From Bacteroidota bacterium (GTDB taxonomy: Bacteria > Bacteroidota > Bacteroidia > Chitinophagales > LD1), in the NCBI GenBank assembly GCA_947479455.1, contig CANJZE010000022.1, positions 1-64,000 of the forward strand: a stretch of 64,000 nt of DNA, written 5' to 3'. Below the pieces are notes generated by a model. The model did not search any database. It had not been told where the DNA came from and saw only the letters and a program-made list of their open reading frames with translations. Shown piece after piece: positions 1 to 64,000 of this stretch; within the stretch, counting starts at the first letter, position 1; the number at the start of each line of letters is the position of its first letter. A program made the position numbers and the translations under genes.

Positions 1-51
1 AGGTCCCGAGCCGATGATGAGGGTGTGCTTAATCGAGGCGTTCTTTGGCAT
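1..51 (-). CDS. carB: Carbamoyl-phosphate synthase large subunit, N-terminal fragment
   Basis: The reverse strand from 51 reads MPKNASIKHTLIIGSGP and runs off the left edge. This matches the usual start of bacterial CarB, whose N-terminus has the form MPK-(D/N)-x-SIK-x-VLIIGSGP before the first ATP-grasp half. CarB makes carbamoyl phosphate for pyrimidines and arginine in the cytoplasm. Only 17 codons are visible, so the call rests on this N-terminal match. The gene lies downstream of gldD on the same strand with a gap of about 107 bases, so it may have its own promoter. A different nucleotide-binding protein with a similar GSGP loop is possible but less likely. Confidence 0.8.
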   Translation of the reverse strand, partial: MPKNASIKHTLIIGSGP

Positions 52-129
52 ACGCTGTAAGAAATTTTAGAAGTGATATTGAAATGCAAGTGTGCCTTGC
101 GGTCGGGGTGCGAATATATGAAATGAGAC

Positions 130-157
130 GAATTGAGAATTGAAGAATTTGGAATGA
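130..157. repeat. Heptanucleotide tandem repeat between gldD and carB
   Basis: Two exact GAATTGA units (130-143) are followed by degenerate seven-base units up to the gldD stop codon at 159-161. It belongs to the same class of seven-base repeats seen elsewhere in the window, but with a different unit. No gene is encoded here. Confidence 0.55.
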
Positions 158-158
158 A

Positions 159-815
159 TTATTTCCACTCAAAGGTCTTCAGCATCTGTCGCATATCTGC
201 CTTTACAAAATCAAGTACGGGAGCCATGCTGTCGGCATTGGGTTGGTTGTAAAAATAAAGTGCCCCGCGAATAAAATGTTTGTTGCTGTCGGTTAAAAAA
301 AACTGAACGTTACTTGCAGCGTCTCCGCCAAGGTCGTAGAGAATTCCGCCTACGCCATGCTCATTAGGAATTTTTATCTCATCAATGTAGTTCGCTTTTT
401 TTGTGTGCTTGAACGCAAGCTTGTGTGCGTCTTCAACAAGCCTTTCCAAACTCATGCTGTCGTTAATGTCTTTGTAAGTAAGATTGATTACGCCATTGAG
501 CGAAGGAAAATAAACATTGAGCCAACATTGGTCATTGCGCAATCGCTGACTGAAATACGCGGTATCGCGACTTACAACGGTGTAAACCGGTTTCTCAAAT
601 TTAAACGGACATTCCTTCGGGTCATACAATTCATATTTTCTCTCGGGAAAAATCACCCGCGGATATGATTTTTGTTTGGGAACATAATCACCGTGGCAAG
701 AGGAGAGCAATAGGCAACAGGCAACAGGCAATAGCAAATTTGAAAATGATGAATACAGAAACGTGTTTTCGGTTTTCAAACTTCGGACTTCGGACTTCGG
801 ACTTCTAGTTCTCAT
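159..815 (-). CDS. gldD: Gliding motility lipoprotein GldD
   Basis: GldD is a membrane lipoprotein needed for gliding and T9SS-linked motility in Bacteroidota. The protein is 218 residues. A lipobox-like LLLSSC is followed by HGDYVPK and a PR-x-x-FPE segment typical of GldD. The only ATG near the start is at 815, overlapping the gldE stop by 11 bases, so the two are probably co-translated. The region before the mature protein is odd: the pre-signal segment (KSEVRS) is encoded by ACTTCGG heptamers and the hydrophobic core (LLLPVACCLLLSSC) by GGCAACA-type heptamers. The mature part looks intact. The family call is strong; the exact start is less certain because both repeats lie before the lipobox. 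Confidence 0.88.
   Translation of the reverse strand: MRTRSPKSEVRSLKTENTFLYSSFSNLLLPVACCLLLSSCHGDYVPKQKSYPRVIFPERKYELYDPKECPFKFEKPVYTVVSRDTAYFSQRLRNDQCWLNVYFPSLNGVINLTYKDINDSMSLERLVEDAHKLAFKHTKKANYIDEIKIPNEHGVGGILYDLGGDAASNVQFFLTDSNKHFIRGALYFYNQPNADSMAPVLDFVKADMRQMLKTFEWK
706..740. repeat. Heptamer tract encoding the GldD signal peptide
   Basis: Four consecutive seven-base units of the form (A/G)GCAA(T/C)A at 706-733, then a degenerate unit. On the reverse strand they encode the hydrophobic core of the GldD lipoprotein signal. Three units equal seven codons; gain or loss of one unit shifts the frame. Confidence 0.85.
780..805. repeat. ACTTCGG heptamer tract at the gldE/gldD junction
   Basis: Three exact ACTTCGG units (780-800) plus a partial fourth. 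The tract reaches the last base of the gldE stop codon and encodes the residues after the GldD start. It is the second, unrelated heptamer within the first 40 codons of gldD. Confidence 0.85.
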
Positions 816-2151
816 TGCTAATCCTCACTTTTTCAATACGGTTATTCAGCACCGATATAATGGTGAATTTGTAGTTGAGCAGTTTTATTTCTTCTCCGTT
901 TTTCGGAATTCTGCCAACCTTTTCCAATAACAAACCTGCAAGAGTTTCGGACTCTCCTTTCACTTCATCAAAGAAATCAATTTCAATTTCTATTAAACGG
1001 CAAACATCATTCAATGGTGTGTTGCCATCAAACAAAAAGTTTTTGTCGTCAAGTTTTTTAAAGCCCGAATCAACGGCTTCGTCAAATTCATCGGTAATGT
1101 CACCTACTACTTCTTCCACAATATCTTCGAGCGTAATAATGCCGCATGTTCCACCAAATTCATCAACTACCACAGCTAAGTGTTTTCTGTTCTGTTGAAT
1201 TTCGCGCAGCAGGTCGTCAATTTTTTTTGTTTCGGGAACAAAGAACGGTTCGCGCACCATGCTCTGCCAACCAAATGCTTCATCCTGATTTAAGTGTTCT
1301 ATCAAATCTTTTATGTTGAGCACACCCACCACGTTATCGCGATTGTCTTTAAAAACCGGATAGCGCGAGTAGCCGTTCTCCTTTACAAAACTCATGAGCT
1401 CGGTAAAGTTGAACTCATAATCAATCGAAATCACTTCACTACGCGGGCGCATCACCTGCTTCACGGTAATGTTTCCGAAGTGAACGATTCCCTTCAGCAA
1501 TTTTGCATCCTGTTTCGATTCTTTTTTCTCTACTGTAATTTCAATTGCCTTGTTTATTTCCTCAATATCAATTTCGGCATTGTGGCGTTTCAATCTTTTT
1601 TCAATGAACTGTGTGCCGCCTATTAAAACAAAATTTACCGGCTGCATAAATTTTATCATCAGATCGAGCACACCACTCATGGCGCGTGCAATTTTCAATT
1701 TGTTGTGTGTGGCATAAACTTTAGGTGTGGCTTCGCCAAAAAGCACGAGGAAAAAAGTAACGATGATGATATTCCATAAAAATTCAATTACGAAAGCGGG
1801 CAAAACAAAATTGCCCAGCTGCACATCGTGAAAGTTGAACATGCGCTTGGTAACATAATACGAAGTAACCACCACGCCAATATTCACTAAGTTATTCGTG
1901 ATAAGAATAGTAGAAAGTAGATAGCGGGGCTTGTCTAATAATTTTCCAACACGATTATCAGCTGCATCTTCGCTTTCGCGCAGGGCATCTACTTCAACAT
2001 TGCTTAAAGAGAAGTAAGCAATTTCACTGGCAGACATGATTGCCGAACAAACTATTAAAAAGAGAATAATGCAGTTGGCAACAAAAACAGATGTTGTAGG
2101 CGCATTGATTAGCGACTGAAGAAGTATTTGCAAACTGACGGGATGATCCAT
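805..2151 (-). CDS. gldE: Gliding motility-associated protein GldE (CNNM/CBS hemolysin-family membrane protein)
   Basis: The 448-residue protein has an N-terminal CNNM/DUF21 domain with about three to four membrane segments (roughly residues 20-180), a cytoplasmic pair of CBS domains (about 215-335; the second contains VVVDEFGGTCGIITLEDI) and a C-terminal CorC/HlyC transporter-associated domain ending near residue 440. This is the usual GldE architecture. GldE was found as a partner of GldD in gliding; the wider family is linked to divalent cation export. The order ssb-gldE-gldD supports the name. The ATG at 2151 follows a hairpin-rich 66-base spacer after ssb. Confidence 0.9.
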   Translation of the reverse strand: MDHPVSLQILLQSLINAPTTSVFVANCIILFLIVCSAIMSASEIAYFSLSNVEVDALRESEDAADNRVGKLLDKPRYLLSTILITNNLVNIGVVVTSYYVTKRMFNFHDVQLGNFVLPAFVIEFLWNIIIVTFFLVLFGEATPKVYATHNKLKIARAMSGVLDLMIKFMQPVNFVLIGGTQFIEKRLKRHNAEIDIEEINKAIEITVEKKESKQDAKLLKGIVHFGNITVKQVMRPRSEVISIDYEFNFTELMSFVKENGYSRYPVFKDNRDNVVGVLNIKDLIEHLNQDEAFGWQSMVREPFFVPETKKIDDLLREIQQNRKHLAVVVDEFGGTCGIITLEDIVEEVVGDITDEFDEAVDSGFKKLDDKNFLFDGNTPLNDVCRLIEIEIDFFDEVKGESETLAGLLLEKVGRIPKNGEEIKLLNYKFTIISVLNNRIEKVRISNEN

Positions 2152-2154
2152 AGG

Positions 2155-2208
2155 TAGTGAATAGTGAATAGGAAATAGTGAATGGCTTTACATTCACTAT
2201 TTCCTATT
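2155..2208. repeat. Heptamer tract with perfect 18-bp hairpin between ssb and gldE
   Basis: Four TAG(T/G)(G/A)AA units run from 2155 to 2182. Bases 2167-2184 form a perfect 18-bp inverted repeat with 2191-2208 around a six-base loop. The structure would appear in the ssb-gldE transcript just before the gldE start. There is no clear U-tract, so it may act as an RNA stabiliser or attenuator rather than a full terminator. Confidence 0.8.
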
Positions 2209-2217
2209 GCTCAAAAA

Positions 2218-2661
2218 TTAAAACGGTAAATCATCATCCGGTGCCGAAGATGCAGCAGGTGCTTCTTCATTTACCGATGAATTATTGCTGTTAGATGCTG
2301 AAGAGTAATTTCCTGAGCCGCCATCGCCACCTTCTTTGCTTCCAAGCATACGGAAATTGTCAACGATAATTTCGGTGGTTCTTCTTTTGATGCCATCCTT
2401 GTCATCGTATTCGCGGGTGCGAATTTTTCCTTCAATCCAAACCTGCATGCCCTTTTTCAAATTCTTTTCTGCGCGCTCTGCGGCAAATTTGTTGTTCACT
2501 TTAATGTTGTGCCAGTCGGTAATGTCTTTCCAATTACCGTCTTTGTCTTTGTAGCTTTCGTTGGTAGCCAACGAAAATTCGGCAATGGCGCCACCGTTTT
2601 CAAAATGTTTAATAACCGGGTCTTTGCCCAATCGTCCGATGAGGAATACTTTGTTAACCAT
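2218..2661 (-). CDS. ssb: Single-stranded DNA-binding protein
   Basis: The start at 2661 gives MVNKVFLIGRLGKDP, the classic beginning of the SSB OB-fold (about residues 1-105). A Ser/Asn/Gly-rich flexible linker follows and the protein ends in the acidic tip DDDLPF, which binds repair and replication partners. A longer frame reaches 2718 but has no conserved residues. Length is 147 residues, normal for the family. It follows mutY on the same strand, and a good promoter lies within the last codons of mutY, so ssb can be expressed on its own. Confidence 0.95.
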   Translation of the reverse strand: MVNKVFLIGRLGKDPVIKHFENGGAIAEFSLATNESYKDKDGNWKDITDWHNIKVNNKFAAERAEKNLKKGMQVWIEGKIRTREYDDKDGIKRRTTEIIVDNFRMLGSKEGGDGGSGNYSSASNSNNSSVNEEAPAASSAPDDDLPF

Positions 2662-2698
2662 AAGTATGAGTTTAGTGTGATAAAAAAATTTCGGATGT

Positions 2699-2729
2699 CT
2701 AAAGTAAAGAGTTTTCATATAAAACCAAA
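2699..2729 (-). promoter_or_regulatory. Predicted Bacteroidota-type promoter for ssb
   Basis: On the reverse strand TTTG (2729-2726) is followed after 19 bases by TACTTTAG (2706-2699), close to the TTTG-N19-TAnnTTTG consensus. It lies about 40 bases before the ssb start, inside the 3' end of mutY. Confidence 0.55.
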
Positions 2730-3754
2730 TGGATGGTTTTGGGAAAAGCCAGGCGACCGAGCGATTTGAGTTTTACTTTTTTGGCATTGCTCAGCTCAAA
2801 CGAATCGAAATTTTTCAATTCAATTTCAATAAAACGGAAATGAATTTTGCGATGCGAAAGCATTTGAGAAATTTCTTTGACGCCAGACACAATCGAAAAA
2901 TTTTTTGTGCCGAGGAATTTGCCGATGACTTCTTTAATATTTTTCTTCAGCGGTTTTGGAGTTTCAATCAAAGGCAGTTCATAAAGATTTTTCCAGATAT
3001 CGTTGTCCGTTCTTTTTTGAATGAAGATTTCCTTTTTGCTTTTGATGATTAAGTAATTGAAATACCGCTCGGTGATTTTGGTTCGCTTTTCCCGATACGG
3101 AAGAACAGCTATCAAGTCTTTATCCTTTGCCACGCAAATTTTGTTGAAAGGGCATTCACCGCACTTTGGATTTTTTGGAGAGCAAACCACTCCGCCAAAA
3201 TCCATGATAGCTTGGTTGTAAGCCGCAGGACTTTTTTCGTCAATCAATTGTTGTGCAAGCACAGCAAATTGTTTTTTGCCTTCGGCAGAATCGAAGCCTG
3301 TTTCAATACCAAACACGCGGGCAAGAACACGAATTACATTTCCGTCAACCACAGCTTTTTTTTCACCAAAGGCAAACGATGAAATAGCTGCTGCCGTATA
3401 ATCACCCACGCCTTTGAGTTTTTTCAGTTCAACAAAAGTTTCTGGAAATTTTCCTTTGAAATTCTGTTGAATATTTTTTGCGGTTTCGTGAAGATTGCGC
3501 GCGCGCGAGTAATAACCCAAGCCCTGCCACAACCGCATTACTTCATCTTCTTTGGCACTAGCCAAATGTTTTACCGTAGGATATTTTTCTTTGAATCGCA
3601 GAAAGTAAGGCAACCCTTGTTCAACACGCGTTTGCTGCAAAATAATTTCGCTCAGCCATATGTAGTACGGATTTTTTTCGCCTTTCCACGGCATGGAACG
3701 GGTGTTTTCGTTTTCATGCCATGGCAGTAAAAGAGAGGCGAATGATTTTTTCAT
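2699..3754 (-). CDS. mutY: A/G-specific adenine glycosylase
   Basis: This base-excision enzyme removes adenine mispaired with 8-oxoguanine. The 351-residue protein has the catalytic Glu in SEIILQQTRVEQ (about residue 35), the helix-hairpin-helix LKGVGDYTAAAI (about 114-125), the catalytic Asp in VVDGNV (about 138), and a 4Fe-4S cluster with the spacing C-x6-C-x2-C-x5-C (CSPKNPKCGECPFNKIC, about 191-207). The C-terminal NUDIX-like domain for 8-oxoG recognition follows. It is the first gene of the mutY-ssb-gldE-gldD run. The ATG at 3754 is well placed. Confidence 0.95.
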   Translation of the reverse strand: MKKSFASLLLPWHENENTRSMPWKGEKNPYYIWLSEIILQQTRVEQGLPYFLRFKEKYPTVKHLASAKEDEVMRLWQGLGYYSRARNLHETAKNIQQNFKGKFPETFVELKKLKGVGDYTAAAISSFAFGEKKAVVDGNVIRVLARVFGIETGFDSAEGKKQFAVLAQQLIDEKSPAAYNQAIMDFGGVVCSPKNPKCGECPFNKICVAKDKDLIAVLPYREKRTKITERYFNYLIIKSKKEIFIQKRTDNDIWKNLYELPLIETPKPLKKNIKEVIGKFLGTKNFSIVSGVKEISQMLSHRKIHFRFIEIELKNFDSFELSNAKKVKLKSLGRLAFPKTIHLVLYENSLL

Positions 3755-3887
3755 GGAAGTTTAGAGCAAGAGCGAAAGAAAGATATTTTGTTTTGGAGGC
3801 AAGAGTGGAAACAAAAGTTTGAAGCCAGTTTCTTTTTTTGAAAAAAGGAAGTTTAGATTTGATCGAGTATAAAACCACTTAGTAACT

Positions 3888-4100
3888 ATGCCATTTATTA
3901 CACCAGAGAATTTACTAATGGTTGGCTTTAAAAGAGCCGAACGTTTAGAAGGTAGATGTTTCGTCCGGAACACAGACACAATTCTGTTCAAAAAACACCT
4001 TATAGGTGAATATTTGGGAACGCACGTAGAATACCCCGAAACAAACATGTCGCAAGAGGCTCTTCGTGAATTAGAACTGGAGATTCAAACCGAGTTGTAA
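3888..4100 (+). CDS. Small hypothetical protein
   Basis: A 70-residue frame (MPFITPENLLMVGFKR...) lies divergently from mutY and before the GGCT-like gene. It has no signal peptide or recognisable motif; the C-terminus is acidic (ALRELELEIQTEL). The upstream region has no obvious ribosome site, but Bacteroidota often lack one. A reverse-strand frame at 3761-4048 overlaps it and looks less natural. It may be a real small gene or the remnant of a longer one. Confidence 0.4.
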   Translation: MPFITPENLLMVGFKRAERLEGRCFVRNTDTILFKKHLIGEYLGTHVEYPETNMSQEALRELELEIQTEL

Positions 4101-4160
4101 ATAATTTAGTCTGATATATGATTAACTTTCCAATAAATCAGGAAAGAAAAAAATGACGAT

Positions 4161-4700
4161 ATGAAAATTGCTTGCCTTGGTTGGGGTTCATTAATTTGGA
4201 GACCACAAAACTTAATGATTCAAAGAGTTTGGTTTAATGATGGACCTTTTCTACCAATAGAATATACCAGAAAATCGCAGGATGGAAGGTTGACACTTGT
4301 AATTAATCCTGGTTCTAAAAATGTCCGAACGCTTTGGGCGTTAATGGATACCCAAAATTTAGAGGAAGCTAAAACTTCACTCAAGATAAGAGAGGGAATT
4401 AGAAGAGAGGATATTGGTTCGATAGATAAAACGGGTACACCCGATGACTCAATTAATAAAACCATTGTTAGTTGGGCTAATTCAATAGATATTGATTCTG
4501 TAATTTGGACAAATTTAAAACCCAAGTTCAACGAAGAGAAAAAAACACCTACGCTCTCAGATGCACTAGAATATGTAGCTGGACTTGATATTAATATTCG
4601 GCAACACGCTGAAGAGTATATTAGAAAAACGCCTCAACAGATTGATACGGATTATAGAAAAGCATTTGAGAAAGAATTTGGATGGACATACCTTGGATAG
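4161..4700 (+). CDS. Gamma-glutamylcyclotransferase-like hypothetical protein
   Basis: The 179-residue cytoplasmic protein starts MKIACLGWGSLIWRP, continues with LPIEYTRKSQDGRLTLVI and ends in a helical region. The GSL near the N-terminus and the early strand pattern recall the GGCT-like fold, in which YGSL binds substrate. I recognise this as a conserved hypothetical family (CLGWGSLIW) found sporadically in bacteria; no reaction can be assigned. Its last 19 bases overlap the longest possible frame of the next gene, but with the preferred start at 4751 the two are separated by 50 bases. It is part of the accessory block between mutY and HU. Confidence 0.5.
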   Translation: MKIACLGWGSLIWRPQNLMIQRVWFNDGPFLPIEYTRKSQDGRLTLVINPGSKNVRTLWALMDTQNLEEAKTSLKIREGIRREDIGSIDKTGTPDDSINKTIVSWANSIDIDSVIWTNLKPKFNEEKKTPTLSDALEYVAGLDINIRQHAEEYIRKTPQQIDTDYRKAFEKEFGWTYLG

Positions 4701-4750
4701 GATGTAATATTAACTTACAATCAAAACGAATAAAAGAAAACGATGCTTTT

Positions 4751-5899
4751 ATGAAAACGAAAATTTATCAGTCAATCGCTGTTATTCTCCTTGTTTTTTT
4801 ACAATTATATTCTAATGGACAGTCGACAAATTGGACGGAAGAAAGGTTGAAGAAACATTGGAAAGAAATTGGAGCTGATGAATTGGAAGGTATTTATAGT
4901 AAGGAAGTTCGTCATTCTATGTATTTTAATAACAGAATTGTACACAATGTTGCAAAGATTGTAGAAGAGAGGTATTACATAATAAAAAACAAAGACGGAT
5001 ACATCTTGTCAAATTTTTTAGGAGAGTATAATGCTTTGCTGACTAAAACATATAGCCCATCTAGTTTTTTAATGAGTACCAAGGTGGAAAATTTTGGTAT
5101 CCCTTTAAATGAAACCGTAACAGCACGGCTTATAAAAATATCTTCTTCTGAATTAGATATAGACAACTATAAATATATACTTGACGATGATGAATTTGTG
5201 GTTATTAGTGATGCTTTTACCATGCTTTACAAGCCCGAAAATGAACCTGTAATTAAAAACGAGGCTGTCATTAAAAAAGCAGTCTCAGGTACAGGCTTTG
5301 CCATAACATCTAATGGAATAATTGCAACCAATTACCACGTAATTGAGGAAGCAAACTCTATCAAAATTAGAGGTGTAAATTCTGATTTCAATAAAACTTA
5401 CAACGCTAAGGTTTTAGTTTCGGATAAAAATAACGACCTAGCTTTAATTCAAATTGATGACTATGGTTTTACTTCTACAGGAGTAATTCCATACACAATA
5501 AAAACAAGCATTTCAAGTGTAGGTGAAAATGTTTTCGTGCTTGGTTATCCGCTTAGGGCAACGATGGGAGATGAGATAAAATTAACTAATGGAATAATTA
5601 GTTCTAAAACCGGTTTTCAAGGAGATGTTACCGCATATCAAATATCTGCACCAGTCCAACCAGGTAATAGCGGAGGTCCTGTATTCGATAGTCGAGGAAA
5701 CTTAATCGGAATAGTCAATGCTAAACTTGTTGAAGCGGAGAATGCAGCGTATGCCATTAAAACAAGTTATTTGTCGGGTCTGTTAGAACTGCTATCAACA
5801 CCACCCAAACTTCAAACAGTAAATTCATTGACAGATAAAACATTGCCAAGTCAAGTAGAAATTATAAAGAAGTTAGTATTTATCATTGAAACAAACTAG
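4751..5899 (+). CDS. Secreted trypsin-like (S1C/HtrA-type) serine protease
   Basis: The start at 4751 gives a clear signal peptide (MKTKIYQSIAVILLVFLQLY, cut after SNGQ); the 23 residues available upstream would spoil it. An N-terminal domain of about 160 residues of unknown type precedes a trypsin-like domain. Catalytic residues are visible: His in TNYHVIEE, Asp in NNDLALI, Ser in PGNSGGPV. No PDZ domain follows, so it is a DegP-like catalytic core alone, probably periplasmic or surface-exposed. It is the last gene of the forward part of the accessory block and ends about 265 bases before a strong terminator hairpin. Confidence 0.8.
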   Translation: MKTKIYQSIAVILLVFLQLYSNGQSTNWTEERLKKHWKEIGADELEGIYSKEVRHSMYFNNRIVHNVAKIVEERYYIIKNKDGYILSNFLGEYNALLTKTYSPSSFLMSTKVENFGIPLNETVTARLIKISSSELDIDNYKYILDDDEFVVISDAFTMLYKPENEPVIKNEAVIKKAVSGTGFAITSNGIIATNYHVIEEANSIKIRGVNSDFNKTYNAKVLVSDKNNDLALIQIDDYGFTSTGVIPYTIKTSISSVGENVFVLGYPLRATMGDEIKLTNGIISSKTGFQGDVTAYQISAPVQPGNSGGPVFDSRGNLIGIVNAKLVEAENAAYAIKTSYLSGLLELLSTPPKLQTVNSLTDKTLPSQVEIIKKLVFIIETN

Positions 5900-5947
5900 G
5901 AGAACAGCTTATCACAAGAGGGGTTGGTTTTTGTTTTTCACTCCATT

Positions 5948-6102
5948 AGGAGTGCTCTGTTTGTAGTATGAATATGAACGGCAAATCCGGCTGTTTGTAT
6001 TCGGGTTAGGATAGAGCGGAAAGCCATTTGCTTAGGGAAACCAGACGCCACCAGGGAGCGTTATTGATTTTGTTTTTTTATTTCTACAAACAGAGTGCTC
6101 CT
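5948..6102. mobile_element. Palindromic MITE/REP-like element
   Basis: A 19-bp arm (5948-5966) pairs with an inverted copy (6084-6102) with two mismatches. Between them lies the block CCGGCTGTTTGTATTC plus GGTTAGGATAGAGCGG, which recurs in altered form near 6777-6852. There is no coding potential. It fills most of the 314-base gap between the protease gene and the reverse-strand pair. Confidence 0.6.
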
Positions 6103-6163
6103 TCCGCTCCCGAAAATATCGGGATAAATACGGAAGGCGGAATGAAACAAATGGAGCAAAACA

Positions 6164-6200
6164 AAAAAAGCCTCCTGCAAAAATTGCGGGAGGCTTTTTA
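6164..6200. terminator. Bidirectional intrinsic terminator
   Basis: Stem GCCTCCTGC (6170-6178) pairs with GCGGGAGGC (6186-6194), with an A-tract before and a T-tract after. It separates the converging protease gene and the reverse-strand pair. Confidence 0.85.
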
Positions 6201-6213
6201 ATTAGTTGTTGGT

Positions 6214-6429
6214 TTAAACTAATTGCAATTCTGATTTTACGCGCATATATTTTCTGCGTGCTTTCGATTTTGCTTTTCCATTTTTTTCCAGCTTAGAAAA
6301 ATCTTTTTCTACAAATTCTAAAGTAGACCCGTTAGGTATTTGATCAAGTAAGGAAGGGTCTTTAGCTACCTGACGCAAAAAGTCAAAAGTCAATCCTATG
6401 TTTCGGTTAATGGTTTCTTTCTTGGTCAT
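6214..6429 (-). CDS. Small conserved hypothetical protein (DUF5647-like)
   Basis: The 71-residue protein begins MTKKETINRNIGLTFDFLRQ and contains DQIPNGSTLEFVEKDF, then a very basic stretch (KNGKAKSKARRKYMR). From memory the N-terminal half resembles the DUF5647 family of small proteins in bacteria and archaea. Its start overlaps the stop of the upstream gene by four bases, so the two are translationally coupled. Such tight pairs of small genes often form toxin-antitoxin-like or regulatory modules, but nothing here proves that. Confidence 0.6.
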   Translation of the reverse strand: MTKKETINRNIGLTFDFLRQVAKDPSLLDQIPNGSTLEFVEKDFSKLEKNGKAKSKARRKYMRVKSELQLV

Positions 6430-6968
6430 TTCTTCAGTTTTTTAAGATAACGTTCTTTATAAAATTCCCATCGGTCTTTAATGTCCTGTTCGGCATAATT
6501 TAAAGCATCATCTAGCGAGTTGATGTTGATAGTTTGTTTTTCCTTTTCGTCTTTAGGATATAACAAATCTCGGTGAAAAAATCCATGTGCGCAATCGTAG
6601 CGTACTATTGGTGTCCATTTTTCGTTCAGCAAAGTTTCATACTGCACAACAATATCTATTACCTCTCCTTTATCTGTTTTTATACGCAGCCGCAGCCGTT
6701 CGAGTTCATTGTCGTCTAAAAATTTTTGGTAGGCAATTTCTCTCACCTTAATTTCTTTACGGCTAATATACGCAAAACCGGCTGTTTGTATTCCCGCCAC
6801 CTCGCAATTAAAGGCAAAATCAAGCGGGACAGGTCGGGTTAGGGATAGAGCGAATATCTTTTTTTGCTGCTTTGGGCAAAAAAAATTGTAGCGAAAGCAC
6901 GACCCGAGGCTTTGCGAGGGAAACCCCAAAATTGCATTCCTGTTTTTCTTTGAAAAAATATTTATCAC
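6426..6968 (-). CDS. Conserved hypothetical protein with repeat-derived N-terminus (DUF7718-like)
   Basis: The frame is 180 codons, but only about the last 115 residues look like a normal protein (KVREIAYQKFLDDNELERL, VVQYETLLNEKW, RYDCAHGFFHRDLL). From memory these resemble the DUF7718 family. The first 60 residues are encoded by a palindromic repeat (6777-6952). There is no ATG in frame; the 6968 start is a GTG with AAAGG directly against it, and a later GTG lies in KVREIAY. The true start is therefore unclear; the element may have removed it. The gene is coupled to the small downstream gene by a four-base overlap. Confidence 0.55.
   Translation of the reverse strand: MINIFSKKNRNAILGFPSQSLGSCFRYNFFCPKQQKKIFALSLTRPVPLDFAFNCEVAGIQTAGFAYISRKEIKVREIAYQKFLDDNELERLRLRIKTDKGEVIDIVVQYETLLNEKWTPIVRYDCAHGFFHRDLLYPKDEKEKQTININSLDDALNYAEQDIKDRWEFYKERYLKKLKK
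6777..6952. repeat. Dispersed repeat related to the 5948-6102 element
   Basis: It shares CCGGCTGTTTGTATTC (near 6778) and GGGTTAGGGATAGAGCG (near 6836-6852) with the element at 5948-6102, but with more sequence between the blocks. It lies across the 5' part of the 6426-6968 frame. Confidence 0.55.
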
Positions 6969-7019
6969 CTTTATGCAACAATTTTACTTTCAAGTTATAT
7001 CACACTAAAACATCACGCT

Positions 7020-7340
7020 ATGAGAAAAGTTGACATTGTATCGCAAATAGCCGACAAAACCGGAGTTCCGAAAACGGATGTGTTGCTTACGCTTGAATCG
7101 TTTTTTAAGGAAGTGAAAAACTCGGTGAAAAATGGCGAGAACGTTTATGTGCGCGGCTTCGGAAGTTTTATTGCGAAGAAGCGGGCACAAAAAATCGGCA
7201 GAATTATTTCGAGGAACGAGTCTATTGTTATACCCGAACATTATATACCGGCTTTTAAGCCCGCGCAAATTTTCATTGACCAGGTAAAGAAAAACTACAA
7301 ACCCGGTGATGAAAAACCAGAAGCAGAACTTGATATCTAA
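7020..7340 (+). CDS. HU/IHF-family DNA-binding protein
   Basis: The 106-residue protein shows the HU fold: N-terminal helices (MRKVDIVSQIADKTGVPKTD), then the beta-arm region GENVYVRGFGSFIAKKRAQKIGR and the conserved PAFKPA near residue 80, with a short acidic tail of about 15 residues. It bends and compacts DNA in the nucleoid. In many Bacteroidota an HU gene lies next to mutY in divergent orientation; here the orientation is kept but about 3 kb of other genes separate the two. The next gene starts 18 bases later. Confidence 0.92.
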   Translation: MRKVDIVSQIADKTGVPKTDVLLTLESFFKEVKNSVKNGENVYVRGFGSFIAKKRAQKIGRIISRNESIVIPEHYIPAFKPAQIFIDQVKKNYKPGDEKPEAELDI

Positions 7341-7358
7341 ATCTTCATCAACCTTTTC

Positions 7359-8405
7359 ATGTACGATTTTATAGTAGTGGGGCAGGGCATTGCCGGCTCT
7401 ATGCTTTCTTGGTTTTTACTCAAAGCCAATCAAAAAGTTTTAGTAGTTGATGAGTTCAATCTTTCATCAGCAAGTCATATTGCTTCGGGAGTCATTAAGC
7501 CCATTACCGGAAAACGATTTGTAAAAACTTGGCTGGCAGATGAGTTGATTCCATTGGCGGAAAAAACATATCGTGAGTTTGAAGAAATATTTGGCGATAG
7601 TTTTTTTCATGAGGTTTTGTTTCTAAAAATCTTTGAATCGGTAAAAGCACAAAACGATTGGAGTGGGCGCTGTGCATCGCCAGAATATATTGCCTATCTC
7701 AAAAACGAAAACATCATTTACCTCGATAAAGAGAAAGTAAAAAATGAATTCGGCACGTTTGAAATTAATGGCGGAAGTAGATTAGACACTAACAAGTTTT
7801 TATTGCACTACCGAAAATATTTAGAGCAGAAAAAAATTCTACTCAATGAAAAATTTTCGTTCAGTGAGCTGGTTGTAGAGAAAGACTTTGTGAGTTATAA
7901 AGGAGAGAAAGCAACACGAATAATCTTTTGCGAAGGAGCGAGTGCTATCCAAAATCCTTATTTTAAATTTCTTCCGTTTCAGTTAGCGAAAGGAGAATGT
8001 TTGGTGGTGCGCATTGAAGATTTTTACAGCGATAGAATTATTAATGGCGAAGTTTTGATAATGCCGATGCAGGAAAAAAATTTGTATTACATAGGCGCAA
8101 CACACGAATGGAAATTTGATGATGCGCTGCCAAGTCAAAAAGGGAAAGATGAATTGCTCGGGAATCTGACAGCAATTTTGAATTCGCCTTTTGAGATTGT
8201 TGACCACAAAGGAGCCATTCGCCCTACGGTGAAAGACCGCAGACCATTTATTGGTTTTCACCCTGAGCATTCAAACGTTGGCATTTTTAACGGCATGGGA
8301 ACAAAAGGGATTTCGCTGGCTCCGTATTTTGCAAAACATTTTACTGACCACCTTTTGAACGGAGAGAAGTTGATTACGGAAGTTGACATCAAACGATTTT
8401 TATAA
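7359..8405 (+). CDS. FAD-dependent oxidoreductase (D-amino acid oxidase/ThiO-like)
   Basis: The 348-residue protein begins with a Rossmann FAD-binding motif (VVGQGIAGSMLSW, Gly at about residues 8-13) and an acidic end of the second strand (VVDE). The C-terminal part contains RPTVKDRRPFIG and a GMGTKG loop, as in the DAO superfamily that oxidises amines and amino acids. The substrate cannot be told. It is cytoplasmic, with no signal or membrane segment. It starts 18 bases after the HU gene and ends nine bases before the biotin carrier gene, so the three may be one transcript. Confidence 0.8.
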   Translation: MYDFIVVGQGIAGSMLSWFLLKANQKVLVVDEFNLSSASHIASGVIKPITGKRFVKTWLADELIPLAEKTYREFEEIFGDSFFHEVLFLKIFESVKAQNDWSGRCASPEYIAYLKNENIIYLDKEKVKNEFGTFEINGGSRLDTNKFLLHYRKYLEQKKILLNEKFSFSELVVEKDFVSYKGEKATRIIFCEGASAIQNPYFKFLPFQLAKGECLVVRIEDFYSDRIINGEVLIMPMQEKNLYYIGATHEWKFDDALPSQKGKDELLGNLTAILNSPFEIVDHKGAIRPTVKDRRPFIGFHPEHSNVGIFNGMGTKGISLAPYFAKHFTDHLLNGEKLITEVDIKRFL

Positions 8406-8414
8406 ACTTGCGGC

Positions 8415-8903
8415 ATGATAAAAGCAACCATCAATGGCAAGCAGGAGTTTACAGTAGAAGGCAATTCGCTTAACGGCACTGCGGTAGACTGGGATTTACT
8501 TGAATTGCGAAACGACACGTTTCACATTATCAAGGACAACAAAAGTTACAACGCCACCCTCATCAGTTTTAATGCCGAAGAAAAAACGATGGTGCTGAAC
8601 GTAAACGGAAACGAGTACGAAATTTCGATTAAGGACAAAAACGATTTGCTGTTGCAGCAGCTTGGTATCAGTGTTAAAACTTCTTCAGCTATTCAATTGC
8701 TTAAAGCACCAATGCCCGGCCTTATCATCAACGTTTCGGTTAATGCAGGCGATGAAGTAAAAAAGGGCGACACGCTTTTAATTCTCGAAGCGATGAAAAT
8801 GGAAAACGTAATTAAGTCACCACGCGATGGAAAAATTAAAAAGGTGAATGTTGAATTGCGGAAAGCGGTGGAGAAGAATCAGGTGATGCTTGAGTTTGAA
8901 TAA
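8415..8903 (+). CDS. Biotin carboxyl carrier protein subunit
   Basis: The 162-residue protein ends in a biotinyl/lipoyl domain (about residues 90-162) with the biotin site EAMKMEN, Lys at about residue 133. The N-terminal half is a beta-rich domain found in carrier subunits of Bacteroidota acyl-CoA carboxylases. It would carry carboxybiotin between biotin carboxylase and carboxyltransferase, but neither partner gene is nearby. Its stop codon directly abuts the stop codon of glpD on the other strand, with no spacer. Confidence 0.85.
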   Translation: MIKATINGKQEFTVEGNSLNGTAVDWDLLELRNDTFHIIKDNKSYNATLISFNAEEKTMVLNVNGNEYEISIKDKNDLLLQQLGISVKTSSAIQLLKAPMPGLIINVSVNAGDEVKKGDTLLILEAMKMENVIKSPRDGKIKKVNVELRKAVEKNQVMLEFE

Positions 8904-10520
8904 CTAGCTAAATGTAACAGCCGCTTTAAATTCTTCGGCAACACTTGCAAAATTCTTGGTGGCAGAAGATTCATCTAACGCAAATGTTTTTGATAAAGAG
9001 TTGCTCAACTCTTCTATTTGTTTCTCAGAATTTGTTCTGTCGAAAAATATTTTTCCTGTTCTGCGAATCATAAAATCGGAAATATTGAAAATCATTTCGT
9101 GCTCTAAACAATAGAGCAACTCGGCTGCTTCCAATGACTTTCCGTTTTTTGCGTTCACAATCAGTTTCGAAACGCTTGTTCCGTATCTGTAAAACCATTC
9201 GCGAATTTTATCGGCAGAAATATTTTCTGCTTTTCCTGCTTCTATAAACTGTGCTAACGATTTTTGAAATTCTTCTTCGTTTTTAAACTCGCCACCGCTC
9301 AATCTGAATTTTTTCGTTTTGCATTTACCGAAATCCCGCTTCAATTTTTTCGAAACCAAGTCTACAATCTTCTCTGCCATTAAACGATAGCCAGTCAGTT
9401 TCCCGCCTGCAATTGAAATTAAACCTGAAGGAGAAATCATGATTTCGTCCTTGCGCGAAAGTTCTGAAGCTGATTTCCCCTCCTCGTAAATCAATGGACG
9501 CAAGCCCGCCCAGCTTGAAACTATATCTTCAGCTTTTAACCCAACCGATGGAAACATTTTGTTCGTAGCATTGAGCAAATACTGTGCATCTTCTTTGTTG
9601 CATTGCGGTTTATCGAGGTTCTGATTGTAAACGGTGTCGGTAGTTCCCACATACGTAATTCGATTGCGCGGAATAGCAAAAATCATTCTGCCGTCACCTA
9701 CATCAAAATACGCAGCTTGCTTCAGGGGCAGTTTTTCATAAGGAAAAACGATATGAACTCCTTTGGTAAGTTGAAGACGTTTTCCTTTAAGCGAGTTATC
9801 TTCCTTGCGTAATAAATCAACCCAGGGTCCGCAGGCGTTTACAATAGTCTTTGCGCATATTTCAAATTCCGCATTCGAAATTTTGTCGAACACTTTTACT
9901 CCGACAATATTTTTCGAATCATCGTACACAAAACTTTTGCTTTCGGCATAGTTCAGCAATACGGCTCCGTTTTCGTGAGCACTCTTCGCAATTTCAATTG
10001 TCAAACGGGAATCATCAGTTCGATATTCAAAATACAAACCACCACCAACTAATTTATCGAAGGCAAGTAATGGTTCCGCTTTAACTGTAGCGTGACGGTC
10101 GAGCATTTTTCTGCGCTCATCTTTTTTTACTCCTGCCAGCAAATCGTAAACAAGCAAACCAACCGAAGATGAGTTTTTTCCGAGCGAACCATCTTCTACA
10201 ATCGGCAACAACATTTTTTCGGGAATAACAATATGTCGCGCGTTGCGATGTACAACGGCACGCTCGCTGCCTACATCGTGCACTAATTTTATTTCTAACT
10301 GTTTTAAGTAGCGAAGTCCACCATGAATCAATTTGGTAGAGCGCGAACTGGTGCCCGATGCAAAATCGTTTTTCTCAATCAGCGCAACTTTCATTCCGCG
10401 CAATGCAGCATCAAGGGCAATTCCGCAACCTGTAATTCCGCCACCTATCACTAACAAATCAAATGGCGTAGTGCTTAGTTGTTGAACAAAATCTTTACGG
10501 TGAAGGTTCGAGAAATTCAT
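8904..10520 (-). CDS. glpD: Glycerol-3-phosphate dehydrogenase/oxidase
   Basis: The 538-residue flavoenzyme oxidises sn-glycerol 3-phosphate to dihydroxyacetone phosphate at the membrane and passes electrons to quinone. The FAD motif is VIGGGITGCGIALDA (about residues 24-38), followed by the family signature FASGTSSRSTKLIHGGLRYL (56-75). GGKLTGYRLMAE and a C-terminal helical domain complete the fold. It is the last gene of a reverse-strand run tsaB-arsR-arsR-rhodanese-glpD with short gaps; the gap to the rhodanese gene is 18 bases. Confidence 0.93.
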   Translation of the reverse strand: MNFSNLHRKDFVQQLSTTPFDLLVIGGGITGCGIALDAALRGMKVALIEKNDFASGTSSRSTKLIHGGLRYLKQLEIKLVHDVGSERAVVHRNARHIVIPEKMLLPIVEDGSLGKNSSSVGLLVYDLLAGVKKDERRKMLDRHATVKAEPLLAFDKLVGGGLYFEYRTDDSRLTIEIAKSAHENGAVLLNYAESKSFVYDDSKNIVGVKVFDKISNAEFEICAKTIVNACGPWVDLLRKEDNSLKGKRLQLTKGVHIVFPYEKLPLKQAAYFDVGDGRMIFAIPRNRITYVGTTDTVYNQNLDKPQCNKEDAQYLLNATNKMFPSVGLKAEDIVSSWAGLRPLIYEEGKSASELSRKDEIMISPSGLISIAGGKLTGYRLMAEKIVDLVSKKLKRDFGKCKTKKFRLSGGEFKNEEEFQKSLAQFIEAGKAENISADKIREWFYRYGTSVSKLIVNAKNGKSLEAAELLYCLEHEMIFNISDFMIRRTGKIFFDRTNSEKQIEELSNSLSKTFALDESSATKNFASVAEEFKAAVTFS

Positions 10521-10538
10521 GGATGATACCGCGGGCGA

Positions 10539-11195
10539 TTAGTTATTCGAAAAATCAGAACCCGATTTTTCCTTTTTCTTTTTATAAAACGGAAGCTTGG
10601 CTTTTTTCAATTCTTCATAGGTGGAATTTACCACTCGCACTCTTTCAAAACCGGTTTGTTTAAAAAGAGAAGCAGCAGTTACTGCTTCTGCAAATGTGTT
10701 GGCGTACAAATAATAGCTGTCGGCAGTTTCTAACTCCACCACCATTTGCGGTAAATCGTTCAGCACCATGTTTACAGAATCTTCTACATGCTCAGTTTCA
10801 AATTCTTCTTTGGTGCGAATGTCAATCAGAAAAAATTCATCGTAATGATAGTCGATAGCAAACTCATCGGCTTCAATGTTGATGAGCATATCTATTTTCT
10901 TTCCGGCATTTGCCCAGGTTTCAAAACCACCTTGCAAAGAACCTTGAACGTTTAGCACGCCTGCGTTTTTAATTGCTTTAGTGATTTCGACAAGTTCCTT
11001 TTCATCAGCTACAAAAAGCAACTTCTGTTCGTCTTCGGTTAGTTCCTGCAATGACGTAAAAAAGTTTTCTCCATAAGGAATGGAAAGTGACTCCTCAACA
11101 AAGCCATCACAAAAAATTTCTGAAGTTCGGGTATCAATAACTACACAGCCATCGGTTTGATGTTGGACAAAATCAGCCAGCGAAAGAGTGTTCAT
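10539..11195 (-). CDS. Double rhodanese-domain protein without catalytic cysteines
   Basis: Two rhodanese-like domains can be followed over 218 residues: CVVIDTRTSEIF (about 16-27) opens the first and FLIDIRTKEEFETEHVEDSVN (about 122-142) the second. In active rhodaneses a Cys starts the loop after the central strand; here those positions read LLFVADEKE and YYLYANTFAE, so both lack it. The protein is probably a binding or regulatory module rather than a sulfurtransferase. The C-terminus is basic (KKKKEKSG). It follows two ArsR regulators, a common setting for rhodaneses in sulfur or metal stress loci. Confidence 0.75.
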   Translation of the reverse strand: MNTLSLADFVQHQTDGCVVIDTRTSEIFCDGFVEESLSIPYGENFFTSLQELTEDEQKLLFVADEKELVEITKAIKNAGVLNVQGSLQGGFETWANAGKKIDMLINIEADEFAIDYHYDEFFLIDIRTKEEFETEHVEDSVNMVLNDLPQMVVELETADSYYLYANTFAEAVTAASLFKQTGFERVRVVNSTYEELKKAKLPFYKKKKEKSGSDFSNN

Positions 11196-11238
11196 GAGAA
11201 AAAATTAGGCGGCTAAGCTATCCGAAAAGATTCGTTTT

Positions 11239-11547
11239 TCAAGAGGCGAAAAACCTGTCAACCAATTCTACAATCTTTTTTACACGAGAATAATTAACCG
11301 AGTAGAAAATAAATTTGCCTTCGCGTTGTGTAAGTACTAACTTTTCATCACGTAGAATTCGTAGATGTTGTGAAGTAAGCGATTGTTCTAGTTTGAGGGA
11401 GAGGTATATTTTGTTGACATTAATTTTACCATGTTCATCAATGAAATCTATAAGGTATAGCCGCAGCGGGTGTGCTAAAGCGCGCAAAGTTTTTGCAGAA
11501 ACAGCAAGGCTTTTACTTGTAAGAAGAGTTTCGATAGTGTAGCTCAT
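11239..11547 (-). CDS. ArsR-type winged-helix transcriptional regulator
   Basis: The 102-residue protein is a small winged-helix regulator. ALAHPLRLYLIDFI begins the domain, LKLEQSLTSQHLRILRDEKLV is the recognition helix region and REGKFIFYSVN the wing. It contains no cysteine at all, so the thiol metal-sensing box of classic ArsR/SmtB proteins is missing, and persulfide sensing by a Cys pair is also excluded. It is a clear paralogue of the neighbour at 11650-12006. A 13-bp palindrome lies 60-72 bases upstream of its start. Confidence 0.85.
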   Translation of the reverse strand: MSYTIETLLTSKSLAVSAKTLRALAHPLRLYLIDFIDEHGKINVNKIYLSLKLEQSLTSQHLRILRDEKLVLTQREGKFIFYSVNYSRVKKIVELVDRFFAS

Positions 11548-11606
11548 GTGGGTTGAGTTTTCGAAACTAAAAGTAGATTTAAAGAAGGAAGAACAAAAAA
11601 AATGCC

Positions 11607-11619
11607 CTGATATTATCAG
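11607..11619. promoter_or_regulatory. Palindrome upstream of the ArsR gene, possible operator
   Basis: CTGATATTATCAG is a perfect dyad (six bases per arm, one central base) in the 102-base gap between the two ArsR genes. Winged-helix ArsR dimers bind such AT-rich dyads. The role is an inference from position and symmetry. Confidence 0.35.
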
Positions 11620-11649
11620 AACATTTTATCATGTTTAAACATTAATCAG

Positions 11650-12006
11650 TTACCCCTTTTGCGCCAGTTGTTCCACTAAGTTGGTTACTTCTTCAATTCT
11701 TTTTTTGTTGACAGAATAGAAAATAAATTTTCCGTTTCGGTTTGTACTCACCACTTCTGCTCTACGCATAATTGCCAAATGCTGCGATGCAACAGACTGT
11801 TCCAGTTTAAGTATGTCGTAAATTTCTGTTACGGTAATTTTCTTTTTTTGCTTAATAAGCGTAAGCATTTGTTTGCGCAAAGGATGGTTCAACGAACGAA
11901 GAGTAAGAACCGCTCTGCGTAATTTAGAATACTCTAATTTAATCTCTCCTCCATTCTCTTTTCCAATCACCAAGGATTCCTTGGCTAGTTTTGCTTTTGC
12001 AGACAT
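11650..12006 (-). CDS. ArsR-type winged-helix transcriptional regulator, second copy
   Basis: This 118-residue protein matches the neighbour across the winged helix (LNHPLRKQML, LKLEQSVASQHLAIMRRAEVV, NGKFIFYSVN) but has a 27-residue N-terminal extension (MSAKAKLAKESLVIGKENGGE). It also lacks cysteine. The two genes look like an old tandem duplication with divergence in the N-terminus. It lies 36 bases after tsaB and may be transcribed with it. Confidence 0.85.
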   Translation of the reverse strand: MSAKAKLAKESLVIGKENGGEIKLEYSKLRRAVLTLRSLNHPLRKQMLTLIKQKKKITVTEIYDILKLEQSVASQHLAIMRRAEVVSTNRNGKFIFYSVNKKRIEEVTNLVEQLAQKG

Positions 12007-12042
12007 GATGATGGTTGTTTAAGTGGTTATAAATTTTTTGGA

Positions 12043-12723
12043 CTAAAGGTTTTTTTTAAGGCGTGCTTCAAACTCTTTTAAATAAAACGGTTCAAAATAG
12101 GCCGTGTTTTCAATTTGTTTGTGCAGTAGTCTTTTCTCTGCTATCCGAACCATACTTCTTGAATCGCAATTTGTATTTTCTATAAAAACAAAATCATTGT
12201 TGAAAATAGGTTTGCATTTTTCTAAACAGTTTCCTCCTATTCCTATCTTTTCAAAACTCGAAATCTCTTTCCTAAAATTCTCGTCAATGGTAACCGCTTT
12301 TGGTGGAGCTATTTCATTTCCTTCCTGATCGAATATAGCGGTGAAAACATCCATTCTTTTAGCATCCATGATTGCTAAATAATAAGACAATGAATTATTC
12401 GTTTTTGCTCGCATGTTTTCGGCTATGCTTTGTAGCGTTGAAATAGAAAGCAAGGGAAGGTTGAGCGCGTAGCATAAACCCTTGGCTACCGAAACACCAA
12501 TGCGCAAACCGGTATACGAGCCAGGACCTGAACTCACCGCTACTGCTTCTATTTGCTGATAAGAAATTTTGTGTTCGCTCAACAGTTCATCAATCATAGT
12601 GGTGAGCAATCGGGCATGCGAATTGGCTTCGGTAGTTTCGCGATAGCCAAGCAGTTTGCCATCTTGTGCAATGCAAACGGAACAAACGGGAGAAGAGGTT
12701 TCGATGTTTAGAATAAGTGGCAT
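12043..12723 (-). CDS. tsaB: tRNA threonylcarbamoyladenosine biosynthesis protein TsaB
   Basis: TsaB is the scaffold subunit that pairs with TsaD to make t6A37 in ANN-decoding tRNAs. The 226-residue protein starts MPLILNIETSSPVCSVCIA and carries the family signature SSGPGSYTGLRIGVSVAKGL (about residues 64-83). Length is normal. It is cytoplasmic. It is divergent from radA with about 100 bases between the starts and heads a reverse-strand run that continues with two ArsR regulators. Confidence 0.93.
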   Translation of the reverse strand: MPLILNIETSSPVCSVCIAQDGKLLGYRETTEANSHARLLTTMIDELLSEHKISYQQIEAVAVSSGPGSYTGLRIGVSVAKGLCYALNLPLLSISTLQSIAENMRAKTNNSLSYYLAIMDAKRMDVFTAIFDQEGNEIAPPKAVTIDENFRKEISSFEKIGIGGNCLEKCKPIFNNDFVFIENTNCDSRSMVRIAEKRLLHKQIENTAYFEPFYLKEFEARLKKNL

Positions 12724-12821
12724 TGATTTTTGTTTTTAGAAATGCGCTGCGGCAAACTAAACGTAATATTCAGCTAAAAGAATTTCAACTACAATCTGAA
12801 AAAAAAATTGAATTTCGTTTC

Positions 12822-14198
12822 ATGAGCAAAAGCAAAACAATTTATTTCTGTCAGAACTGCGGCAACCAATCGCCCAAGTGGGTGGGTAAGTGCCCAGCGT
12901 GCAACGAGTGGAACACGTATGCCGAAGAAATAATTGATAAGGATGTAGAGAAACTAAAAGAGAAAAAAAGCGGCTACTCTAAAAAGAAAAATGAAGATGC
13001 TAAACCTGTTCCTATAAGTGAAGTGCATGAATTGGAAACCAAACGTATTGACACAAGAGATACCGAATTGAATCGCGTTCTCGGTGGCGGAATTGTGTTG
13101 GGTTCTTTGATTTTAATTGGTGGGGAACCAGGAATTGGAAAGTCAACTTTGATGTTGCAATTGGCTTTGAAACTGAAAGGACTGAAAGTGCTTTACGTAA
13201 CAGGCGAAGAAAGCGACCGACAAATAAAACTACGTGCCGATAGAATAGGAGCCGATAACGATGGCTGTTTTATTTTGACCGAAACCAATACCCAACAAAT
13301 TTTTAAGCAGGCAAATGAACTGGAGCCCGACATCATTATTATTGATTCGATTCAAACAGTGCATACTGTTTATGTAGAATCAACACCGGGAAGTGTTTCG
13401 CAAGTGCGCGAGTGCACAGCCGAGTTGATGCGCTATGCCAAGGAAAGTTCAATTCCTGTTTTTTTGATTGGGCATATTACCAAGGATGGTATGATTGCGG
13501 GACCAAAAGTGTTGGAGCATATTGTTGATACGGTATTGCAATTTGAAGGTGACAGAAATTATACGTATCGCATTCTTCGCACTACTAAAAACCGTTTTGG
13601 TTCTACTTCCGAAATTGGTATTTACGAAATGATTGGCGAAGGTTTGCGCCCTGTTTTAAATCCTTCCGAAATTTTACTGACCCAGCGCGATGAAGAACTT
13701 AGCGGCATTGCCATTGCAGGAATGATGGAAGGCATGCGACCCTTTCTGATTGAAACGCAAGCTTTGGTTACTCCCGCTTTTTACGGCACACCGCAGCGCA
13801 GCGCTACCGGTTTTGATGCGCGAAGGATGAGTATGCTTTTGGCGGTGCTCGAAAAGCGTGCGGGTTTCCGGTTCGGCACAAAAGATGTTTTTTTAAACAT
13901 AGCGGGCGGTTTACGGGTAGAAGACCCCGCTATTGATTTAGCGGTGATTGCCGCGCTGTGTTCTTCTTATAATGATATTTCGGTTTCGAGCAAAACGGCT
14001 TTTGCTGCCGAGGTAGGTTTAAGTGGCGAGGTGCGCGCGGTGAGCCGTGTGGAGCAACGAATTTCTGAAGCCGATAAACTGGGTTTCGAAAAAATATTTG
14101 TAAGCAAGTTCAACCAGAAGATTGACACCAAAAAATTCAACATCGAAATTGTTTACCTGAGCAAGGTGCAGCAGTTGATGGAGGAGTTGTTTGGATAG
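12822..14198 (+). CDS. radA: DNA repair protein RadA
   Basis: The start at 12822 gives MSKSKTIYFCQNCG; the 35 residues available upstream are not conserved. The protein (458 residues) has a CxxC...CxxC zinc finger (CQNCG, KCPACNEW), a RecA-like ATPase core with Walker A GGEPGIGKST, the RadA-specific KNRFGSTSEIG motif and a C-terminal Lon-like domain. It promotes branch migration in recombination repair. Length is typical. Confidence 0.95.
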   Translation: MSKSKTIYFCQNCGNQSPKWVGKCPACNEWNTYAEEIIDKDVEKLKEKKSGYSKKKNEDAKPVPISEVHELETKRIDTRDTELNRVLGGGIVLGSLILIGGEPGIGKSTLMLQLALKLKGLKVLYVTGEESDRQIKLRADRIGADNDGCFILTETNTQQIFKQANELEPDIIIIDSIQTVHTVYVESTPGSVSQVRECTAELMRYAKESSIPVFLIGHITKDGMIAGPKVLEHIVDTVLQFEGDRNYTYRILRTTKNRFGSTSEIGIYEMIGEGLRPVLNPSEILLTQRDEELSGIAIAGMMEGMRPFLIETQALVTPAFYGTPQRSATGFDARRMSMLLAVLEKRAGFRFGTKDVFLNIAGGLRVEDPAIDLAVIAALCSSYNDISVSSKTAFAAEVGLSGEVRAVSRVEQRISEADKLGFEKIFVSKFNQKIDTKKFNIEIVYLSKVQQLMEELFG

Positions 14199-14221
14199 TT
14201 TACTCCTTCACCACCCTCACC

Positions 14222-14345
14222 GTTTAAGCCGTTGTTGGTGTTTAGTCCCGCAGTTTCTGCGGGCGTCACCAACAATATATGTCCTGTGCTTTTCTTGTTG
14301 GTGGCGCACCGCGAGGCGCGGAGCTAAACACCAACAAGGGCTAAA
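14222..14345. mobile_element. 124-bp palindromic element, copy 1
   Basis: It differs from the copy at 15085-15208 by one base. The ends are imperfect inverted repeats with TTGTTGGTGTTTAG on the left and CTAAACACCAACAA on the right. Inside are a second inverted pair (CACCAACAA/TTGTTGGTG) and two small hairpins (CCCGCAG...CTGCGGG and a GC-rich CCGCG/CGCGG). It has no coding capacity and looks like a non-autonomous palindromic mobile element. Confidence 0.85.
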
Positions 14346-14373
14346 AGGGCGAATATTTTTGTTTTCATAGGTC

Positions 14374-14664
14374 TTATTTAAGTAAGTAACAGGAATCTCC
14401 ATAAGGTGCTATGCTTCTTTCACATTGCTCAATGTAAAATGTAGTCCATTTTATCTCCCAACTGATCTCAGCATAACCAGTATCAAAATGAAGTTCAGGG
14501 TTGGAGGCGAGATTTGGTATACCTTTTATAATTATGGTATCCGTTCCTTTTACATATTTGTATTCAATGTAGAGTTCTTTACAGTTATAGCAATGAGTTT
14601 CCTTTTTGCAGCTATACAAAATAACAGTGCTTGCTATTATTATTAACAGGAGTATTTTTTTCAT
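14374..14664 (-). CDS. Small Cys-containing lipoprotein
   Basis: The 96-residue protein has a signal peptide and lipobox (ILYSCKK, Cys at 19), then CYNC, and two further cysteines in the C-terminal half (EQC, DSC). There is no known domain. It lies 16 bases after the lipoprotein at 14681-15025 and has a similar layout, so they may be distant paralogues in one transcript. The two genes are enclosed by the two copies of the 124-bp element. Confidence 0.65.
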   Translation of the reverse strand: MKKILLLIIIASTVILYSCKKETHCYNCKELYIEYKYVKGTDTIIIKGIPNLASNPELHFDTGYAEISWEIKWTTFYIEQCERSIAPYGDSCYLLK

Positions 14665-14680
14665 AGAAAATTATTTTTTG

Positions 14681-15025
14681 TTATCTCGGTTCTTTTTCCT
14701 TATAACAATCGTATCCTAACCAGGTATAGTAATCGTATTCTTCTTTACTGCCGCAGTAATCAGAATAAGTGAATCCAGGTTGTGTATCGTGTGTTGTTAA
14801 CCCTGTATCCCGGCAGGTATAGCCATTAGACCTATAATACGCTACCTCTTGTTGTAGAATTTTTGTCTCCCCCCAATCAGCTACATAAATAGTGTCGTTG
14901 TTGCTTTGGCAGATATAGCAAACATATTCTCGCGCATGGCAGTGGTAACAAACCTTAGTGCAAGCCCCTATGGATAGCATAACTATTAAAAGAGGCAATA
15001 GAACTTTCCAGTAGCTTTTTATCAT
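14681..15025 (-). CDS. Small Cys-rich lipoprotein
   Basis: The 114-residue protein has a lipobox (SIGACTK, Cys at 22) and then a dense set of cysteines: CYHC, VCYIC, YTCRD, DYCGS and YDCYK. The last three are about 22 residues apart and aromatic-rich (TYSDYCGSKEEYDYY). The spacing suggests disulfides or metal binding outside the inner membrane. I do not recognise the family. It is upstream of the 14374-14664 gene. Confidence 0.65.
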   Translation of the reverse strand: MIKSYWKVLLPLLIVMLSIGACTKVCYHCHAREYVCYICQSNNDTIYVADWGETKILQQEVAYYRSNGYTCRDTGLTTHDTQPGFTYSDYCGSKEEYDYYTWLGYDCYKEKEPR

Positions 15026-15084
15026 AGTTTTACTTTTTAACTTAGTTTTGTTATTACCTCATCCTGCAAGGCGAAATGTAGGTA

Positions 15085-15208
15085 GTTTAAGCCGTTGTTG
15101 GTGTTTAGTCCCGCAGTTTCTGCGGACGTCACCAACAATATATGTCCTGTGCTTTTCTTGTTGGTGGCGCACCGCGAGGCGCGGAGCTAAACACCAACAA
15201 GGGCTAAA
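15085..15208. mobile_element. 124-bp palindromic element, copy 2
   Basis: Same orientation as copy 1 with one difference (GCGGACG here, GCGGGCG in copy 1). The near identity shows a recent duplication or gene conversion. It begins the 426-base stretch 15026-15451, which holds only repeats and a terminator. Confidence 0.85.
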
Positions 15209-15305
15209 TAAACACCATCGGGGTCGTGAAATTTGTATGCAAAACCCATGCTTAAATGTATACTTATTTCAATCAACGAAGTCACAGACTTCTTCTTATT
15301 TTAAA

Positions 15306-15336
15306 GTTCCAAGTCGCCCTTCGGAAGACTTGGAAC
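15306..15336. repeat. Hairpin of a REP-like repeat
   Basis: GTTCCAAGTC (15306-15315) pairs perfectly with GACTTGGAAC (15327-15336). A smaller hairpin, GAAGTC/GACTTC, lies just upstream near 15279-15294. No gene is present. Confidence 0.6.
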
Positions 15337-15374
15337 AGCGGGGATTTTGTTTTGAAACAAAAGGCAGCAAATAA

Positions 15375-15410
15375 AAAAAGGGCTGTTACCTTTCGGTAAC
15401 AGCCCTTTTT
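15375..15410. terminator. Strong bidirectional terminator
   Basis: A perfect 16-bp stem (15375-15390 with 15395-15410) contains GGGCTGTTACC with a four-base loop and A/T tracts on both sides. It ends transcription of the SprB-like gene at 15452-17227. Confidence 0.92.
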
Positions 15411-15451
15411 AATTGGCAATGTCAGGCTGAGCCTGTCGAAGCCCTTCCGCT

Positions 15452-17227
15452 TTAGTTAATAGCAATTGAATATGAAGCCGATTTTACACCAGTGCTTATT
15501 TTAACGGTGTAAGTTCCTTTAGCCAATCCTTTCACGCTAAAGTTTTCGGTAATTCTATCAGTCAACCCTTGGTTTCTTGATTGAACTTTTTGACCAACTG
15601 AATTGAAAATTTCAACCGTTACATTTTTCGCATTTACTAACTGTGCGTTAACTGTAAAGTTATCGCTGGCTGGGTTAGGGAAAATTTGAACGTTGGTCAA
15701 TTCATTTACCAAGCTATTAACTCCTGAGTTAAAGCTTACAGAAACTGTGCCGCTTGCCGAACAACCGTTAGCATCGGTAACTGTAACCGTGTAAGAACCT
15801 ACAGCAAGACCAGTAACGGTAGCAGTAGTTTGTGCTGTGCCTGTCCATGCGTATGTGTAAGCACCATTTCCGTTAGCAGGTGTAGCAGTTGCTGTTCCGT
15901 CTGTAGCTACAGCCGAACTTGCGTTAGTAGAAGTAGCAGTCACGGTAACCGTTGGCACATTGCTCGACACATTTGCGCTGGCTGTTCCACCGCATCCATT
16001 TGCATCGGTAACCGAAATAGTATAAGAGCCGTCAGTAACACCCGTAAAAGCACCGGTGGCATTGGTGCCTCCCGAATAAGTATAAGTATATGGAGACCCT
16101 CCACCCGAAGCTACTACGGTAATCGTTCCGTTAGAACCTACACAACCGGTTTGAGGTGTGGTGGTAACCGTAGAAGAAACTACTGGTGAGTTATCTGCAA
16201 TTGCTTCAGTAGCACTACCCGAACATGAGTTAGCATCAGTAGCAGTAATGGTATAAGAGCCAGCAGCCAATGGATCAAAAATTCCAGAACTGTTAGAACT
16301 AACCCCGTCTGTAAAAGTATAAGGGCCTGTGCCTCCACTAGCACTCACGGTTATTGCACCGTTTGCGGTAGTGCACGAAGTTTGTGGTGTAACAGATGAA
16401 CTGCTCACTAACACTACAGGCACAGTGCTGGAAACCGAAACCGTTACAGTTCCTGTGCAGGCGTTCACATCGGTAGCTGTTACCGTGTAACTGCCTCCGC
16501 TTAAGCCGGTAAATGTTCCGGTAGAGTTACTACTGCCACTAATTGCATAAGTATAAGGGCTGGTTCCTCCGCTAGCTTCAACAGTAATAGAACCTACTGG
16601 CGCTGCACATGAATTGTTGCCGGTAGAAGATTGCGTGAAAGTAAATGGTGTGCAAATAACAGGGCTGCAATTTGCCGTAGGGCTGTAACCCACTGTATAC
16701 AATGAAGCTGTTTGAAGCGTATCGCAGGCTGGCACTACATCGCCATAGTTTCCTAAGCGCACAAAATAGTTAAGACCCACCGTAGCTGCATCTACTAGTA
16801 AAGAAGTAATACCAACGTTTACAAAAACCCAAATACGCAATTTGTATTGACCGGGTTGAGCGCAAGGCGTTCCCACCACACGAATACATCCGCTTTCCTG
16901 ATTGGCGTATGTGTTGTTGGCTTTATTAGTAGCCCAACACAAACCCGCAGGTAAGTTTTCAATAGAGTCAATTCTTAATGACTGAACAGTTACAAAAATA
17001 CCGAACGGTGCATAAAAAACCGTGTTGTAGTTTTTAAACTGAATGTAAGTAGTGTCTGTAATGCCGTTATAAACTGCCTCCAAACTATCGGTGCGTGGTG
17101 TTAAACCCGGCTGAGTCATAGTGCCTGAAGCAGTACAAATACTTGAGCCGGAGTTACCGCACGTTTGTGCAAAAATGCTTCCGGCAAAAAGCGAAAGCGT
17201 AATAAATGTGTAAATGATTTTTTTCAT
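15452..17227 (-). CDS. SprB-repeat surface protein with type A T9SS sorting domain
   Basis: The 591-residue protein has a signal peptide (MKKIIYTFITLSLFAGSIFA), an N-terminal domain of about 190 residues with several Cys, then about four to five SprB-like repeats (G-x-SPYTYA...GSYTVTVTDANGC) at residues 205-500, and a C-terminal sorting domain (VQIFPNPASDNFTV to YSIAIN). It should be exported by the T9SS to the surface, where SprB-like proteins act in adhesion and gliding. The repeats differ from one another at base level, so this is not a recent expansion. Confidence 0.88.
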   Translation of the reverse strand: MKKIIYTFITLSLFAGSIFAQTCGNSGSSICTASGTMTQPGLTPRTDSLEAVYNGITDTTYIQFKNYNTVFYAPFGIFVTVQSLRIDSIENLPAGLCWATNKANNTYANQESGCIRVVGTPCAQPGQYKLRIWVFVNVGITSLLVDAATVGLNYFVRLGNYGDVVPACDTLQTASLYTVGYSPTANCSPVICTPFTFTQSSTGNNSCAAPVGSITVEASGGTSPYTYAISGSSNSTGTFTGLSGGSYTVTATDVNACTGTVTVSVSSTVPVVLVSSSSVTPQTSCTTANGAITVSASGGTGPYTFTDGVSSNSSGIFDPLAAGSYTITATDANSCSGSATEAIADNSPVVSSTVTTTPQTGCVGSNGTITVVASGGGSPYTYTYSGGTNATGAFTGVTDGSYTISVTDANGCGGTASANVSSNVPTVTVTATSTNASSAVATDGTATATPANGNGAYTYAWTGTAQTTATVTGLAVGSYTVTVTDANGCSASGTVSVSFNSGVNSLVNELTNVQIFPNPASDNFTVNAQLVNAKNVTVEIFNSVGQKVQSRNQGLTDRITENFSVKGLAKGTYTVKISTGVKSASYSIAIN

Positions 17228-17244
17228 GGTGTTTAAATTTTTGC

Positions 17245-17276
17245 CAAAAGTAATTTTTTCATGGACAAAGAACGAA
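17245..17276 (-). promoter_or_regulatory. Predicted promoter of the SprB-repeat gene
   Basis: On the reverse strand TTCG (17276-17273) is followed after 20 bases by TACTTTTG (17252-17245), which fits TAnnTTTG. The start codon is 18 bases further on, implying a short leader. Confidence 0.45.
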
Positions 17277-17348
17277 GGTGCGAAATGGCTTTACCGTTGA
17301 TGCACAATTTATATTTTCACCCACCGTTATAGCGGTTCAAATTTCATT

Positions 17349-18827
17349 GTGAAAAAAATCTTCCATCTACTTTTAGTGTTCAGTATTCCGGCTGTGGTTT
17401 TACTGTTAAGCAATTGCCGTAAAGAGCAATTTGGCAAAGGCAATCTTTCGTTTAGCACCGATACACTTACGTTCGATACCGTGTTTACTTCGCTGGGCTC
17501 TACCACCAAATATTTTAAAGTGTTTAATACCGAAAAGAAGGCGGTGAAGATTTCGAATATTCATTTGAAACATTTAGTAGGTAATCAATTCCGCATTAGT
17601 GTAGATGGTTTGCAGGGCGATAATTTTAATGAGGTGGAAATTCCTGCAAAAGATTCGGTTTACGTTTTTGTAGAAGTAACCGTTAACCCCACAAGTGCCG
17701 CCACTCCGTTTTTAATTATTGATGACGTAGAGTTTACGGTCAATGGCGAAACTTCAACCGTTCACTTACAGGCATTCGGGCAGAACGCGCATTTTCATTA
17801 CGGGCAAATAGTTAACGGAGCCGAAACATGGAACAACGATTTGCCACATGTGGTTATTAGCCACGATACGGTGCCTGGAGTTTACGTGAAGTGCGGTGGC
17901 TCTCTTACCATAAACTCGGGCTGCAAAATTTTCTTTGCGAATAATTCTGCACTGTTTGTGGAAGGAACACTCACCGCCAATGCAACAACCTGGACAGACT
18001 CTATTGTTTTTCAAGGTGTGCGTCATGAAGAATATTATAATGATAAACCCGGGCAATGGTTCGGCATTGTTTTTCTGCGCAATGGCTGTGCTACTGTGCC
18101 GCAAGGGAATTTTAATCATTGCATTGTCAACGAATCTTCCTACGGCATTTATGCCGGTGCGGGATTGAGCATAGATATAACTTCGTATTTAGGAAGCGGA
18201 AGCAGACCGGAAGTAACCATTCAAAATTCGATTGTAGAAAACAGTTTGTATAACGCAGTGTATGGATTCAATGCAAAAATTTTGGCAGAGAATTCCATCT
18301 TTCATACTGCCGGTGAAAACTTAGTGAAGTTTGGTTTAGGAGGCGATTATACGTTCAATCAATGCACCATGTACAATGGCGGCTCAAAATATATTGACCA
18401 TCAAAAGGAATCATTGTTCCTCAGTAATTTGGTTTCGGACGGCACTAACACTTACCTCGAACCACTCAAAACCACTTTTACTAATTGTGTGGTGTATGGA
18501 AGTTTAGAAAATGAAGTTTCATTCAACAATGCAGAACAGAATTTCACCAACTTCGCCAACGACTTTCATTACTGCGATGTAAAAACCAAACAGGACACTT
18601 TTGAATTATTCTCAAACGTTCACGACAATATTCTTTTTAATCAGGAACCTCGTTTTGAAAAAGCGGAAGAGTTCAACTTTACACCAAGCGACAGCGCAGG
18701 ATTTTTTTCTCCGTTGATTGACTTTGCTTCTACTGGATTATCGAATGATATTTTTGGAAAGCTACGACCGGTTTCTAAAACTACAAACACAAACAAGTTT
18801 GATTTGGGAGCTATTGAAGCACCGTAG
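17349..18827 (+). CDS. Lipoprotein with predicted parallel beta-helix domain
   Basis: The frame opens with GTG at 17349 and encodes a signal and lipobox (LLLSNCRKEQ, Cys at about 19). An Ig-like region (TKYFKVFNTEKKAVKISNIH) precedes repeated short strands typical of a right-handed beta-helix (INSGCKIFFANNSALFVEGT, NSIVENSLYNAVYG, FTNCVVYGS). The end, FGKLRPVSKTTNTNKFDLGAIE, matches the final motif of 'choice-of-anchor Q' proteins. It is probably anchored in the outer membrane. No enzyme motif is visible. Length is 492 residues. Confidence 0.7.
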   Translation: MKKIFHLLLVFSIPAVVLLLSNCRKEQFGKGNLSFSTDTLTFDTVFTSLGSTTKYFKVFNTEKKAVKISNIHLKHLVGNQFRISVDGLQGDNFNEVEIPAKDSVYVFVEVTVNPTSAATPFLIIDDVEFTVNGETSTVHLQAFGQNAHFHYGQIVNGAETWNNDLPHVVISHDTVPGVYVKCGGSLTINSGCKIFFANNSALFVEGTLTANATTWTDSIVFQGVRHEEYYNDKPGQWFGIVFLRNGCATVPQGNFNHCIVNESSYGIYAGAGLSIDITSYLGSGSRPEVTIQNSIVENSLYNAVYGFNAKILAENSIFHTAGENLVKFGLGGDYTFNQCTMYNGGSKYIDHQKESLFLSNLVSDGTNTYLEPLKTTFTNCVVYGSLENEVSFNNAEQNFTNFANDFHYCDVKTKQDTFELFSNVHDNILFNQEPRFEKAEEFNFTPSDSAGFFSPLIDFASTGLSNDIFGKLRPVSKTTNTNKFDLGAIEAP

Positions 18828-18884
18828 AAATAATTTTGTGTTTCAACTGAATCCTTACATTTATCAAACACAAAATTTTTGGTC

Positions 18885-19490
18885 ATGAAGAAAATCATCT
18901 ACTCACTCCTTGTTCTCTTCAATTTCTCTTTCCTTATTTCTTCGGCACAAGATGTAGCTGCGCTCGAAACATTTGAAAAAGCCATGAAGCCAGGTGCTGT
19001 GCTTACCTACGATGTAAACATGGCAGGCAAAAAATATCAGTTCATTGCCACCATAAAAAAATTGGGTAGCGAAATTGCTTTTGATTGGAAGATGACGGAA
19101 CCCATCAACAAAACCGGGAGTATAGCTATGAGTGCCGTAGCCGTTTCAAAAGCTGATGCGCTGTTTAATTATTTCAACGGTGGCGAATCGAAACTGGAAA
19201 AGGAAACTTCGATGTTCATCAGCGGAAAAATTTTTAATGATGCTGCTACTACTTTTAAAGCAAGCCTTAAAGTAAACGGAGAAAGTGATACCGTCACGGT
19301 GTTGAGTAGCACTGTGGCAGAATTAGGGGTTACGGTAAACGGAGATTTTCTTTCTATTCCCGGCATTGAACTGCAAGGTGGCAGCGAAGTGAAGTACACC
19401 ATAGGCGTAATTGAAACGCAAAGATTCCCGCTCATCACCCGCATGGATTTAGGATGGACCATTCAATTGATGGAAATAAAAAATCCGTAG
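18885..19490 (+). CDS. Secreted hypothetical protein
   Basis: The start at 18885 gives a clean signal peptide (MKKIIYSLLVLFNFSFLISS, cut near AQD). The mature part of about 180 residues is beta-rich with no cysteine and repeated Lys/Glu. I do not recognise a family; a periplasmic lipid- or ligand-binding beta fold is one possibility. It lies between the beta-helix lipoprotein and the patatin on the same strand. Confidence 0.65.
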   Translation: MKKIIYSLLVLFNFSFLISSAQDVAALETFEKAMKPGAVLTYDVNMAGKKYQFIATIKKLGSEIAFDWKMTEPINKTGSIAMSAVAVSKADALFNYFNGGESKLEKETSMFISGKIFNDAATTFKASLKVNGESDTVTVLSSTVAELGVTVNGDFLSIPGIELQGGSEVKYTIGVIETQRFPLITRMDLGWTIQLMEIKNP

Positions 19491-19583
19491 TTGTATATTC
19501 CTATACACAAGCACAAAGCACTGGTTAATTAGTAACGTTTTAGGCTGCACTCTTTTTTCTTTCTTGTAGTTCGAAAACAGCGC

Positions 19584-21821
19584 ATGCTTACTTTCTTCAA
19601 AGACCTTTACTACTCGTTTCCTATTCAACTTCTGTTGTTGTCGTTTAAACGGCAACAGTTTTTATTACTCGCCTGGGTTTTACTTTTTGCAATTGCTATA
19701 GGTCGATTTGCTTCGGGTGTTGGTGCGCCTGCTGTTTTTCTCGACCCAGAATATCTGGGTGATGTTGGCTATTTAAGTTTTGCTTTAGTTGGTATTGGTC
19801 TTGGCGCTATGTTCGTTACCTGGAACATTGTAATGTATATTCTGCACTCGCACCGATTTCCTTTCATGGCAAGTTTGCAATATCCGCTTGGCATGTTTTG
19901 CCTCAACAATTTTATTATTCCGCTCACTTTTTTTATTGGCTATTTCATCAGCATTACCCTGTATCAAATCAATAATGAATACCAAAACTATGTGGAAGTA
20001 GGTACTGATTTACTAGGAGTTACCGCAGGTTTTGTCTTGGTGATTCTTATCACCGCCATCTATTTCAGTTTTACCAATAAAAACACCGGAAACATTCTGG
20101 AAGAGAACAAAGCAAATCTCAAAAAGAAAAAATCAATTCGTAAAGTATTTTTTAATGAAGCACTGGAAACACAACACACGAACAGGGTAGATTATTATCT
20201 CACCAATAAATTCAACATTCGTCATACACGAACGGTAGAACACTACGACCCAAAACTACATCAACTTGTTTTTCGCAGACACCACTGGAATGCATTTCTT
20301 GCTTCGCTCGTAGCTTTTGCCGTTTTAATCATAAGCGGTTTTTTTATTGAGAATTCGTTTTTCCAAATTCCGATTGGTGCAAGTGGTCCGCTTTTTCTTT
20401 GTGTGCTGCTTTCGTTGTTTGGTTTGTTTTTGTATTGGACGGCAGGATGGGGCACAGCAGCTATCATTGTTTTCATTTTAGTAGCCAATCAACTCACCAA
20501 GTACGATATTATGGGTTCGCAGAATCGCGCCTATGGTTTAACTTATGACAAGGGAAAGGCCGCTTACAACCTTGAAACATTCCGTTCGCTTTCGACCGAT
20601 TCCATGATTGAAGAAGACCGGAAATATTTTTTACAGATTCTTGAAAACTGGAAACGAAAAAATGTAGATGCGCGCGCACCATTCAAAAAACCTAAACTTG
20701 TTTTTATAAACGTGAGTGGCGGTGGGGTGCGTGCCGGCATTTTTGTGATTTCGGTTTTGCAAAACTGCGATAGTTTGTTGAACGGAAAATTGCTCGACAA
20801 AACTTTTCTTGCCAGCGGAGCTTCGGGTGGCATGTTCGGCATTACTTACTTGCGCGAATTGTTTTTGCAAAAGAAAAATGGCTATTCCATCAATTTGCAT
20901 GACCGGCAATATGCCCTGAATGTTTCCAAAGATTTATTGAATCCAATTGCCCTTTCTATTTTGAGCAACGATGCGTTATTGCCTTTTCATAAATTCAAAC
21001 TGGACTCCAATACTTATTTCAAAGACCGCGGGTACATTTTTGAAAAAGCTTATTGTCGCAATACTGATTTTAAATTCGAAACAAAAATTTCGGATTATAA
21101 AAATGATGAGTTCAATGCCAAAGTTCCGTTGGTGATTTATCACACCACAGTAATGAACGATTCGCGCAGATATTTTATCAGTCCGCATCCGGTTTCGTTT
21201 CTCATGCGCCCTTACGGAAAAAATGCGGCCGATAATAATCTCGAAATTGATGGCATTGATTTCTGTCGCTTTTTCAAAAAGCAAGGCGGAGAAAATTTGT
21301 TGGTTACTTCTGCCATGCGTATGGATGCCACCTTCCCTTTCATTCTTCCGAATGCCGCACTGCCGAGTGACCCCACTACTTATGCTATGGACGGTGGCGC
21401 GCTTGACAACACGGGAGTAGAAACCACCTTTCGTTTTTTGCAAACATTCAAGGACTGGATAAATCAAAACACGAGCGAAGTAGTAGTGATTCAAATTCGT
21501 GACGATAAAAAACAAGACGAACCCGATGCACAGGAACAGAAAACTTTATTTGCACGACTCACCGACCCGCTGGGAACTGTTTACACCAACATGGACAACA
21601 TGCAGGACTTTTTGATTGACCAAAAACTGAATTACATGGATGAAGAATTGCGCGGCAAACTCCATTTCGTATTTTTTGAATACACCAGCGAAAAGAAAGA
21701 TGATAAAGCAGCTATGAGTATGCACATCAGCTCACGCGATAAGAACGATATTCTTCGTTCGCTTAACCGTGCCAACAATGTTGCTGCATTTAACAAGCTC
21801 AAAAAATTGTTGGAAGAATGA
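19584..21821 (+). CDS. Membrane patatin-like phospholipase
   Basis: The 745-residue protein has about four N-terminal membrane segments (residues 15-170), two more near 235-300, then a patatin hydrolase domain. The oxyanion loop GGGVRAG is near residue 378, the nucleophile elbow GASGG near 411 and the catalytic Asp in MDGGA near 602. It would cleave acyl chains of lipids at the membrane with a Ser-Asp dyad. A membrane-anchored patatin of this layout is seen in several Bacteroidota. It is followed by a TPR-like gene. Confidence 0.78.
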   Translation: MLTFFKDLYYSFPIQLLLLSFKRQQFLLLAWVLLFAIAIGRFASGVGAPAVFLDPEYLGDVGYLSFALVGIGLGAMFVTWNIVMYILHSHRFPFMASLQYPLGMFCLNNFIIPLTFFIGYFISITLYQINNEYQNYVEVGTDLLGVTAGFVLVILITAIYFSFTNKNTGNILEENKANLKKKKSIRKVFFNEALETQHTNRVDYYLTNKFNIRHTRTVEHYDPKLHQLVFRRHHWNAFLASLVAFAVLIISGFFIENSFFQIPIGASGPLFLCVLLSLFGLFLYWTAGWGTAAIIVFILVANQLTKYDIMGSQNRAYGLTYDKGKAAYNLETFRSLSTDSMIEEDRKYFLQILENWKRKNVDARAPFKKPKLVFINVSGGGVRAGIFVISVLQNCDSLLNGKLLDKTFLASGASGGMFGITYLRELFLQKKNGYSINLHDRQYALNVSKDLLNPIALSILSNDALLPFHKFKLDSNTYFKDRGYIFEKAYCRNTDFKFETKISDYKNDEFNAKVPLVIYHTTVMNDSRRYFISPHPVSFLMRPYGKNAADNNLEIDGIDFCRFFKKQGGENLLVTSAMRMDATFPFILPNAALPSDPTTYAMDGGALDNTGVETTFRFLQTFKDWINQNTSEVVVIQIRDDKKQDEPDAQEQKTLFARLTDPLGTVYTNMDNMQDFLIDQKLNYMDEELRGKLHFVFFEYTSEKKDDKAAMSMHISSRDKNDILRSLNRANNVAAFNKLKKLLEE

Positions 21822-21876
21822 TTCGTGTCATCTGAAGAGGTGAACAATCCCCAAATATTTCTCTTAGGTTTAGCGC

Positions 21877-23259
21877 ATGAACCTGTTGTTCGATTTTTTA
21901 AAACATTTACTGGAAAAGGAAAGGCAGAAACTGAAATCGCTTGTGCTGAAAGGGCGAAGCGAAGAAGTTTGGCTGCTCATGAATCAGCAGGTTCAAAGCA
22001 TGCAATTTGAGCGCGTAAAAATTCAAGCGGCTCTTGGCATTTCTTCTGCCCACCTCGATAAAATTACATCACAACTTCTTTCAAAATGCTACGAGCATTT
22101 ATTTGGTGCTAACAATATTGAATTGCTTTTGTTTTTGAGTGAGCGTGCTGCTTTTGTAAAACAGTATTATCAGGAAATGAAAAGGCAAATGAGTTATGCC
22201 GAAACAAATTTTACGAAGAAACAACTCGCAGAATTTTACAAAGCCAATATCAACTTCATTCACTTCAACATGCCTATCATTCATAAGGATGAAGAGGTTT
22301 TAAAAATGCTGGCACACAAATATCTGGCGCTAGAAAAAAACAAAAATTCGAAACTGCTGATTGAATGCAAATTGATGTATGTGCAGATTGATAAACAATT
22401 TGCCGCATCAACCATTAAAGCAAAAGAGGCGGAGATGAAAACAGAAATAGAAGCACTGGGCAAATTGCCTAAGGATGCTGATGAAGAACTCGCATTTTCT
22501 TTTTACTGGTTGAAAATCTACTTCAACAATGCGATTGAAGACTTTAAGCAATCGCTGGTAGTTACCTCAGAAGCTTTGACGGCTCTTCGAAAATTTAAGA
22601 GCGCACAAAACCATATTCAGATTTTGCGCGTTGAATTAAAGCAGGCAGAGTTGCTTTATTACTTAAGCCGTTTTGAAGAATCGTTTCAAAATTTTGAGAA
22701 ATGGATGAAAGCACCAAAGGCAGACAAACTTCCAGATTACAGTTATTACTCTACTAAATATCTACAAGTTTGCTTAATCACCAACCATCTTGCAGAGGCC
22801 AAAAATGTTTTGGCAGAAAAGGAAACATTGCCATTACCACATTTGAAACAAGCTTTATTGCCGCGCGATATAATTTCGTTTGCTAAGTATTATTTGTTCA
22901 GCGAGGAGTATGATAAGGCATTTGAATTTATTCAACTCGGTTTTGAAAAAAATCCGAAAGGAAAATATTTTCAGTATGAAGTGGAATTGCGCAATCTGCA
23001 AACCGCTTATTTCTTTCTTACAAATCAAAAAGATATTGCGGTTCAAATGTGTGCCAAGCATGTTAAATATTTGCGCGCTCATGGGTACACCATACGCAAT
23101 AGCAACTTTCCGTATTTCTATGTACTCACCAAAGCTATGTATGAAAAGAAAAAGCGCGCTAAAAATTTATCGGTTAAAGAAACAGATATGTTGCAACGCT
23201 ATCAATTGGGAAGCTATGCGGTATATGGCAAGTTGTTGTTGAAAATGCTGGAATCGTAG
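21877..23259 (+). CDS. Helical-repeat (TPR-like) hypothetical protein
   Basis: The 460-residue protein is almost wholly helical with many Lys, Glu and Leu and no signal peptide. Repeated helix pairs with aromatic positions (AEELAFSFYWLKIYFNNA-like, LKQAELLYYLSRFEESFQNF) suggest TPR-like packing, though no exact TPR consensus is seen. It is probably a cytoplasmic scaffold. I do not recognise the family. The ATG at 21877 is preceded by TAGGTTTA, a possible -7 box. Confidence 0.6.
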   Translation: MNLLFDFLKHLLEKERQKLKSLVLKGRSEEVWLLMNQQVQSMQFERVKIQAALGISSAHLDKITSQLLSKCYEHLFGANNIELLLFLSERAAFVKQYYQEMKRQMSYAETNFTKKQLAEFYKANINFIHFNMPIIHKDEEVLKMLAHKYLALEKNKNSKLLIECKLMYVQIDKQFAASTIKAKEAEMKTEIEALGKLPKDADEELAFSFYWLKIYFNNAIEDFKQSLVVTSEALTALRKFKSAQNHIQILRVELKQAELLYYLSRFEESFQNFEKWMKAPKADKLPDYSYYSTKYLQVCLITNHLAEAKNVLAEKETLPLPHLKQALLPRDIISFAKYYLFSEEYDKAFEFIQLGFEKNPKGKYFQYEVELRNLQTAYFFLTNQKDIAVQMCAKHVKYLRAHGYTIRNSNFPYFYVLTKAMYEKKKRAKNLSVKETDMLQRYQLGSYAVYGKLLLKMLES

Positions 23260-23342
23260 AACCGGCCCACTTTAAACTAAGGGCAAAAATTTTGTTTTCA
23301 GTTTTTTTTAAATGTTATAACTTGCTGTAAAATTAAAAAGCC

Positions 23343-24509
23343 ATGAAAAATAAATTTTTACTCTTGTTACTTTTAGTTGCTGGAAGTCACTTTAGCTTTG
23401 GGCAAACCAGTTACCACGTATACGATTCTATTTACCAAAGTGATTATGATTATGCTACCACATCGTGGAAGATTTCAAAAAGAGCTTACGCATATATTGC
23501 CAATGGCTGTTTGCACGAAGATTCGTTTCATACCGAAGAGTATGATTATCTATCGTCTACCTGGGGTCCATTCTCAAAAGATTTGTATCAATATAACGGC
23601 AACAATAAAATTACCTATGCCGAAACGATGAAGTATATTTCGGGAATTTACCGTGGTAGTTCTAAGCTTCAATATTTTTATAACGGCACTAATTTAACAG
23701 AGTACATTACACAACAATGGAAAACACATTTAAGCGCTTACCGAAACACTGCCCGTAACGTTTACAACTATAACAACATTAACAAAACAGATACCTTTTT
23801 TGCGCAAACATGGGACACGGTTTCTAACATTTGGCGACCAAGCACTTTCACAAAATATTTTTACAACGCAGATTCAACTTATTCTAATTCCACCACGTAC
23901 AAATACTTTACACATCTGAGTGGTTACCGCATCTACTCTAAAAGCGATTACACTTATGGTGGAGGTTTGTTGAATTTAACTATGAATTATAATTGGGATA
24001 CGCTCACCACTACTTGGATAAAAACTTCGCGCAAAACATATACCTAAAACGGGCTCAACCAAAAAACAGCGGATTTATCAGAGGCATGGGATAACATTAA
24101 TAGCACCTGGAAAAATTCATATAAAGACGAATACACCTACAATGGCTCTTCTAATGAGTGGGCTAGTTATGCGCTTTTATATTGGCAAAGTGGCGATTGG
24201 TCTGTTGGTTTTAAGTCAGATTATTTTTATGGCTGTGCTACACCAAGTGCTGTAAATGAAATTACTGAAGCCGAAAAGCAGGTGAACATTTATCCAAATC
24301 CAACGCAGGAAAAATTGACTATCGAAACTTCTTCTGCTGTTTTGAATAGCTATAGCATAATTGATTTAGCCGGTAGAAAATTACAAAGAGGAAATATTGA
24401 AATAGGCAGCAATGAAATTTCTGTAACGGAATTGCCGAAAGGAATTTACCTCATTCAACTTCTTGGCAACTGGGGCGAAGCTGTGGTGAAGAAGTTGGTT
24501 GTAGAGTAA
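23343..24509 (+). pseudogene. T9SS cargo gene interrupted by one in-frame stop
   Basis: The first part (23343-24047) has a signal peptide (MKNKFLLLLLLVAGSHFSFG) and repeated Tyr/Trp-rich units (such as YDYLSSTWGPFSKDLYQYNG). After TAA at 24045-24047 the same frame stays open for 153 more codons with the same repeat type (EYTYNGSSNEW) and then a type A T9SS sorting domain (VNIYPNPTQEKLTI to VVKKLVVE). The break reads TYT-stop-NG where the repeats suggest TYTYNG, so a single TAC to TAA change explains it. A truncated product would lack the sorting domain. A sequencing error cannot be excluded. Confidence 0.85.
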
Positions 24510-24513
24510 ACGG

Positions 24514-27504
24514 CTACTTGATCCCTAACTCCTCCCTCAAATACTTCGCAGTAAAACTTTCTTTCGATTGCGCTACTTCTTCGGGTGTTCCGGTGGCAAT
24601 TACATTTCCACCGCGGAAACCACCTTCGGGTCCGATATCAATAATATGGTCGGCAACTTTTATTACATCCAGATTGTGCTCGATAACGAGAACGGTATTC
24701 CCTTTTTCAACTAAACGATTTAATACATCGAGCAACACGCGAATGTCTTCAAAATGCAAACCGGTAGTCGGTTCATCTAGAATGTAAAATGTTTTACCGG
24801 TATCTTTTTTCGAAAGCTCTGCCGAGAGTTTTACGCGTTGTGCTTCGCCACCAGATAATGTTGTAGATGATTGTCCTAATCGCAAATATCCAAGACCAAC
24901 ATCATTCAATGTTTTCAGCTTCGGATAAATGCTTGGAATGCTTTCGAAAAATTCAAGCGAATCTTCCACCGTCATGTTCAGCACATCGCTAATTGATTTT
25001 CCTTTGTAGCGCACTTCCAGCGTTTCGCGGTTGTAGCGTTTGCCAAAACATTTTTCGCACTGCACTTCTACATCGGGCAGAAAATTCATTTCAATAATCT
25101 TCATTCCACCTCCACCACATTCTTCACAACGTCCGCCTTTTACATTGAACGAAAATCTTCCTGCTGCATAGCCGCGAATTTTTGCTTCGGGTAACATCGC
25201 ATACAGCTTTCTGATTTCATCAAAAACTTTTATGTAAGTAACCGGATTGCTTCGCGGTGTTCTTCCAATTGGCGACTGGTCGATTTCAATTACTTTATCT
25301 ATTTGATTTAACCCTTCGATAGTATCGTGCTTCAGTGGTTTGTATTTGCCGTTGTAAACGTAGTTGTGCAGTATAGGATAAAGTGTTTCGTTAATCAACG
25401 ATGATTTGCCGCTGCCCGAAACTCCGCTTACACAAATGAAAGTGCCGAGTGGAAAATTCACACTTACATTTTTCAAATTGTTACCGGTGGCTCCATTCAA
25501 CTGTAAAAAATTTCCATTCCCAACTCTTCGCGTTTTTGGAACTTCAATTTTCAGTTCGCCTGAAAGAAATTTTGCTGTAGTGGAACCCTGCTTTAAAAAT
25601 TCTTCCGGTGTGCCGTGAGCCACAATTCTTCCTCCATGCTCGCCCGCGCGCGGGCCAATGTCAATAATGTAATCGCTCTCCAACATTATTTCTTTATCGT
25701 GTTCTACAACTAAAACTGTATTTGGATTTGATGCAAGTTGTTTAAGTGCAGTAATCAGTTTGCGGTTATCTCTTTGATGAAGCCCTATACTAGGTTCATC
25801 TAAAATATAAGTGATGCCCGAAAGCTGCGAACCGATTTGAGTAGCAAGGCGAATTCGCTGGCTCTCTCCACCGCTTAAACTTTTTGAGGGACGGTCGAGT
25901 GCCAAATAATCTAAACCAACATCGAGAATGAAAGCAATACGCGTGCGAATTTCTTTCAGCAATTCTTTAGCAATAGTTTGCTGGCGTTTGTTCATGCGCT
26001 CATCTAAACCGGTGAACCAATTTTGCAAATCATTCAAATCGAGTTTCGAAAGTTCGCCAATGTTTTTTTCATCAATCTTAAACCACAAACTTTCTTTTTT
26101 TAAGCGTGTGCCATTACAACTTGGGCAACTGTGCTGCTCCATATAACCTTCTGCCCAACTACGAATAGCTTCGGAAGTTGTAAACCGAAAACATCTTTTG
26201 AGTAAGCCGATCAATCCGCCTTTGTTTAAGGTGTACCATCTGTCATCATAGTCTTCTATAATTAAATCCTCATCATCAAAAACGACTTCTTCGGTGTCGC
26301 CATACAAAATAAAGTTGAGTGCTTCGTCAGGAATTTTCGAAATGGGTTCATCCAAATTGAACTTAAATTTCTTGGCAATCAAATTCAGTTCTTTGAAAAT
26401 AAAATTGTCGCGCTGCTCGCCAATGGGTTTGATTCCTCCGCGATTGATCGAAATTTTTTCATCGGGCAAAATTACTTTGCGGCTTACTTCATACGTAACT
26501 CCTAAACCATTGCAGGTATTGCACGCACCGTAAGGTGAGTTGAACGAAAACGAATTAGGTGATGGCTCTTCATACGAAATACCCGACTCAATACACATGA
26601 GATGTCGGCTGAACATAAACACTTCGTTCGTTTCGCTGTCGAGTAGCATCATCAATCCTTTGCCTTGTTTCATTGCCAGCGCCACAGAATTTCTTACTCG
26701 GTCTCTATCTGTATCATCAACTTTTAAGCGGTCGATAATTAATTCAATGTCGTGTACTTCATATCTATCCACCTGCATCTTCAACTTCACATCTACAATT
26801 TCTCCATCCACACGAATTTTTAAATAGCCCTGTTTGCGCACCTGCTCAAACAGCTCGCGGTAATGTCCTTTTCGCCCACGCACAACAGGCGCAAGAATGA
26901 TCATCCTCTTGTCTTTGTGGTTGGTTAGAAGTGTATCAATGATTTGCTCATCGGTAAACTTCACCATCTTTTTACCGGTTACATATGAATACGCTTCACC
27001 TGCGCGCGCAAAAAGCAAACGCATGAAGTCGTAAATCTCGGTAACCGTTCCAACAGTTGAACGCGGATTTTTATTGACTGATTTTTGTTCGATTGAAATT
27101 ACAGGAGAAAGCCCCGTAATTTTATCTACATCTGGTCTTTCTCCATTGCCAATAAACTGGCGCGCATAAGCCGAGAAAGAATCGAGGTAGCGTCTTTGTC
27201 CTTCGCTGTAAATTGTATCGAATGCAAGAGATGATTTTCCACTTCCCGATATTCCCGTGATAACCACAAACTGGTTTCGCGGAATGGTTACATCAATGTT
27301 CTTGAGGTTGTGCACGCGCGCACCAAACACTTCTATGTTGTCGGGCTCTAATCCCACCTCCCCAAACCCCTCCGAAGGAGGGGCTTCAACAGCCGCCTTC
27401 TCATCAACGAGTGTTGCTGTATTTATTCCCTCTCCTTCTGTTTCATCCCGACTTATTCGGGAGGGGAGGGTTAGGGTGGGGCTGGTATTTTTCTTTTTTG
27501 CCAT
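24514..27504 (-). CDS. uvrA: Excinuclease ABC subunit A
   Basis: UvrA finds bulky DNA damage and loads UvrB. Walker motifs are [14 protein letters not shown] and [15 protein letters not shown]; signatures are [12 protein letters not shown] and [12 protein letters not shown]; zinc-binding pairs include [19 protein letters not shown] and [10 protein letters not shown]. The ATG at 27504 ([11 protein letters not shown]) is preferred. The normal UvrA start ([15 protein letters not shown]) appears only near residue 56; the 45 or so residues before it are encoded by a palindromic repeat. The core looks intact, so the extension is probably tolerated as a disordered tail. The gene ends four bases from the stop of the interrupted gene on the other strand. 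Confidence 0.95.
27350..27484. mobile_element. Palindromic GC-rich element inserted in frame in uvrA
   Basis: The left end (ATCCCACCTCCCCAAACCCC) and right end (GGGAGGGGAGGGTTAGGGT) are C-rich and G-rich and roughly inverse. An inner hairpin CCCCTCC/GGAGGGG is present near 27367-27383. It is read in frame as the N-terminal extension of UvrA ([12 protein letters not shown] and [13 protein letters not shown]). Confidence 0.75.
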
Positions 27505-27591
27505 TTGCGAGGGCGCGAATTTATACAAATGCAATTGCAAAAATGGATTGTCTGATCAAACATTTTATATGTCTGCTAGCCACAATCTGTA

Positions 27592-29400
27592 TTAAACCGA
27601 TTTTTCGTAGTACGGAGAAACCATTTCTATTCCCGCTTCGCTGCAAGCATCCTGAATGTTTTGATGCAAGTCTGAATAGATAGAATTTTGCAAAGAAGGT
27701 TCTTTGGTGTACACATTGATTTGGTACGAAATATAAAAATCATCAAGGCTTAGGTTAAGCACGAATGGTTTCGGTTCCTGAAGAACGTGTTCTGTTTTAA
27801 GCGCTGCCTTAATTAGTATTTCATGTACTTTCTTCCATGGCATTTCGTAACCCATAGTAACTTTTGTATGCAAAATCAAGCCGGTATCCTCTGGCTTGGT
27901 ATGAGCGGTGTAATTGGTAGTATTACTTGAAAGCACCGTTGCGTTAGGCACCGTTACTTCTTCGTTTTTGACTGTTCTAATGCGGGTAACCAATAATGTT
28001 TTTTCGATTACATCGCCAGTTATTAATCCAATATTTACACGGTCGCCCACTTTAAACGGGCGCATGTAAGTAATCACCAAACCGGCTATTACATTGGCAA
28101 TGGCGTTTGAAGAACCTAAGGAAAGTAACACGCCTAAAAAAACTGAAACGCCTTGAAACGCAGCAGAGCTTGAACCCGGTAAGTAAGGAAAAATCAAAAT
28201 CAACATAAACGCATACATCAGCACCCGAAAAATATCAAAGGTAGGTTGCGCCCAATCCCGATGAAAGCCGTCAATTTCTACATCACCCTCTTCTACCTGT
28301 TGCGCAAAAAATTTGGCCACCTGCAAGCAGTATTTAAAAATATAGTAGATGACCAAAATGGTAAAGAAATCAGGAATAAAATTGATGACTCCATTCATGG
28401 CTGATTTTGCCGGTGTAAAAACCAAACCAAACAAGGTAATAGCCCATTTTTCGGTTACAGGAAAAATACCGAAGAGCAAAGGCAGGGAGAAATAAACCGC
28501 AACAAGAATGGTGATAAGCCGGGTAAAATTGACCAGCCTGTGCGCTACCATTTCATGTTCATCCGGAGTAAATAGCACAAACTTGCCAATAGTAATTCCG
28601 TTTAAGAAATGTAACCTTTGGTTGCTTAAAAATCCTTTGATGTATTTGAAAACTTTGTTGATTAGAAAAATAACAATGCATAAACACAGCACAATCAGCA
28701 ACACCCAAACCGATTTTTCGATTCTATCTTTGGTCAAATTAATTTGCTTTTCTGCCTCTACACCGGCAATAATTTTGGCCGTTAGGTCTTTTGCCAGGTC
28801 CTCGCCTTTTTTCGAAAACCAAAGCGCATCTACCTGCGAAACGGTGAGTACGGTTTCCTTGCTATTATATAGAATATGAAACAAGTTGCCGCGGTCAAGA
28901 ATAGAAAGCGATTCTGACGTGAACCTTGGATCTCGATACATTTTTTTCATCCATTTATTCAGCGTGGCTACTCTCTCTTTGGCAGGAATTGAATAGAGGT
29001 TGGCATACAGATAAAACATGGTGTCGCTGAACGGTGCAACTGGTAATGCAACTGTGGTAGTTTTAAGTAGCCCCAGTTTTTCTGCTAACTGTGCCTTAGC
29101 TATTGAATCATTCATTCCAAGCGTGTCTATTTCGCCCATCAGTCGAATTGCTTCTTCGCCCTCGCTCAATTGTAACCGCCCTTCCAATTCAACTTTCTTT
29201 AGCGAATCTTCTTCGTACACTTGTGTCTGTTCCGCAAAAATTTTTTCTACTGCTGCAAAAACACCGTTAGAAATTGTGTCGAGCTCATTCTTGTTTTGTG
29301 CCTGCGTGGTTAATGCAAAAAATAAAAAGAGAGCAAATGAAAATTTTAAGAAGGCAGAAGAAAAAATAGTGCGTTTTGAAACCATTTTTTGAAGACACAT
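27592..29400 (-). CDS. MscS-family mechanosensitive channel
   Basis: The 602-residue protein has a signal peptide ([14 protein letters not shown]), a periplasmic helical domain of about 190 residues, four to five membrane segments and the MscS core. The pore helix is [20 protein letters not shown], followed by the beta domain ([31 protein letters not shown]). It would open under membrane tension to release solutes. An ATG 15 bases after the outermost start is an equally good start. The large N-terminal region resembles the MscK/YbdG-type extended members. Confidence 0.88.
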
Positions 29401-29559
29401 ATGGAAGTTGTTTAGGTTTTAAATAAACATAGATTATTTGAATTGGGAAGATTCATTTCTCTTTTGCCTGCTTCGGTTGCCATGCTAAACTTTCTCCAAA
29501 ACCTATTTCATGTTTCTGATTTCTTTTACCTACTTTTCGTTTCAATAAAATCATTACGT

Positions 29560-30819
29560 ATGAGAAACCATTACTCCTTTGTCTTCCTCTCGGTTTTCAT
29601 TCTTTTTTATTCTGAACTAAAATCTCAGTGCAGCAACGGTCGTTTCTACGACAAAATTTTTTCGCAGTCGTCTTCCACCGTAACTTTTGGTAACGCTATG
29701 AAATTTGACAGCACTTTTGTGGATTTGAAAATGGATATCTACCAACCTACAGGCGATAATCTTTTACATCGACCGCTAATTGTGTTGGCATTTCCGGGAA
29801 GTTTTACCGCAGGAACCCGCCTAAGTCCCGATATAATTACTATATGCGACAATTTTTCGCGAAGAGGTTACGTGTGCGCATCTATTGATTACCGTTTAGG
29901 ATTTGAAGGCGGCAGCGATTGCGACACCAATCAGTTTAAAGCGTTAATGCGTGCCGTTCAGGATATGAAAGCTGCGGTTCGTTATTTTTATAAGGATGCG
30001 CAAACCACCAATACGTTTCGTGTTGATACCAATCAAATTTGGATTGGTGGAAGTTCGGCCGGAGCATTTATAGGATTGAATTACGCATATGGAAAAGTAG
30101 ATACACTCTCACGCTCTGAACCAGTTTGGGCAAGACCAGCATTGGATTCATTGGGCGGGCCCGAAGGCAATAGTGGAAACGCGGGTTTTGGCAGCAAAGT
30201 AAAAGGTGTTATTGATTTGTGCGGTGCCATTGCCGATACTGTATGGATGATGCCGGGCGACCCGATTTTAGTAGGTGTACACGGCACTGCTGATGCCACT
30301 GTTTCTTGTTACTATGATAGTATTTATGCATCAACACATCCCGAAAGTTTGTTGTTTGGCGGAGGCGATATAAAAAACAGACTTGACCATATTCCTTTAA
30401 ACCATTTCCTGTATTTGTTTCAAGGTGCCGACCACGTGCCTTATATTTTGCCTATTCCATTTATTCCACCGGCTTCTAGTTACATGGATTCTACCGTTTG
30501 GATTGTGCGCGATTTTCTTTTTCAGAATACCACTTGCGATTCCACACAAATTTCTGGAATGGAAGATGTAGCGTTTGAAATTCCTGTTTCTGTTTTCCCG
30601 AATCTGAGCGATGATGTAACAACAATTTACTCGCGCTACAATAATGATTTGATAGCCGAAGTCTTTTCGGTAGATGGAAAATTATTGACGAGGAAATTAG
30701 TACCCGCTCAATCGTCACAAGAAATTTCGAAACAAGAACTTGGCGCAGGAATTTATGTGCTTCGGATTGCCGACTTGAAAAATCCAATCTGCAAAACCGA
30801 GCGAATTGTATTTTACTAA
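29560..30819 (+). CDS. T9SS-exported alpha/beta-hydrolase (esterase-like)
   Basis: The start at 29560 gives a signal peptide (MRNHYSFVFLSVFILFYSEL, cut after KSQ). The hydrolase has VLAFPGSF (oxyanion region), GYVCASIDYRLG, the nucleophile elbow GGSSAG with Ser166, and a candidate His in GADHVPY. It ends with a short sorting domain (VSVFPNLSDDV to CKTERIVFY). Together these predict a surface or secreted esterase. It is the active-looking partner of the paralogue at 33921, with a TonB-dependent receptor between them. Confidence 0.8.
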   Translation: MRNHYSFVFLSVFILFYSELKSQCSNGRFYDKIFSQSSSTVTFGNAMKFDSTFVDLKMDIYQPTGDNLLHRPLIVLAFPGSFTAGTRLSPDIITICDNFSRRGYVCASIDYRLGFEGGSDCDTNQFKALMRAVQDMKAAVRYFYKDAQTTNTFRVDTNQIWIGGSSAGAFIGLNYAYGKVDTLSRSEPVWARPALDSLGGPEGNSGNAGFGSKVKGVIDLCGAIADTVWMMPGDPILVGVHGTADATVSCYYDSIYASTHPESLLFGGGDIKNRLDHIPLNHFLYLFQGADHVPYILPIPFIPPASSYMDSTVWIVRDFLFQNTTCDSTQISGMEDVAFEIPVSVFPNLSDDVTTIYSRYNNDLIAEVFSVDGKLLTRKLVPAQSSQEISKQELGAGIYVLRIADLKNPICKTERIVFY

Positions 30820-30868
30820 AAATGGTTTTTCTAATTTACTTTCATTTCTTATCATCGCTTTATAAGAA

Positions 30869-33853
30869 ATGAAAAAATATCTACTTCTGCTTTTTCAAAG
30901 CTTCGCTTTTGCTTCCATTGTTTTCTCACAAGAGATTTCAGGAACGCTGTTCGATAAGCAAAATAATGAAGCCCTGATAGGTGCCACTGTTTCAGTAAAG
31001 GGTACCGCCACTGGAACCACTACCGATATTGACGGAAAGTTTCAACTAAAGATAACCCAGCAACCACCGCTCACCCTTTTGTTTTCATATATAGGGTATA
31101 CCGCTCAGGAAATAGAAATCAAAACTTCTGAAGAATTGAAACGTACATTCAGTATTAAATTAGGTGCTACGGAAAAGGTTTTAAAAGATGTTGAAATTGT
31201 TGATTCGCGCATTACGCAAAAGCAAAAGGAATCGCCACTTACAGTAGAGAGTATGGGGTTGCAGGCAATCAAGCAAACGGCTTCATCTACCTTTTACGAA
31301 GGCTTGGGCGGGTTGAAAGGCGTGGATATGACTGCAGCTTCAATGGGTTTTGTGATTATAAATACCCGCGGATTTAATTCCACCTCTCCGGTTCGCTCAT
31401 TACAGTTATTAGATGGTGCCGATAATCAGGCACCGGGTTTAAATTTTAGTGTAGGAAATTTTGCTGGAGCTACCGAAATTGATATCCAAAAAGTGGACTT
31501 GATTGTGGGGGCTTCATCATCGTTGTATGGCCCAAACGCTTTCAATGGCGTAATTAATATGCAAACAAAAAATCCTTTTTTCTATAACGGGTTGACCGTT
31601 TTTGTAAAAGGAGGGGAGCGCAATTTGTTTGAAGGCGCCCTCCGTTACGCTAAAGTTTTCAAGAATAAAAACCAGACCGATAAGTTTGCCTTTAAACTAA
31701 ACTTTAGTTACCTGAGGGCCGATGATTGGGTGGCAGATAACCTCTCGGCATCTACCGGTTCTTGGCAGCCGAGTACAAATGCAGGAGGTTATGATGCGGT
31801 AAGCCGTTATGGCGATGAGCTACTGGTTCAGGGCTCTAACAATTACATCCTGCTGGCCCGCACATTTCCTGGCTTGAAACAATTTTTTAGAACCGGATAC
31901 CTGGAAAAAGACTTGGTGAATTACAACACACGAAACATTAAAGCAAATGCATCGGTTCATTATAAAATTACCGACAAGATTGAAATAAAGGCAGCCTATA
32001 ATTTTGGAACAGGAACTACCGTTTATCAAGGCGATAACCGATATAGTTTAAAGGGACTTCGTTTTCAGCAGGCAAAGATTGAGATTTCTCAACCCGATAA
32101 ATTTTTTATTCGCGCTTACACTACCTTAGAAAATTCGGGTAATTCTTATGACGCTGTTTTTACAGCATTGAAATTACAGCAGTTTGCCAGAAGTGACGAA
32201 GAATGGAATACCTATTACACCCGTTTTTGGACCAATGGCAGCCCTGGTGTTACTGCACCTTCTACTCGGGTAAAAAATCTTCCTGGCTTTCCCAACACAA
32301 ATTCCTTTGCCTGGATATATCAATTTGATTCGACCAATACGGTAGCGAATGCGGTGTTGGATACTTATCACGATTCGCTTGTGCTTTGGCATCAAATGGC
32401 ACGCAATTATGCCGATACTGCTACCGGGCTTTTTGGCGGACGTGCCAGACCTGCTCCCGGTACACCGCTTTTCGATTCTGTCTTTAACGATATTATTTCT
32501 CGTACTGCTTTTGAACAGGGCGGCACCTTGTTTTACGACCGCTCGAAATTAGTGCATGTGCAAGGCGAATATAAGTTTACGCCTAAGTTAAAAGGAAGAG
32601 AAAATCCGTTCATGGATATTATTGCCGGTGCCAGTTTCAGAATGTATTTGCCCGATTCCAAAGGAACAATTTTCAGCGATACAATTACTGATTATAAAAT
32701 AAGGAAGAAGATAGATGGAAGTGAAAGTACGGTAACGGTGAACGAGTTTAATGCTTTGAAGAAGGATAGTTTTGAAGTGCTGGATAACATCCGTTTCAGA
32801 ATAAAAAATTGGGAAGTGGGCGGTTATCTCAGCGTTTCGAAAAAATTTGATTTCGGAAAAGGAAATAAGCATTCCATCATTCTCACAGCCACTTGTCGAG
32901 TAGATAAAAACCAAAATTTTCCGGTGATTGCTACTCCTGCTGCATCAATCGTTTATTCCTTCAACAATAAACATACGCTGCGCTTTTCGTTTGCTTCGGC
33001 TATTCGCAATCCAACTTTGCAAGATCAATACCTGTATTACAATGTTGGTCGTGCATTGTTGATTGGAAATTTAAACGGCTTTGATTCTCTCGCAACTATT
33101 GAATCGGTACGAGCTTATTTAAATAGCCCAAGTCCTAAAGATTCGATGATTCATTATGTCAATGTTCCCAAGGTGCGTCCTGAGCAGGTGAAAAGTTTTG
33201 AGTTGGGTTACAAAGGCGTAATTGCCAATAAACTTTTCATTGACGGAAGCGGTTACGTTAGTTTCTACAAGTATTTTTTGGGTTATCAAATCGGGCTTAC
33301 GCTTCAAAACTATGGAACCACCAAACAACCTAAACAAGTGTATCGTGTTTCTGCCAATTCGCCCGACCAAATTATGACTTACGGAGTTTCGGTAGGCTTT
33401 AATTATTACTTCATCCGCAATTTTTCATTAAACGGAAATTACAGTTGGAACAAAATAAATTTGCTGGGTTCTACCGATCCAATAATTCCGGCATACAATA
33501 CGCCTGAGCATAAATTTAATGTGGGTGTGAGTGGCAGTAATATTAAATTAGGAAAGGCAAAAGGATTTGGATTCAATATTACTTACAAATGGATTCAGGG
33601 TTTTGAGTTTGAGGGCTCACCCCAATTTACCGGTGCCATTCCAACTTACTCCTTGCTCGATGCACAAATAAATTGGGAGGTAAAAAAGATTTACAGCACA
33701 TTTAAATTAGGCGGCTCTAACTTAATCTCTAATCGCAATTATCAGGCGTATGGAGGGCCGGGTATAGGTCGATTAATTTATGGTTCGGTGCTTATAGATA
33801 TTAATACCGAGACTTTGCAAAAAGGACATGCTAAGGTGAAGACAAACTGGTAG
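30869..33853 (+). CDS. TonB-dependent receptor with N-terminal carboxypeptidase-regulatory-like domain
   Basis: The 994-residue outer-membrane protein has a signal peptide (MKKYLLLLFQSFAFASIVFS), a beta-sandwich domain (EALIGATVSVKGTATGTTTD), a plug (GGLKGVDMTAASMGFVIINT; VDLIVGASSSLYGPNAFNGV) and a 22-strand-type barrel. It would import a ligand using TonB energy. There is no SusD gene next to it, so it is not a standard SusCD pair. It is flanked by T9SS hydrolases, which suggests the ligand is a product of ester cleavage. Confidence 0.88.
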   Translation: MKKYLLLLFQSFAFASIVFSQEISGTLFDKQNNEALIGATVSVKGTATGTTTDIDGKFQLKITQQPPLTLLFSYIGYTAQEIEIKTSEELKRTFSIKLGATEKVLKDVEIVDSRITQKQKESPLTVESMGLQAIKQTASSTFYEGLGGLKGVDMTAASMGFVIINTRGFNSTSPVRSLQLLDGADNQAPGLNFSVGNFAGATEIDIQKVDLIVGASSSLYGPNAFNGVINMQTKNPFFYNGLTVFVKGGERNLFEGALRYAKVFKNKNQTDKFAFKLNFSYLRADDWVADNLSASTGSWQPSTNAGGYDAVSRYGDELLVQGSNNYILLARTFPGLKQFFRTGYLEKDLVNYNTRNIKANASVHYKITDKIEIKAAYNFGTGTTVYQGDNRYSLKGLRFQQAKIEISQPDKFFIRAYTTLENSGNSYDAVFTALKLQQFARSDEEWNTYYTRFWTNGSPGVTAPSTRVKNLPGFPNTNSFAWIYQFDSTNTVANAVLDTYHDSLVLWHQMARNYADTATGLFGGRARPAPGTPLFDSVFNDIISRTAFEQGGTLFYDRSKLVHVQGEYKFTPKLKGRENPFMDIIAGASFRMYLPDSKGTIFSDTITDYKIRKKIDGSESTVTVNEFNALKKDSFEVLDNIRFRIKNWEVGGYLSVSKKFDFGKGNKHSIILTATCRVDKNQNFPVIATPAASIVYSFNNKHTLRFSFASAIRNPTLQDQYLYYNVGRALLIGNLNGFDSLATIESVRAYLNSPSPKDSMIHYVNVPKVRPEQVKSFELGYKGVIANKLFIDGSGYVSFYKYFLGYQIGLTLQNYGTTKQPKQVYRVSANSPDQIMTYGVSVGFNYYFIRNFSLNGNYSWNKINLLGSTDPIIPAYNTPEHKFNVGVSGSNIKLGKAKGFGFNITYKWIQGFEFEGSPQFTGAIPTYSLLDAQINWEVKKIYSTFKLGGSNLISNRNYQAYGGPGIGRLIYGSVLIDINTETLQKGHAKVKTNW

Positions 33854-33920
33854 AAAAATTTTCTGGTTGAAAAATTAAATGTTTACTTCACACCTCATTC
33901 TTAAACCAAAACTTATCACC

Positions 33921-35408
33921 ATGAAAAAAAATTTACAAACCCTTATCGTTGCCATGCTCCTGATTACGGCATCAGCAACACAAGCGCAAGTAAGATACCT
34001 GGACGAAGTATTTCCTAATGTACAAGTAGATACAACTATTACGTATGCGCAAAACCTTGAATTTTTTACCGGCTTCACCGCCTTAGCCCCTCTGGTAATG
34101 GATGTTTACCGTCCGGTAGGCGATACAGCTAAAAACCGTCCTATTATTTTGCTTTCTCACAACGGTTCGTTCCTTCCCGAAAACCTTACGCACGCGCTTA
34201 TAGGTTTGTGCTTTAACGGTAGAAAAGATTCTTCGATTGTTGAATTGTGTAAGCGATTTGCCAAGAGAGGTTATGTAGCTGTTTCTTTTGATTACCGCTT
34301 AGGATGGAGCGCAACTGCAACTGACCAAATTACACGCACCAAAACAATTATACAAGCCGTTTACCGAGGCATGCAAGATGCAAAATCATGCATCCGTTAT
34401 TTCAAAAATGATTACGCTAATAACAGCAACTCATACGGTATTGATACCGGAAAAATCATACTTGGCGGAAGCAACTCAGGCGCGTATGTGGCTATTGCCG
34501 CAAGTTCGTTTAATGACACTGCCGAGTTCAATAACATTAAATTCGTTGACATCAATGGCTCTTTTGTAAAACAAGATACCATTGGCGATTTTGATGGTTT
34601 TGGTGGCGTTCAAAATCACGATAACTATCCTGGAATTTCTTCAAGATTTGAATGCGTGCTTTCTCTTGGAGGTGCTGTCGGTGATACTTCTTGGATTCAA
34701 CCTGGCGAAACTCCAATTCTTGCCTTTCACGGAGTAAATGAAACAGGCACGCAATTCAATACAGGTATTGTAACTACTTCTACCGGCCAACCGGTAATTG
34801 AAGTAAGTGGTCCTGGTGATTTTATGCCGTTTGTAGATGCCGCGGGTAATAACGATGGTTTCAAACCAAATAATTTTGCACAAGGTCCACCTAATAGAGA
34901 TGGTCTTGGAACAATTACCACTCCTATTGAAGGTTTATATCCTTTTTATGGGCAAAAATTTGAACCATGGAATTGGTTCGATACGGCTTGCTATAATGGT
35001 TCGGCTCCTATGCTTTCGATAACAGGTGGAAACGCAAGCCCTACAAAGGGTAACAGATATATAGACACGATTATGGGGTACTCTTCGCCACGTCTTGTCA
35101 AACTTCTAAATTTAGATACGGTAACTATACTACCTACAGGAGTTAATAGTGTAGCAGCAAACACCGAATTTAGTTTGTTCCCTAATCCGGCAAACAATGA
35201 ATTAAATATTTCTGTAGCGGCTACGCAAAAACAAATTTCAAACATTCGGATGTTCGATGTAACAGGAAGAATTACAAAGGAAGTTTCACAGGTAAATTCG
35301 TATACACACAAACTCGATGTTGGTGAATTGAATAACGGCATCTATCTTGTATCTATCAAACTGAACGATGGCAACATTATTACCCGCAAGGTTGTTATAG
35401 AGAAATAA
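33921..35408 (+). CDS. T9SS-exported alpha/beta-hydrolase paralogue with lost catalytic residues
   Basis: The start at 33921 gives MKKNLQTLIVAMLLITASAT with a cut after QAQ. It shares order and motifs with the 29560 gene (ILLSHNGSF, GYVAVSFDYRLGWS, GMQDAKSCIRYFKNDY), but the nucleophile elbow reads GGSNSG, putting Asn185 where the paralogue has Ser166. The His motif GADHVPY is replaced by GQKFEPW. The sorting domain is normal (FSLFPNPANNELNI to RKVVIEK). It is probably a surface-bound pseudoenzyme that binds substrate. A terminator follows. Confidence 0.78.
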   Translation: MKKNLQTLIVAMLLITASATQAQVRYLDEVFPNVQVDTTITYAQNLEFFTGFTALAPLVMDVYRPVGDTAKNRPIILLSHNGSFLPENLTHALIGLCFNGRKDSSIVELCKRFAKRGYVAVSFDYRLGWSATATDQITRTKTIIQAVYRGMQDAKSCIRYFKNDYANNSNSYGIDTGKIILGGSNSGAYVAIAASSFNDTAEFNNIKFVDINGSFVKQDTIGDFDGFGGVQNHDNYPGISSRFECVLSLGGAVGDTSWIQPGETPILAFHGVNETGTQFNTGIVTTSTGQPVIEVSGPGDFMPFVDAAGNNDGFKPNNFAQGPPNRDGLGTITTPIEGLYPFYGQKFEPWNWFDTACYNGSAPMLSITGGNASPTKGNRYIDTIMGYSSPRLVKLLNLDTVTILPTGVNSVAANTEFSLFPNPANNELNISVAATQKQISNIRMFDVTGRITKEVSQVNSYTHKLDVGELNNGIYLVSIKLNDGNIITRKVVIEK

Positions 35409-35433
35409 CTTGAAACTGAACATTTTTTTAGAG

Positions 35434-35465
35434 CAGCGCAGAAAAAAAATCTGCGCTGTTTTTGT
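35434..35465 (+). terminator. Intrinsic terminator
   Basis: CAGCGCAGA (35434-35442) pairs perfectly with TCTGCGCTG (35450-35458), followed by a T-rich tail. It ends the hydrolase gene at 33921-35408. Confidence 0.9.
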
Positions 35466-35501
35466 TTTTGGCAGGTACTAATTCTATGGTGCGACAAAAA
35501 A

Positions 35502-35532
35502 TTTTTTCACTTCTACTAAATGGTTATGTTTG
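35502..35532 (+). promoter_or_regulatory. Predicted promoter of the SGNH hydrolase gene
   Basis: TATGTTTG (35525-35532) fits TAnnTTTG exactly. A T-rich stretch (35502-35507) sits at about the -33 distance but is not a clean TTTG. The start codon is 24 bases downstream. Confidence 0.45.
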
Positions 35533-35556
35533 TTAGGAAAACATAAACCAAAAACT

Positions 35557-37200
35557 ATGAAACGAATAATTTTACTCCTGCTCTTGTTAAGTCTATCCAT
35601 CGGAAAAGTATTTTCTCAATGCACCGAAACCAATGTACCCAAAGTGCTTTTGGTGGGTGACAGTTGGGCATTTTTTATGAACACAGAATCAACCATTAGT
35701 AATGTTTTTAAAACATGGGGACATTCTAATTACAAGTTTATTTCCAACGCAACGTTGTCGGTAAATGGCGCGCAAACTGACGATTTTCAACAACCCGGAA
35801 CACAAGCAGAAATTATCAACCAACTTACTTTAAACCCCACTATAGAAGTGGTACACCTCAGCATTGGAGGTAACGATTTTTTAGGTGATTGGAAAGTAAG
35901 TAACACCCAAGCAGAAACCGATACATTAATTGCGCATGTTTTCGTGCGCCTCGACTCAGTTATTCGTTTTCTTAAAAGCTGCAAGCCGGGGATTAAAGTT
36001 TTATGGAGCGGCTATGTATACACAAATTTTGAAGAAGTAATTTCCGGTGCTGGCGGGTTGGGAAGTACACACCCCTTTTATGGCACTTGGCAGGGTATGG
36101 AGTTTCCAACGGCTCTGCAAATTAATACCCTTCAAAACGACCAGTCGGCAAGAATGAATATTTATGCTGCGGCTGACCCACAGGTAGAATACTTCGAAGC
36201 TACCGGACTAATGCAATATCTTTATGGACAAAACCCTGCGCTTTCTGTACCCCCCGGTGGCACGTATCCTCCTTATTCGGTTACCATGCCTTTAGGTGAT
36301 CCTAATTATCCATCACCAAAATCAACTATGCGCGATTACATTTTTACGAAAGATTGTTACCATCTTTCCACGCAGGGATACAAAGATTTAATTGGTTACA
36401 ACACACAGAAATTTTATCACAAATACTTAATGGATGATTTGTATTTACTTTCTGATAACAGCGCACAGACCGGTTCTGTTTCAATGAACGGAGTTGTAAC
36501 TGATACCTTATTTTTGGGAGAAAACGGAGGCGACCAGTTTTCGACTGTGCTTTCGTTTAATACTACAGCTATGGCAGATACCACGCTCAAAAAGGCAAGT
36601 ATTTTTATAAGAAGGAAAGAATTAACCGGCACTAATCCTATAACCGGAAGTAGTATTGTAGTAAAAATGAAGAGCGGCAATTTTGGAGCGACTGTAAATG
36701 TGGAAGCAGCAGATTATACCGATGCCGGAGATGCTTCAGGTGCCCCATGTCTTTTTGGTTCAAACACCGCAAACGGAGATTGGATTCGTTTAGACTTACC
36801 CGTTTCCCTTCTGTCGCACATCAATCATAATGCAGCTACACAATTTGTTATTTCTACTCCTGGCGCTTCGGGTGGTCGAGTGAGATTTTATGATGCAACG
36901 GACCCTGAGTTAGCACCTGTTTTGAATCTTGCTTATGGCGAAACGCCATCGGGAATTACTCAAACTGCCGAAAACAAGGAGTTTTATATTTACCCGAACC
37001 CAACCAGTGGCTTGCTCACAATCGAAAAAGGTACCGAAACAATTACTCGTTTAGAAATTTGCAACTTACTTGGCGAAGTAGTGCTTGTTCCTAATGCACA
37101 ACAACAAACAATAAATCTTTCTTCACTTGCCAAAGGCATGTATATGGTCAACATCACAACTAAAAACGGAAAGACAACACAGCGAGTAGTTAAAGATTAA
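35557..37200 (+). CDS. T9SS-exported SGNH/GDSL hydrolase
   Basis: The start at 35557 gives a signal peptide (MKRIILLLLLLSLSIGKVFS). The SGNH motifs are VLLVGDSWAF (catalytic Ser in GDS), LSIGGNDFLGDW (GxND) and DCYHLSTQGY (catalytic Asp and His). A beta-rich domain of about 140 residues and a type A sorting domain (FYIYPNPTSGLLTI to RVVKD) follow. It would be a secreted esterase or lipase. Transcription is separate from the upstream genes because of the terminator at 35434. Confidence 0.82.
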   Translation: MKRIILLLLLLSLSIGKVFSQCTETNVPKVLLVGDSWAFFMNTESTISNVFKTWGHSNYKFISNATLSVNGAQTDDFQQPGTQAEIINQLTLNPTIEVVHLSIGGNDFLGDWKVSNTQAETDTLIAHVFVRLDSVIRFLKSCKPGIKVLWSGYVYTNFEEVISGAGGLGSTHPFYGTWQGMEFPTALQINTLQNDQSARMNIYAAADPQVEYFEATGLMQYLYGQNPALSVPPGGTYPPYSVTMPLGDPNYPSPKSTMRDYIFTKDCYHLSTQGYKDLIGYNTQKFYHKYLMDDLYLLSDNSAQTGSVSMNGVVTDTLFLGENGGDQFSTVLSFNTTAMADTTLKKASIFIRRKELTGTNPITGSSIVVKMKSGNFGATVNVEAADYTDAGDASGAPCLFGSNTANGDWIRLDLPVSLLSHINHNAATQFVISTPGASGGRVRFYDATDPELAPVLNLAYGETPSGITQTAENKEFYIYPNPTSGLLTIEKGTETITRLEICNLLGEVVLVPNAQQQTINLSSLAKGMYMVNITTKNGKTTQRVVKD

Positions 37201-37235
37201 AACACTTCCCTAAATCTCCCGAACCAACGGGAGCA

Positions 37236-37281
37236 TTAAACAGCCGTCCCGCAATATCTGCTGGACGGCTGTTTAATTTTT
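37236..37281 (+). terminator. Strong intrinsic terminator
   Basis: A perfect 14-bp stem pairs 37236-37249 (AAACAGCCGTCC core) with 37263-37276, followed by a T-rich tail. It closes the SGNH hydrolase gene. The rest of the gap to 37361 is a degenerate AT-rich tract with repeated ATTC/TTCGAA. Confidence 0.92.
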
Positions 37282-37361
37282 GTATTTCATTCTCGAATTC
37301 TCACATTCGCGCGTTTACTAATTTTCGAACATTCGAATTTCCACAATTTCAAATTGGTATT

Positions 37362-38435
37362 ATGTCTCCTCTCGTTCGCAAAATTATTGGCACCTGGTTA
37401 CTCATTGGTTGTGTCATGGTTTTTTTTCAGGTGCTGGTTGGCGGGGTAACCCGACTTACTGAATCAGGATTATCTATCACTCAATGGAAACCGCTGAAAG
37501 GAATAATTCCTCCACTCAACGAACAAGAATGGAATGCTGAATTTGAACTCTACAAACAAAAAACGCAATACAAAACCATCAACGAAGGCATGCAGTTGAA
37601 CGAGTTCAAATGGATTTTTTTCTGGGAATATTTCCATCGCTTTTGGGCACGCTTTATGGGCTTTGTGTTCATCATACCTTTTTTATTTTTTGTTTTGAAA
37701 GGTTGGTTCGATAAAAATTTCTTCCGCAAAATAAGTGTGCTCTTTATATGGGGCGGCTTAATTGGAGTGTATGGTTGGGTTATGGTCAAGAGTGGTTTAA
37801 CCGGAACCTTCGTACCTCCAATTCATTTAAGTATTCACTTAGTGCTTGCATTGAGTTTGTTTGCGTATTTAGTTTACATGACGCTCTCCGTTTACCGAGA
37901 GAATAGTTATGAGTTGCGAGTTGCGAGTTGCGAGTTAATACAGTTGAAGAAGTTATCTGTTGCCATCCTTATAATTCTGTTTCTCCAAATATTTTTAGGT
38001 GGAATTGTCTCTGGTATGAAAGCAGGACTTGCTGCTAACACCTGGCCCGACATGAATGGCGAATATTTAATTCCTTCTGCCTTATGGAAATTCCAGGCAA
38101 GTGTTATCGGCTTTACACAATACAACGCTCAAGATTTCTGGGGCAGAATATTTATTCAGTTCGCGCATCGCACAACAGCTTACACACTTGTTGTATTGGT
38201 CACTATTTTCTTTTTCAAAAGCAGAAACATAACGGAGGACAAACTTTTCAAACTTGCGCTTAATCTCTTCCCTGTTATTGTTTTGTTGCAAGCCACTATC
38301 GGAATAATTACTGTGTTGAATTGCGTTGGAAAAATTCCTGTCTTCTACGGAGTGCTTCATCAGGCAGGTGCTATGCTGTTAATTGCAGAAACTGTTTTTG
38401 TTATTTTCCATCTCACAAAAACCGAAACTAAATAA
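37362..38435 (+). CDS. ctaA: Heme A synthase, COX15/CtaA family
   Basis: The 357-residue inner-membrane protein has about eight membrane segments. Family motifs are VLVGGVTRLTESGLSITQWK (about residues 25-44), EYFHRFWARFMG with a heme-ligand His, and QFAHRTTAYTLV in the second half. It converts heme O to heme A for aa3-type oxidase. The loop between the two four-helix halves contains an extra SYELRVASCEL encoded by a heptamer repeat. The next gene starts three bases after the stop. Confidence 0.9.
   Translation: MSPLVRKIIGTWLLIGCVMVFFQVLVGGVTRLTESGLSITQWKPLKGIIPPLNEQEWNAEFELYKQKTQYKTINEGMQLNEFKWIFFWEYFHRFWARFMGFVFIIPFLFFVLKGWFDKNFFRKISVLFIWGGLIGVYGWVMVKSGLTGTFVPPIHLSIHLVLALSLFAYLVYMTLSVYRENSYELRVASCELIQLKKLSVAILIILFLQIFLGGIVSGMKAGLAANTWPDMNGEYLIPSALWKFQASVIGFTQYNAQDFWGRIFIQFAHRTTAYTLVVLVTIFFFKSRNITEDKLFKLALNLFPVIVLLQATIGIITVLNCVGKIPVFYGVLHQAGAMLLIAETVFVIFHLTKTETK
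37905..37937. repeat. AGTTGCG heptamer tract inside ctaA
   Basis: AGTTATG is followed by three exact AGTTGCG units and a partial one. It is read in frame in the loop between the two halves of CtaA. Confidence 0.85.
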
Positions 38436-38438
38436 AGC

Positions 38439-39725
38439 ATGATCGATTCCAACAAACAAAATCTCTGGCTTCGCTATGGAATTATCATTGTTGCTTCGCT
38501 CGGTTATTTTGTAGACATCTACGATCTTATTCTTTTCAACGTAGTCAAGAAAGAAAGTTTGGCTGCTATCATGATTGGAGCTACAAGCGATGAAGTTAAG
38601 GACACGGGATTGTTTCTTTTTAACATGCAAATGATAGGCATGTTAGTGGGAGGTTTGCTTTGGGGTATTCTTGGTGATAAGCGCGGACGGCTTTCTGTTT
38701 TATTCGGTTCTATTCTACTTTACTCGGTTGCTAATATTGCAAATGCCTTTATCACTACCATTCCCATGTATGCACTTGTGCGTATCATTGCAGGTATCGG
38801 TTTAGCCGGTGAACTCGGCACCGGCATTACCTTGGTTACAGAAACTATGCATCGCGAAAAGCGGGGCTACGGAACAATGATTATTGTTTCGTTCGGTGCG
38901 CTCGGTGCGGTACTCGCAGCGCTTGTAGGAACCTGGGGCGATTCATTAGCTTTCTGGTTGGGAAATATTCTACATCTAACTTTAGCAAAATGGCAGGCTG
39001 CGTATATCATTGGCGGAATTCTTGGCTTGCTATTGCTGCTGCTTAGAATTGGAACAGTAGAATCGGGTATGTTCAAGAGCGTTTTACAAACTGAAATCAA
39101 ACGCGGAGATTTTCTTCACTTATTCAGAACTAAGGAGCGCTTGCTCAAATATTTCAAGTGTATTTTAATTGGCTTACCCATTTGGTTTATTATAGGAATT
39201 ATAGTTGCTAATGCCGAACTGATTTGGAGCAAGGAATTAAATGTGCAAGGGGTGCAGAATGGTTTTGCCGTAATGTATTCTTACATTGGGTTAAGTGTTG
39301 GCGATTTACTCAGCGGAATTTTAAGTCAGGTTTTTCGTAGCAGAAGAAAAGTGGTGATGGGCTATATTGGGTTTTGCGTAATGGCGGTTGTTTATTTTTT
39401 CTTTTTCGCCAACAATATTTCGCTTAATGCATTCTACTTTCTCTGTTTTTTACTTGGAGCAGCCACCGGTTTTTGGGCTTTGTTTGTAACCATTGCCGCT
39501 GAACAATTCGGCACTAATATTCGCTCAACGGTTACGAACACCGTTCCTAATTTTGTGCGTGGTTCGGTTCCGATTATTACCTGGTCGTTTCAATCGCTTA
39601 TTGCGCTTTCATTCGGCAATATCATCAGTGCATTTATTGTCGGTATGGTTTGCATGGCACTTTCTTTTTGGGCTACGTATCATTCGCAAGAAACCTTTGC
39701 AAAAGATTTAGATTATACAGAATAA
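38439..39725 (+). CDS. Major facilitator superfamily transporter
   Basis: The 428-residue protein has twelve predicted membrane helices. The loop 2-3 motif reads GDKRGRLSVLFGS, and the N-terminus (YFVDIYDLILFNVV) resembles the sugar/metabolite-H+ symporter branch. The substrate is not clear. It begins three bases after ctaA, so it is co-transcribed; a link to heme or respiration is possible but not shown by the sequence. It converges on the basic-protein gene. Confidence 0.8.
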   Translation: MIDSNKQNLWLRYGIIIVASLGYFVDIYDLILFNVVKKESLAAIMIGATSDEVKDTGLFLFNMQMIGMLVGGLLWGILGDKRGRLSVLFGSILLYSVANIANAFITTIPMYALVRIIAGIGLAGELGTGITLVTETMHREKRGYGTMIIVSFGALGAVLAALVGTWGDSLAFWLGNILHLTLAKWQAAYIIGGILGLLLLLLRIGTVESGMFKSVLQTEIKRGDFLHLFRTKERLLKYFKCILIGLPIWFIIGIIVANAELIWSKELNVQGVQNGFAVMYSYIGLSVGDLLSGILSQVFRSRRKVVMGYIGFCVMAVVYFFFFANNISLNAFYFLCFLLGAATGFWALFVTIAAEQFGTNIRSTVTNTVPNFVRGSVPIITWSFQSLIALSFGNIISAFIVGMVCMALSFWATYHSQETFAKDLDYTE

Positions 39726-39758
39726 AAATAGGTCAGTCGAATTTTTTTCGACTGACCC
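39722..39758 (-). terminator. Terminator hairpin for the reverse-strand basic-protein gene
   Basis: GGTCAGTCGAA (39732-39742) pairs perfectly with TTCGACTGACC (39748-39758). The T-rich side lies on the reverse strand, so it mainly serves the gene at 39816-40370. Confidence 0.75.
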
Positions 39759-39815
39759 ATACACGATTACTTTCCTTTTTTCAAAACCTGGAGTGAAAGA
39801 AAAAAACGTCCCCTA

Positions 39816-40370
39816 CTATTTCTTTCCTTTCTTTTTAGCTACCGGCTTTGCTGCTTTTTTCTTAGCCACAGGTTTTACCTTTACTACTTTTTTCTTCGCT
39901 GCGGGTTTGTCGGCTTTCTTTTTAGCTATTGCTTTTGCAGGTTTTTCTTTTTTGGCTGGCTTTTCCTTCTTTTCTTTTACCACCAACTTTGCCGCGCCTT
40001 TTTCAAGTTTAGGTTTTGCATCAGGATTGAAAGCGGCTGCATCGTCCAACGAAGCTTTGCCTAAAAGTTGTGCTAACTCATCTTCTTCAGCATCCGCAAC
40101 TTCCAATTGTTTAGGTAAAACAATTGTTTTTATCGACTGCTTGCTATGGTGTCCTGGCTTCTCAGGTTGCCCATTTACCCATTGGCCTTTTCTATGTTCT
40201 CCCAATTTCACCACGTCCTTAGCTATTTTGTAAGTCTCCGTGGCGCGCTCCATTTCAGCTGGCGTATCATAACGCAATCTTACAATGCTGCCGGTGCGTT
40301 TATCGCGAACATCAATATAAAATCCATCGCGAAATCCTTTGGGTTTTGATGAGGGTCTTCCTTTCTTCAT
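39816..40370 (-). CDS. Basic protein with histone-H1-like Lys/Ala/Pro tail
   Basis: The 184-residue protein has an N-terminal folded part (MKKGRPSSKPKGFRDGFYID; GEHRKGQWVNGQ), an acidic middle (VADAEEDELAQLL) and a tail of about 70 residues made of KPAAKKK/KPVAKKK units. Tails like this bind DNA non-specifically, as in bacterial Hc1-like proteins. The N-terminal KGRPS...RDGFY segment is found in conserved Bacteroidota hypothetical proteins. It is probably a nucleoid protein, but this is inferred from composition. Confidence 0.7.
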   Translation of the reverse strand: MKKGRPSSKPKGFRDGFYIDVRDKRTGSIVRLRYDTPAEMERATETYKIAKDVVKLGEHRKGQWVNGQPEKPGHHSKQSIKTIVLPKQLEVADAEEDELAQLLGKASLDDAAAFNPDAKPKLEKGAAKLVVKEKKEKPAKKEKPAKAIAKKKADKPAAKKKVVKVKPVAKKKAAKPVAKKKGKK

Positions 40371-40449
40371 AATGTTACTATTTTTTACTAGGACGAAAGA
40401 TATCCTTTCTTTTGAAAGTGCAAACTATTCATGCTTTCGAAAACGAACT

Positions 40450-40480
40450 ATTGACCACTCTTGCTTAAATTTTACTTTCG
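40450..40480 (+). promoter_or_regulatory. Predicted promoter of the methyltransferase at 40488
   Basis: ATTG (40450-40453) is followed after 19 bases by TACTTTCG (40473-40480). The start codon lies only seven bases further on, which implies a nearly leaderless transcript. Confidence 0.45.
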
Positions 40481-40487
40481 CCACCGT

Positions 40488-41426
40488 ATGATAAATTTCA
40501 TTTCTCCCGCATCGGGGGCAAAGCTTACGCCACAGAACAATGAATTAACTGCTGAGAGCGGAGAAAAATTTCCGGTGGTAAATGGTGTGCCGCGGTTTGT
40601 TCCCGCAGATAATTATGCCAGTGCTTTTGGTTTGCAATGGAAGAATTTTGCCAAAACACAGTTAGATAGTTTTAACGGAACTAAGATTTCACAAGAGCGT
40701 TTAGAGCGTTGTTTAGGTTTTACTATTGAACAATTGAAAGGCAAAAATTTGCTCGAAGTAGGAAGCGGTGCCGGAAGATTTACCGAACTGTTTGTGAAAG
40801 GTGGTGCGCATGTGCACACGATTGATTTGAGTGTGGCGGTAGAAGTGAACAAAGAAAACATAGGCAATGCCGAAAATTATGCGGTGGCGCAGGCAAGTGT
40901 TTATGAACTTCCGTTTCCGAAGCAGAGTTTTGATGTGGTCATTTGCCTTGGTGTAATTCAACATACACCTTCAAGCGAAAAAACGATTGATGCATTATGG
41001 CAAATGGTAAAACCAGGAGGCTTGCTTGTGATTGACCATTACATCTGGCGATTGGGATATTATTTTAATCCCGCTACCTACTGGCGATTAGTGCTGAAAG
41101 AAATGAAGCCAACCACTTCAAAAAAAATTGTGGATGTGCTTACGGCTATTTTCTTTCCGTTTCACTGGGCGTTTAGAAATGTGCCTGCTTTAGATTGGTT
41201 AGTAAAAAGAATTTCGCCTGTAATGTGCTATATGCAATTACACCCTGAAATGAGCAAAGAGGAACATTACGAATGGGCGCGTTTAGATACGAATGATTCA
41301 TTGACCGATTACTATAAACACCTGCGCACAGCCACACAAATAAAAACTGAATTAGAAAAATTAGGTGGCAGAAATATTTGGGTGAATGAAGGTGGGAATG
41401 GAGTTGAAGCGAGGTGTGAAAAATAA
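40488..41426 (+). CDS. SAM-dependent class I methyltransferase with Trm112-like N-terminus
   Basis: The start at 40488 gives MINFISPASGAKLTPQNN. The first 45 residues resemble a Trm112-type cap (GEKFPVVNGVPRFV). The SAM-binding motif is LLEVGSGAGRFTELF (about residues 88-102), with an acidic end of strand two (HTIDLS) and motif VVICLGVIQHTPS. A long helical C-terminal part completes the 312-residue protein. The substrate is unknown. Confidence 0.75.
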   Translation: MINFISPASGAKLTPQNNELTAESGEKFPVVNGVPRFVPADNYASAFGLQWKNFAKTQLDSFNGTKISQERLERCLGFTIEQLKGKNLLEVGSGAGRFTELFVKGGAHVHTIDLSVAVEVNKENIGNAENYAVAQASVYELPFPKQSFDVVICLGVIQHTPSSEKTIDALWQMVKPGGLLVIDHYIWRLGYYFNPATYWRLVLKEMKPTTSKKIVDVLTAIFFPFHWAFRNVPALDWLVKRISPVMCYMQLHPEMSKEEHYEWARLDTNDSLTDYYKHLRTATQIKTELEKLGGRNIWVNEGGNGVEARCEK

Positions 41427-41438
41427 CAAGAAGATTTT

Positions 41439-41514
41439 TTACACAAAGTCGCAAAGACTCAAAGTAATTAAACGCAACTACAATTTTTCTTCGTGCCTTT
41501 GCGTCTTTGTGTAA
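41439..41514. repeat. Dispersed inverted repeat between converging genes
   Basis: TTACACAAAGTCGCAAAG (41439-41456) pairs with an inverted copy at 41497-41514 with one mismatch. It lies between two converging genes and could also serve as a terminator. CAAAG recurs with an eight-base period in the left arm. Confidence 0.65.
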
Positions 41515-41529
41515 ATCCTGCCTTTTCTT

Positions 41530-42723
41530 TTAATGCATTACCTCAAATCTCTTCACAGTATAATTCGTGTTACCGTCTTTCATATTGAAGAGATAAACTC
41601 CATCAGCCATTTCTTTGGTAGAAACACGAAATGAATTTTGAGCCGTGTTACCGCTCTTTATCAATTTACCATCAATAGCATAAATCTCATACTCTAATTT
41701 CGAACCCACTATTCCATCAATTGCCACATTCAATTCTTCGGTAGTTGGATTTGGATAGAGTTTCATTTCCTGTCTATCACCGGGAGTGTTGGTTAAATGG
41801 CTGATAACGTTACTGCAATCGGTGAACTGACTTACGAAGCTATAATAAGTGGTATTGTCCCAATCGTATCCACCGGTAAAGTAACCGCTATTACCAATGG
41901 TAAACATACCTGTAACACCACGGGGAGCACCCGGCAAACCGGGAACCGGAGTCCAGGTATTTGATTGCGGGTCGTATTCATAAAAGTCGCTTACACAATA
42001 AAGTGCCGAACCAATCAAACAAATGCCACCGCCTACATATGCTCTCCCATTTAAAACAAAAGCCATTGCACCCAATCTTGCTTTGCCTGGAAAATTTGCA
42101 ATTTGAGACCAGCTGTTTGTGTAAGGATTGTATTTGTAAAACTGTTTGTAAGCAGCACCTGCTCCATTACCACCTAAACCTGCATATCCAAAACTATCAA
42201 TAGCAAAACCAACAGCATCAATACTCAACGCACCCGGATAGTTTGCTTTTTGGGCCCATGAATTAGTAGCAGGATTGTAACCATACATGGTGGCACTTGG
42301 CTGTGCAGCATTTCTCGTTCCCGCACCCACATACCCAATTTCGTTCAACACAAATTGAAAAGTTTCGCCAACACCAGCTTCGGGGAAATTTGCTCTTTGT
42401 GTCCAAGTATTTAATAACGGGTCAAAACCATACATGGTGTTGACATAAGTAACGTGCGAATCATCTTGCCCTCCAACTACATATCCTACACCTTCTATGG
42501 CAAAATAACCAGGCCATGCAAAGTTGTAGGGAAATGCCGCTTTCGCAGTCCAGGTGTCTGTGCTGGCATCATATTCCCATGTGTCTTTAGCATAAGTAAC
42601 TGGTGAATTCGAAACCTTTCCTCCTACTATGTATCCCTTTCCGTAAATTTCAAATGATGCGGGCATGCCACGCTTAACGGCATTGGGTTCTTGTTTATTT
42701 ACCCAAGTGAATTGAGCGTTCAA
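41530..42723 (-). CDS. Kelch-repeat T9SS protein whose start codon appears to be mutated
   Basis: The protein has about six kelch motifs (KGYIVGG, VGYVVGGQDD, RAYVGGG) forming a beta-propeller and a type A sorting domain (MKLYPNPTTEELNV to VKRFEVMH). The TTG at 42723 is the first standard start, but it would remove the signal peptide. The reading frame continues upstream to encode TKKIYTVLLLSFFSFFLNAQ, an excellent signal peptide. Its start position shows ACG (42771-42769) or ATA (42780-42778), and TGA precedes both in frame. The gene may have lost its ATG or use a rare start. Confidence 0.75.
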   Translation of the reverse strand: MNAQFTWVNKQEPNAVKRGMPASFEIYGKGYIVGGKVSNSPVTYAKDTWEYDASTDTWTAKAAFPYNFAWPGYFAIEGVGYVVGGQDDSHVTYVNTMYGFDPLLNTWTQRANFPEAGVGETFQFVLNEIGYVGAGTRNAAQPSATMYGYNPATNSWAQKANYPGALSIDAVGFAIDSFGYAGLGGNGAGAAYKQFYKYNPYTNSWSQIANFPGKARLGAMAFVLNGRAYVGGGICLIGSALYCVSDFYEYDPQSNTWTPVPGLPGAPRGVTGMFTIGNSGYFTGGYDWDNTTYYSFVSQFTDCSNVISHLTNTPGDRQEMKLYPNPTTEELNVAIDGIVGSKLEYEIYAIDGKLIKSGNTAQNSFRVSTKEMADGVYLFNMKDGNTNYTVKRFEVMH

Positions 42724-42871
42724 GAAAAAAGAAAAAAAACTGAGCAGTAAAACGGTGTAGATTTTTTTCGTGGTTTTTATTTTACTTCAAAGAAAAGAAT
42801 ACGATACAATCTGTAAAACAATTTTTTCTTTAAAAATTGGAAGTCGGTAGATACTTCTTGAAGAAAATTTG

Positions 42872-42895
42872 ATTTGAATTCAAATTTTACTTTTG
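42872..42895 (+). promoter_or_regulatory. Promoter with overlapping palindrome before the methyltransferase at 42914
   Basis: ATTTGAATTCAAAT (42872-42885) is a perfect 14-bp palindrome directly before TACTTTTG (42888-42895), a good -7 box. The palindrome could be an operator or chance AT-rich symmetry. Confidence 0.4.
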
Positions 42896-42913
42896 CCAAC
42901 CTCATATACAACT

Positions 42914-43726
42914 ATGGCAGAATTTTCAGACAAAGCAGGCGAAGTGTACTGGACAAAAGTGTGGAGCGAATCTGCCTTACCCCCTAAGATTGATGTGCAT
43001 AGCAAAAGCATTAACAATTATCCCTATCGCAAGCTGCATCAATTTTACCAGCAACTTTTTGATGGAAAGAATACAAAGCAAATGAGTTTGCTTGAAATTG
43101 GTTGTGGCAATTCTGTATTCTTGACCTACTTTGCCGAGGAGTTTGGTTTCAAAGTTTCAGGGCTTGATTATTCGCAACTCGGTTGCGAGCAATCGAAACA
43201 AATTTTGAAACGCGATGGAATTGAAGGCGATATTTTCTTAGGTGATGCCTTTGCCCCTTCTGCCGATTTACTCAATAAGTTTGATGTAGTTTGTTCTTTC
43301 GGAGTGGCAGAACATTTTACCGATACCGCAAAAGCAATCGAAGCATTTTCAAAGTTTGTAAAGCCCGGGGGCATTCTTGTTACATCCGTTCCTAACCTTG
43401 CGGGAGTTACAGGCTTTTTACAGAAGAACATGAACAAACCCGTTTATGATATTCATGTGCCTATGGATAAACCGTATTTGGAAAGTGCAATTGCAAAAAC
43501 AGGATTGAAATTGTTGAGCAGCACTTATTTTGTAAGCATCAGTTTCGCTGTAACACTCGAAGGTTTAAACGGAGAAACAATTCCTTTTTTCTTACCTAAA
43601 AAAGTGTTTCTTAAATCTATCCGCTACTTTTCAAAACTTGTTTGGATGGGTGAACAAATTATCGGTTCACTTCCGCTCACAAAAACTTTTTCGGCAGGCA
43701 TAATTACTGCGGCAGAAAAAAAGTAA
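42914..43726 (+). CDS. SAM-dependent class I methyltransferase
   Basis: The start at 42914 gives MAEFSDKAGEVYWTKVWSES. The SAM-binding motif is LLEIGCGNSVFLTYFAEEF (about residues 58-76), with GLDYS after strand two and VVCSFGVAEHF at strand four. PGGILVTSVPNL is the usual strand-five motif. The 270-residue protein is cytoplasmic; the substrate is unknown. Its stop is two bases from the stop of the carbonic anhydrase gene on the other strand. Confidence 0.8.
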   Translation: MAEFSDKAGEVYWTKVWSESALPPKIDVHSKSINNYPYRKLHQFYQQLFDGKNTKQMSLLEIGCGNSVFLTYFAEEFGFKVSGLDYSQLGCEQSKQILKRDGIEGDIFLGDAFAPSADLLNKFDVVCSFGVAEHFTDTAKAIEAFSKFVKPGGILVTSVPNLAGVTGFLQKNMNKPVYDIHVPMDKPYLESAIAKTGLKLLSSTYFVSISFAVTLEGLNGETIPFFLPKKVFLKSIRYFSKLVWMGEQIIGSLPLTKTFSAGIITAAEKK

Positions 43727-43728
43727 TT

Positions 43729-44358
43729 CTACAGTTCAAATTTATAAACCGGGTCAATTGCCGAGTTTGGCGGCATCTCGACAATTGATTTGAGAATACC
43801 ATTGTGCAGTGCATAAACCCAACCGTGCAAATAAGGAGCGTTTTCTGTCTTCCATGCCTTTTGAATGATAGATGTCTTGGCAAGATTCATCAACTGCTCT
43901 TTCACATTGAGTTCAGTCATACGATTTAAACGTTCTGCCTCCTTAGGCAAGGCATCAATTTCGGTTTGATGCAAGCGGTAAACATCTTTTATGTTTCGAA
44001 GCCATTCATTCAACACTCCGAAATGACGATGGGTCATAGCTGCCTGCACACCGCCACAGCCGTAATGACCACAAACAATAATGTGTTTTACTTTTAAAAC
44101 TTCCACAGAGTATTGCAACACACTCAGCAAATTCAAATCGCCATTCACCACTAAGTTGGCAACGTTGCGATGAACAAAAATTTCTCCGGGGCGTGTTCCT
44201 GTAATTTGGTTTGCCGGCACCCGACTGTCACTGCAACCAATCCATAAATACTCGGGCGACTGAAGAGATTCTAAGCGTTTAAAAAAATCGGGGTCTTCTT
44301 CAACCTGGTGCTGAGCCCAGCGTTTGTTATCGTCTAAAAGTTTTTGAAACGGAATCAT
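43729..44358 (-). CDS. Beta-class carbonic anhydrase
   Basis: The enzyme interconverts CO2 and bicarbonate. The start at 44358 (MIPFQKLLDDNKRWAQ) fits the family; a longer frame to 44379 adds seven unconserved residues. Zinc ligands and active site are visible: CSDSR (Cys and the Asp-Arg dyad, about residues 42-46) and HYGCGG (His and Cys, about 98-103). HRNVANLV is also conserved. Length is about 209 residues, typical for Bacteroidota enzymes. The upstream spacer carries a heptamer tract. Confidence 0.93.
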   Translation of the reverse strand: MIPFQKLLDDNKRWAQHQVEEDPDFFKRLESLQSPEYLWIGCSDSRVPANQITGTRPGEIFVHRNVANLVVNGDLNLLSVLQYSVEVLKVKHIIVCGHYGCGGVQAAMTHRHFGVLNEWLRNIKDVYRLHQTEIDALPKEAERLNRMTELNVKEQLMNLAKTSIIQKAWKTENAPYLHGWVYALHNGILKSIVEMPPNSAIDPVYKFEL

Positions 44359-44396
44359 ACGATGCAAATTGTTATACAAGAATAACCGCTTTTTCC

Positions 44397-44424
44397 ATTT
44401 CTAATTTCGTAATTCTTGTTTCGT
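44397..44424. repeat. Degenerate heptamer tract upstream of carbonic anhydrase
   Basis: Four seven-base units (ATTTCTA, ATTTCGT, AATTCTT, GTTTCGT) lie in the short space between carbonic anhydrase and the sortilin-like gene. Confidence 0.55.
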
Positions 44425-44430
44425 ATTTTT

Positions 44431-47400
44431 TTAATACGCCTCATGTTTTCCTTCCTTCCTCAAAACTTCATTCACTTTTGGGCGATAGGTTTTTTTGCGC
44501 TCTACTAATTTCTTATCAACGGCATTCATATCGCGCTGCAATTTGTTTAAGCCATCATTTTGCGATGTAGTTGGTTTGCTGTCGCTGTAGGTAACACCAA
44601 AATAGATATCGCTGATTTTATCGCGCAGCTTTTCTTCATCGGCAAACAAAACAGTTCTTCCTGTTTTTACAGGAACCAACTCAGCTCGAATAACTTCCAG
44701 TGAATCAAAATATTCTTTCACCACGGGTGCTTCGCCTTGCAAGTCTTTAATCATTTTCTGCTCGGCTAAAACCGAATCCATCAGCTTTGCTAAATCTTCC
44801 TGCATTTTGTAAGTGCGCATTACCGCATTGTAATTTTCTTCGCGTTCGGCTGCAGTAGTTTTTGCTTTTGGGTCAACAATTAATTCTAACTCGCCTTCAG
44901 CAGTTTTATCGTTGGCAACAATTTTCACTTTGTATTTTCCCTGGCGAACAAACGGTCCGGTAGTGGATGCACCGAAATCTGCTTTTGCTCCACCTTCTGC
45001 TACACGAGGTGGTTTCATGCGCATGTTCCAGGTAATAATGTTTAATCCTTTACGTTTTGTTCCGGGAAAATCAACCACAAAATTTCCTTTATCATCATAA
45101 ATCTGAACGGTTACATTTCCACTGTTCAATCGTTGTTTCAGATAATAAGTAATCACCGCATCTTCGCTGGAGTTGGGACCAACATACCCGTATTCACTAT
45201 CCCAGAAATATTGATAGTGACCGTTGCTGATGGCATAGGGTTTACCCATAAGAACCGCTACATCTTTATTAAGTATTTCAGTATTGATTTTTCTCAAGGG
45301 AGAAATATCATCCACAATCAAAACTCCTCTGCCGTGTGTGCCAACTACAAGGTCATTTGTTTTGGGTTCTATAGTCATATCTCGCACAAGAGCGTATTCA
45401 GGAATATGCCCTTTCATTTGCAGCCAATTATTGCCACCATCAATGGAAGTATAAAGTCCCATTTCTGTTCCAAGGAAAAGCAAATCTTTGCTTACGAGGT
45501 CTTCTTTGATTTTATGCGCGTAACCCTTGAACACATCACCCGAAAACATTTTCCATGTTTTACCCATGTCAGCAGATTTTGCTGCATAAGTTTTCATATC
45601 GCCATAAGTATGGTTTTCAAAAGTTGCGTAAACAACATTTTTATCGAAGCTGCTCGGCTCTATACTGCTCACCCATGTTTGAGCAGGAACTCCACTTGCC
45701 GCATAATTGTTCGCCAAGTTTGTCCATGTTTTTCCTCCATCGGTAGTGAGTTGAAGATTGCCGTCATCGGTTCCAGCGTAAATCATATTTACATCCAATG
45801 GAGATTCTGCAATTGTGAAAATGGTGCAATGATTTTCTGCCGAAGTATTGTCGTTTGTCAATCCACCACTTTCTTCTTGTTTCAGTTTATTCGGGTCATT
45901 CGTAGTTAAGTCGGGTGAAATTTTATCCCAGGTAATTCCTTTGTTTTCGGTTTTGTATAGAAACTGCGAAGCCATGTAAATTCTTTTTGGATTGTTCACG
46001 CTCTTCACAATTGGCGTGTTCCAATTGAAGCGCAATTTCGGGTCACCTTCACCGGCTTTGGGTTGAATATCCTGAAACTGTTTCAACGTTCCATCATACT
46101 TGGAAATATGACCGCCTTGATATTCGCTGTAAACAATCTGGTGGTCTTCGGCATCAGGCTGAACCCAAAAACCATCACCACCGCCCACATTTTTCCAATC
46201 TCCATTTTCAATTCCACCAGGCGATTGCGAAGGAGCTTTCCATGAACCGTTATCCTGCATTCCACAATAAACATTGTACGGTTCCTGGTCATCAACCTGC
46301 ACATGATACAATTGTCCAACGGGAATAGTATTCAGATAAATCCAATTGTTTCCTTTATCAACGCTCATGTAAACTCCACCATCGGAACCAACATACATTT
46401 GCGAAGTATTTTTTGGGTTTATCCAAAGCGCGTGCAGGTCACTATGCACATAGCCGCTTGCAGTTCTTCCACCTCCCACCCAACTAAAGCCACCATCCTC
46501 ACTGTAAGAAAATTGAAAGGCGGGACGATAAATACGTTTCGGATTTTCGGGGTCAACAACCAATGTGCTGAAATAAAAAGGGCGAGCGCAGATATTATCA
46601 TCGGCACTTTGCTCTTTCCAATTTTCGCCTCCATCATTACTCAATAGCAATGTTGTTCGTTTCGATTCTACAATCATCACTAAATTATCAGGAGCAGAAG
46701 GGGCGAGTGCAATAGCTGCTCTTCCAATATCACCTTCCGGTAAACCTTTCTGAATTTTCTTCCAGGTCTTGCCACCATCAATTGATTTCATTACAGAACT
46801 TCCGGGTCCGCCAGAACTAAACGCATACGGCTTTCTGCGGAACTGCCAGAAGGTAGCATACATCGTATTTGGATTTTTAGGGTCAAGCACAAAGTCGGCA
46901 CAACCGGTAGAATCATTTACAAAAACAATCTTCTCCCATGTTTTCCCTCCGTCTGCAGTTTTATATAAACCACGGTCAGGAGAATTACTCCAAAGTTTTC
47001 CCGGCACTGCTACGAAAATCGTGTTCGGGTCATTGGGGTGAATAACCACCTTGCTAATGTGTTCTGAATTTGGCAACCCCATAAACACCCAGTTCTCGCC
47101 ACCATCCGTTGTTTTATAAATTCCGTTGCCAATTGAAACCGTGTTACGCATATTGCTTTCACCGGTACCCACCCAAACCACATCGGGATTGGTTTGGTCA
47201 ATTGCAACTGCACCTATGCTTTGACAATATTTATCGAACACTGAATTGAACTGCGCACCACCCGATGTTGTTTTCCAAACTCCTCCACCTGCAGTGCCCA
47301 CATAAATTATTCTTGGGTCATTATTGAATCCGTCAATGGCTGTAATTCTCCCACCGGTAATGGCAGGTCCGATATGGCGTGCTTCGAGTTTTCCAAGGGC

Positions 47401-47529
47401 AGCACTTGTAAGTTTGACATTTGTCATTTGCGATTTGTCGTTTGCAGTTGTCTTCGCTTTCCCCTTTTGAGCGAATACATTTACTGACAGAGAAAAAATG
47501 ATTGCGAGAAAAAATATTTTGTTCTTCAT
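44431..47529 (-). CDS. Sortilin/VPS10-like beta-propeller exported protein (BNR repeats)
   Basis: The 1032-residue protein has a signal peptide (MKNKIFFLAIIFSLSVNVFA) and many BNR/Asp-box motifs (KTTDGGENW, KTADGGKTW, KSIDGGKTW, TTDGGKTW, TSIDGGNNW) that build a VPS10/sortilin-like propeller up to about residue 740. A beta-sandwich (GNVTVQIYDDKGNFV) and a helical C-terminus follow. No T9SS sorting domain is seen. Such proteins are common near glycoside hydrolases and often called glycosyl hydrolases, but no catalytic residue is proven. Just after the signal peptide, NDKSQMTNVKLT is encoded by heptamer repeats. Confidence 0.82.
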   Translation of the reverse strand: MKNKIFFLAIIFSLSVNVFAQKGKAKTTANDKSQMTNVKLTSAALGKLEARHIGPAITGGRITAIDGFNNDPRIIYVGTAGGGVWKTTSGGAQFNSVFDKYCQSIGAVAIDQTNPDVVWVGTGESNMRNTVSIGNGIYKTTDGGENWVFMGLPNSEHISKVVIHPNDPNTIFVAVPGKLWSNSPDRGLYKTADGGKTWEKIVFVNDSTGCADFVLDPKNPNTMYATFWQFRRKPYAFSSGGPGSSVMKSIDGGKTWKKIQKGLPEGDIGRAAIALAPSAPDNLVMIVESKRTTLLLSNDGGENWKEQSADDNICARPFYFSTLVVDPENPKRIYRPAFQFSYSEDGGFSWVGGGRTASGYVHSDLHALWINPKNTSQMYVGSDGGVYMSVDKGNNWIYLNTIPVGQLYHVQVDDQEPYNVYCGMQDNGSWKAPSQSPGGIENGDWKNVGGGDGFWVQPDAEDHQIVYSEYQGGHISKYDGTLKQFQDIQPKAGEGDPKLRFNWNTPIVKSVNNPKRIYMASQFLYKTENKGITWDKISPDLTTNDPNKLKQEESGGLTNDNTSAENHCTIFTIAESPLDVNMIYAGTDDGNLQLTTDGGKTWTNLANNYAASGVPAQTWVSSIEPSSFDKNVVYATFENHTYGDMKTYAAKSADMGKTWKMFSGDVFKGYAHKIKEDLVSKDLLFLGTEMGLYTSIDGGNNWLQMKGHIPEYALVRDMTIEPKTNDLVVGTHGRGVLIVDDISPLRKINTEILNKDVAVLMGKPYAISNGHYQYFWDSEYGYVGPNSSEDAVITYYLKQRLNSGNVTVQIYDDKGNFVVDFPGTKRKGLNIITWNMRMKPPRVAEGGAKADFGASTTGPFVRQGKYKVKIVANDKTAEGELELIVDPKAKTTAAEREENYNAVMRTYKMQEDLAKLMDSVLAEQKMIKDLQGEAPVVKEYFDSLEVIRAELVPVKTGRTVLFADEEKLRDKISDIYFGVTYSDSKPTTSQNDGLNKLQRDMNAVDKKLVERKKTYRPKVNEVLRKEGKHEAY
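47412..47446. repeat. NTTTGNN heptamer tract inside the sortilin-like gene
   Basis: Five units (GTTTGAC, ATTTGTC, ATTTGCG, ATTTGTC, GTTTGCA) with exact period seven. They are read in frame just after the signal peptide cleavage region. Confidence 0.85.
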
Positions 47530-47591
47530 TGTATTTGCTTTTTAAATTTCCATTTACACATTTTCAAATTTCCAAATTCTCGAATTTGGCT

Positions 47592-48326
47592 TTATGGATT
47601 CTTCGGTTTATCAAAAATTTTTACGTCAATACTTGAATTCACTTCTACCTTCGAATAATTAACAGGACCGCCTTGTTCATTTCCATTTTCATCTATTCGC
47701 TGCACACAAAATGGAATCACTAAGCCAAAATCATTTTTCTTAAAATCGGAATAGCTGAAATAATTTTTCTGCTCTTTGTCTTTGAGTTTCACCCGTTGCA
47801 CTTCTTTCAGTATGTAAAATGTTTCTGCATCCAAATAGTAATAGACCAAGTCGCCTTCGGTTGTAGTCAAGCGAAGTTTCAACACATCGGTGCCATCCAT
47901 ATCATCAGTGCCGAGATATTCAACAGTGTTTCCTTTTGCTTTATAATTAAACAGCAAACCCTGAGGGTCGCTGCCTAGTTTATCGCTGCGAATTTCTTCA
48001 GGCGAAACAGGGTCAGTTTCTCTTTTTCCACCGAAAGGATTATAACTCCAGCCACTATCGGCACGGATAGCCGTTTTGCTGGTCATGCCTTGCCAACTAA
48101 AGTCAGAATAAGAACCTTTGAATGGTTTACTCAGGTAAATTCCATTTAGCGGTGCCAACATACCCGGCCCCATTTGATAAGTGCCTGTATATTTTACAGA
48201 AACGACCTTGCTCCACTTTTCGGCTCCACCTGTGGCAGAAATACATTTGTTTACGATTTCATCAGCCGTTTGAGAAAATATTTTGGTGCTGATGAAAAGA
48301 AGAAAGAAGAGAAAAGTATTTTTCAT
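47592..48326 (-). CDS. Exported LolA-like protein
   Basis: The 244-residue protein has a signal peptide (MKNTFLFFLLFISTKIFSQ) and then ADEIVNKCISATGGAEKWSK, a typical start of the LolA/LolB-like half-barrel family in Bacteroidota. Later segments (DVLKLRLTTTEGDLVYYYLD; TFYILKEVQRVK) fit the antiparallel sheet. It probably binds hydrophobic ligands in the periplasm; it is not close enough to LolA for a firm role. It is upstream of the sortilin-like gene on the same strand. Confidence 0.72.
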   Translation of the reverse strand: MKNTFLFFLLFISTKIFSQTADEIVNKCISATGGAEKWSKVVSVKYTGTYQMGPGMLAPLNGIYLSKPFKGSYSDFSWQGMTSKTAIRADSGWSYNPFGGKRETDPVSPEEIRSDKLGSDPQGLLFNYKAKGNTVEYLGTDDMDGTDVLKLRLTTTEGDLVYYYLDAETFYILKEVQRVKLKDKEQKNYFSYSDFKKNDFGLVIPFCVQRIDENGNEQGGPVNYSKVEVNSSIDVKIFDKPKNP

Positions 48327-48456
48327 GATGCTACAATTTTGAATGCAAAATAGAAATGTTTTTGAAAACTATGTAAGTGGTTACGTAATTTTTAGATACT
48401 GAAATGGAACCCTTTGGAGTTAAGCAATCACTATCCGATTTTCCTACATTCGGTTT

Positions 48457-50658
48457 ATGAAAAAAATATTTCTACTCCTTGTTGCTTTTGCAAGCACATC
48501 ATTTCTTTTTTCACAGATAGATTACACCAAATATGTTGACCCCTTTATAGGCACTGGCGGGCACGGACATACTTTCCCCGGACCGACTATGCCTTTTGGT
48601 ATGGTGCAGTTGAGTCCTGATACACGACTGAAAGGTTGGGATGGCTGTTCGGGATATCATTACACTGATAAACTGATTTACGGTTTCTCGCACACGCATT
48701 TGAGTGGCACCGGGTGCAGCGATTACGGAGATATTTTGCTAATGCCTACTGTTGGCAAAGTTCAGTTCAGCAATAAAAAATATTCTTCTTCTTTTAAAAA
48801 AGAAAGCGAGAAAGCAAGCGCTGGTTATTATTCTGTGTTGCTAAATAAACCAAACGTGAAAGTAGAACTCACTGCTACTACACGCACCGGTTTGCACAAA
48901 TACACTTTTCCGAAATCAACTTCTTCAAATATTATTTTGGATTTAACGCATCGCGATTTTGCGAAACAAGGAGAAATAAACATTACGGGCAACAACGAAA
49001 TTTCGGGAACGCGCGTGAGCAAGCAGTGGGCCGATAATCAGATTCTGTATTTCGTTATTCAGTTTTCTAAACCGTTTACAAAAAGTGGAATTGCAAAAGC
49101 AGATGCAGTAAACACAAATTCTAAACACGACACTGGTTCGTTGCTGAAAGCATTTGTAAGTTTTGAAACTGCCGAAGGAGAAGTTGTTTATGCAAAAGTG
49201 GGCATCAGTGCAGTGAGTGTAGAAGGTGCGCGTAAAAATCTGAATGCAGAACAACCCGCTTTTGATTTTGATAAAACTGTTGCCGATGCAAAAGCGGGAT
49301 GGAACAAAGAACTCGGCAGGGTAGAAGCAGAGAGTAAAGACGAAACTGTGCTGCGCACTTTTTATTCTGCATTGTATCATGCCATGATTCCTCCGAATAT
49401 TTACAACGATGTGGATGGCAAATATCGTGGCAGAGATTTTAAAGTGCATGATGCAAACGGATTCAATTACTACACAGTATTTTCGTTGTGGGATACTTAC
49501 CGCGCACTGCATCCGCTGTTGACTTTGATTGATAAAAAACGCAGTTCCGATTTCATGAACACTTTCATTCATCAATATGCCGAAGGTGGTCGTTTGCCTG
49601 TGTGGGAACTAAGCAGTTGCGAAACCTGGTGTATGATTGGTTATCATTCTATTCCTGTAATTACTGAAGCGGTGATGAAAGATGTAGCCGGTTTTGATGC
49701 CAATAAAATTTTTGATGCAATGAAGTTCAGCGCCATGGAAGACAAAAATGGTTTGAAGAGCTACAAAGATAATGGCTACGTAAAGTATATGGAAGCCGGA
49801 GAAAATGTTTCGCGCACCTTGGAATATGCCTATGACGATTGGTGCATTGCGCAGGTAGCGAAAAAATTGGGCAAGACAGATGACTATAACTATTTTACGA
49901 AGCGCGCATTGAGCTACAAAAATCTGTTTGATGCAGCATCGGGTTTTATGCGACCGCGCAGCGGAAGTTTTCTAACGCCTTTTGACCCATATAAAGTTGA
50001 CCACAATTATACCGAGGGCAATGCGTGGCAGTATTCTTTTTATGTGCCGCAAGATTTAAGCGGACAAATGAAACTGCTGGGCGGCAAAGAAAAACTCGCG
50101 AGTTTTCTCGACACGCTGTTTACTACTTCCTCCAAACTCACAGGTAAAAAGCAGCCCGACATTACCGGTATGATTGGGCAATACGTTCACGGCAACGAGC
50201 CAAGCCATCAGATTGCATATGAATATGATTATGCAGCACAACCCTGGAAAACGCAAAGCATGGTGCGCAGAATTATGAATGAAATGTATCGCGATAAACC
50301 CGATGGTTTATCTGGCAACGAAGACTGCGGACAAATGAGTGCCTGGTATGTTTTCAGCGCCTTGGGTTTTTACCCCGTGTGCCCGGGCAGCGACCATTAT
50401 GCGATTGGCTCACCGATGGTTGACAAAGCAACTATTCATTTAGAGAGCGGAAAAACGTTTACGGTTACGGCTAATAACAATCAAAAGGGAAATGTTTACA
50501 TCAGCTCTGCTAAACTGAATGGAGCAAATTACACCAAAAGTTATTTGCTGTATGATGATTTAAAAAATGGAGGCACATTGCAATTGGAAATGAGCAGTGA
50601 GCCAAATAAAAATTGGGGAAGCAGTGAGCAAGATGTTCCGGTAACAAAAATTGATTAA
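48457..50658 (+). CDS. GH92 alpha-mannosidase, copy 1
   Basis: GH92 enzymes are calcium-dependent exo-alpha-mannosidases acting on N-glycans or yeast mannan. The 733-residue protein has a signal peptide (MKKIFLLLVAFASTSFLFS), the N-terminal motif VDPFIGTGGHGHTFPGPTMP, GWDGCSGYHY, HTHLSGTG, HGNEPSHQIAYEYDY and the C-terminal GNEDCGQMSAWYVFSALG. These match the family's two-domain layout. It has no T9SS domain, so it is probably periplasmic. It starts the run GH92-six-hairpin-GH3-GH92. Confidence 0.92.
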   Translation: MKKIFLLLVAFASTSFLFSQIDYTKYVDPFIGTGGHGHTFPGPTMPFGMVQLSPDTRLKGWDGCSGYHYTDKLIYGFSHTHLSGTGCSDYGDILLMPTVGKVQFSNKKYSSSFKKESEKASAGYYSVLLNKPNVKVELTATTRTGLHKYTFPKSTSSNIILDLTHRDFAKQGEINITGNNEISGTRVSKQWADNQILYFVIQFSKPFTKSGIAKADAVNTNSKHDTGSLLKAFVSFETAEGEVVYAKVGISAVSVEGARKNLNAEQPAFDFDKTVADAKAGWNKELGRVEAESKDETVLRTFYSALYHAMIPPNIYNDVDGKYRGRDFKVHDANGFNYYTVFSLWDTYRALHPLLTLIDKKRSSDFMNTFIHQYAEGGRLPVWELSSCETWCMIGYHSIPVITEAVMKDVAGFDANKIFDAMKFSAMEDKNGLKSYKDNGYVKYMEAGENVSRTLEYAYDDWCIAQVAKKLGKTDDYNYFTKRALSYKNLFDAASGFMRPRSGSFLTPFDPYKVDHNYTEGNAWQYSFYVPQDLSGQMKLLGGKEKLASFLDTLFTTSSKLTGKKQPDITGMIGQYVHGNEPSHQIAYEYDYAAQPWKTQSMVRRIMNEMYRDKPDGLSGNEDCGQMSAWYVFSALGFYPVCPGSDHYAIGSPMVDKATIHLESGKTFTVTANNNQKGNVYISSAKLNGANYTKSYLLYDDLKNGGTLQLEMSSEPNKNWGSSEQDVPVTKID

Positions 50659-50684
50659 AGCGCATGCTGCCTCGAAAAAAAATT

Positions 50685-51986
50685 ATGAAAATTAAAATCA
50701 CATCGCTCGTTATAATCTCGCTTCTATCTGTCAACAGTTTGTTTGCGCAAACAAATCATGACTTAGCTAAAAGCATTGAACAAAATCGGGACTTCAAGTT
50801 GGTGAAAGAAAAAGCGCAGGCAATAATTAAAACCGGATTCAATGCCGGTGATGGTTATATACAGGTTTGGATAAGAGATATGAATACGTTCATAGAATTG
50901 GCAATGGATGAAAATCCGAAAGAAGTTGAAAATGCGCTGTTGGTGTTTTTTAAACTTCAGGCAGAAGACGGAAATATTTTGGATGGATATACTCCCGCTA
51001 AGGATAAAAAACCCTTCACTAAAAAAAAGGATTGCGTGAATACCGCTTTGGCTCCAGACTACTGCGGCCATAAAAACACGGTTGCTACCGATCAGGAAAC
51101 CTCACTGATTCAGGCCGTTTATAAATACGTAACTAAAACAGGAAATACGCAATTTCTGCAAACTAAAGTTGGTGAACTAACAGTGGCACAACGAATGGAA
51201 ATGGCCATGGTTTATTTGATGAAACATAAGTGGACTGAAAAATACGGGTTGATTATTGGAGCCGCTACAGCCGATTGGGGCGATGTGCAACAAAGCGGTT
51301 TCAGTGGCGTGGATATTTCGAAGAAGACAAAATTTTGTGCCGATGTTTACGACAACGCCATGATGATTATCGCTTTAAAAAACATGATTGAAATTTTGCC
51401 CCAGACTAAAAACAAATGGCAACCAATCTGCGATTCCATTGCACAAAACACCATGAAGTATTTATGGGATAATAAAAATCAGAAGTTCATTCCTCATCTG
51501 TATTTAGATGGTTCGCCATATCCTGCAAGCTTTGATGAAAACAAAATTTTTTACCACGGAGGAACAGCCGTGGCAATTGAAGCAGGACTTTTATCTAAAG
51601 AGCAAATTCTGGTTTCGTTACAAAAAATGAAAGCCAATGTAAAGGAATCAGGAGCCGCTTCTATTGGATTAACGCTTTATCCTGTTTACCCAAAATGGGC
51701 TTTTGAAAATCCGGGCTTGACTCCCTGGCAGTATCAAAACGGTGGCGACTGGACATGGTTTGGCGGAAGAATGATTCAACAGTTAGTGCGCTTCGGGTTT
51801 GTTGAAGATGCCTACGAATGCTTACTACCTATGACCGCAAGGGCTGCAAAAAATAATGGATTTTACGAATGGTATACAAAAGAAAACAACCCAAGAGGCT
51901 CAGGAACTTTTCGTGGCGAAGCGGGTGTGTTGTATAAGTCAATTACCATGTTAGAAGAATGGAGCAGAATGCAAATCAAAAATTAA
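50685..51986 (+). CDS. Exported six-hairpin (alpha/alpha)6 glycosidase
   Basis: The start at 50685 gives a signal peptide (MKIKITSLVIISLLSVNSLFA). The mature protein is helical with aromatic and acidic clusters typical of (alpha/alpha)6 glycosidases: VWIRDMNTFIELAMDEN, TADWGDVQQSG, DVYDNAMMIIALKNM, QNGGDWTWFGGRM and GEAGVLYKSITM. The exact GH family is not clear; GH63-, GH125- or GH133-like types are candidates. It lies 26 bases after the GH92 gene and 16 before GH3, so it probably acts on the same glycan. Confidence 0.7.
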   Translation: MKIKITSLVIISLLSVNSLFAQTNHDLAKSIEQNRDFKLVKEKAQAIIKTGFNAGDGYIQVWIRDMNTFIELAMDENPKEVENALLVFFKLQAEDGNILDGYTPAKDKKPFTKKKDCVNTALAPDYCGHKNTVATDQETSLIQAVYKYVTKTGNTQFLQTKVGELTVAQRMEMAMVYLMKHKWTEKYGLIIGAATADWGDVQQSGFSGVDISKKTKFCADVYDNAMMIIALKNMIEILPQTKNKWQPICDSIAQNTMKYLWDNKNQKFIPHLYLDGSPYPASFDENKIFYHGGTAVAIEAGLLSKEQILVSLQKMKANVKESGAASIGLTLYPVYPKWAFENPGLTPWQYQNGGDWTWFGGRMIQQLVRFGFVEDAYECLLPMTARAAKNNGFYEWYTKENNPRGSGTFRGEAGVLYKSITMLEEWSRMQIKN

Positions 51987-52002
51987 TGCAGAAAGTAAAA
52001 TC

Positions 52003-54195
52003 GTGAAGAAGCAATTTTCGTTTTTAATAATACTCTGCATTTTTTGCCATTCAGCATTTTCTCAAAATGCTGATTACCGCAACACTTCTTTGTCATTTGA
52101 ATTAAGAGCCTGGAACTTAGTTCACAAAATGACGCTTGAGCAAAAAATATCGCAACTCGGAAACGATGCTCCTTCTATTTCCACTTTGGGTATTGAAAAA
52201 TACGATTGGTGGAACGAATGCTTACATGGTGTGGCACGAGCCGGTGAAGCCACCGTGTTTCCTCAAGCTATTGGTATGGCAGCAAGTTTTGATACTGCGT
52301 GCATGTATATAGTGGCTGATGCTATAAGCACCGAAGCACGCGCAAAATACAATGATGCTGTTCGCAGAAATCAAGAGGGCAAGCGCTATTACGGACTTAC
52401 TTTCTGGTCGCCTAACATCAATATTTTTCGCGACCCTCGCTGGGGGCGCGGGCATGAAACCTATGGCGAAGACCCCTATTTAACCGCACAAATGGGCGTT
52501 CAGTTTGTAAGAGGTTTGCAGGGCAACGACCCGAAGTATTTTAAAGTGATAGCCACTGCCAAACATTATGCTGTACACAGCGGTCCGGAATCGGAACGAC
52601 ATTTTTTTAATGCAGAACCCGAAGCCCGCGATTTGTATGAAACTTATTTACCGGCTTTTGAAAACTTAGTAAAAAAGGCAGGTGTGTTTTCAGTAATGAG
52701 TGCTTACAATCGCGTTTATGGTCAATCGGCAAGTGCAAGCAAATTGCTGCTTGAAAATATTTTGCGCAACGAATGGGGTTTTAACGGCTATGTGGTTTCT
52801 GACTGCGGTGCCATTCGCGACATTTTTAAGTTTCATAAAATAACGGAGAACAAAACGCAAGCATCGGCCCTGGGTATTACCAATGGTTGCGATTTAGATT
52901 GCGGAACGGTTTATCAGTCTGCTCTAAAAATGGCCGTTAAAAATAATCTTGTTTCAGAGCAGGATATTGATACTTCTGTTTACCGGTTAATGTATGCCCG
53001 CATGAAATTGGGCATGTTCGATAGCGCTGAAGACGTGTCTTTTTCGCGCATTCCATTCTCTGCAAACAATAGCACCGAACACGATGCCTTAGCGTTTGAA
53101 ATGGCGAAAAAATCAATGGTGCTTTTAAAGAACAATGGCATTTTACCGATAAACAAAAACGCAATAAAAAAAATTGTGGTCTTAGGTCCCAATGCAAACA
53201 GTCTGAAAGTTTTACGCAGCAATTACTTTGGCGAAGCATCGCATCCTGTAACGGTGTTGGAAGGAATTGAAAAATTAGCAGGCAATGCGGTTGAAATATT
53301 TTATGCGAATGAAGTTCCCATTGCTTCAGCCAATCCCCCAAAATTTAAATTTTCATCTGCAACACTTGATAAAATTAAAGCTGCTGATGTGGTATTATTT
53401 GTTGGCGGATTAGATGCCACGTGGGAAGGAGAAGAAGGAAGCGTGATGAAAGCAGTAGGCGGATTTTCGGGTGGCGACAGAACAAAAATTGAATTACCCG
53501 ACATTCAGTTGCAAGCGTTGCAGGCAATAAAACTAACCGGTAAACCTGTTGTATTTGTTTTGATGTCGGGCAGTGCTGTATCGTTCAATGGCATGGAAAA
53601 AAACATGGATGCTATTTTGCAAGGGTGGTATCCGGGCCAGCGAGGAGGCGATGCCGTAGCCGATGTGCTTTTCGGAAATTACAATCCAGCGGGGCGTTTA
53701 CCTGTTACTTTCTATTCATCAACCAATGAGCTTGCCGACTTTCGCGATTATAATCTTCGCTCAGGCAAAGGACGAACCTACCGCTTTTACAAAGGCAACG
53801 CACTCTATCCGTTTGGCCACGGACTTAGCTACACCCAATTTGAATATTCTAACCTTGAAATAGATAAAACAACATTTTCAAATACGGAAAACATCAGTGT
53901 TTCTGTAATGGTAAAAAATACCGGGAAAGCGGATGGTGAAGAAGTTGTTCAGTTATATATCAAAGATCTGGACTCAAAACTTTGGATGCCCGAAAAACAA
54001 CTTAAAGGTTTTCAAAGAATTCATTTAGAAAAAGAACAAACAAGAAAACTGATTTTTGAAATTCCGGTTGCTGATGCACTCAAATACTATGACGAAAACT
54101 TGAAACAATTCAACGTAGAACCTGGCGAATTTCAAATACAAATTGGAGCATCTAGTAACGATGTTAGGCTGCAAAAGAATGTGGAGGTGAGGTGA
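52003..54195 (+). CDS. GH3 beta-glycosidase
   Basis: The frame opens with GTG at 52003 and gives a signal peptide (MKKQFSFLIILCIFCHSAFS). GH3 motifs are WNECLHGVARAGEATVFPQA, FWSPNINIFRDPRWGRGHET, KHYAVHSGPESER and VVSDCGA, which holds the catalytic Asp. A GH3 C-terminal domain and a fibronectin III-like domain (EEVVQLYIKD) complete the 730-residue protein. The ECLHGVAR form is typical of beta-xylosidase or beta-glucosidase members. It is periplasmic and in one operon with the GH92 genes. Confidence 0.9.
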   Translation: MKKQFSFLIILCIFCHSAFSQNADYRNTSLSFELRAWNLVHKMTLEQKISQLGNDAPSISTLGIEKYDWWNECLHGVARAGEATVFPQAIGMAASFDTACMYIVADAISTEARAKYNDAVRRNQEGKRYYGLTFWSPNINIFRDPRWGRGHETYGEDPYLTAQMGVQFVRGLQGNDPKYFKVIATAKHYAVHSGPESERHFFNAEPEARDLYETYLPAFENLVKKAGVFSVMSAYNRVYGQSASASKLLLENILRNEWGFNGYVVSDCGAIRDIFKFHKITENKTQASALGITNGCDLDCGTVYQSALKMAVKNNLVSEQDIDTSVYRLMYARMKLGMFDSAEDVSFSRIPFSANNSTEHDALAFEMAKKSMVLLKNNGILPINKNAIKKIVVLGPNANSLKVLRSNYFGEASHPVTVLEGIEKLAGNAVEIFYANEVPIASANPPKFKFSSATLDKIKAADVVLFVGGLDATWEGEEGSVMKAVGGFSGGDRTKIELPDIQLQALQAIKLTGKPVVFVLMSGSAVSFNGMEKNMDAILQGWYPGQRGGDAVADVLFGNYNPAGRLPVTFYSSTNELADFRDYNLRSGKGRTYRFYKGNALYPFGHGLSYTQFEYSNLEIDKTTFSNTENISVSVMVKNTGKADGEEVVQLYIKDLDSKLWMPEKQLKGFQRIHLEKEQTRKLIFEIPVADALKYYDENLKQFNVEPGEFQIQIGASSNDVRLQKNVEVR

Positions 54196-54292
54196 CGTTT
54201 TTAGCACTTAATAAACGTAGTAAGATCGTTGTAGGCCTTTGTTTAAAAATTAACCTGCCAACGCGTTTTAGTAATTCTTTATTTCTTTGATT

Positions 54293-56581
54293 ATGCTAAA
54301 ACCACACTCTCTGAAAAAGGCAATCCTTCTTTTTCTGCTCTTTCCCTTGTTTCTTTTTTCTCAAAAAGATTTTTCTGCTTATGTAAATCCGTTCATTGGC
54401 ACAGGTGGACATGGACACACTTTTCCTGGTGCTACGGTTCCTTTTGGTATGGTGCAATTGAGCCCCGATACAAGATTGACAGGTTGGGATGGTTGCTCGG
54501 GCTATCATTATTCCGATAAAAAAATTTATGGCTTTTCGTACACGCACTTGAGCGGCACCGGTTGCAGCGATTATGGCGATGTAATGCTGATGCCAACCGT
54601 TGGTAAGGTTCAGTTGAGTAACAAAAATTACGCTTCTACTTTCAAAAAGGAAAACGAAAAAGCAAGTGCGGGTTATTACGCAGTTTATCTCGACAAACCC
54701 AACGTACACGTGGAGTTAACCACCACCACCCGCACGGGTTTACACAAATACACTTTCCCCAAGTCAAATTCTTCAAATGTTATTCTTGATTTAACCCATC
54801 GGGATAAGGCGAAGAAGGGAGAAATAAATATTACCGGCAACAACGAACTATCAGGTTATCGCATCAGTACTGCTTGGGCAAGCAATCAGCACTTATACTT
54901 CGTTATTCAGTTTTCAAAACCATTTAAAAAATTTGGCACTGCCAAAGCCGATGCGAAGAGTAAAGGAAGCAAACATTTGCGTGGAAGTTTTTTGAAAGCG
55001 TATGTGCAATTTGAAACCGAAGAAGATGAAGTGATTTATGCGCGTGTGGGAATTTCAGCAGTGAGTATAGAAGGCGCCCGTAAAAATTTAGAAGTTGAGC
55101 AGCCCACTTTCGATTTTGAAATGATAAAAACTGATGCTGTAAAACTTTGGAACAAAGAGCTTGGAAAAATTGAAGTAGAATCTGACAGCGAGAACGACAA
55201 GCGCATTTTTTATACGGCACTCTACCACAGCATGATTGCACCTAATGTTTATCAAGATGTAGATGGAAAATATCGCGGACGCGATTTGCAAGTGCACGAA
55301 ACCAAGGACTATACCAACTACACTGTTTTCAGTTTGTGGGATACCTATCGCGCTTTACACCCATTGCTCACCATCATTGACCGCAAACGAACTTCCGACT
55401 TCGTCAATACTTTCATTACACAATATAAAGAAGGTGGTTTATTACCCATTTGGGAACTTTCAGCCAATGAAACGTACTGCATGATTGGTTACCATGCCGT
55501 ACCCGTAATAACCGATGCTTATTTAAAAGGAATTGCCGGCATAAACGCTGCGCTGGCATTGCAGGCTATGCAAAAAAGTGCTGAGACTGATGAGCGGGAA
55601 CTACGCGCCATTAAAAAGCCACTCACCATCTTATCTGCTGTATCGTTATACAGATACAAGAAGGGCATGAGCCACTATTTCAAAAATGGCTACATCAAGA
55701 ATAGTTTTATGAGCGGATCAGTGGCGAAAACACTGGAGTTTGCTTATGACGATTGGTGCATAGCGAAGATGGCTGCTGCTATGGATAGCACTTCTGTTTA
55801 CGATAAGTTTATAAATCGCGCAGCGAACTATAAAAATGTTTATGACCCTTCTACAGGTTTCATGCGCGCACGAACCAAGAGAGGTTTCATTGGAGGATTT
55901 GACCCTTACAAAGCAAGTCTCACCATATATTGTGAAGCAAATGCCTGGCAATATTCACCTTATGTACCTCAAGATATTTCAGGACTCATGAAGTTATCGG
56001 GAGGCAAAGAGCGTTACAGTCAATTTCTTGATTCGCTTTTTCATACTACTTCAAAAGTAAAAGGGCTGCACACACAAGATATATCTGGCATGATAGGGCA
56101 ATATGCGCATGGTAACGAACCCAGCCATCATGTTGCATACATGTATGATTATACAGGGCAAGCATGGAAAACTCAGGAAATGACCCGGAGAATAATGTCG
56201 GAATTTTATCTTAATAAACCTGACGGATTGCCCGGCAACGAAGATTGCGGACAGATGAGTGCCTGGTATGTTTTCAGCGCGTTGGGTTTTTATCCCGTGT
56301 GCCCGGGCAGCGACCATTATGCTATTGGCTCACCGATGGTTGACAAAGCAACTATTCATTTAGAAAATGGGAAATCGTTTACAGTTACTGCCAACAACAA
56401 CCAAAAAGAAAACGTTTACATCAGTTCTGCAAAACTGAATGGCGCTAACTACACCAAGAGTTATTTAAGCTATACCGACATTGCGAACGGAGGAACGCTT
56501 GAGTTAAGCATGAGTGCTGAACCAAATAACAACTGGGGAAGTGCGGAGGGTGATGTGCCGGTGACGAAGATTGAAAATTGA
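54293..56581 (+). CDS. GH92 alpha-mannosidase, copy 2
   Basis: The start at 54293 gives a signal peptide (LKKAILLFLLFPLFLFSQ). It has the same motifs as copy 1 (VNPFIGTGGHGHTFPGATVP, HGNEPSHHVAYMYDY, GNEDCGQMSAWYVFSALG) and a similar length (762 residues). An extra stretch of about 20 residues (TDERELRAIKKPLTILSAVS) sits in the middle domain before KNGYIKNSF. The 3' part is nearly identical to copy 1 at base level over about 104 bases. The two enzymes probably differ in linkage preference. Confidence 0.92.
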   Translation: MLKPHSLKKAILLFLLFPLFLFSQKDFSAYVNPFIGTGGHGHTFPGATVPFGMVQLSPDTRLTGWDGCSGYHYSDKKIYGFSYTHLSGTGCSDYGDVMLMPTVGKVQLSNKNYASTFKKENEKASAGYYAVYLDKPNVHVELTTTTRTGLHKYTFPKSNSSNVILDLTHRDKAKKGEINITGNNELSGYRISTAWASNQHLYFVIQFSKPFKKFGTAKADAKSKGSKHLRGSFLKAYVQFETEEDEVIYARVGISAVSIEGARKNLEVEQPTFDFEMIKTDAVKLWNKELGKIEVESDSENDKRIFYTALYHSMIAPNVYQDVDGKYRGRDLQVHETKDYTNYTVFSLWDTYRALHPLLTIIDRKRTSDFVNTFITQYKEGGLLPIWELSANETYCMIGYHAVPVITDAYLKGIAGINAALALQAMQKSAETDERELRAIKKPLTILSAVSLYRYKKGMSHYFKNGYIKNSFMSGSVAKTLEFAYDDWCIAKMAAAMDSTSVYDKFINRAANYKNVYDPSTGFMRARTKRGFIGGFDPYKASLTIYCEANAWQYSPYVPQDISGLMKLSGGKERYSQFLDSLFHTTSKVKGLHTQDISGMIGQYAHGNEPSHHVAYMYDYTGQAWKTQEMTRRIMSEFYLNKPDGLPGNEDCGQMSAWYVFSALGFYPVCPGSDHYAIGSPMVDKATIHLENGKSFTVTANNNQKENVYISSAKLNGANYTKSYLSYTDIANGGTLELSMSAEPNNNWGSAEGDVPVTKIEN
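56555..56574. repeat. 20-bp direct repeat, left copy (3' end of GH92)
   Basis: GTGCCGGTGACGAAGATTGA forms the last codons of the GH92 gene (VPVTKIE) and is repeated exactly at 57139-57158. The two copies bracket the two-gene module 56634-57139. Confidence 0.85.
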
Positions 56582-56633
56582 TTTGATTACTGAATGAATT
56601 TGTTGAACCGATTTTTATAAATTAAATTTAACT

Positions 56634-56882
56634 GTGAATACGATTAAGCGTAAACAGAACGAAGCCGAATTTGAACATTGGGAAGAACTTTCGGAAGGTG
56701 GAAGAAAATACTGGTTTGATGTGAAAGGAAAGGTGAGTGGTTTTGCGCGATACATTAAAGAGGTGAATTGCGAAGAAGAAACTGTTTCATTTATACAGGA
56801 GATTTATAACAACGAAGGAGAACTAACAGATAGACACGAAAAATATCCCATAGATAAAGGACATCAAAAATTGAAATCATGA
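56634..56882 (+). CDS. Small hypothetical protein, first gene of a two-gene module
   Basis: The frame opens with GTG at 56634. The 82-residue protein (RKQNEAEFEHWEELSEGGRK, GKVSGFARYIKEVNCEEE, FIQEIYNNEGELTDRHEKYP) is one domain with many charged and aromatic residues. I have seen similar small proteins next to a partner like the following gene, but know no function. The stop overlaps the next start by four bases (ATGA). It could be half of a toxin-antitoxin-like pair; this is inference from size and coupling. Confidence 0.6.
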   Translation: MNTIKRKQNEAEFEHWEELSEGGRKYWFDVKGKVSGFARYIKEVNCEEETVSFIQEIYNNEGELTDRHEKYPIDKGHQKLKS

Positions 56883-57139
56883 TAACGAAACAAATAATAG
56901 CACAGCAACTTCTGAAATATTTGAACCATCAAATAACTCTAAAAGCATTAGTTGACTGGGCAGAGACTTCTATCATGCAAGGAAACATAGAACCCACCGA
57001 ACCACGCGCACTCATGCAAATACTCGGACGTATTGGCGCGGCTGATGTAAAAGAATTTGGTTTACTATGGGAAGACTGCGACTCTATTATGCACCAACTC
57101 GGCTACGATATAAAGGTGGATGCAAACTTGGCTGCGTAG
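56879..57139 (+). CDS. Small hypothetical protein, second gene of a two-gene module
   Basis: The 86-residue helical protein (MITKQIIAQQLLKYLNHQIT; LKALVDWAETSIMQGN; ADVKEFGLLWEDCDSIMHQL) is translated by coupling to the first gene. The LNHQITLKALVDWAE segment recurs, from memory, in conserved hypothetical proteins found in mobile or defence-like neighbourhoods. There is no signal peptide. Its stop codon shares a base with the right copy of the 20-bp direct repeat. Confidence 0.62.
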   Translation: MITKQIIAQQLLKYLNHQITLKALVDWAETSIMQGNIEPTEPRALMQILGRIGAADVKEFGLLWEDCDSIMHQLGYDIKVDANLAA

Positions 57140-57158
57140 TGCCGGTGACGAAGATTGA
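57139..57158. repeat. 20-bp direct repeat, right copy
   Basis: An exact copy of 56555-56574. It is not needed to encode anything here, so it looks like a scar from insertion or duplication next to GH92. Confidence 0.85.
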
Positions 57159-57211
57159 GTGAGAGAGAATCTCTTAACTATTCTATAGTTGTTTTAATAA
57201 AGAGCATAGCA

Positions 57212-57754
57212 ATGAAAAAAATAATCTTAACGAATAGTGCAATTTTATTGATTGCATTAGGTTTTGCACAAGCGAACTTTAAATGGGAAAAAATAGATTC
57301 TGCTGCTAAAACTAAAGCACAGATATATTCTGATACAAAAATGTTTATTGCTGAGTATTGGAAATCTGCACAAAACGTCATTCAAAACGATGACAAAGAC
57401 GCTGGAATGATTTTAGTTAAAGGAAATATCAATGAATCTACAACTTCGGTGGGGGTAGGAGTGCCGGTTGAATGGCATTATTCTTATACAATAAAGTTTC
57501 TAATAAAAGAAGGTAGATATAAAATTGTAATTGAAAATGTAAATTGTGAGTCCTCCATATGGTATGGTAAACCTAATCTTGTTGATTGCCTTGCACCATG
57601 CGACAGCTGTGACTTTCCGGGATTCGGAAGAACAGGTTTAAATAAAGCGAAGTATGTGGAATTATTGACTTCATTAAAAAATGACCTACAAAGTATTGTT
57701 GACAGCTATGAGAAATACATTAAAACCCCAAGTGTATCTAATGGTGATTGGTAA
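57212..57754 (+). CDS. Secreted DUF4468-like protein
   Basis: The start at 57212 gives a signal peptide (MKKIILTNSAILLIALGFAQ). The mature part has the alternating pattern (KAQIYSDTKMFIAEYWKSAQ, IQNDDKDAGMILVKGNIN, YSYTIKFLIKEGRYKIVIEN) I associate with DUF4468, a TBP-like fold in Bacteroidota envelope proteins. The 180-residue protein has a Cys cluster (CLAPCDSC). No enzyme motif is seen. It follows the direct repeat with its own short leader. Confidence 0.7.
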   Translation: MKKIILTNSAILLIALGFAQANFKWEKIDSAAKTKAQIYSDTKMFIAEYWKSAQNVIQNDDKDAGMILVKGNINESTTSVGVGVPVEWHYSYTIKFLIKEGRYKIVIENVNCESSIWYGKPNLVDCLAPCDSCDFPGFGRTGLNKAKYVELLTSLKNDLQSIVDSYEKYIKTPSVSNGDW

Positions 57755-57817
57755 AAATAATTTGCACTTTGTTAGTGCTTTAGTATCGGCTTTGCGATAC
57801 GCCACCAACAATTTTAC

Positions 57818-58570
57818 TTACTCCACCATCACCTTCTTCACCCCCAAACCATCAGCGGTTCGGTATTCAATAAAGTAGATGCCCTTAGCGTATTGACTGA
57901 TGTCAATCGTGGTTTCATAAAAAGGAGAAGCGGTTTTTTGCGAATAAATAATTCGTCCGGTTATGTCGCGTACATTTATTTCTCCATTTGCTTTTGCAGG
58001 TGAGTTAAAACGCAGTTCAAAAACTCCGTGGTTAGGATTCGGATAAACAGAAAAATTTTCGGCTAAGGCCGGGCTTTGTTTTTTTATTGCTGTAGTCGTA
58101 TTTGTGCAAACTTCTCCCGAATCAATTACCGTCAACGCATAGTCAGGCAAACTGCCGGGAACATTTGCTTTCAAATACCAAAACGGAGCATTGCCCGCGC
58201 TGGTGTAAGCGGTACCATCGTAAGTAATTTGATAAAAGCCCACGGTGTCAGTGGTAGTTCCCGAAATGTGAATGCACATTCTTCCTTCGGGGTGCATAAT
58301 GCCGTTAATTGGTGTAGCCACTTTTGTTATTCCTGTTGGCAGATTATGAAACGCACTTACTTTAATTGAATCAATGGTAATGCCGCCTATCGATGGCGGA
58401 CAAAATAATTGCAGCGTAATATCATAAGGTTGATGTCTGATTACGCAAGGCAACTCTTCAGAAGGCGGTGAAAACAAGCTGTAGTTGTTGGTGTCAATCA
58501 CACACGATTGACTGAACGCAGTGCTTGCAGAAACAAGAAGAACAAAAAGGAAGAGTTGAAGTTTTTTCAT
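57818..58570 (-). CDS. Secreted protein with type A T9SS sorting domain
   Basis: The 250-residue protein has a signal peptide (MKKLQLFLFVLLVSASTAFS), an N-terminal domain of about 150 residues with several Cys that resembles the start of the SprB-repeat protein at 15452-17227 (SIKVSAFHNLPTGITKVATP; GRMCIHISG), and a sorting domain (FSVYPNPNHGVFEL to GVKKVMVE). It lacks SprB repeats. It is probably surface-attached; the function is unknown. Confidence 0.8.
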   Translation of the reverse strand: MKKLQLFLFVLLVSASTAFSQSCVIDTNNYSLFSPPSEELPCVIRHQPYDITLQLFCPPSIGGITIDSIKVSAFHNLPTGITKVATPINGIMHPEGRMCIHISGTTTDTVGFYQITYDGTAYTSAGNAPFWYLKANVPGSLPDYALTVIDSGEVCTNTTTAIKKQSPALAENFSVYPNPNHGVFELRFNSPAKANGEINVRDITGRIIYSQKTASPFYETTIDISQYAKGIYFIEYRTADGLGVKKVMVE

Positions 58571-58591
58571 GAGTATTTATTTGAAAAGAAT

Positions 58592-59542
58592 TTATACATG
58601 AGCAATTACTGAAACATTCTCCAGCATATCTTTCGTCATTTTCGAAAGATTGAATTCAGGTTTCCAGCCCCAGTCTTTTTGCGCCACCGCATCATCAATA
58701 CTCTGCGGCCAGCTTTCGGCAATTGCTTGGCGAAAATCGGGTTTGTAGGAAATAGAGAAATCGGGAATTTTCTTTTTGATTTCTGCGGCTACATCCTGCG
58801 GAGCAAAACTGCAACCGGCAAAATTATATCCTGAGCGCACCGAAATTTTTTCGGCAGGCGTTTCCATCATTTCAATTGTTCCTCGAATAGCATCGGACAT
58901 ATACATCATGGGAAGTACGGTATCTTCTTTCAAAAAGCATTCATACTTTTTCTTTTCTGCCGCTTCAAAAAAAATATCTACCGCGTAATCGGTAGTGCCG
59001 CCACCCGCTTTTGTTTTGTAACTGATTAAACCGGGATAGCGCAACGAACGCACATCCAGTCCGCGTTTTTGAAAATACCAATCGCACCAGCGCTCACCCG
59101 CTTGCTTGCTTATGCCGTAAATAGTATTGGGTTCCATTACTGTGTATTGCGGTGTATTTACTTTTGGTGTAGTTGGCCCAAACACGGCAATGGTAGAAGG
59201 GAAAAATAATTTCTTCACTCCGTTTTCTGTACAAACATCCAACACGTTTCGCAAACCTTTCATGTTTACGCGCCACGCAAACTCCGGATTTTTTTCTCCC
59301 GTAGCAGAAAGTATAGCCGCTAAATGATAAATCTGATTGACGTTAAAACGTTTTACAAAATCAGCAAGTCCGTTTTTGTAGAGCACATCTAAGCGCACAA
59401 AATCTCCGCCTTCTTTCAATTCGGGAGTTCCGTCTTTAAGGTCAGAAGCAATTACCGTTTTATAAATTTTTCGAAGTGCCAGAACCAATTCGGTTCCGAG
59501 TTGACCGCCTGCACCGGTAACAAGTATCGTGTCTGAATGCAT
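58592..59542 (-). CDS. NAD-dependent epimerase/dehydratase, L-threonine dehydrogenase-like extended SDR
   Basis: The 316-residue protein begins with the Rossmann motif LVTGAGGQLGTELV and has the SDR active site YGISKQAGE (Tyr and Lys). STIAVFGPTTPK and LRYPGLISYKT match the short-chain type of L-threonine 3-dehydrogenase, which oxidises threonine to 2-amino-3-oxobutyrate. A sugar-nucleotide epimerase is the alternative, but the LRYPGLIS signature favours threonine. It is cytoplasmic and alone on its transcript. Confidence 0.8.
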   Translation of the reverse strand: MHSDTILVTGAGGQLGTELVLALRKIYKTVIASDLKDGTPELKEGGDFVRLDVLYKNGLADFVKRFNVNQIYHLAAILSATGEKNPEFAWRVNMKGLRNVLDVCTENGVKKLFFPSTIAVFGPTTPKVNTPQYTVMEPNTIYGISKQAGERWCDWYFQKRGLDVRSLRYPGLISYKTKAGGGTTDYAVDIFFEAAEKKKYECFLKEDTVLPMMYMSDAIRGTIEMMETPAEKISVRSGYNFAGCSFAPQDVAAEIKKKIPDFSISYKPDFRQAIAESWPQSIDDAVAQKDWGWKPEFNLSKMTKDMLENVSVIAHV

Positions 59543-59585
59543 AAATGCTGTGTGATAATTTTATCCTATCCGCGCTTTACTGAAT

Positions 59586-59673
59586 TGTCATTTCGAACGT
59601 AGGCTTTGCGAAGTGAGAAACCTTGTATTGCATCAAAAGCAAAATACAAGATGTCTCGTTCCTCGACATGACA
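59586..59673. mobile_element. 88-bp palindromic MITE-like element
   Basis: TGTCATTTCGA (59586-59596) and TCGACATGACA (59663-59673) form an inverted pair with one mismatch, and CTTGTATT/AATACAAG forms an inner stem. I recognise this type of short palindromic repeat from other Bacteroidota genomes. It lies in the 156-base gap between the SDR and the CHU_C protein. Confidence 0.65.
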
Positions 59674-59698
59674 AACCGTTTTCGATTTGTCTTTTCGC

Positions 59699-62600
59699 CT
59701 ATCTAATCAACGTTGAACTTCCTTTATCATCTGCGGCAACACCATTGTTATAAACCACATGATAAACGTAAATATAAGTTCCTACAGGCTGCTCTTTGCC
59801 ACGGAAAACTCCATCCCATCCATCACCAGTTTGCATGTTCAGGTTTTCGTAAACCATTTCGCCCCAACGATTAAATACTCTGAACTGCAACTGCTGCACG
59901 TTCTTCATAATTGCAACCAACTTGTCATTTACGTTATCGCCATTTGGTGAAAATGCAGAAGGCACGAGCACTCTGTTTTTATCGCCCTGGCAAGTGGTAG
60001 GATTAGTAGAAGGTTCGCGCAGCGAATCCTGTGCCTCAGCCTGGCAACCATTGGCATCAGTTACCATCACGGTGTAAAAACCTTTACCTATTTTTTCTAC
60101 ATGCGAAGTCGTATCGAATGGGGAAGTGTTCCATACAAACGTAAACGGACCAATTCCTCCGCTTGTGTTTGCTACCACGGCACCCGATGAATCGCCAATG
60201 CAATTAGGGTCAATGGCAACTAGTTCTACGGTAAAAGGCGAAGGTGCGCTTACTCCTATGTTAGAACTTGCTGAGCAGGAATTTAAATCGGTAGCAGTAA
60301 CCGCATAAGTTCCTGTAGCCACCTGCGGGCTTTGTTGTGCGGAAGTAAATCCTCCTGTGCCCGACCAGTTAAATGTAAATGGCGAAGTTCCTCCGGTTAC
60401 AGTTGTTGTAATAACTCCGTTGGCAGAATCAGAACATAAAGGTTCAGTAGAACTGAGTTGAATATTTATTTCGGCAGGCGAAGTAATGGTTCCGGTTAAA
60501 ATCGAATCGCAACCGTTGGCATCCTGAATAACTACCGAGAAAGGACCTGCATTTAAACTGTTGACGCTTGAAGCAGTAGAAAAATTACTCCAAAAATAAG
60601 TGTAAGGCGAAGTTTGGCCACTCACATTTACCGAAGCTGTTCCATCAGTTGCGCCATAGCAAAGAAGATTAGTAGAGGTAAGAACAATAGCAAAAGGAGT
60701 CGGCTCGCTCAATGTTGCACTTGATGAAACGCTGCACCCATTGGCATCTGTAACCGTTACCGTATGCGTTCCTGCCTTAACATTATTCAAATTTTGTGTG
60801 GTTGCATTTGTTGGCGACCACAAATAGCCATAAGGTTGAACACCTCCGCCAACAGTTACGTTTACAATTCCATCGCTTCCTGCATTACAACGCGGATTAA
60901 ACGTGAAAGGAATAGTTGAAGTAAGAAGTGTTGGCTCTGTAACGGTGTAAGTATTTCCGGCAGTACAGCCAACGTTGTCGGTTACTGTAATGGTGTAAGT
61001 TCCGGGTCCGAGGTTTGGATTGTCTTCTGTAGTTACAGAATTATTTGACCACGCAAATTGCAACGGATTTTGACCGCCAGTTGAAGTGAGATACACGCCA
61101 CCATTTGTCGCACCAAAACATTGCACATTTTTTAAACTGTCGAGAGTAATAATGACAGTAGTAGTGTTTGCCACATTCGCTGTTGCCGATGCCGTGCATC
61201 CGCCAAAATCGGTAACAGTTACATTGTAATTTCCTACGCAAAGCAAAACTGCATTTGCCAATTGTTGTGGCGGATTCGAATTCCATGCATAAGAATACGG
61301 AGTAGTTCCTCCCGTTGCCGTTGCACTTGCTGAACCATCACAAGCACCACCGCAGGTAACAGGATTTCCGTTTGCAGTTATACCAATTTGTGCCGGAATA
61401 TTAATTGTAACCGAAGCACTTGCCTGGCATCCTTTTGAATCAGTAACGGTAACTCCATAATTTCCTCCGGCTAAACCGGTTTGTGAAGTTACGTTGCCCG
61501 CACTGTTGCTCCAGGTATAAGTGAAAGGGGCAAGTCCGCCTTGAAGCGTTGAAGAAATTTGCCCGTCAGTTCCGTTAAAGCACGAAACATCTTGCTTGGT
61601 TAACGCCACTGCAAAAACAAAATTCGGATTGTCGGTTAATGAAAGGGTAAACGTTCCCATGTCGGTTGCGTTTGCACCATCCACCACTAAATAATAATCG
61701 CCCGGTTGGCAAATTGAATAATTGATTAGCGATTGATTTCCGCAACCGTTATCATCTGAAGTATCAGGAGTTGCAAGACTGCAACCGCTAAACAAGTAAA
61801 GATAGCTGTCGAACTGTGCACCGTTCACTCCGCAAAGCGAAGCGGTAATTCCAATCGTTCCGTTTACATGAAACTTATACCAAACATCATTGCCCGGTGA
61901 TAGTGTATTGGTATTTGAATAACACTCATTGCTATTGTAATGCGAAAGCGTTGTGCCACTGGTAAGTGTTCCCAAATCAATTGGGTTAGCACACGAAGTT
62001 CCTTTGGTGTATTGCCAATAGCTTTCAATGTTTGGGTGGTAAAAATCATTTGGTCCGGTGTTGCCGTTTACGTAGCCGTGACTGTACCACTGACAAGGAG
62101 GGCCTAAACGGTAATTCATATTGGTTTTGTAAACCGGCACATCGTTATTGTAATCATCTTCTTCGCTAAACAAACAACCTATAAAAGGAATATTTGCACA
62201 GCAACTCGAGGCTTCATAACTGCAACGGTTTCCGCTACTTCCACAAGGCGTTAATCCACTAATGATGGCAAAGTCCGAAGGGATATCATCTTCATAGCAG
62301 TTTTCTTTTATTTCAAAAAACTGAGGAACGGTTGCACCCGGATAAGTATAGTTATACAAAACCAAATTGTAATCATTTGAATACTCTGGTCCGCCAACGG
62401 TCATTGGCAAGTCGGCTTGCAAACAACCACTTCCTTGCCAACCAGTACCACTGATGTTTCCCTTGTCTTGTGCCGAATAATAAAATGTGAACTCATCGCC
62501 TGCCAACGAGCCCGGCAAATTGAAATTGCCAACTTGAAGGGTTACTCCATCGCGATTGTTGGCACTTGGATATTGCACCTTTACATCGCGCAACCGAACC

Positions 62601-62701
62601 TGCAATTGAATAGGTCCATCACTTAAAGTTTGAGCTGATAAATTTTGAAATGCAGCAAGGAATAAAAACGCTGCAGTAAATAACTTGTAAAAGTTCTTCA
62701 T
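59699..62701 (-). CDS. Very large SprB-repeat protein with CHU_C (type B) sorting domain
   Basis: The 1000-residue protein has a signal peptide (MKNFYKLFTAAFLFLAAFQN) and a Cys-rich N-terminal region of about 240 residues (CGSSGNRCSYEASSCCANIP). A pre-peptidase-like domain follows (CANPIDLGTL to YYLVVDGANA), then about seven SprB repeats (GTYTITVTDNVGC type) from residue 370 to 890. The C-terminus (SAFSPNGDNVNDKLVAIMK; FNRWGEMVYEN; GTYIYVYHVVY) is the gliding-associated type B domain used by T9SS. It is probably a surface adhesin moved by the gliding motor. Confidence 0.88.
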   Translation of the reverse strand: MKNFYKLFTAAFLFLAAFQNLSAQTLSDGPIQLQVRLRDVKVQYPSANNRDGVTLQVGNFNLPGSLAGDEFTFYYSAQDKGNISGTGWQGSGCLQADLPMTVGGPEYSNDYNLVLYNYTYPGATVPQFFEIKENCYEDDIPSDFAIISGLTPCGSSGNRCSYEASSCCANIPFIGCLFSEEDDYNNDVPVYKTNMNYRLGPPCQWYSHGYVNGNTGPNDFYHPNIESYWQYTKGTSCANPIDLGTLTSGTTLSHYNSNECYSNTNTLSPGNDVWYKFHVNGTIGITASLCGVNGAQFDSYLYLFSGCSLATPDTSDDNGCGNQSLINYSICQPGDYYLVVDGANATDMGTFTLSLTDNPNFVFAVALTKQDVSCFNGTDGQISSTLQGGLAPFTYTWSNSAGNVTSQTGLAGGNYGVTVTDSKGCQASASVTINIPAQIGITANGNPVTCGGACDGSASATATGGTTPYSYAWNSNPPQQLANAVLLCVGNYNVTVTDFGGCTASATANVANTTTVIITLDSLKNVQCFGATNGGVYLTSTGGQNPLQFAWSNNSVTTEDNPNLGPGTYTITVTDNVGCTAGNTYTVTEPTLLTSTIPFTFNPRCNAGSDGIVNVTVGGGVQPYGYLWSPTNATTQNLNNVKAGTHTVTVTDANGCSVSSSATLSEPTPFAIVLTSTNLLCYGATDGTASVNVSGQTSPYTYFWSNFSTASSVNSLNAGPFSVVIQDANGCDSILTGTITSPAEINIQLSSTEPLCSDSANGVITTTVTGGTSPFTFNWSGTGGFTSAQQSPQVATGTYAVTATDLNSCSASSNIGVSAPSPFTVELVAIDPNCIGDSSGAVVANTSGGIGPFTFVWNTSPFDTTSHVEKIGKGFYTVMVTDANGCQAEAQDSLREPSTNPTTCQGDKNRVLVPSAFSPNGDNVNDKLVAIMKNVQQLQFRVFNRWGEMVYENLNMQTGDGWDGVFRGKEQPVGTYIYVYHVVYNNGVAADDKGSSTLIR

Positions 62702-62800
62702 AAGGGGTTGTTTTTTCGGTGGGTAAAAGTAAATTTTTCACTGGGCTTTCTGCATTTTCTATTGGTTCATTTTCTTAATTCCGAATTTTCAAAATCCTGC

Positions 62801-62830
62801 TTTGCCGAATAGTAAATTCATGTAGGTTTG
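62801..62830 (+). promoter_or_regulatory. Predicted promoter of the M16 peptidase gene
   Basis: TTTG (62801-62804), 18 bases, then TAGGTTTG (62823-62830): nearly perfect for the Bacteroidota TTTG-N19-TAnnTTTG consensus. The start codon is 17 bases downstream. Confidence 0.65.
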
Positions 62831-62847
62831 CCGCCTTAATTTTTACG

Positions 62848-64000
62848 ATGATAAAATTTGAAGAAACCGTTTTGAAAAACGGATTGAAAGTAATTGTTCA
62901 TGAAGATGCCGCTACTACCATGGCAGCAGTGAACATTCTGTATAAAGTGGGCTCGCGCGATGAAGATATTCAGCAAACAGGTTTCGCGCATTTGTTTGAG
63001 CATTTCATGTTTGAAGGTTCTAAGAATATTCCTGAGTTCGATACGCCTTTGCAAAATGCGGGCGGTGAAAACAATGCGTTTACTTCTACCGATATTACCA
63101 ACTACTACGATATTCTTCCGGCTAATAATCTCGAAACTGCTTTTTGGTTAGAGAGTGACCGCATGCTTTCGCTCGCGTTTGACGAGGAAAGTTTGAACAC
63201 GCAAAAAAATGTGGTGATGGAAGAATTCAAAGAGCATTACATCAACCAGCCTTATGGAGATGTGTGGCATAAGATGTGCGCGCTGGCTTATAAAGTTCAT
63301 CCGTATCAATGGCCTGTGATTGGTTTAAATCTGGAACATATTGAGCAGGTGAAAATGCAATCGGCAAAGGATTTCTTCTTCAAATATTATCGGCCTAACA
63401 ATGCCGTGCTGGTAGTTGGTGGCAATGTAAAAGCAGCTGAAGTTTTCGCCTTAGCCGAAAAATGGTTTGGGGAAATTCCTTCGGGCGAAACAATTATTCG
63501 CAATTTACCGAAAGAGCCAATTCAGAACGAAGAAAGAGTCTTAGAAGTGAAAGCCGATGTGCCAGTTCACTCCATTTACAAAGCCTATAAAATAGGTACG
63601 CGCAACTCGGCCGATTTTTATGCCACTGATTTGCTCCGCGATATTTTAAGCAATGGCGATTCATCGCGCTTGTATCGTCAACTCGTGAAAGAGGAAAAAC
63701 TATTCAGCAGCATTAGTGCTTACGGAACCGATAGCATAGATGAAGGATTGCTATTAGTAGAAGGCAAGTTGAGTAAAGATGTTTCAATGGATGCGGCTGA
63801 AAGTGCGATTGAGAAAGTGTTGTATGAAATGACACAGGAAAAAATTTCGGATGATGAATTAGATAAAGTGAAAAACAAAATAGAAGCATACATGGTGTTC
63901 AGCGAAGTGAATGTGTTGAACCGTGTAATGAACCTCGCGTACTTCGAAATGTTGGGCAATGCGGCTGATGTAAATAACGAAGCGGAGAAATACCGTGCTG
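62848..64000 (+). CDS. M16-family zinc metallopeptidase (insulinase/PqqL-like), partial
   Basis: The frame opens at 62848 (MIKFEETVLKNGLKVIVHED) and stays open to the right edge. The inverted zinc motif HLFEH (HxxEH) is at about residues 50-54 with EEFKEH as the third-ligand region. The second M16 domain begins near SIYKAYKIGTRNSAD. M16 peptidases of this type cleave peptides in the periplasm or cytoplasm; no signal peptide is present in the visible start. A partner M16 gene often follows, beyond the window. Confidence 0.9.
   Translation, partial: MIKFEETVLKNGLKVIVHEDAATTMAAVNILYKVGSRDEDIQQTGFAHLFEHFMFEGSKNIPEFDTPLQNAGGENNAFTSTDITNYYDILPANNLETAFWLESDRMLSLAFDEESLNTQKNVVMEEFKEHYINQPYGDVWHKMCALAYKVHPYQWPVIGLNLEHIEQVKMQSAKDFFFKYYRPNNAVLVVGGNVKAAEVFALAEKWFGEIPSGETIIRNLPKEPIQNEERVLEVKADVPVHSIYKAYKIGTRNSADFYATDLLRDILSNGDSSRLYRQLVKEEKLFSSISAYGTDSIDEGLLLVEGKLSKDVSMDAAESAIEKVLYEMTQEKISDDELDKVKNKIEAYMVFSEVNVLNRVMNLAYFEMLGNAADVNNEAEKYRA

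Follow-up and report, generated by a model that had tools for sequence, protein, structure and literature searches.

Restriction–modification (RM) genes are reported to insert with a long duplication of the target (Nobusato et al. 2000; Furuta et al. 2010; as described in the available text of PMC3874152, PMC3031569 and PMC1643837). For T6SS effector–immunity modules, homology-facilitated illegitimate recombination has been proposed, which the available part of that paper itself calls putative (PMC5361080). In the open-licence literature on toxin–antitoxin (TA) modules with flanking repeats or target duplication, we found no description of a tail-bracketed pair like the one reported here, and the motif words of its two proteins gave no match. 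The spread of small TA-like modules without mobility genes to unrelated genomes is poorly explained. In this study, a pair of small genes, P1 and P2, was analysed at the end of a GH92 gene in a window of 64,000 nt, the whole stretch of DNA that was examined. Our leading reading, tentative at a probability of about 0.45, is that a horizontally acquired, probably TA-like pair entered at the 3′ end of GH92 by recombination-based tail capture. The features of the locus are as follows.

48457..50658, forward strand: GH92B, a paralogue with a GH92A-like tail
54287..56581, forward strand: GH92A, the upstream target gene (Pfam Glyco_hydro_92, 1.1e-181), its last ~250 nt of GH92B type
56555..56574, forward strand: left copy of the 20-mer, by sequence match, at the 3′ end of GH92A
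56575..56633, forward strand: left spacer, with AATTGATTTGA near its start, which equals the DNA after GH92B in the relative G012 and is unlike the native downstream DNA
56634..56882, forward strand: P1, 82 aa, GTG start, candidate toxin, predicted N-terminal helix plus beta meander
56879..57139, forward strand: P2, 86 aa, candidate antitoxin, predicted four-helix protein
57139..57158, forward strand: right copy of the 20-mer, the putative stub of the old gene tail, running on into native downstream DNA
57218..57754, forward strand: native downstream gene (DUF4468), a homologue of which follows the GH92B tail in G016

A search of the window for the 20-mer GTGCCGGTGACGAAGATTGA that tolerated up to three mismatches returned two sites, both exact: 56555-56574 and 57139-57158. 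Genome-wide, it is confined to the same two positions, also with up to three mismatches. The two-match outcome arose in 0 of 100 dinucleotide shuffles, and a chance repeat was rejected on this ground. The sequence-only reading had described the 20-mer as the last codons of GH92, repeated exactly after the second of two coupled small genes. The left copy does lie at the GH92 end, where it encodes V-P-V-T-K-I and two bases of E, but an N and the stop codon at 56581 still follow. The right copy sits behind the second gene as described, except that it begins on the final base of the P2 stop codon. The coupled pair lies between the repeats, co-directional and overlapping by 4 nt. The sibling genome G007 has the same arrangement with a repeat of 26 nt and one mismatch; the original repeat was therefore probably 25-26 nt long, and the window would have lost 9 nt beside the right copy.

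The empty site sought in relatives was found in the sibling G016, which at the same place has one tail copy, then the same type of downstream gene, and no pair. The left flank of the window, joined to what follows the right copy, stays colinear with G016 across the tail and stop codon and for ~25 nt more. The pair is therefore an insertion at a gene end, and that part of the earlier claim of integration with duplication of the target end held. Comparison of the window with G016 thus gives both a direct repeat of the target on each side and a single-copy empty site. Among 18 genomes of the genus, only G000 and G007 carry the pair at GH92, and G001 and G017 carry it at other places. The TGAGAGAGAAT of the right copy is exact in G017 and has two differences in G016. 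The flanks of the insertion look donor-like on the left and native on the right, which agrees with tail capture. Under this mechanism, the left part of the incoming DNA would be homologous to the GH92 tail. Recombination inside GH92 would replace the tail with that of the donor and bring the pair along, and the right end would join at a non-homologous point within the old tail, of which the final ~26 nt would persist as a stub. The left 20-mer would then be the tail of the donor, and the right 20-mer the displaced old tail of the recipient.

A rival proposal is that an enzyme of unknown nature or a repair event inserted the pair and copied part of the target, so that the two copies were identical at birth. 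The identical copies in the window, the empty site with a single copy, and repeat lengths that vary as they do for RM systems in the available text of those reports are all in its favour. Against it, the left spacer matches DNA after GH92B in another relative, and copies at other gene tails differ with a synonymous bias (at L093, at L134 and twice in G483). Such mainly synonymous differences were found at three of the seven gene tails tested, and only one of these three brackets P1/P2. The codons that differ between copies are 13 synonymous and 6 nonsynonymous for deoC in L093, 5 and 1 for a priA-like gene, and 8 and 2, then 5 and 0, for deoC in G483, where a type III RM-like system lies inside such a bracket. 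The copies of L097 are neutral-like (3 synonymous, 11 nonsynonymous), those of L089 and L123 differ too little for the test, L084 points neither way, and the window copies, being identical, offer it nothing. Such a bias points to two alleles of the same tail, unlike a decaying duplicate. Because it occurs at three tails, the second part of the earlier claim, duplication of the target, has become doubtful, and we take this explanation to be possible but somewhat unlikely. Capture by recombination is favoured; the flanks of the window agree with it, but the deoC locus L093 disagrees. At L093 the left copy is the native one, since colinearity with G471 (82.8%) holds as far as the stop codon of deoC and identity is even along the gene; the right copy looks foreign, the opposite of the predicted polarity. 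G471 was rejected as a precise empty site for L093 because the right flanks are not colinear.

The GH92 paralogues themselves appear to have recombined, as judged from their trees, which disagree between the first 1400 columns and the last ~250. The last ~250 nt of GH92A in G000 group with GH92B of G016 (support 0.925), and those of GH92B in G000 group with GH92A of G006 (support 0.97). On this evidence the tails of GH92A and GH92B are swapped between the paralogues. The GH92A tail of G007 does not group with that of G000, which counts against the leading reading. A block comprising a 443-aa GH gene, GH3 and GH92A would have entered separately, by a single crossover between GH92 paralogues that swapped the tails. 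The right copy might alternatively be a leftover GH92B tail, if a single block with the 443-aa GH gene, GH3, GH92A and the pair landed close to the GH92B end, and the repeat would then say nothing about the mobility of the pair. This would fit GH92B standing before the DUF4468 gene in G016, the presence of a high-similarity GH3 in only G000 and G007 of 18 genomes, and the homology of the GH92A and GH92B tails. We consider it improbable, however: the swapped tails of G000 group in the way expected from a single crossover, a circle of that kind would by our reasoning place the pair behind GH92B, and other copies of the module sit at the tails of other genes.

The pair recurs in other genomes in unrelated places, as the sequence-only reading had anticipated. 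Direct repeats bracket 15 of 56 P2 loci, compared with 10 of 169 random intervals (Fisher 7e-5; the 10 bracketed rows come from 7 loci) and 8 of 84 ParE loci (Fisher 0.007; L204 and L278 are centred ~200 nt off). In six of the 15 brackets (the window, L084, L089, L093, L123 and L097), the repeat is the 3′ end of an upstream gene, the genes being GH92, deoC, cysS, MTHFR and an RM gene; the window and L084 represent one insertion. The other nine involve terminator-like, REP-like, dispersed or unplaced repeats, and the idea that the repeat is usually a gene tail fell on this recount. The tail of the directly upstream gene was repeated downstream in 5/30 cases, compared with 8/235 for other genes and 2/332 for genes at ParE loci. 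A separate peptide-level test of tails had a noisy null (20/530 at 45 or more) and was used as a pointer only. The inserts in seven of the eight ParE brackets measure 725-835 bp. This is suggestive of the same pattern for ParDE, though 8/84 is near the random 10/169.

No repeat above threshold was found at 41 of the 56 P2 loci. Since the repeats derive from different genes or dispersed repeats and most loci have none, the brackets are neither site-specific nor universal. The earlier description of a site-specific cassette is thus not supported, and the check whether the pair is always flanked by a duplicated piece of the upstream gene gave a negative answer. On inspection, the repeats vary between loci and share no attachment sequence, and neither the insert nor the scanned window genes next to it contain an integrase; an integrase-type cassette was rejected on these grounds. 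At one further locus, L108, an integrase-family gene stands in front. The insert has no transposase, and the sole inverted repeat of at least 12 nt in 56000-58000 is not at the insert ends, so an IS or transposon was also rejected. The sequence-only reading had named two observations that speak against it, namely the pair elsewhere without direct repeats and relatives with the doubled 20 bases but without the pair. The first was made; no case of the second was seen at the GH92 ends of the relatives inspected. The 41 loci without a bracket above threshold also suit the view that this is an ordinary small gene pair beside a chance or decayed paralogous repeat, its mobility over-read. That view is very improbable given the shuffles, the recurrence of the pair beside unrelated genes in many phyla, and the G016 empty site, which already disfavours it.

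P1 and P2 form a conserved family of two uncharacterised proteins that is present in many phyla; the conserved residues of P1 include K42, H68 and K70. P2 homologues spread over many phyla beside unrelated genes. P1 lies directly upstream of P2 in 42 of 54 loci, at a distance of at most 131 nt and mostly at most 17 nt, and P1-anchored searches gave nine places, all with P2 adjoining. Neither protein matched a family above cut-off in Pfam or NCBIfam, PADLOC and PHROGs gave weak matches only (E 0.0098 or worse), and sequence searches of the PDB gave chance-level matches. A comparison of P1-P2 profiles led nowhere. Single queries, each at its own sensitivity, found no match for the window P2 in plasmids, for the P2 of locus L107 in phages, or for alignment A3 in viral contigs. 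Fold searches with P1 returned Rhs cores, OspA and other single-layer beta sheets, with no clear family and no known toxin fold; BECR nucleases and colicin D are absent among the matches listed, which does not exclude them. The P2 model matched the colicin D immunity protein ImmD (1v74_B; Z 6.5, rmsd 3.0, 75 residues, 12% identity, Foldseek E 4.1), with the designed protein 9k8k_A nearly level (Z 6.0). Helical proteins often reach Z values of about 6.

Of 63 loci (60 distinct), 18 (17 distinct) have a whole P2 with P1 broken or missing, and none has a whole P1 with a broken P2. The asymmetry is biased, since most loci were located via P2, and frame breaks in draft assemblies can be errors. With this asymmetry, and with P2 adjoining at all nine P1-anchored places, the pair probably is TA-like; P1 would do the harm and P2 would counteract it. 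At some loci, for which there is no control count, the neighbours belong to TA families (ParE, YafQ, DUF4258/DUF2283, DUF4160/DUF2442 and PIN). Pfam names ParE and YafQ as such; DUF433/DUF5615 and DUF4258/DUF2283 we take to be TA systems.

A wider reading, speculative and in our view unlikely, is that P1-P2 is a new cross-phylum TA type that spreads by transposase-free tail capture, as would RM and other small modules (at deoC in G483 and at the priA-like gene in G001), with the stubs as a fossil record of defence-gene acquisition. A module would travel with the 3′ end of some ordinary gene and recombine into that gene in a new host, where the old tail stays as a stub. If the brackets are two alleles of one tail, they would offer a testable mechanism, a donor–recipient record for each site, and a signal by which unrecognised mobile modules could be searched for.

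Compared with known systems, P1/P2 resembles type II TA modules (ParDE, DUF433/DUF5615, DUF4258/DUF2283) in its two small adjacent genes and patchy spread, in neighbourhoods common to both at some loci, and in some cases in repeat brackets. It differs in that it shares no sequence family with them, its order would be toxin first, and it is a candidate pair known from sequence. ImmD is the best PDB match of the P2 model, yet the likeness is weak and colicin D is not among the listed P1 matches. As far as the available text of the RM reports goes, those insertions share with this one the lack of an own transposase, long and variable direct repeats of the target, and an empty site in a relative. 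Here, in contrast, the cargo is a small TA-like pair, several repeats lie at gene 3′ ends, and for some gene tails the copies resemble a pair of alleles rather than a duplicate. T6SS effector–immunity modules, in the available part of PMC5361080, share the arrangement proposed here: an upstream homology anchor, a non-homologous right end, and an old 3′ piece displaced downstream. In that case the anchor belongs to the module itself, whereas here the anchors are unrelated host genes.

The 20-bp direct repeat that the sequence-only reading had described around the two-gene pair was confirmed. Its two copies are identical, and no third occurrence was found in the window or the whole genome. The left copy lies within the final codons of GH92A (764 aa product; Pfam Glyco_hydro_92), and the right copy starts at the final base of the P2 stop codon. 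The start-to-start distance is 584 bp, with P1 and P2 in between.

48457-50658, forward strand: GH92B, paralogue of GH92A
Part of a proposed block with GH3 and GH92A: 443-aa GH gene, GH94-like
54287-56581, forward strand: GH92A, upstream of the pair
56555-56574: left copy of the 20-mer
Between the copies: P1, candidate toxin, 82 aa, GTG start, overlapping P2 by 4 nt
Between the copies: P2, candidate antitoxin, 86 aa, overlapping P1 by 4 nt
57139-57158: right copy of the 20-mer

Among 18 genomes of the genus, P2 is present in four and P1 in the identical four (G000, the window's own, G007, G001 and G017). In G007, the pair likewise lies behind GH92A and the repeat is 26 nt with one mismatch; where the window's P1 starts, the G007 P1 has none of the start codons ATG, GTG and TTG. 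In G017 (contig C45), a frame change splits P1, and P2 is open and 87% identical. An empty site, which the earlier reading had proposed to look for, was found in G016: GH92B is followed by a single 20-mer copy, GTGAG...AATCTCTTAACTATT, a DUF4468 homologue and a Por-secretion-tail gene, the order seen right of the window's second copy. The window flanks joined without the pair are colinear with G016 until about 25 nt beyond the stop; farther on the DNA aligns poorly and the encoded proteins still correspond. The insertion of the pair, like the repeat, is real. Because the NAD epimerase genes of G000, G007 and G016 are almost equidistant (91.4-91.9%) and the G000+G007 split has a support of just 0.107, loss of the pair in G016 is compatible with the tree.

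The tails of GH92A and GH92B are, judged from the alignment, exchanged in this clade. Over the first 1400 columns, GH92A of G000 and G007 cluster with GH92A of G006 (0.997). Over the last ~250 columns, GH92B of G000 and G007 cluster with GH92A of G006 (0.97), GH92A of G000 pairs with GH92B of G016 (0.925), and the GH92A tail of G007 stands apart. High-similarity GH3 was confined to G000 and G007 among the 18 genomes; G008 gave a single weak match (36%). This pattern fits one crossover bringing in a block, which would have placed the 443-aa GH gene, GH3 and GH92A between GH92B and the GH92B tail. The swapped GH92 3' ends at 48457-56581 are as such a crossover would give. It is possible that block and pair entered in a single event; a pair on such a crossover circle would end behind GH92B, so the pair is taken as a separate event.

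A P2 scan of genome contigs found the protein elsewhere, at 53 further loci in many phyla by record titles (Bacteroidota, Planctomycetota, Verrucomicrobiota, Nitrospirota, Deltaproteobacteria, Omnitrophota, Chloroflexi and others). With the window counted in, P1 is upstream of P2 at 42/54 loci, and P1-anchored searches gave nine places, all with P2. The module is rare, occurring in 2/395 Bacteroidota genomes and 3/387 genomes of the phylum of G441 (the window's own genome and G441 counted in, respectively). At three P2 loci without P1, ParE (L106), YafQ (L125) or DUF4258/DUF2283 (L097) lies upstream. At L108 (156-1553), a phage-integrase-family gene lies directly ahead of P1-P2. At L118 and L099 (both 2690-2760), the P1-P2 start ATG overlaps the stop of a gene tail; the upstream gene of L118 is an Eco57I-type RM by Pfam. 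A similar tail at L097 (2442-2540) has its stop overlapped by the ATG of the DUF4258/DUF2283 pair.

In the first bracket test (250-nt flanks, direct repeat score at least 20), 11/53 P2 loci were bracketed, versus 5/424 random intervals from the same loci; no cross-locus pair scored above 14 (0/624, 52 loci). In a uniform test with 900-nt flanks, brackets were found at 15/56 P2 loci, 8/84 ParE loci, mostly from the same genomes, and 10/169 random intervals (flanks unusable at 2/58 P2 and 6/90 ParE loci). L101/L192 was entered twice and the window and L084 represent one insertion, giving 14/54 independent P2 brackets. Where P1 matched, the insert was 584-800 bp at 9/12 bracketed loci and 1150-1200 bp at three; without P1 (L089, L093, L097) it was 370, 448 and 1523 bp. 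Seven of the eight ParE positives (L206, L231, L244, L251, L254, L262, L283) had inserts of 725-835 bp, roughly as long as a ParDE module. The repeat is a gene 3' end at 6/15 loci (window, L084, L089, L093, L123, L097), terminator-like at L085 and L100, and similar to dispersed repeats at L090 and L115; the remainder are unplaced. A stricter test asked whether the tail of the gene immediately upstream recurs downstream. This held for 5/30 upstream genes (GH92, MTHFR, DeoC and CysS), versus 8/235 for the remaining genes of these loci and 2/332 for genes at ParE loci. Of those eight, four (L090, L097, L098, L291) span the module too. Fisher values were 0.009 for 5/30 versus 8/235, 0.03 for 4/29 versus 8/235, and 0.0005 for 4/29 versus 2/332. 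Allowing looser distances, two further P1-anchored loci each have a spanning repeat (54 nt at L290, 82 nt at L291) that was not recognised as a gene tail. On the earlier reading's question of whether a duplicated piece of the upstream gene always flanks the pair: bracketing is enriched and is not universal, and gene tails make up only some of the brackets.

Two origins of the repeat were weighed: target duplication at insertion, and capture, in which recombination inside the upstream gene leaves the displaced old tail as the right copy. In the window, the left copy continues into AATTGATTTGA, which also stands in the DNA after GH92B in G012, and the right copy into TGAGAGAGAAT, which G017 has too and G016 has with two differences. 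On this basis the left tail resembles an incoming allele and the right tail the native one; by a rough estimate by hand, an 11-nt chance match to any of ~8 tails is near 1e-5. Tail copies were also compared by counts of synonymous/nonsynonymous codons against neutral simulations, since unconstrained decay of a duplicate would make most changes protein-altering. The deoC copies at L093 gave 13/6 (neutral mean 3.2/13.4; reached in 0/4000 simulations) and those of a gene at L134, presumably PriA-like, 5/1 (P 0.0018). The three deoC tails of G483 gave 8/2 for main versus copy 1 (0/4000), 5/0 for copy 1 versus copy 2 (P 0.001) and 4/2 for main versus copy 2 (P 0.037). MTHFR at L089 (3/3, 0.095), CysS at L123 (2/1, 0.21), L097 (3/11, neutral-like) and L084 (a single change) complete the set. 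At 3/7 loci, of which only L093 brackets P1-P2, the synonymous bias makes both tails seem to have belonged to working genes while diverging. At L093 it is the left copy that is native, since G430 is colinear with G471 (82.8%) through to the deoC stop and identity is even along the gene; the deviating copy is the right one. This polarity is the reverse of simple capture, and a second transfer or a different mechanism would be needed to explain it. In G430, the ~11.7 kb read beyond deoC did not contain the gene that follows deoC in G471. Between capture and duplication, we place capture somewhat ahead.

Other cargo lies at gene tails as well. In G483 (L295, 1000-11250), the main deoC is followed by three genes, two of which match type III RM models, a 205-nt tail copy, a DUF433/DUF5615 pair and a 99-nt tail copy. 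In G001 (L134, 1637-2701; L056), the tail of the large PriA-like gene is duplicated around a two-gene module without a Pfam match, and P1-P2 directly follows the duplicated copy.

P1 and P2 matched no family above cut-off in Pfam or NCBIfam, and gave weak matches only in PADLOC and PHROGs. The P2 model has four helices (pLDDT 93). Among PDB structures, ImmD matches it best (Foldseek E 4.1; Z 6.5, rmsd 3.0, 75 aligned), ahead of a designed protein (Z 6.0) and a next match at Z 3.3; this is not decisive. P1 is modelled as a single helix plus a beta meander (pLDDT 91); its best matches, single-layer beta sheets that include Rhs cores (Z 7.0), are not decisive either. Residues invariant in 33 P1 sequences include Y26, Y40, K42, Q55, H68 and K70. 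Over 63 loci (60 distinct; L092/L193, L097/L198 and L101/L192 entered twice), both genes are whole at 38, P2 is whole with P1 in pieces or partial at nine and with P1 absent at nine, both are affected at seven, and P1 is whole beside a broken P2 at none. This asymmetry is biased, as almost all loci were found via P2; some loci are cut by contig edges, and frame breaks may be assembly errors. A toxin-antitoxin function of P1-P2 is our reasoned guess. Four motif words for P1/P2 did not occur in the open-licence literature searched.

Insertion with a long target duplication is described for RM systems in passages of PMC3874152, PMC3031569 and PMC1643837, and the reference list of PMC2654758 includes Nobusato. 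For effector-immunity modules, passages of PMC5361080 propose a mechanism resembling homology-facilitated illegitimate recombination (see also PMC3240628).
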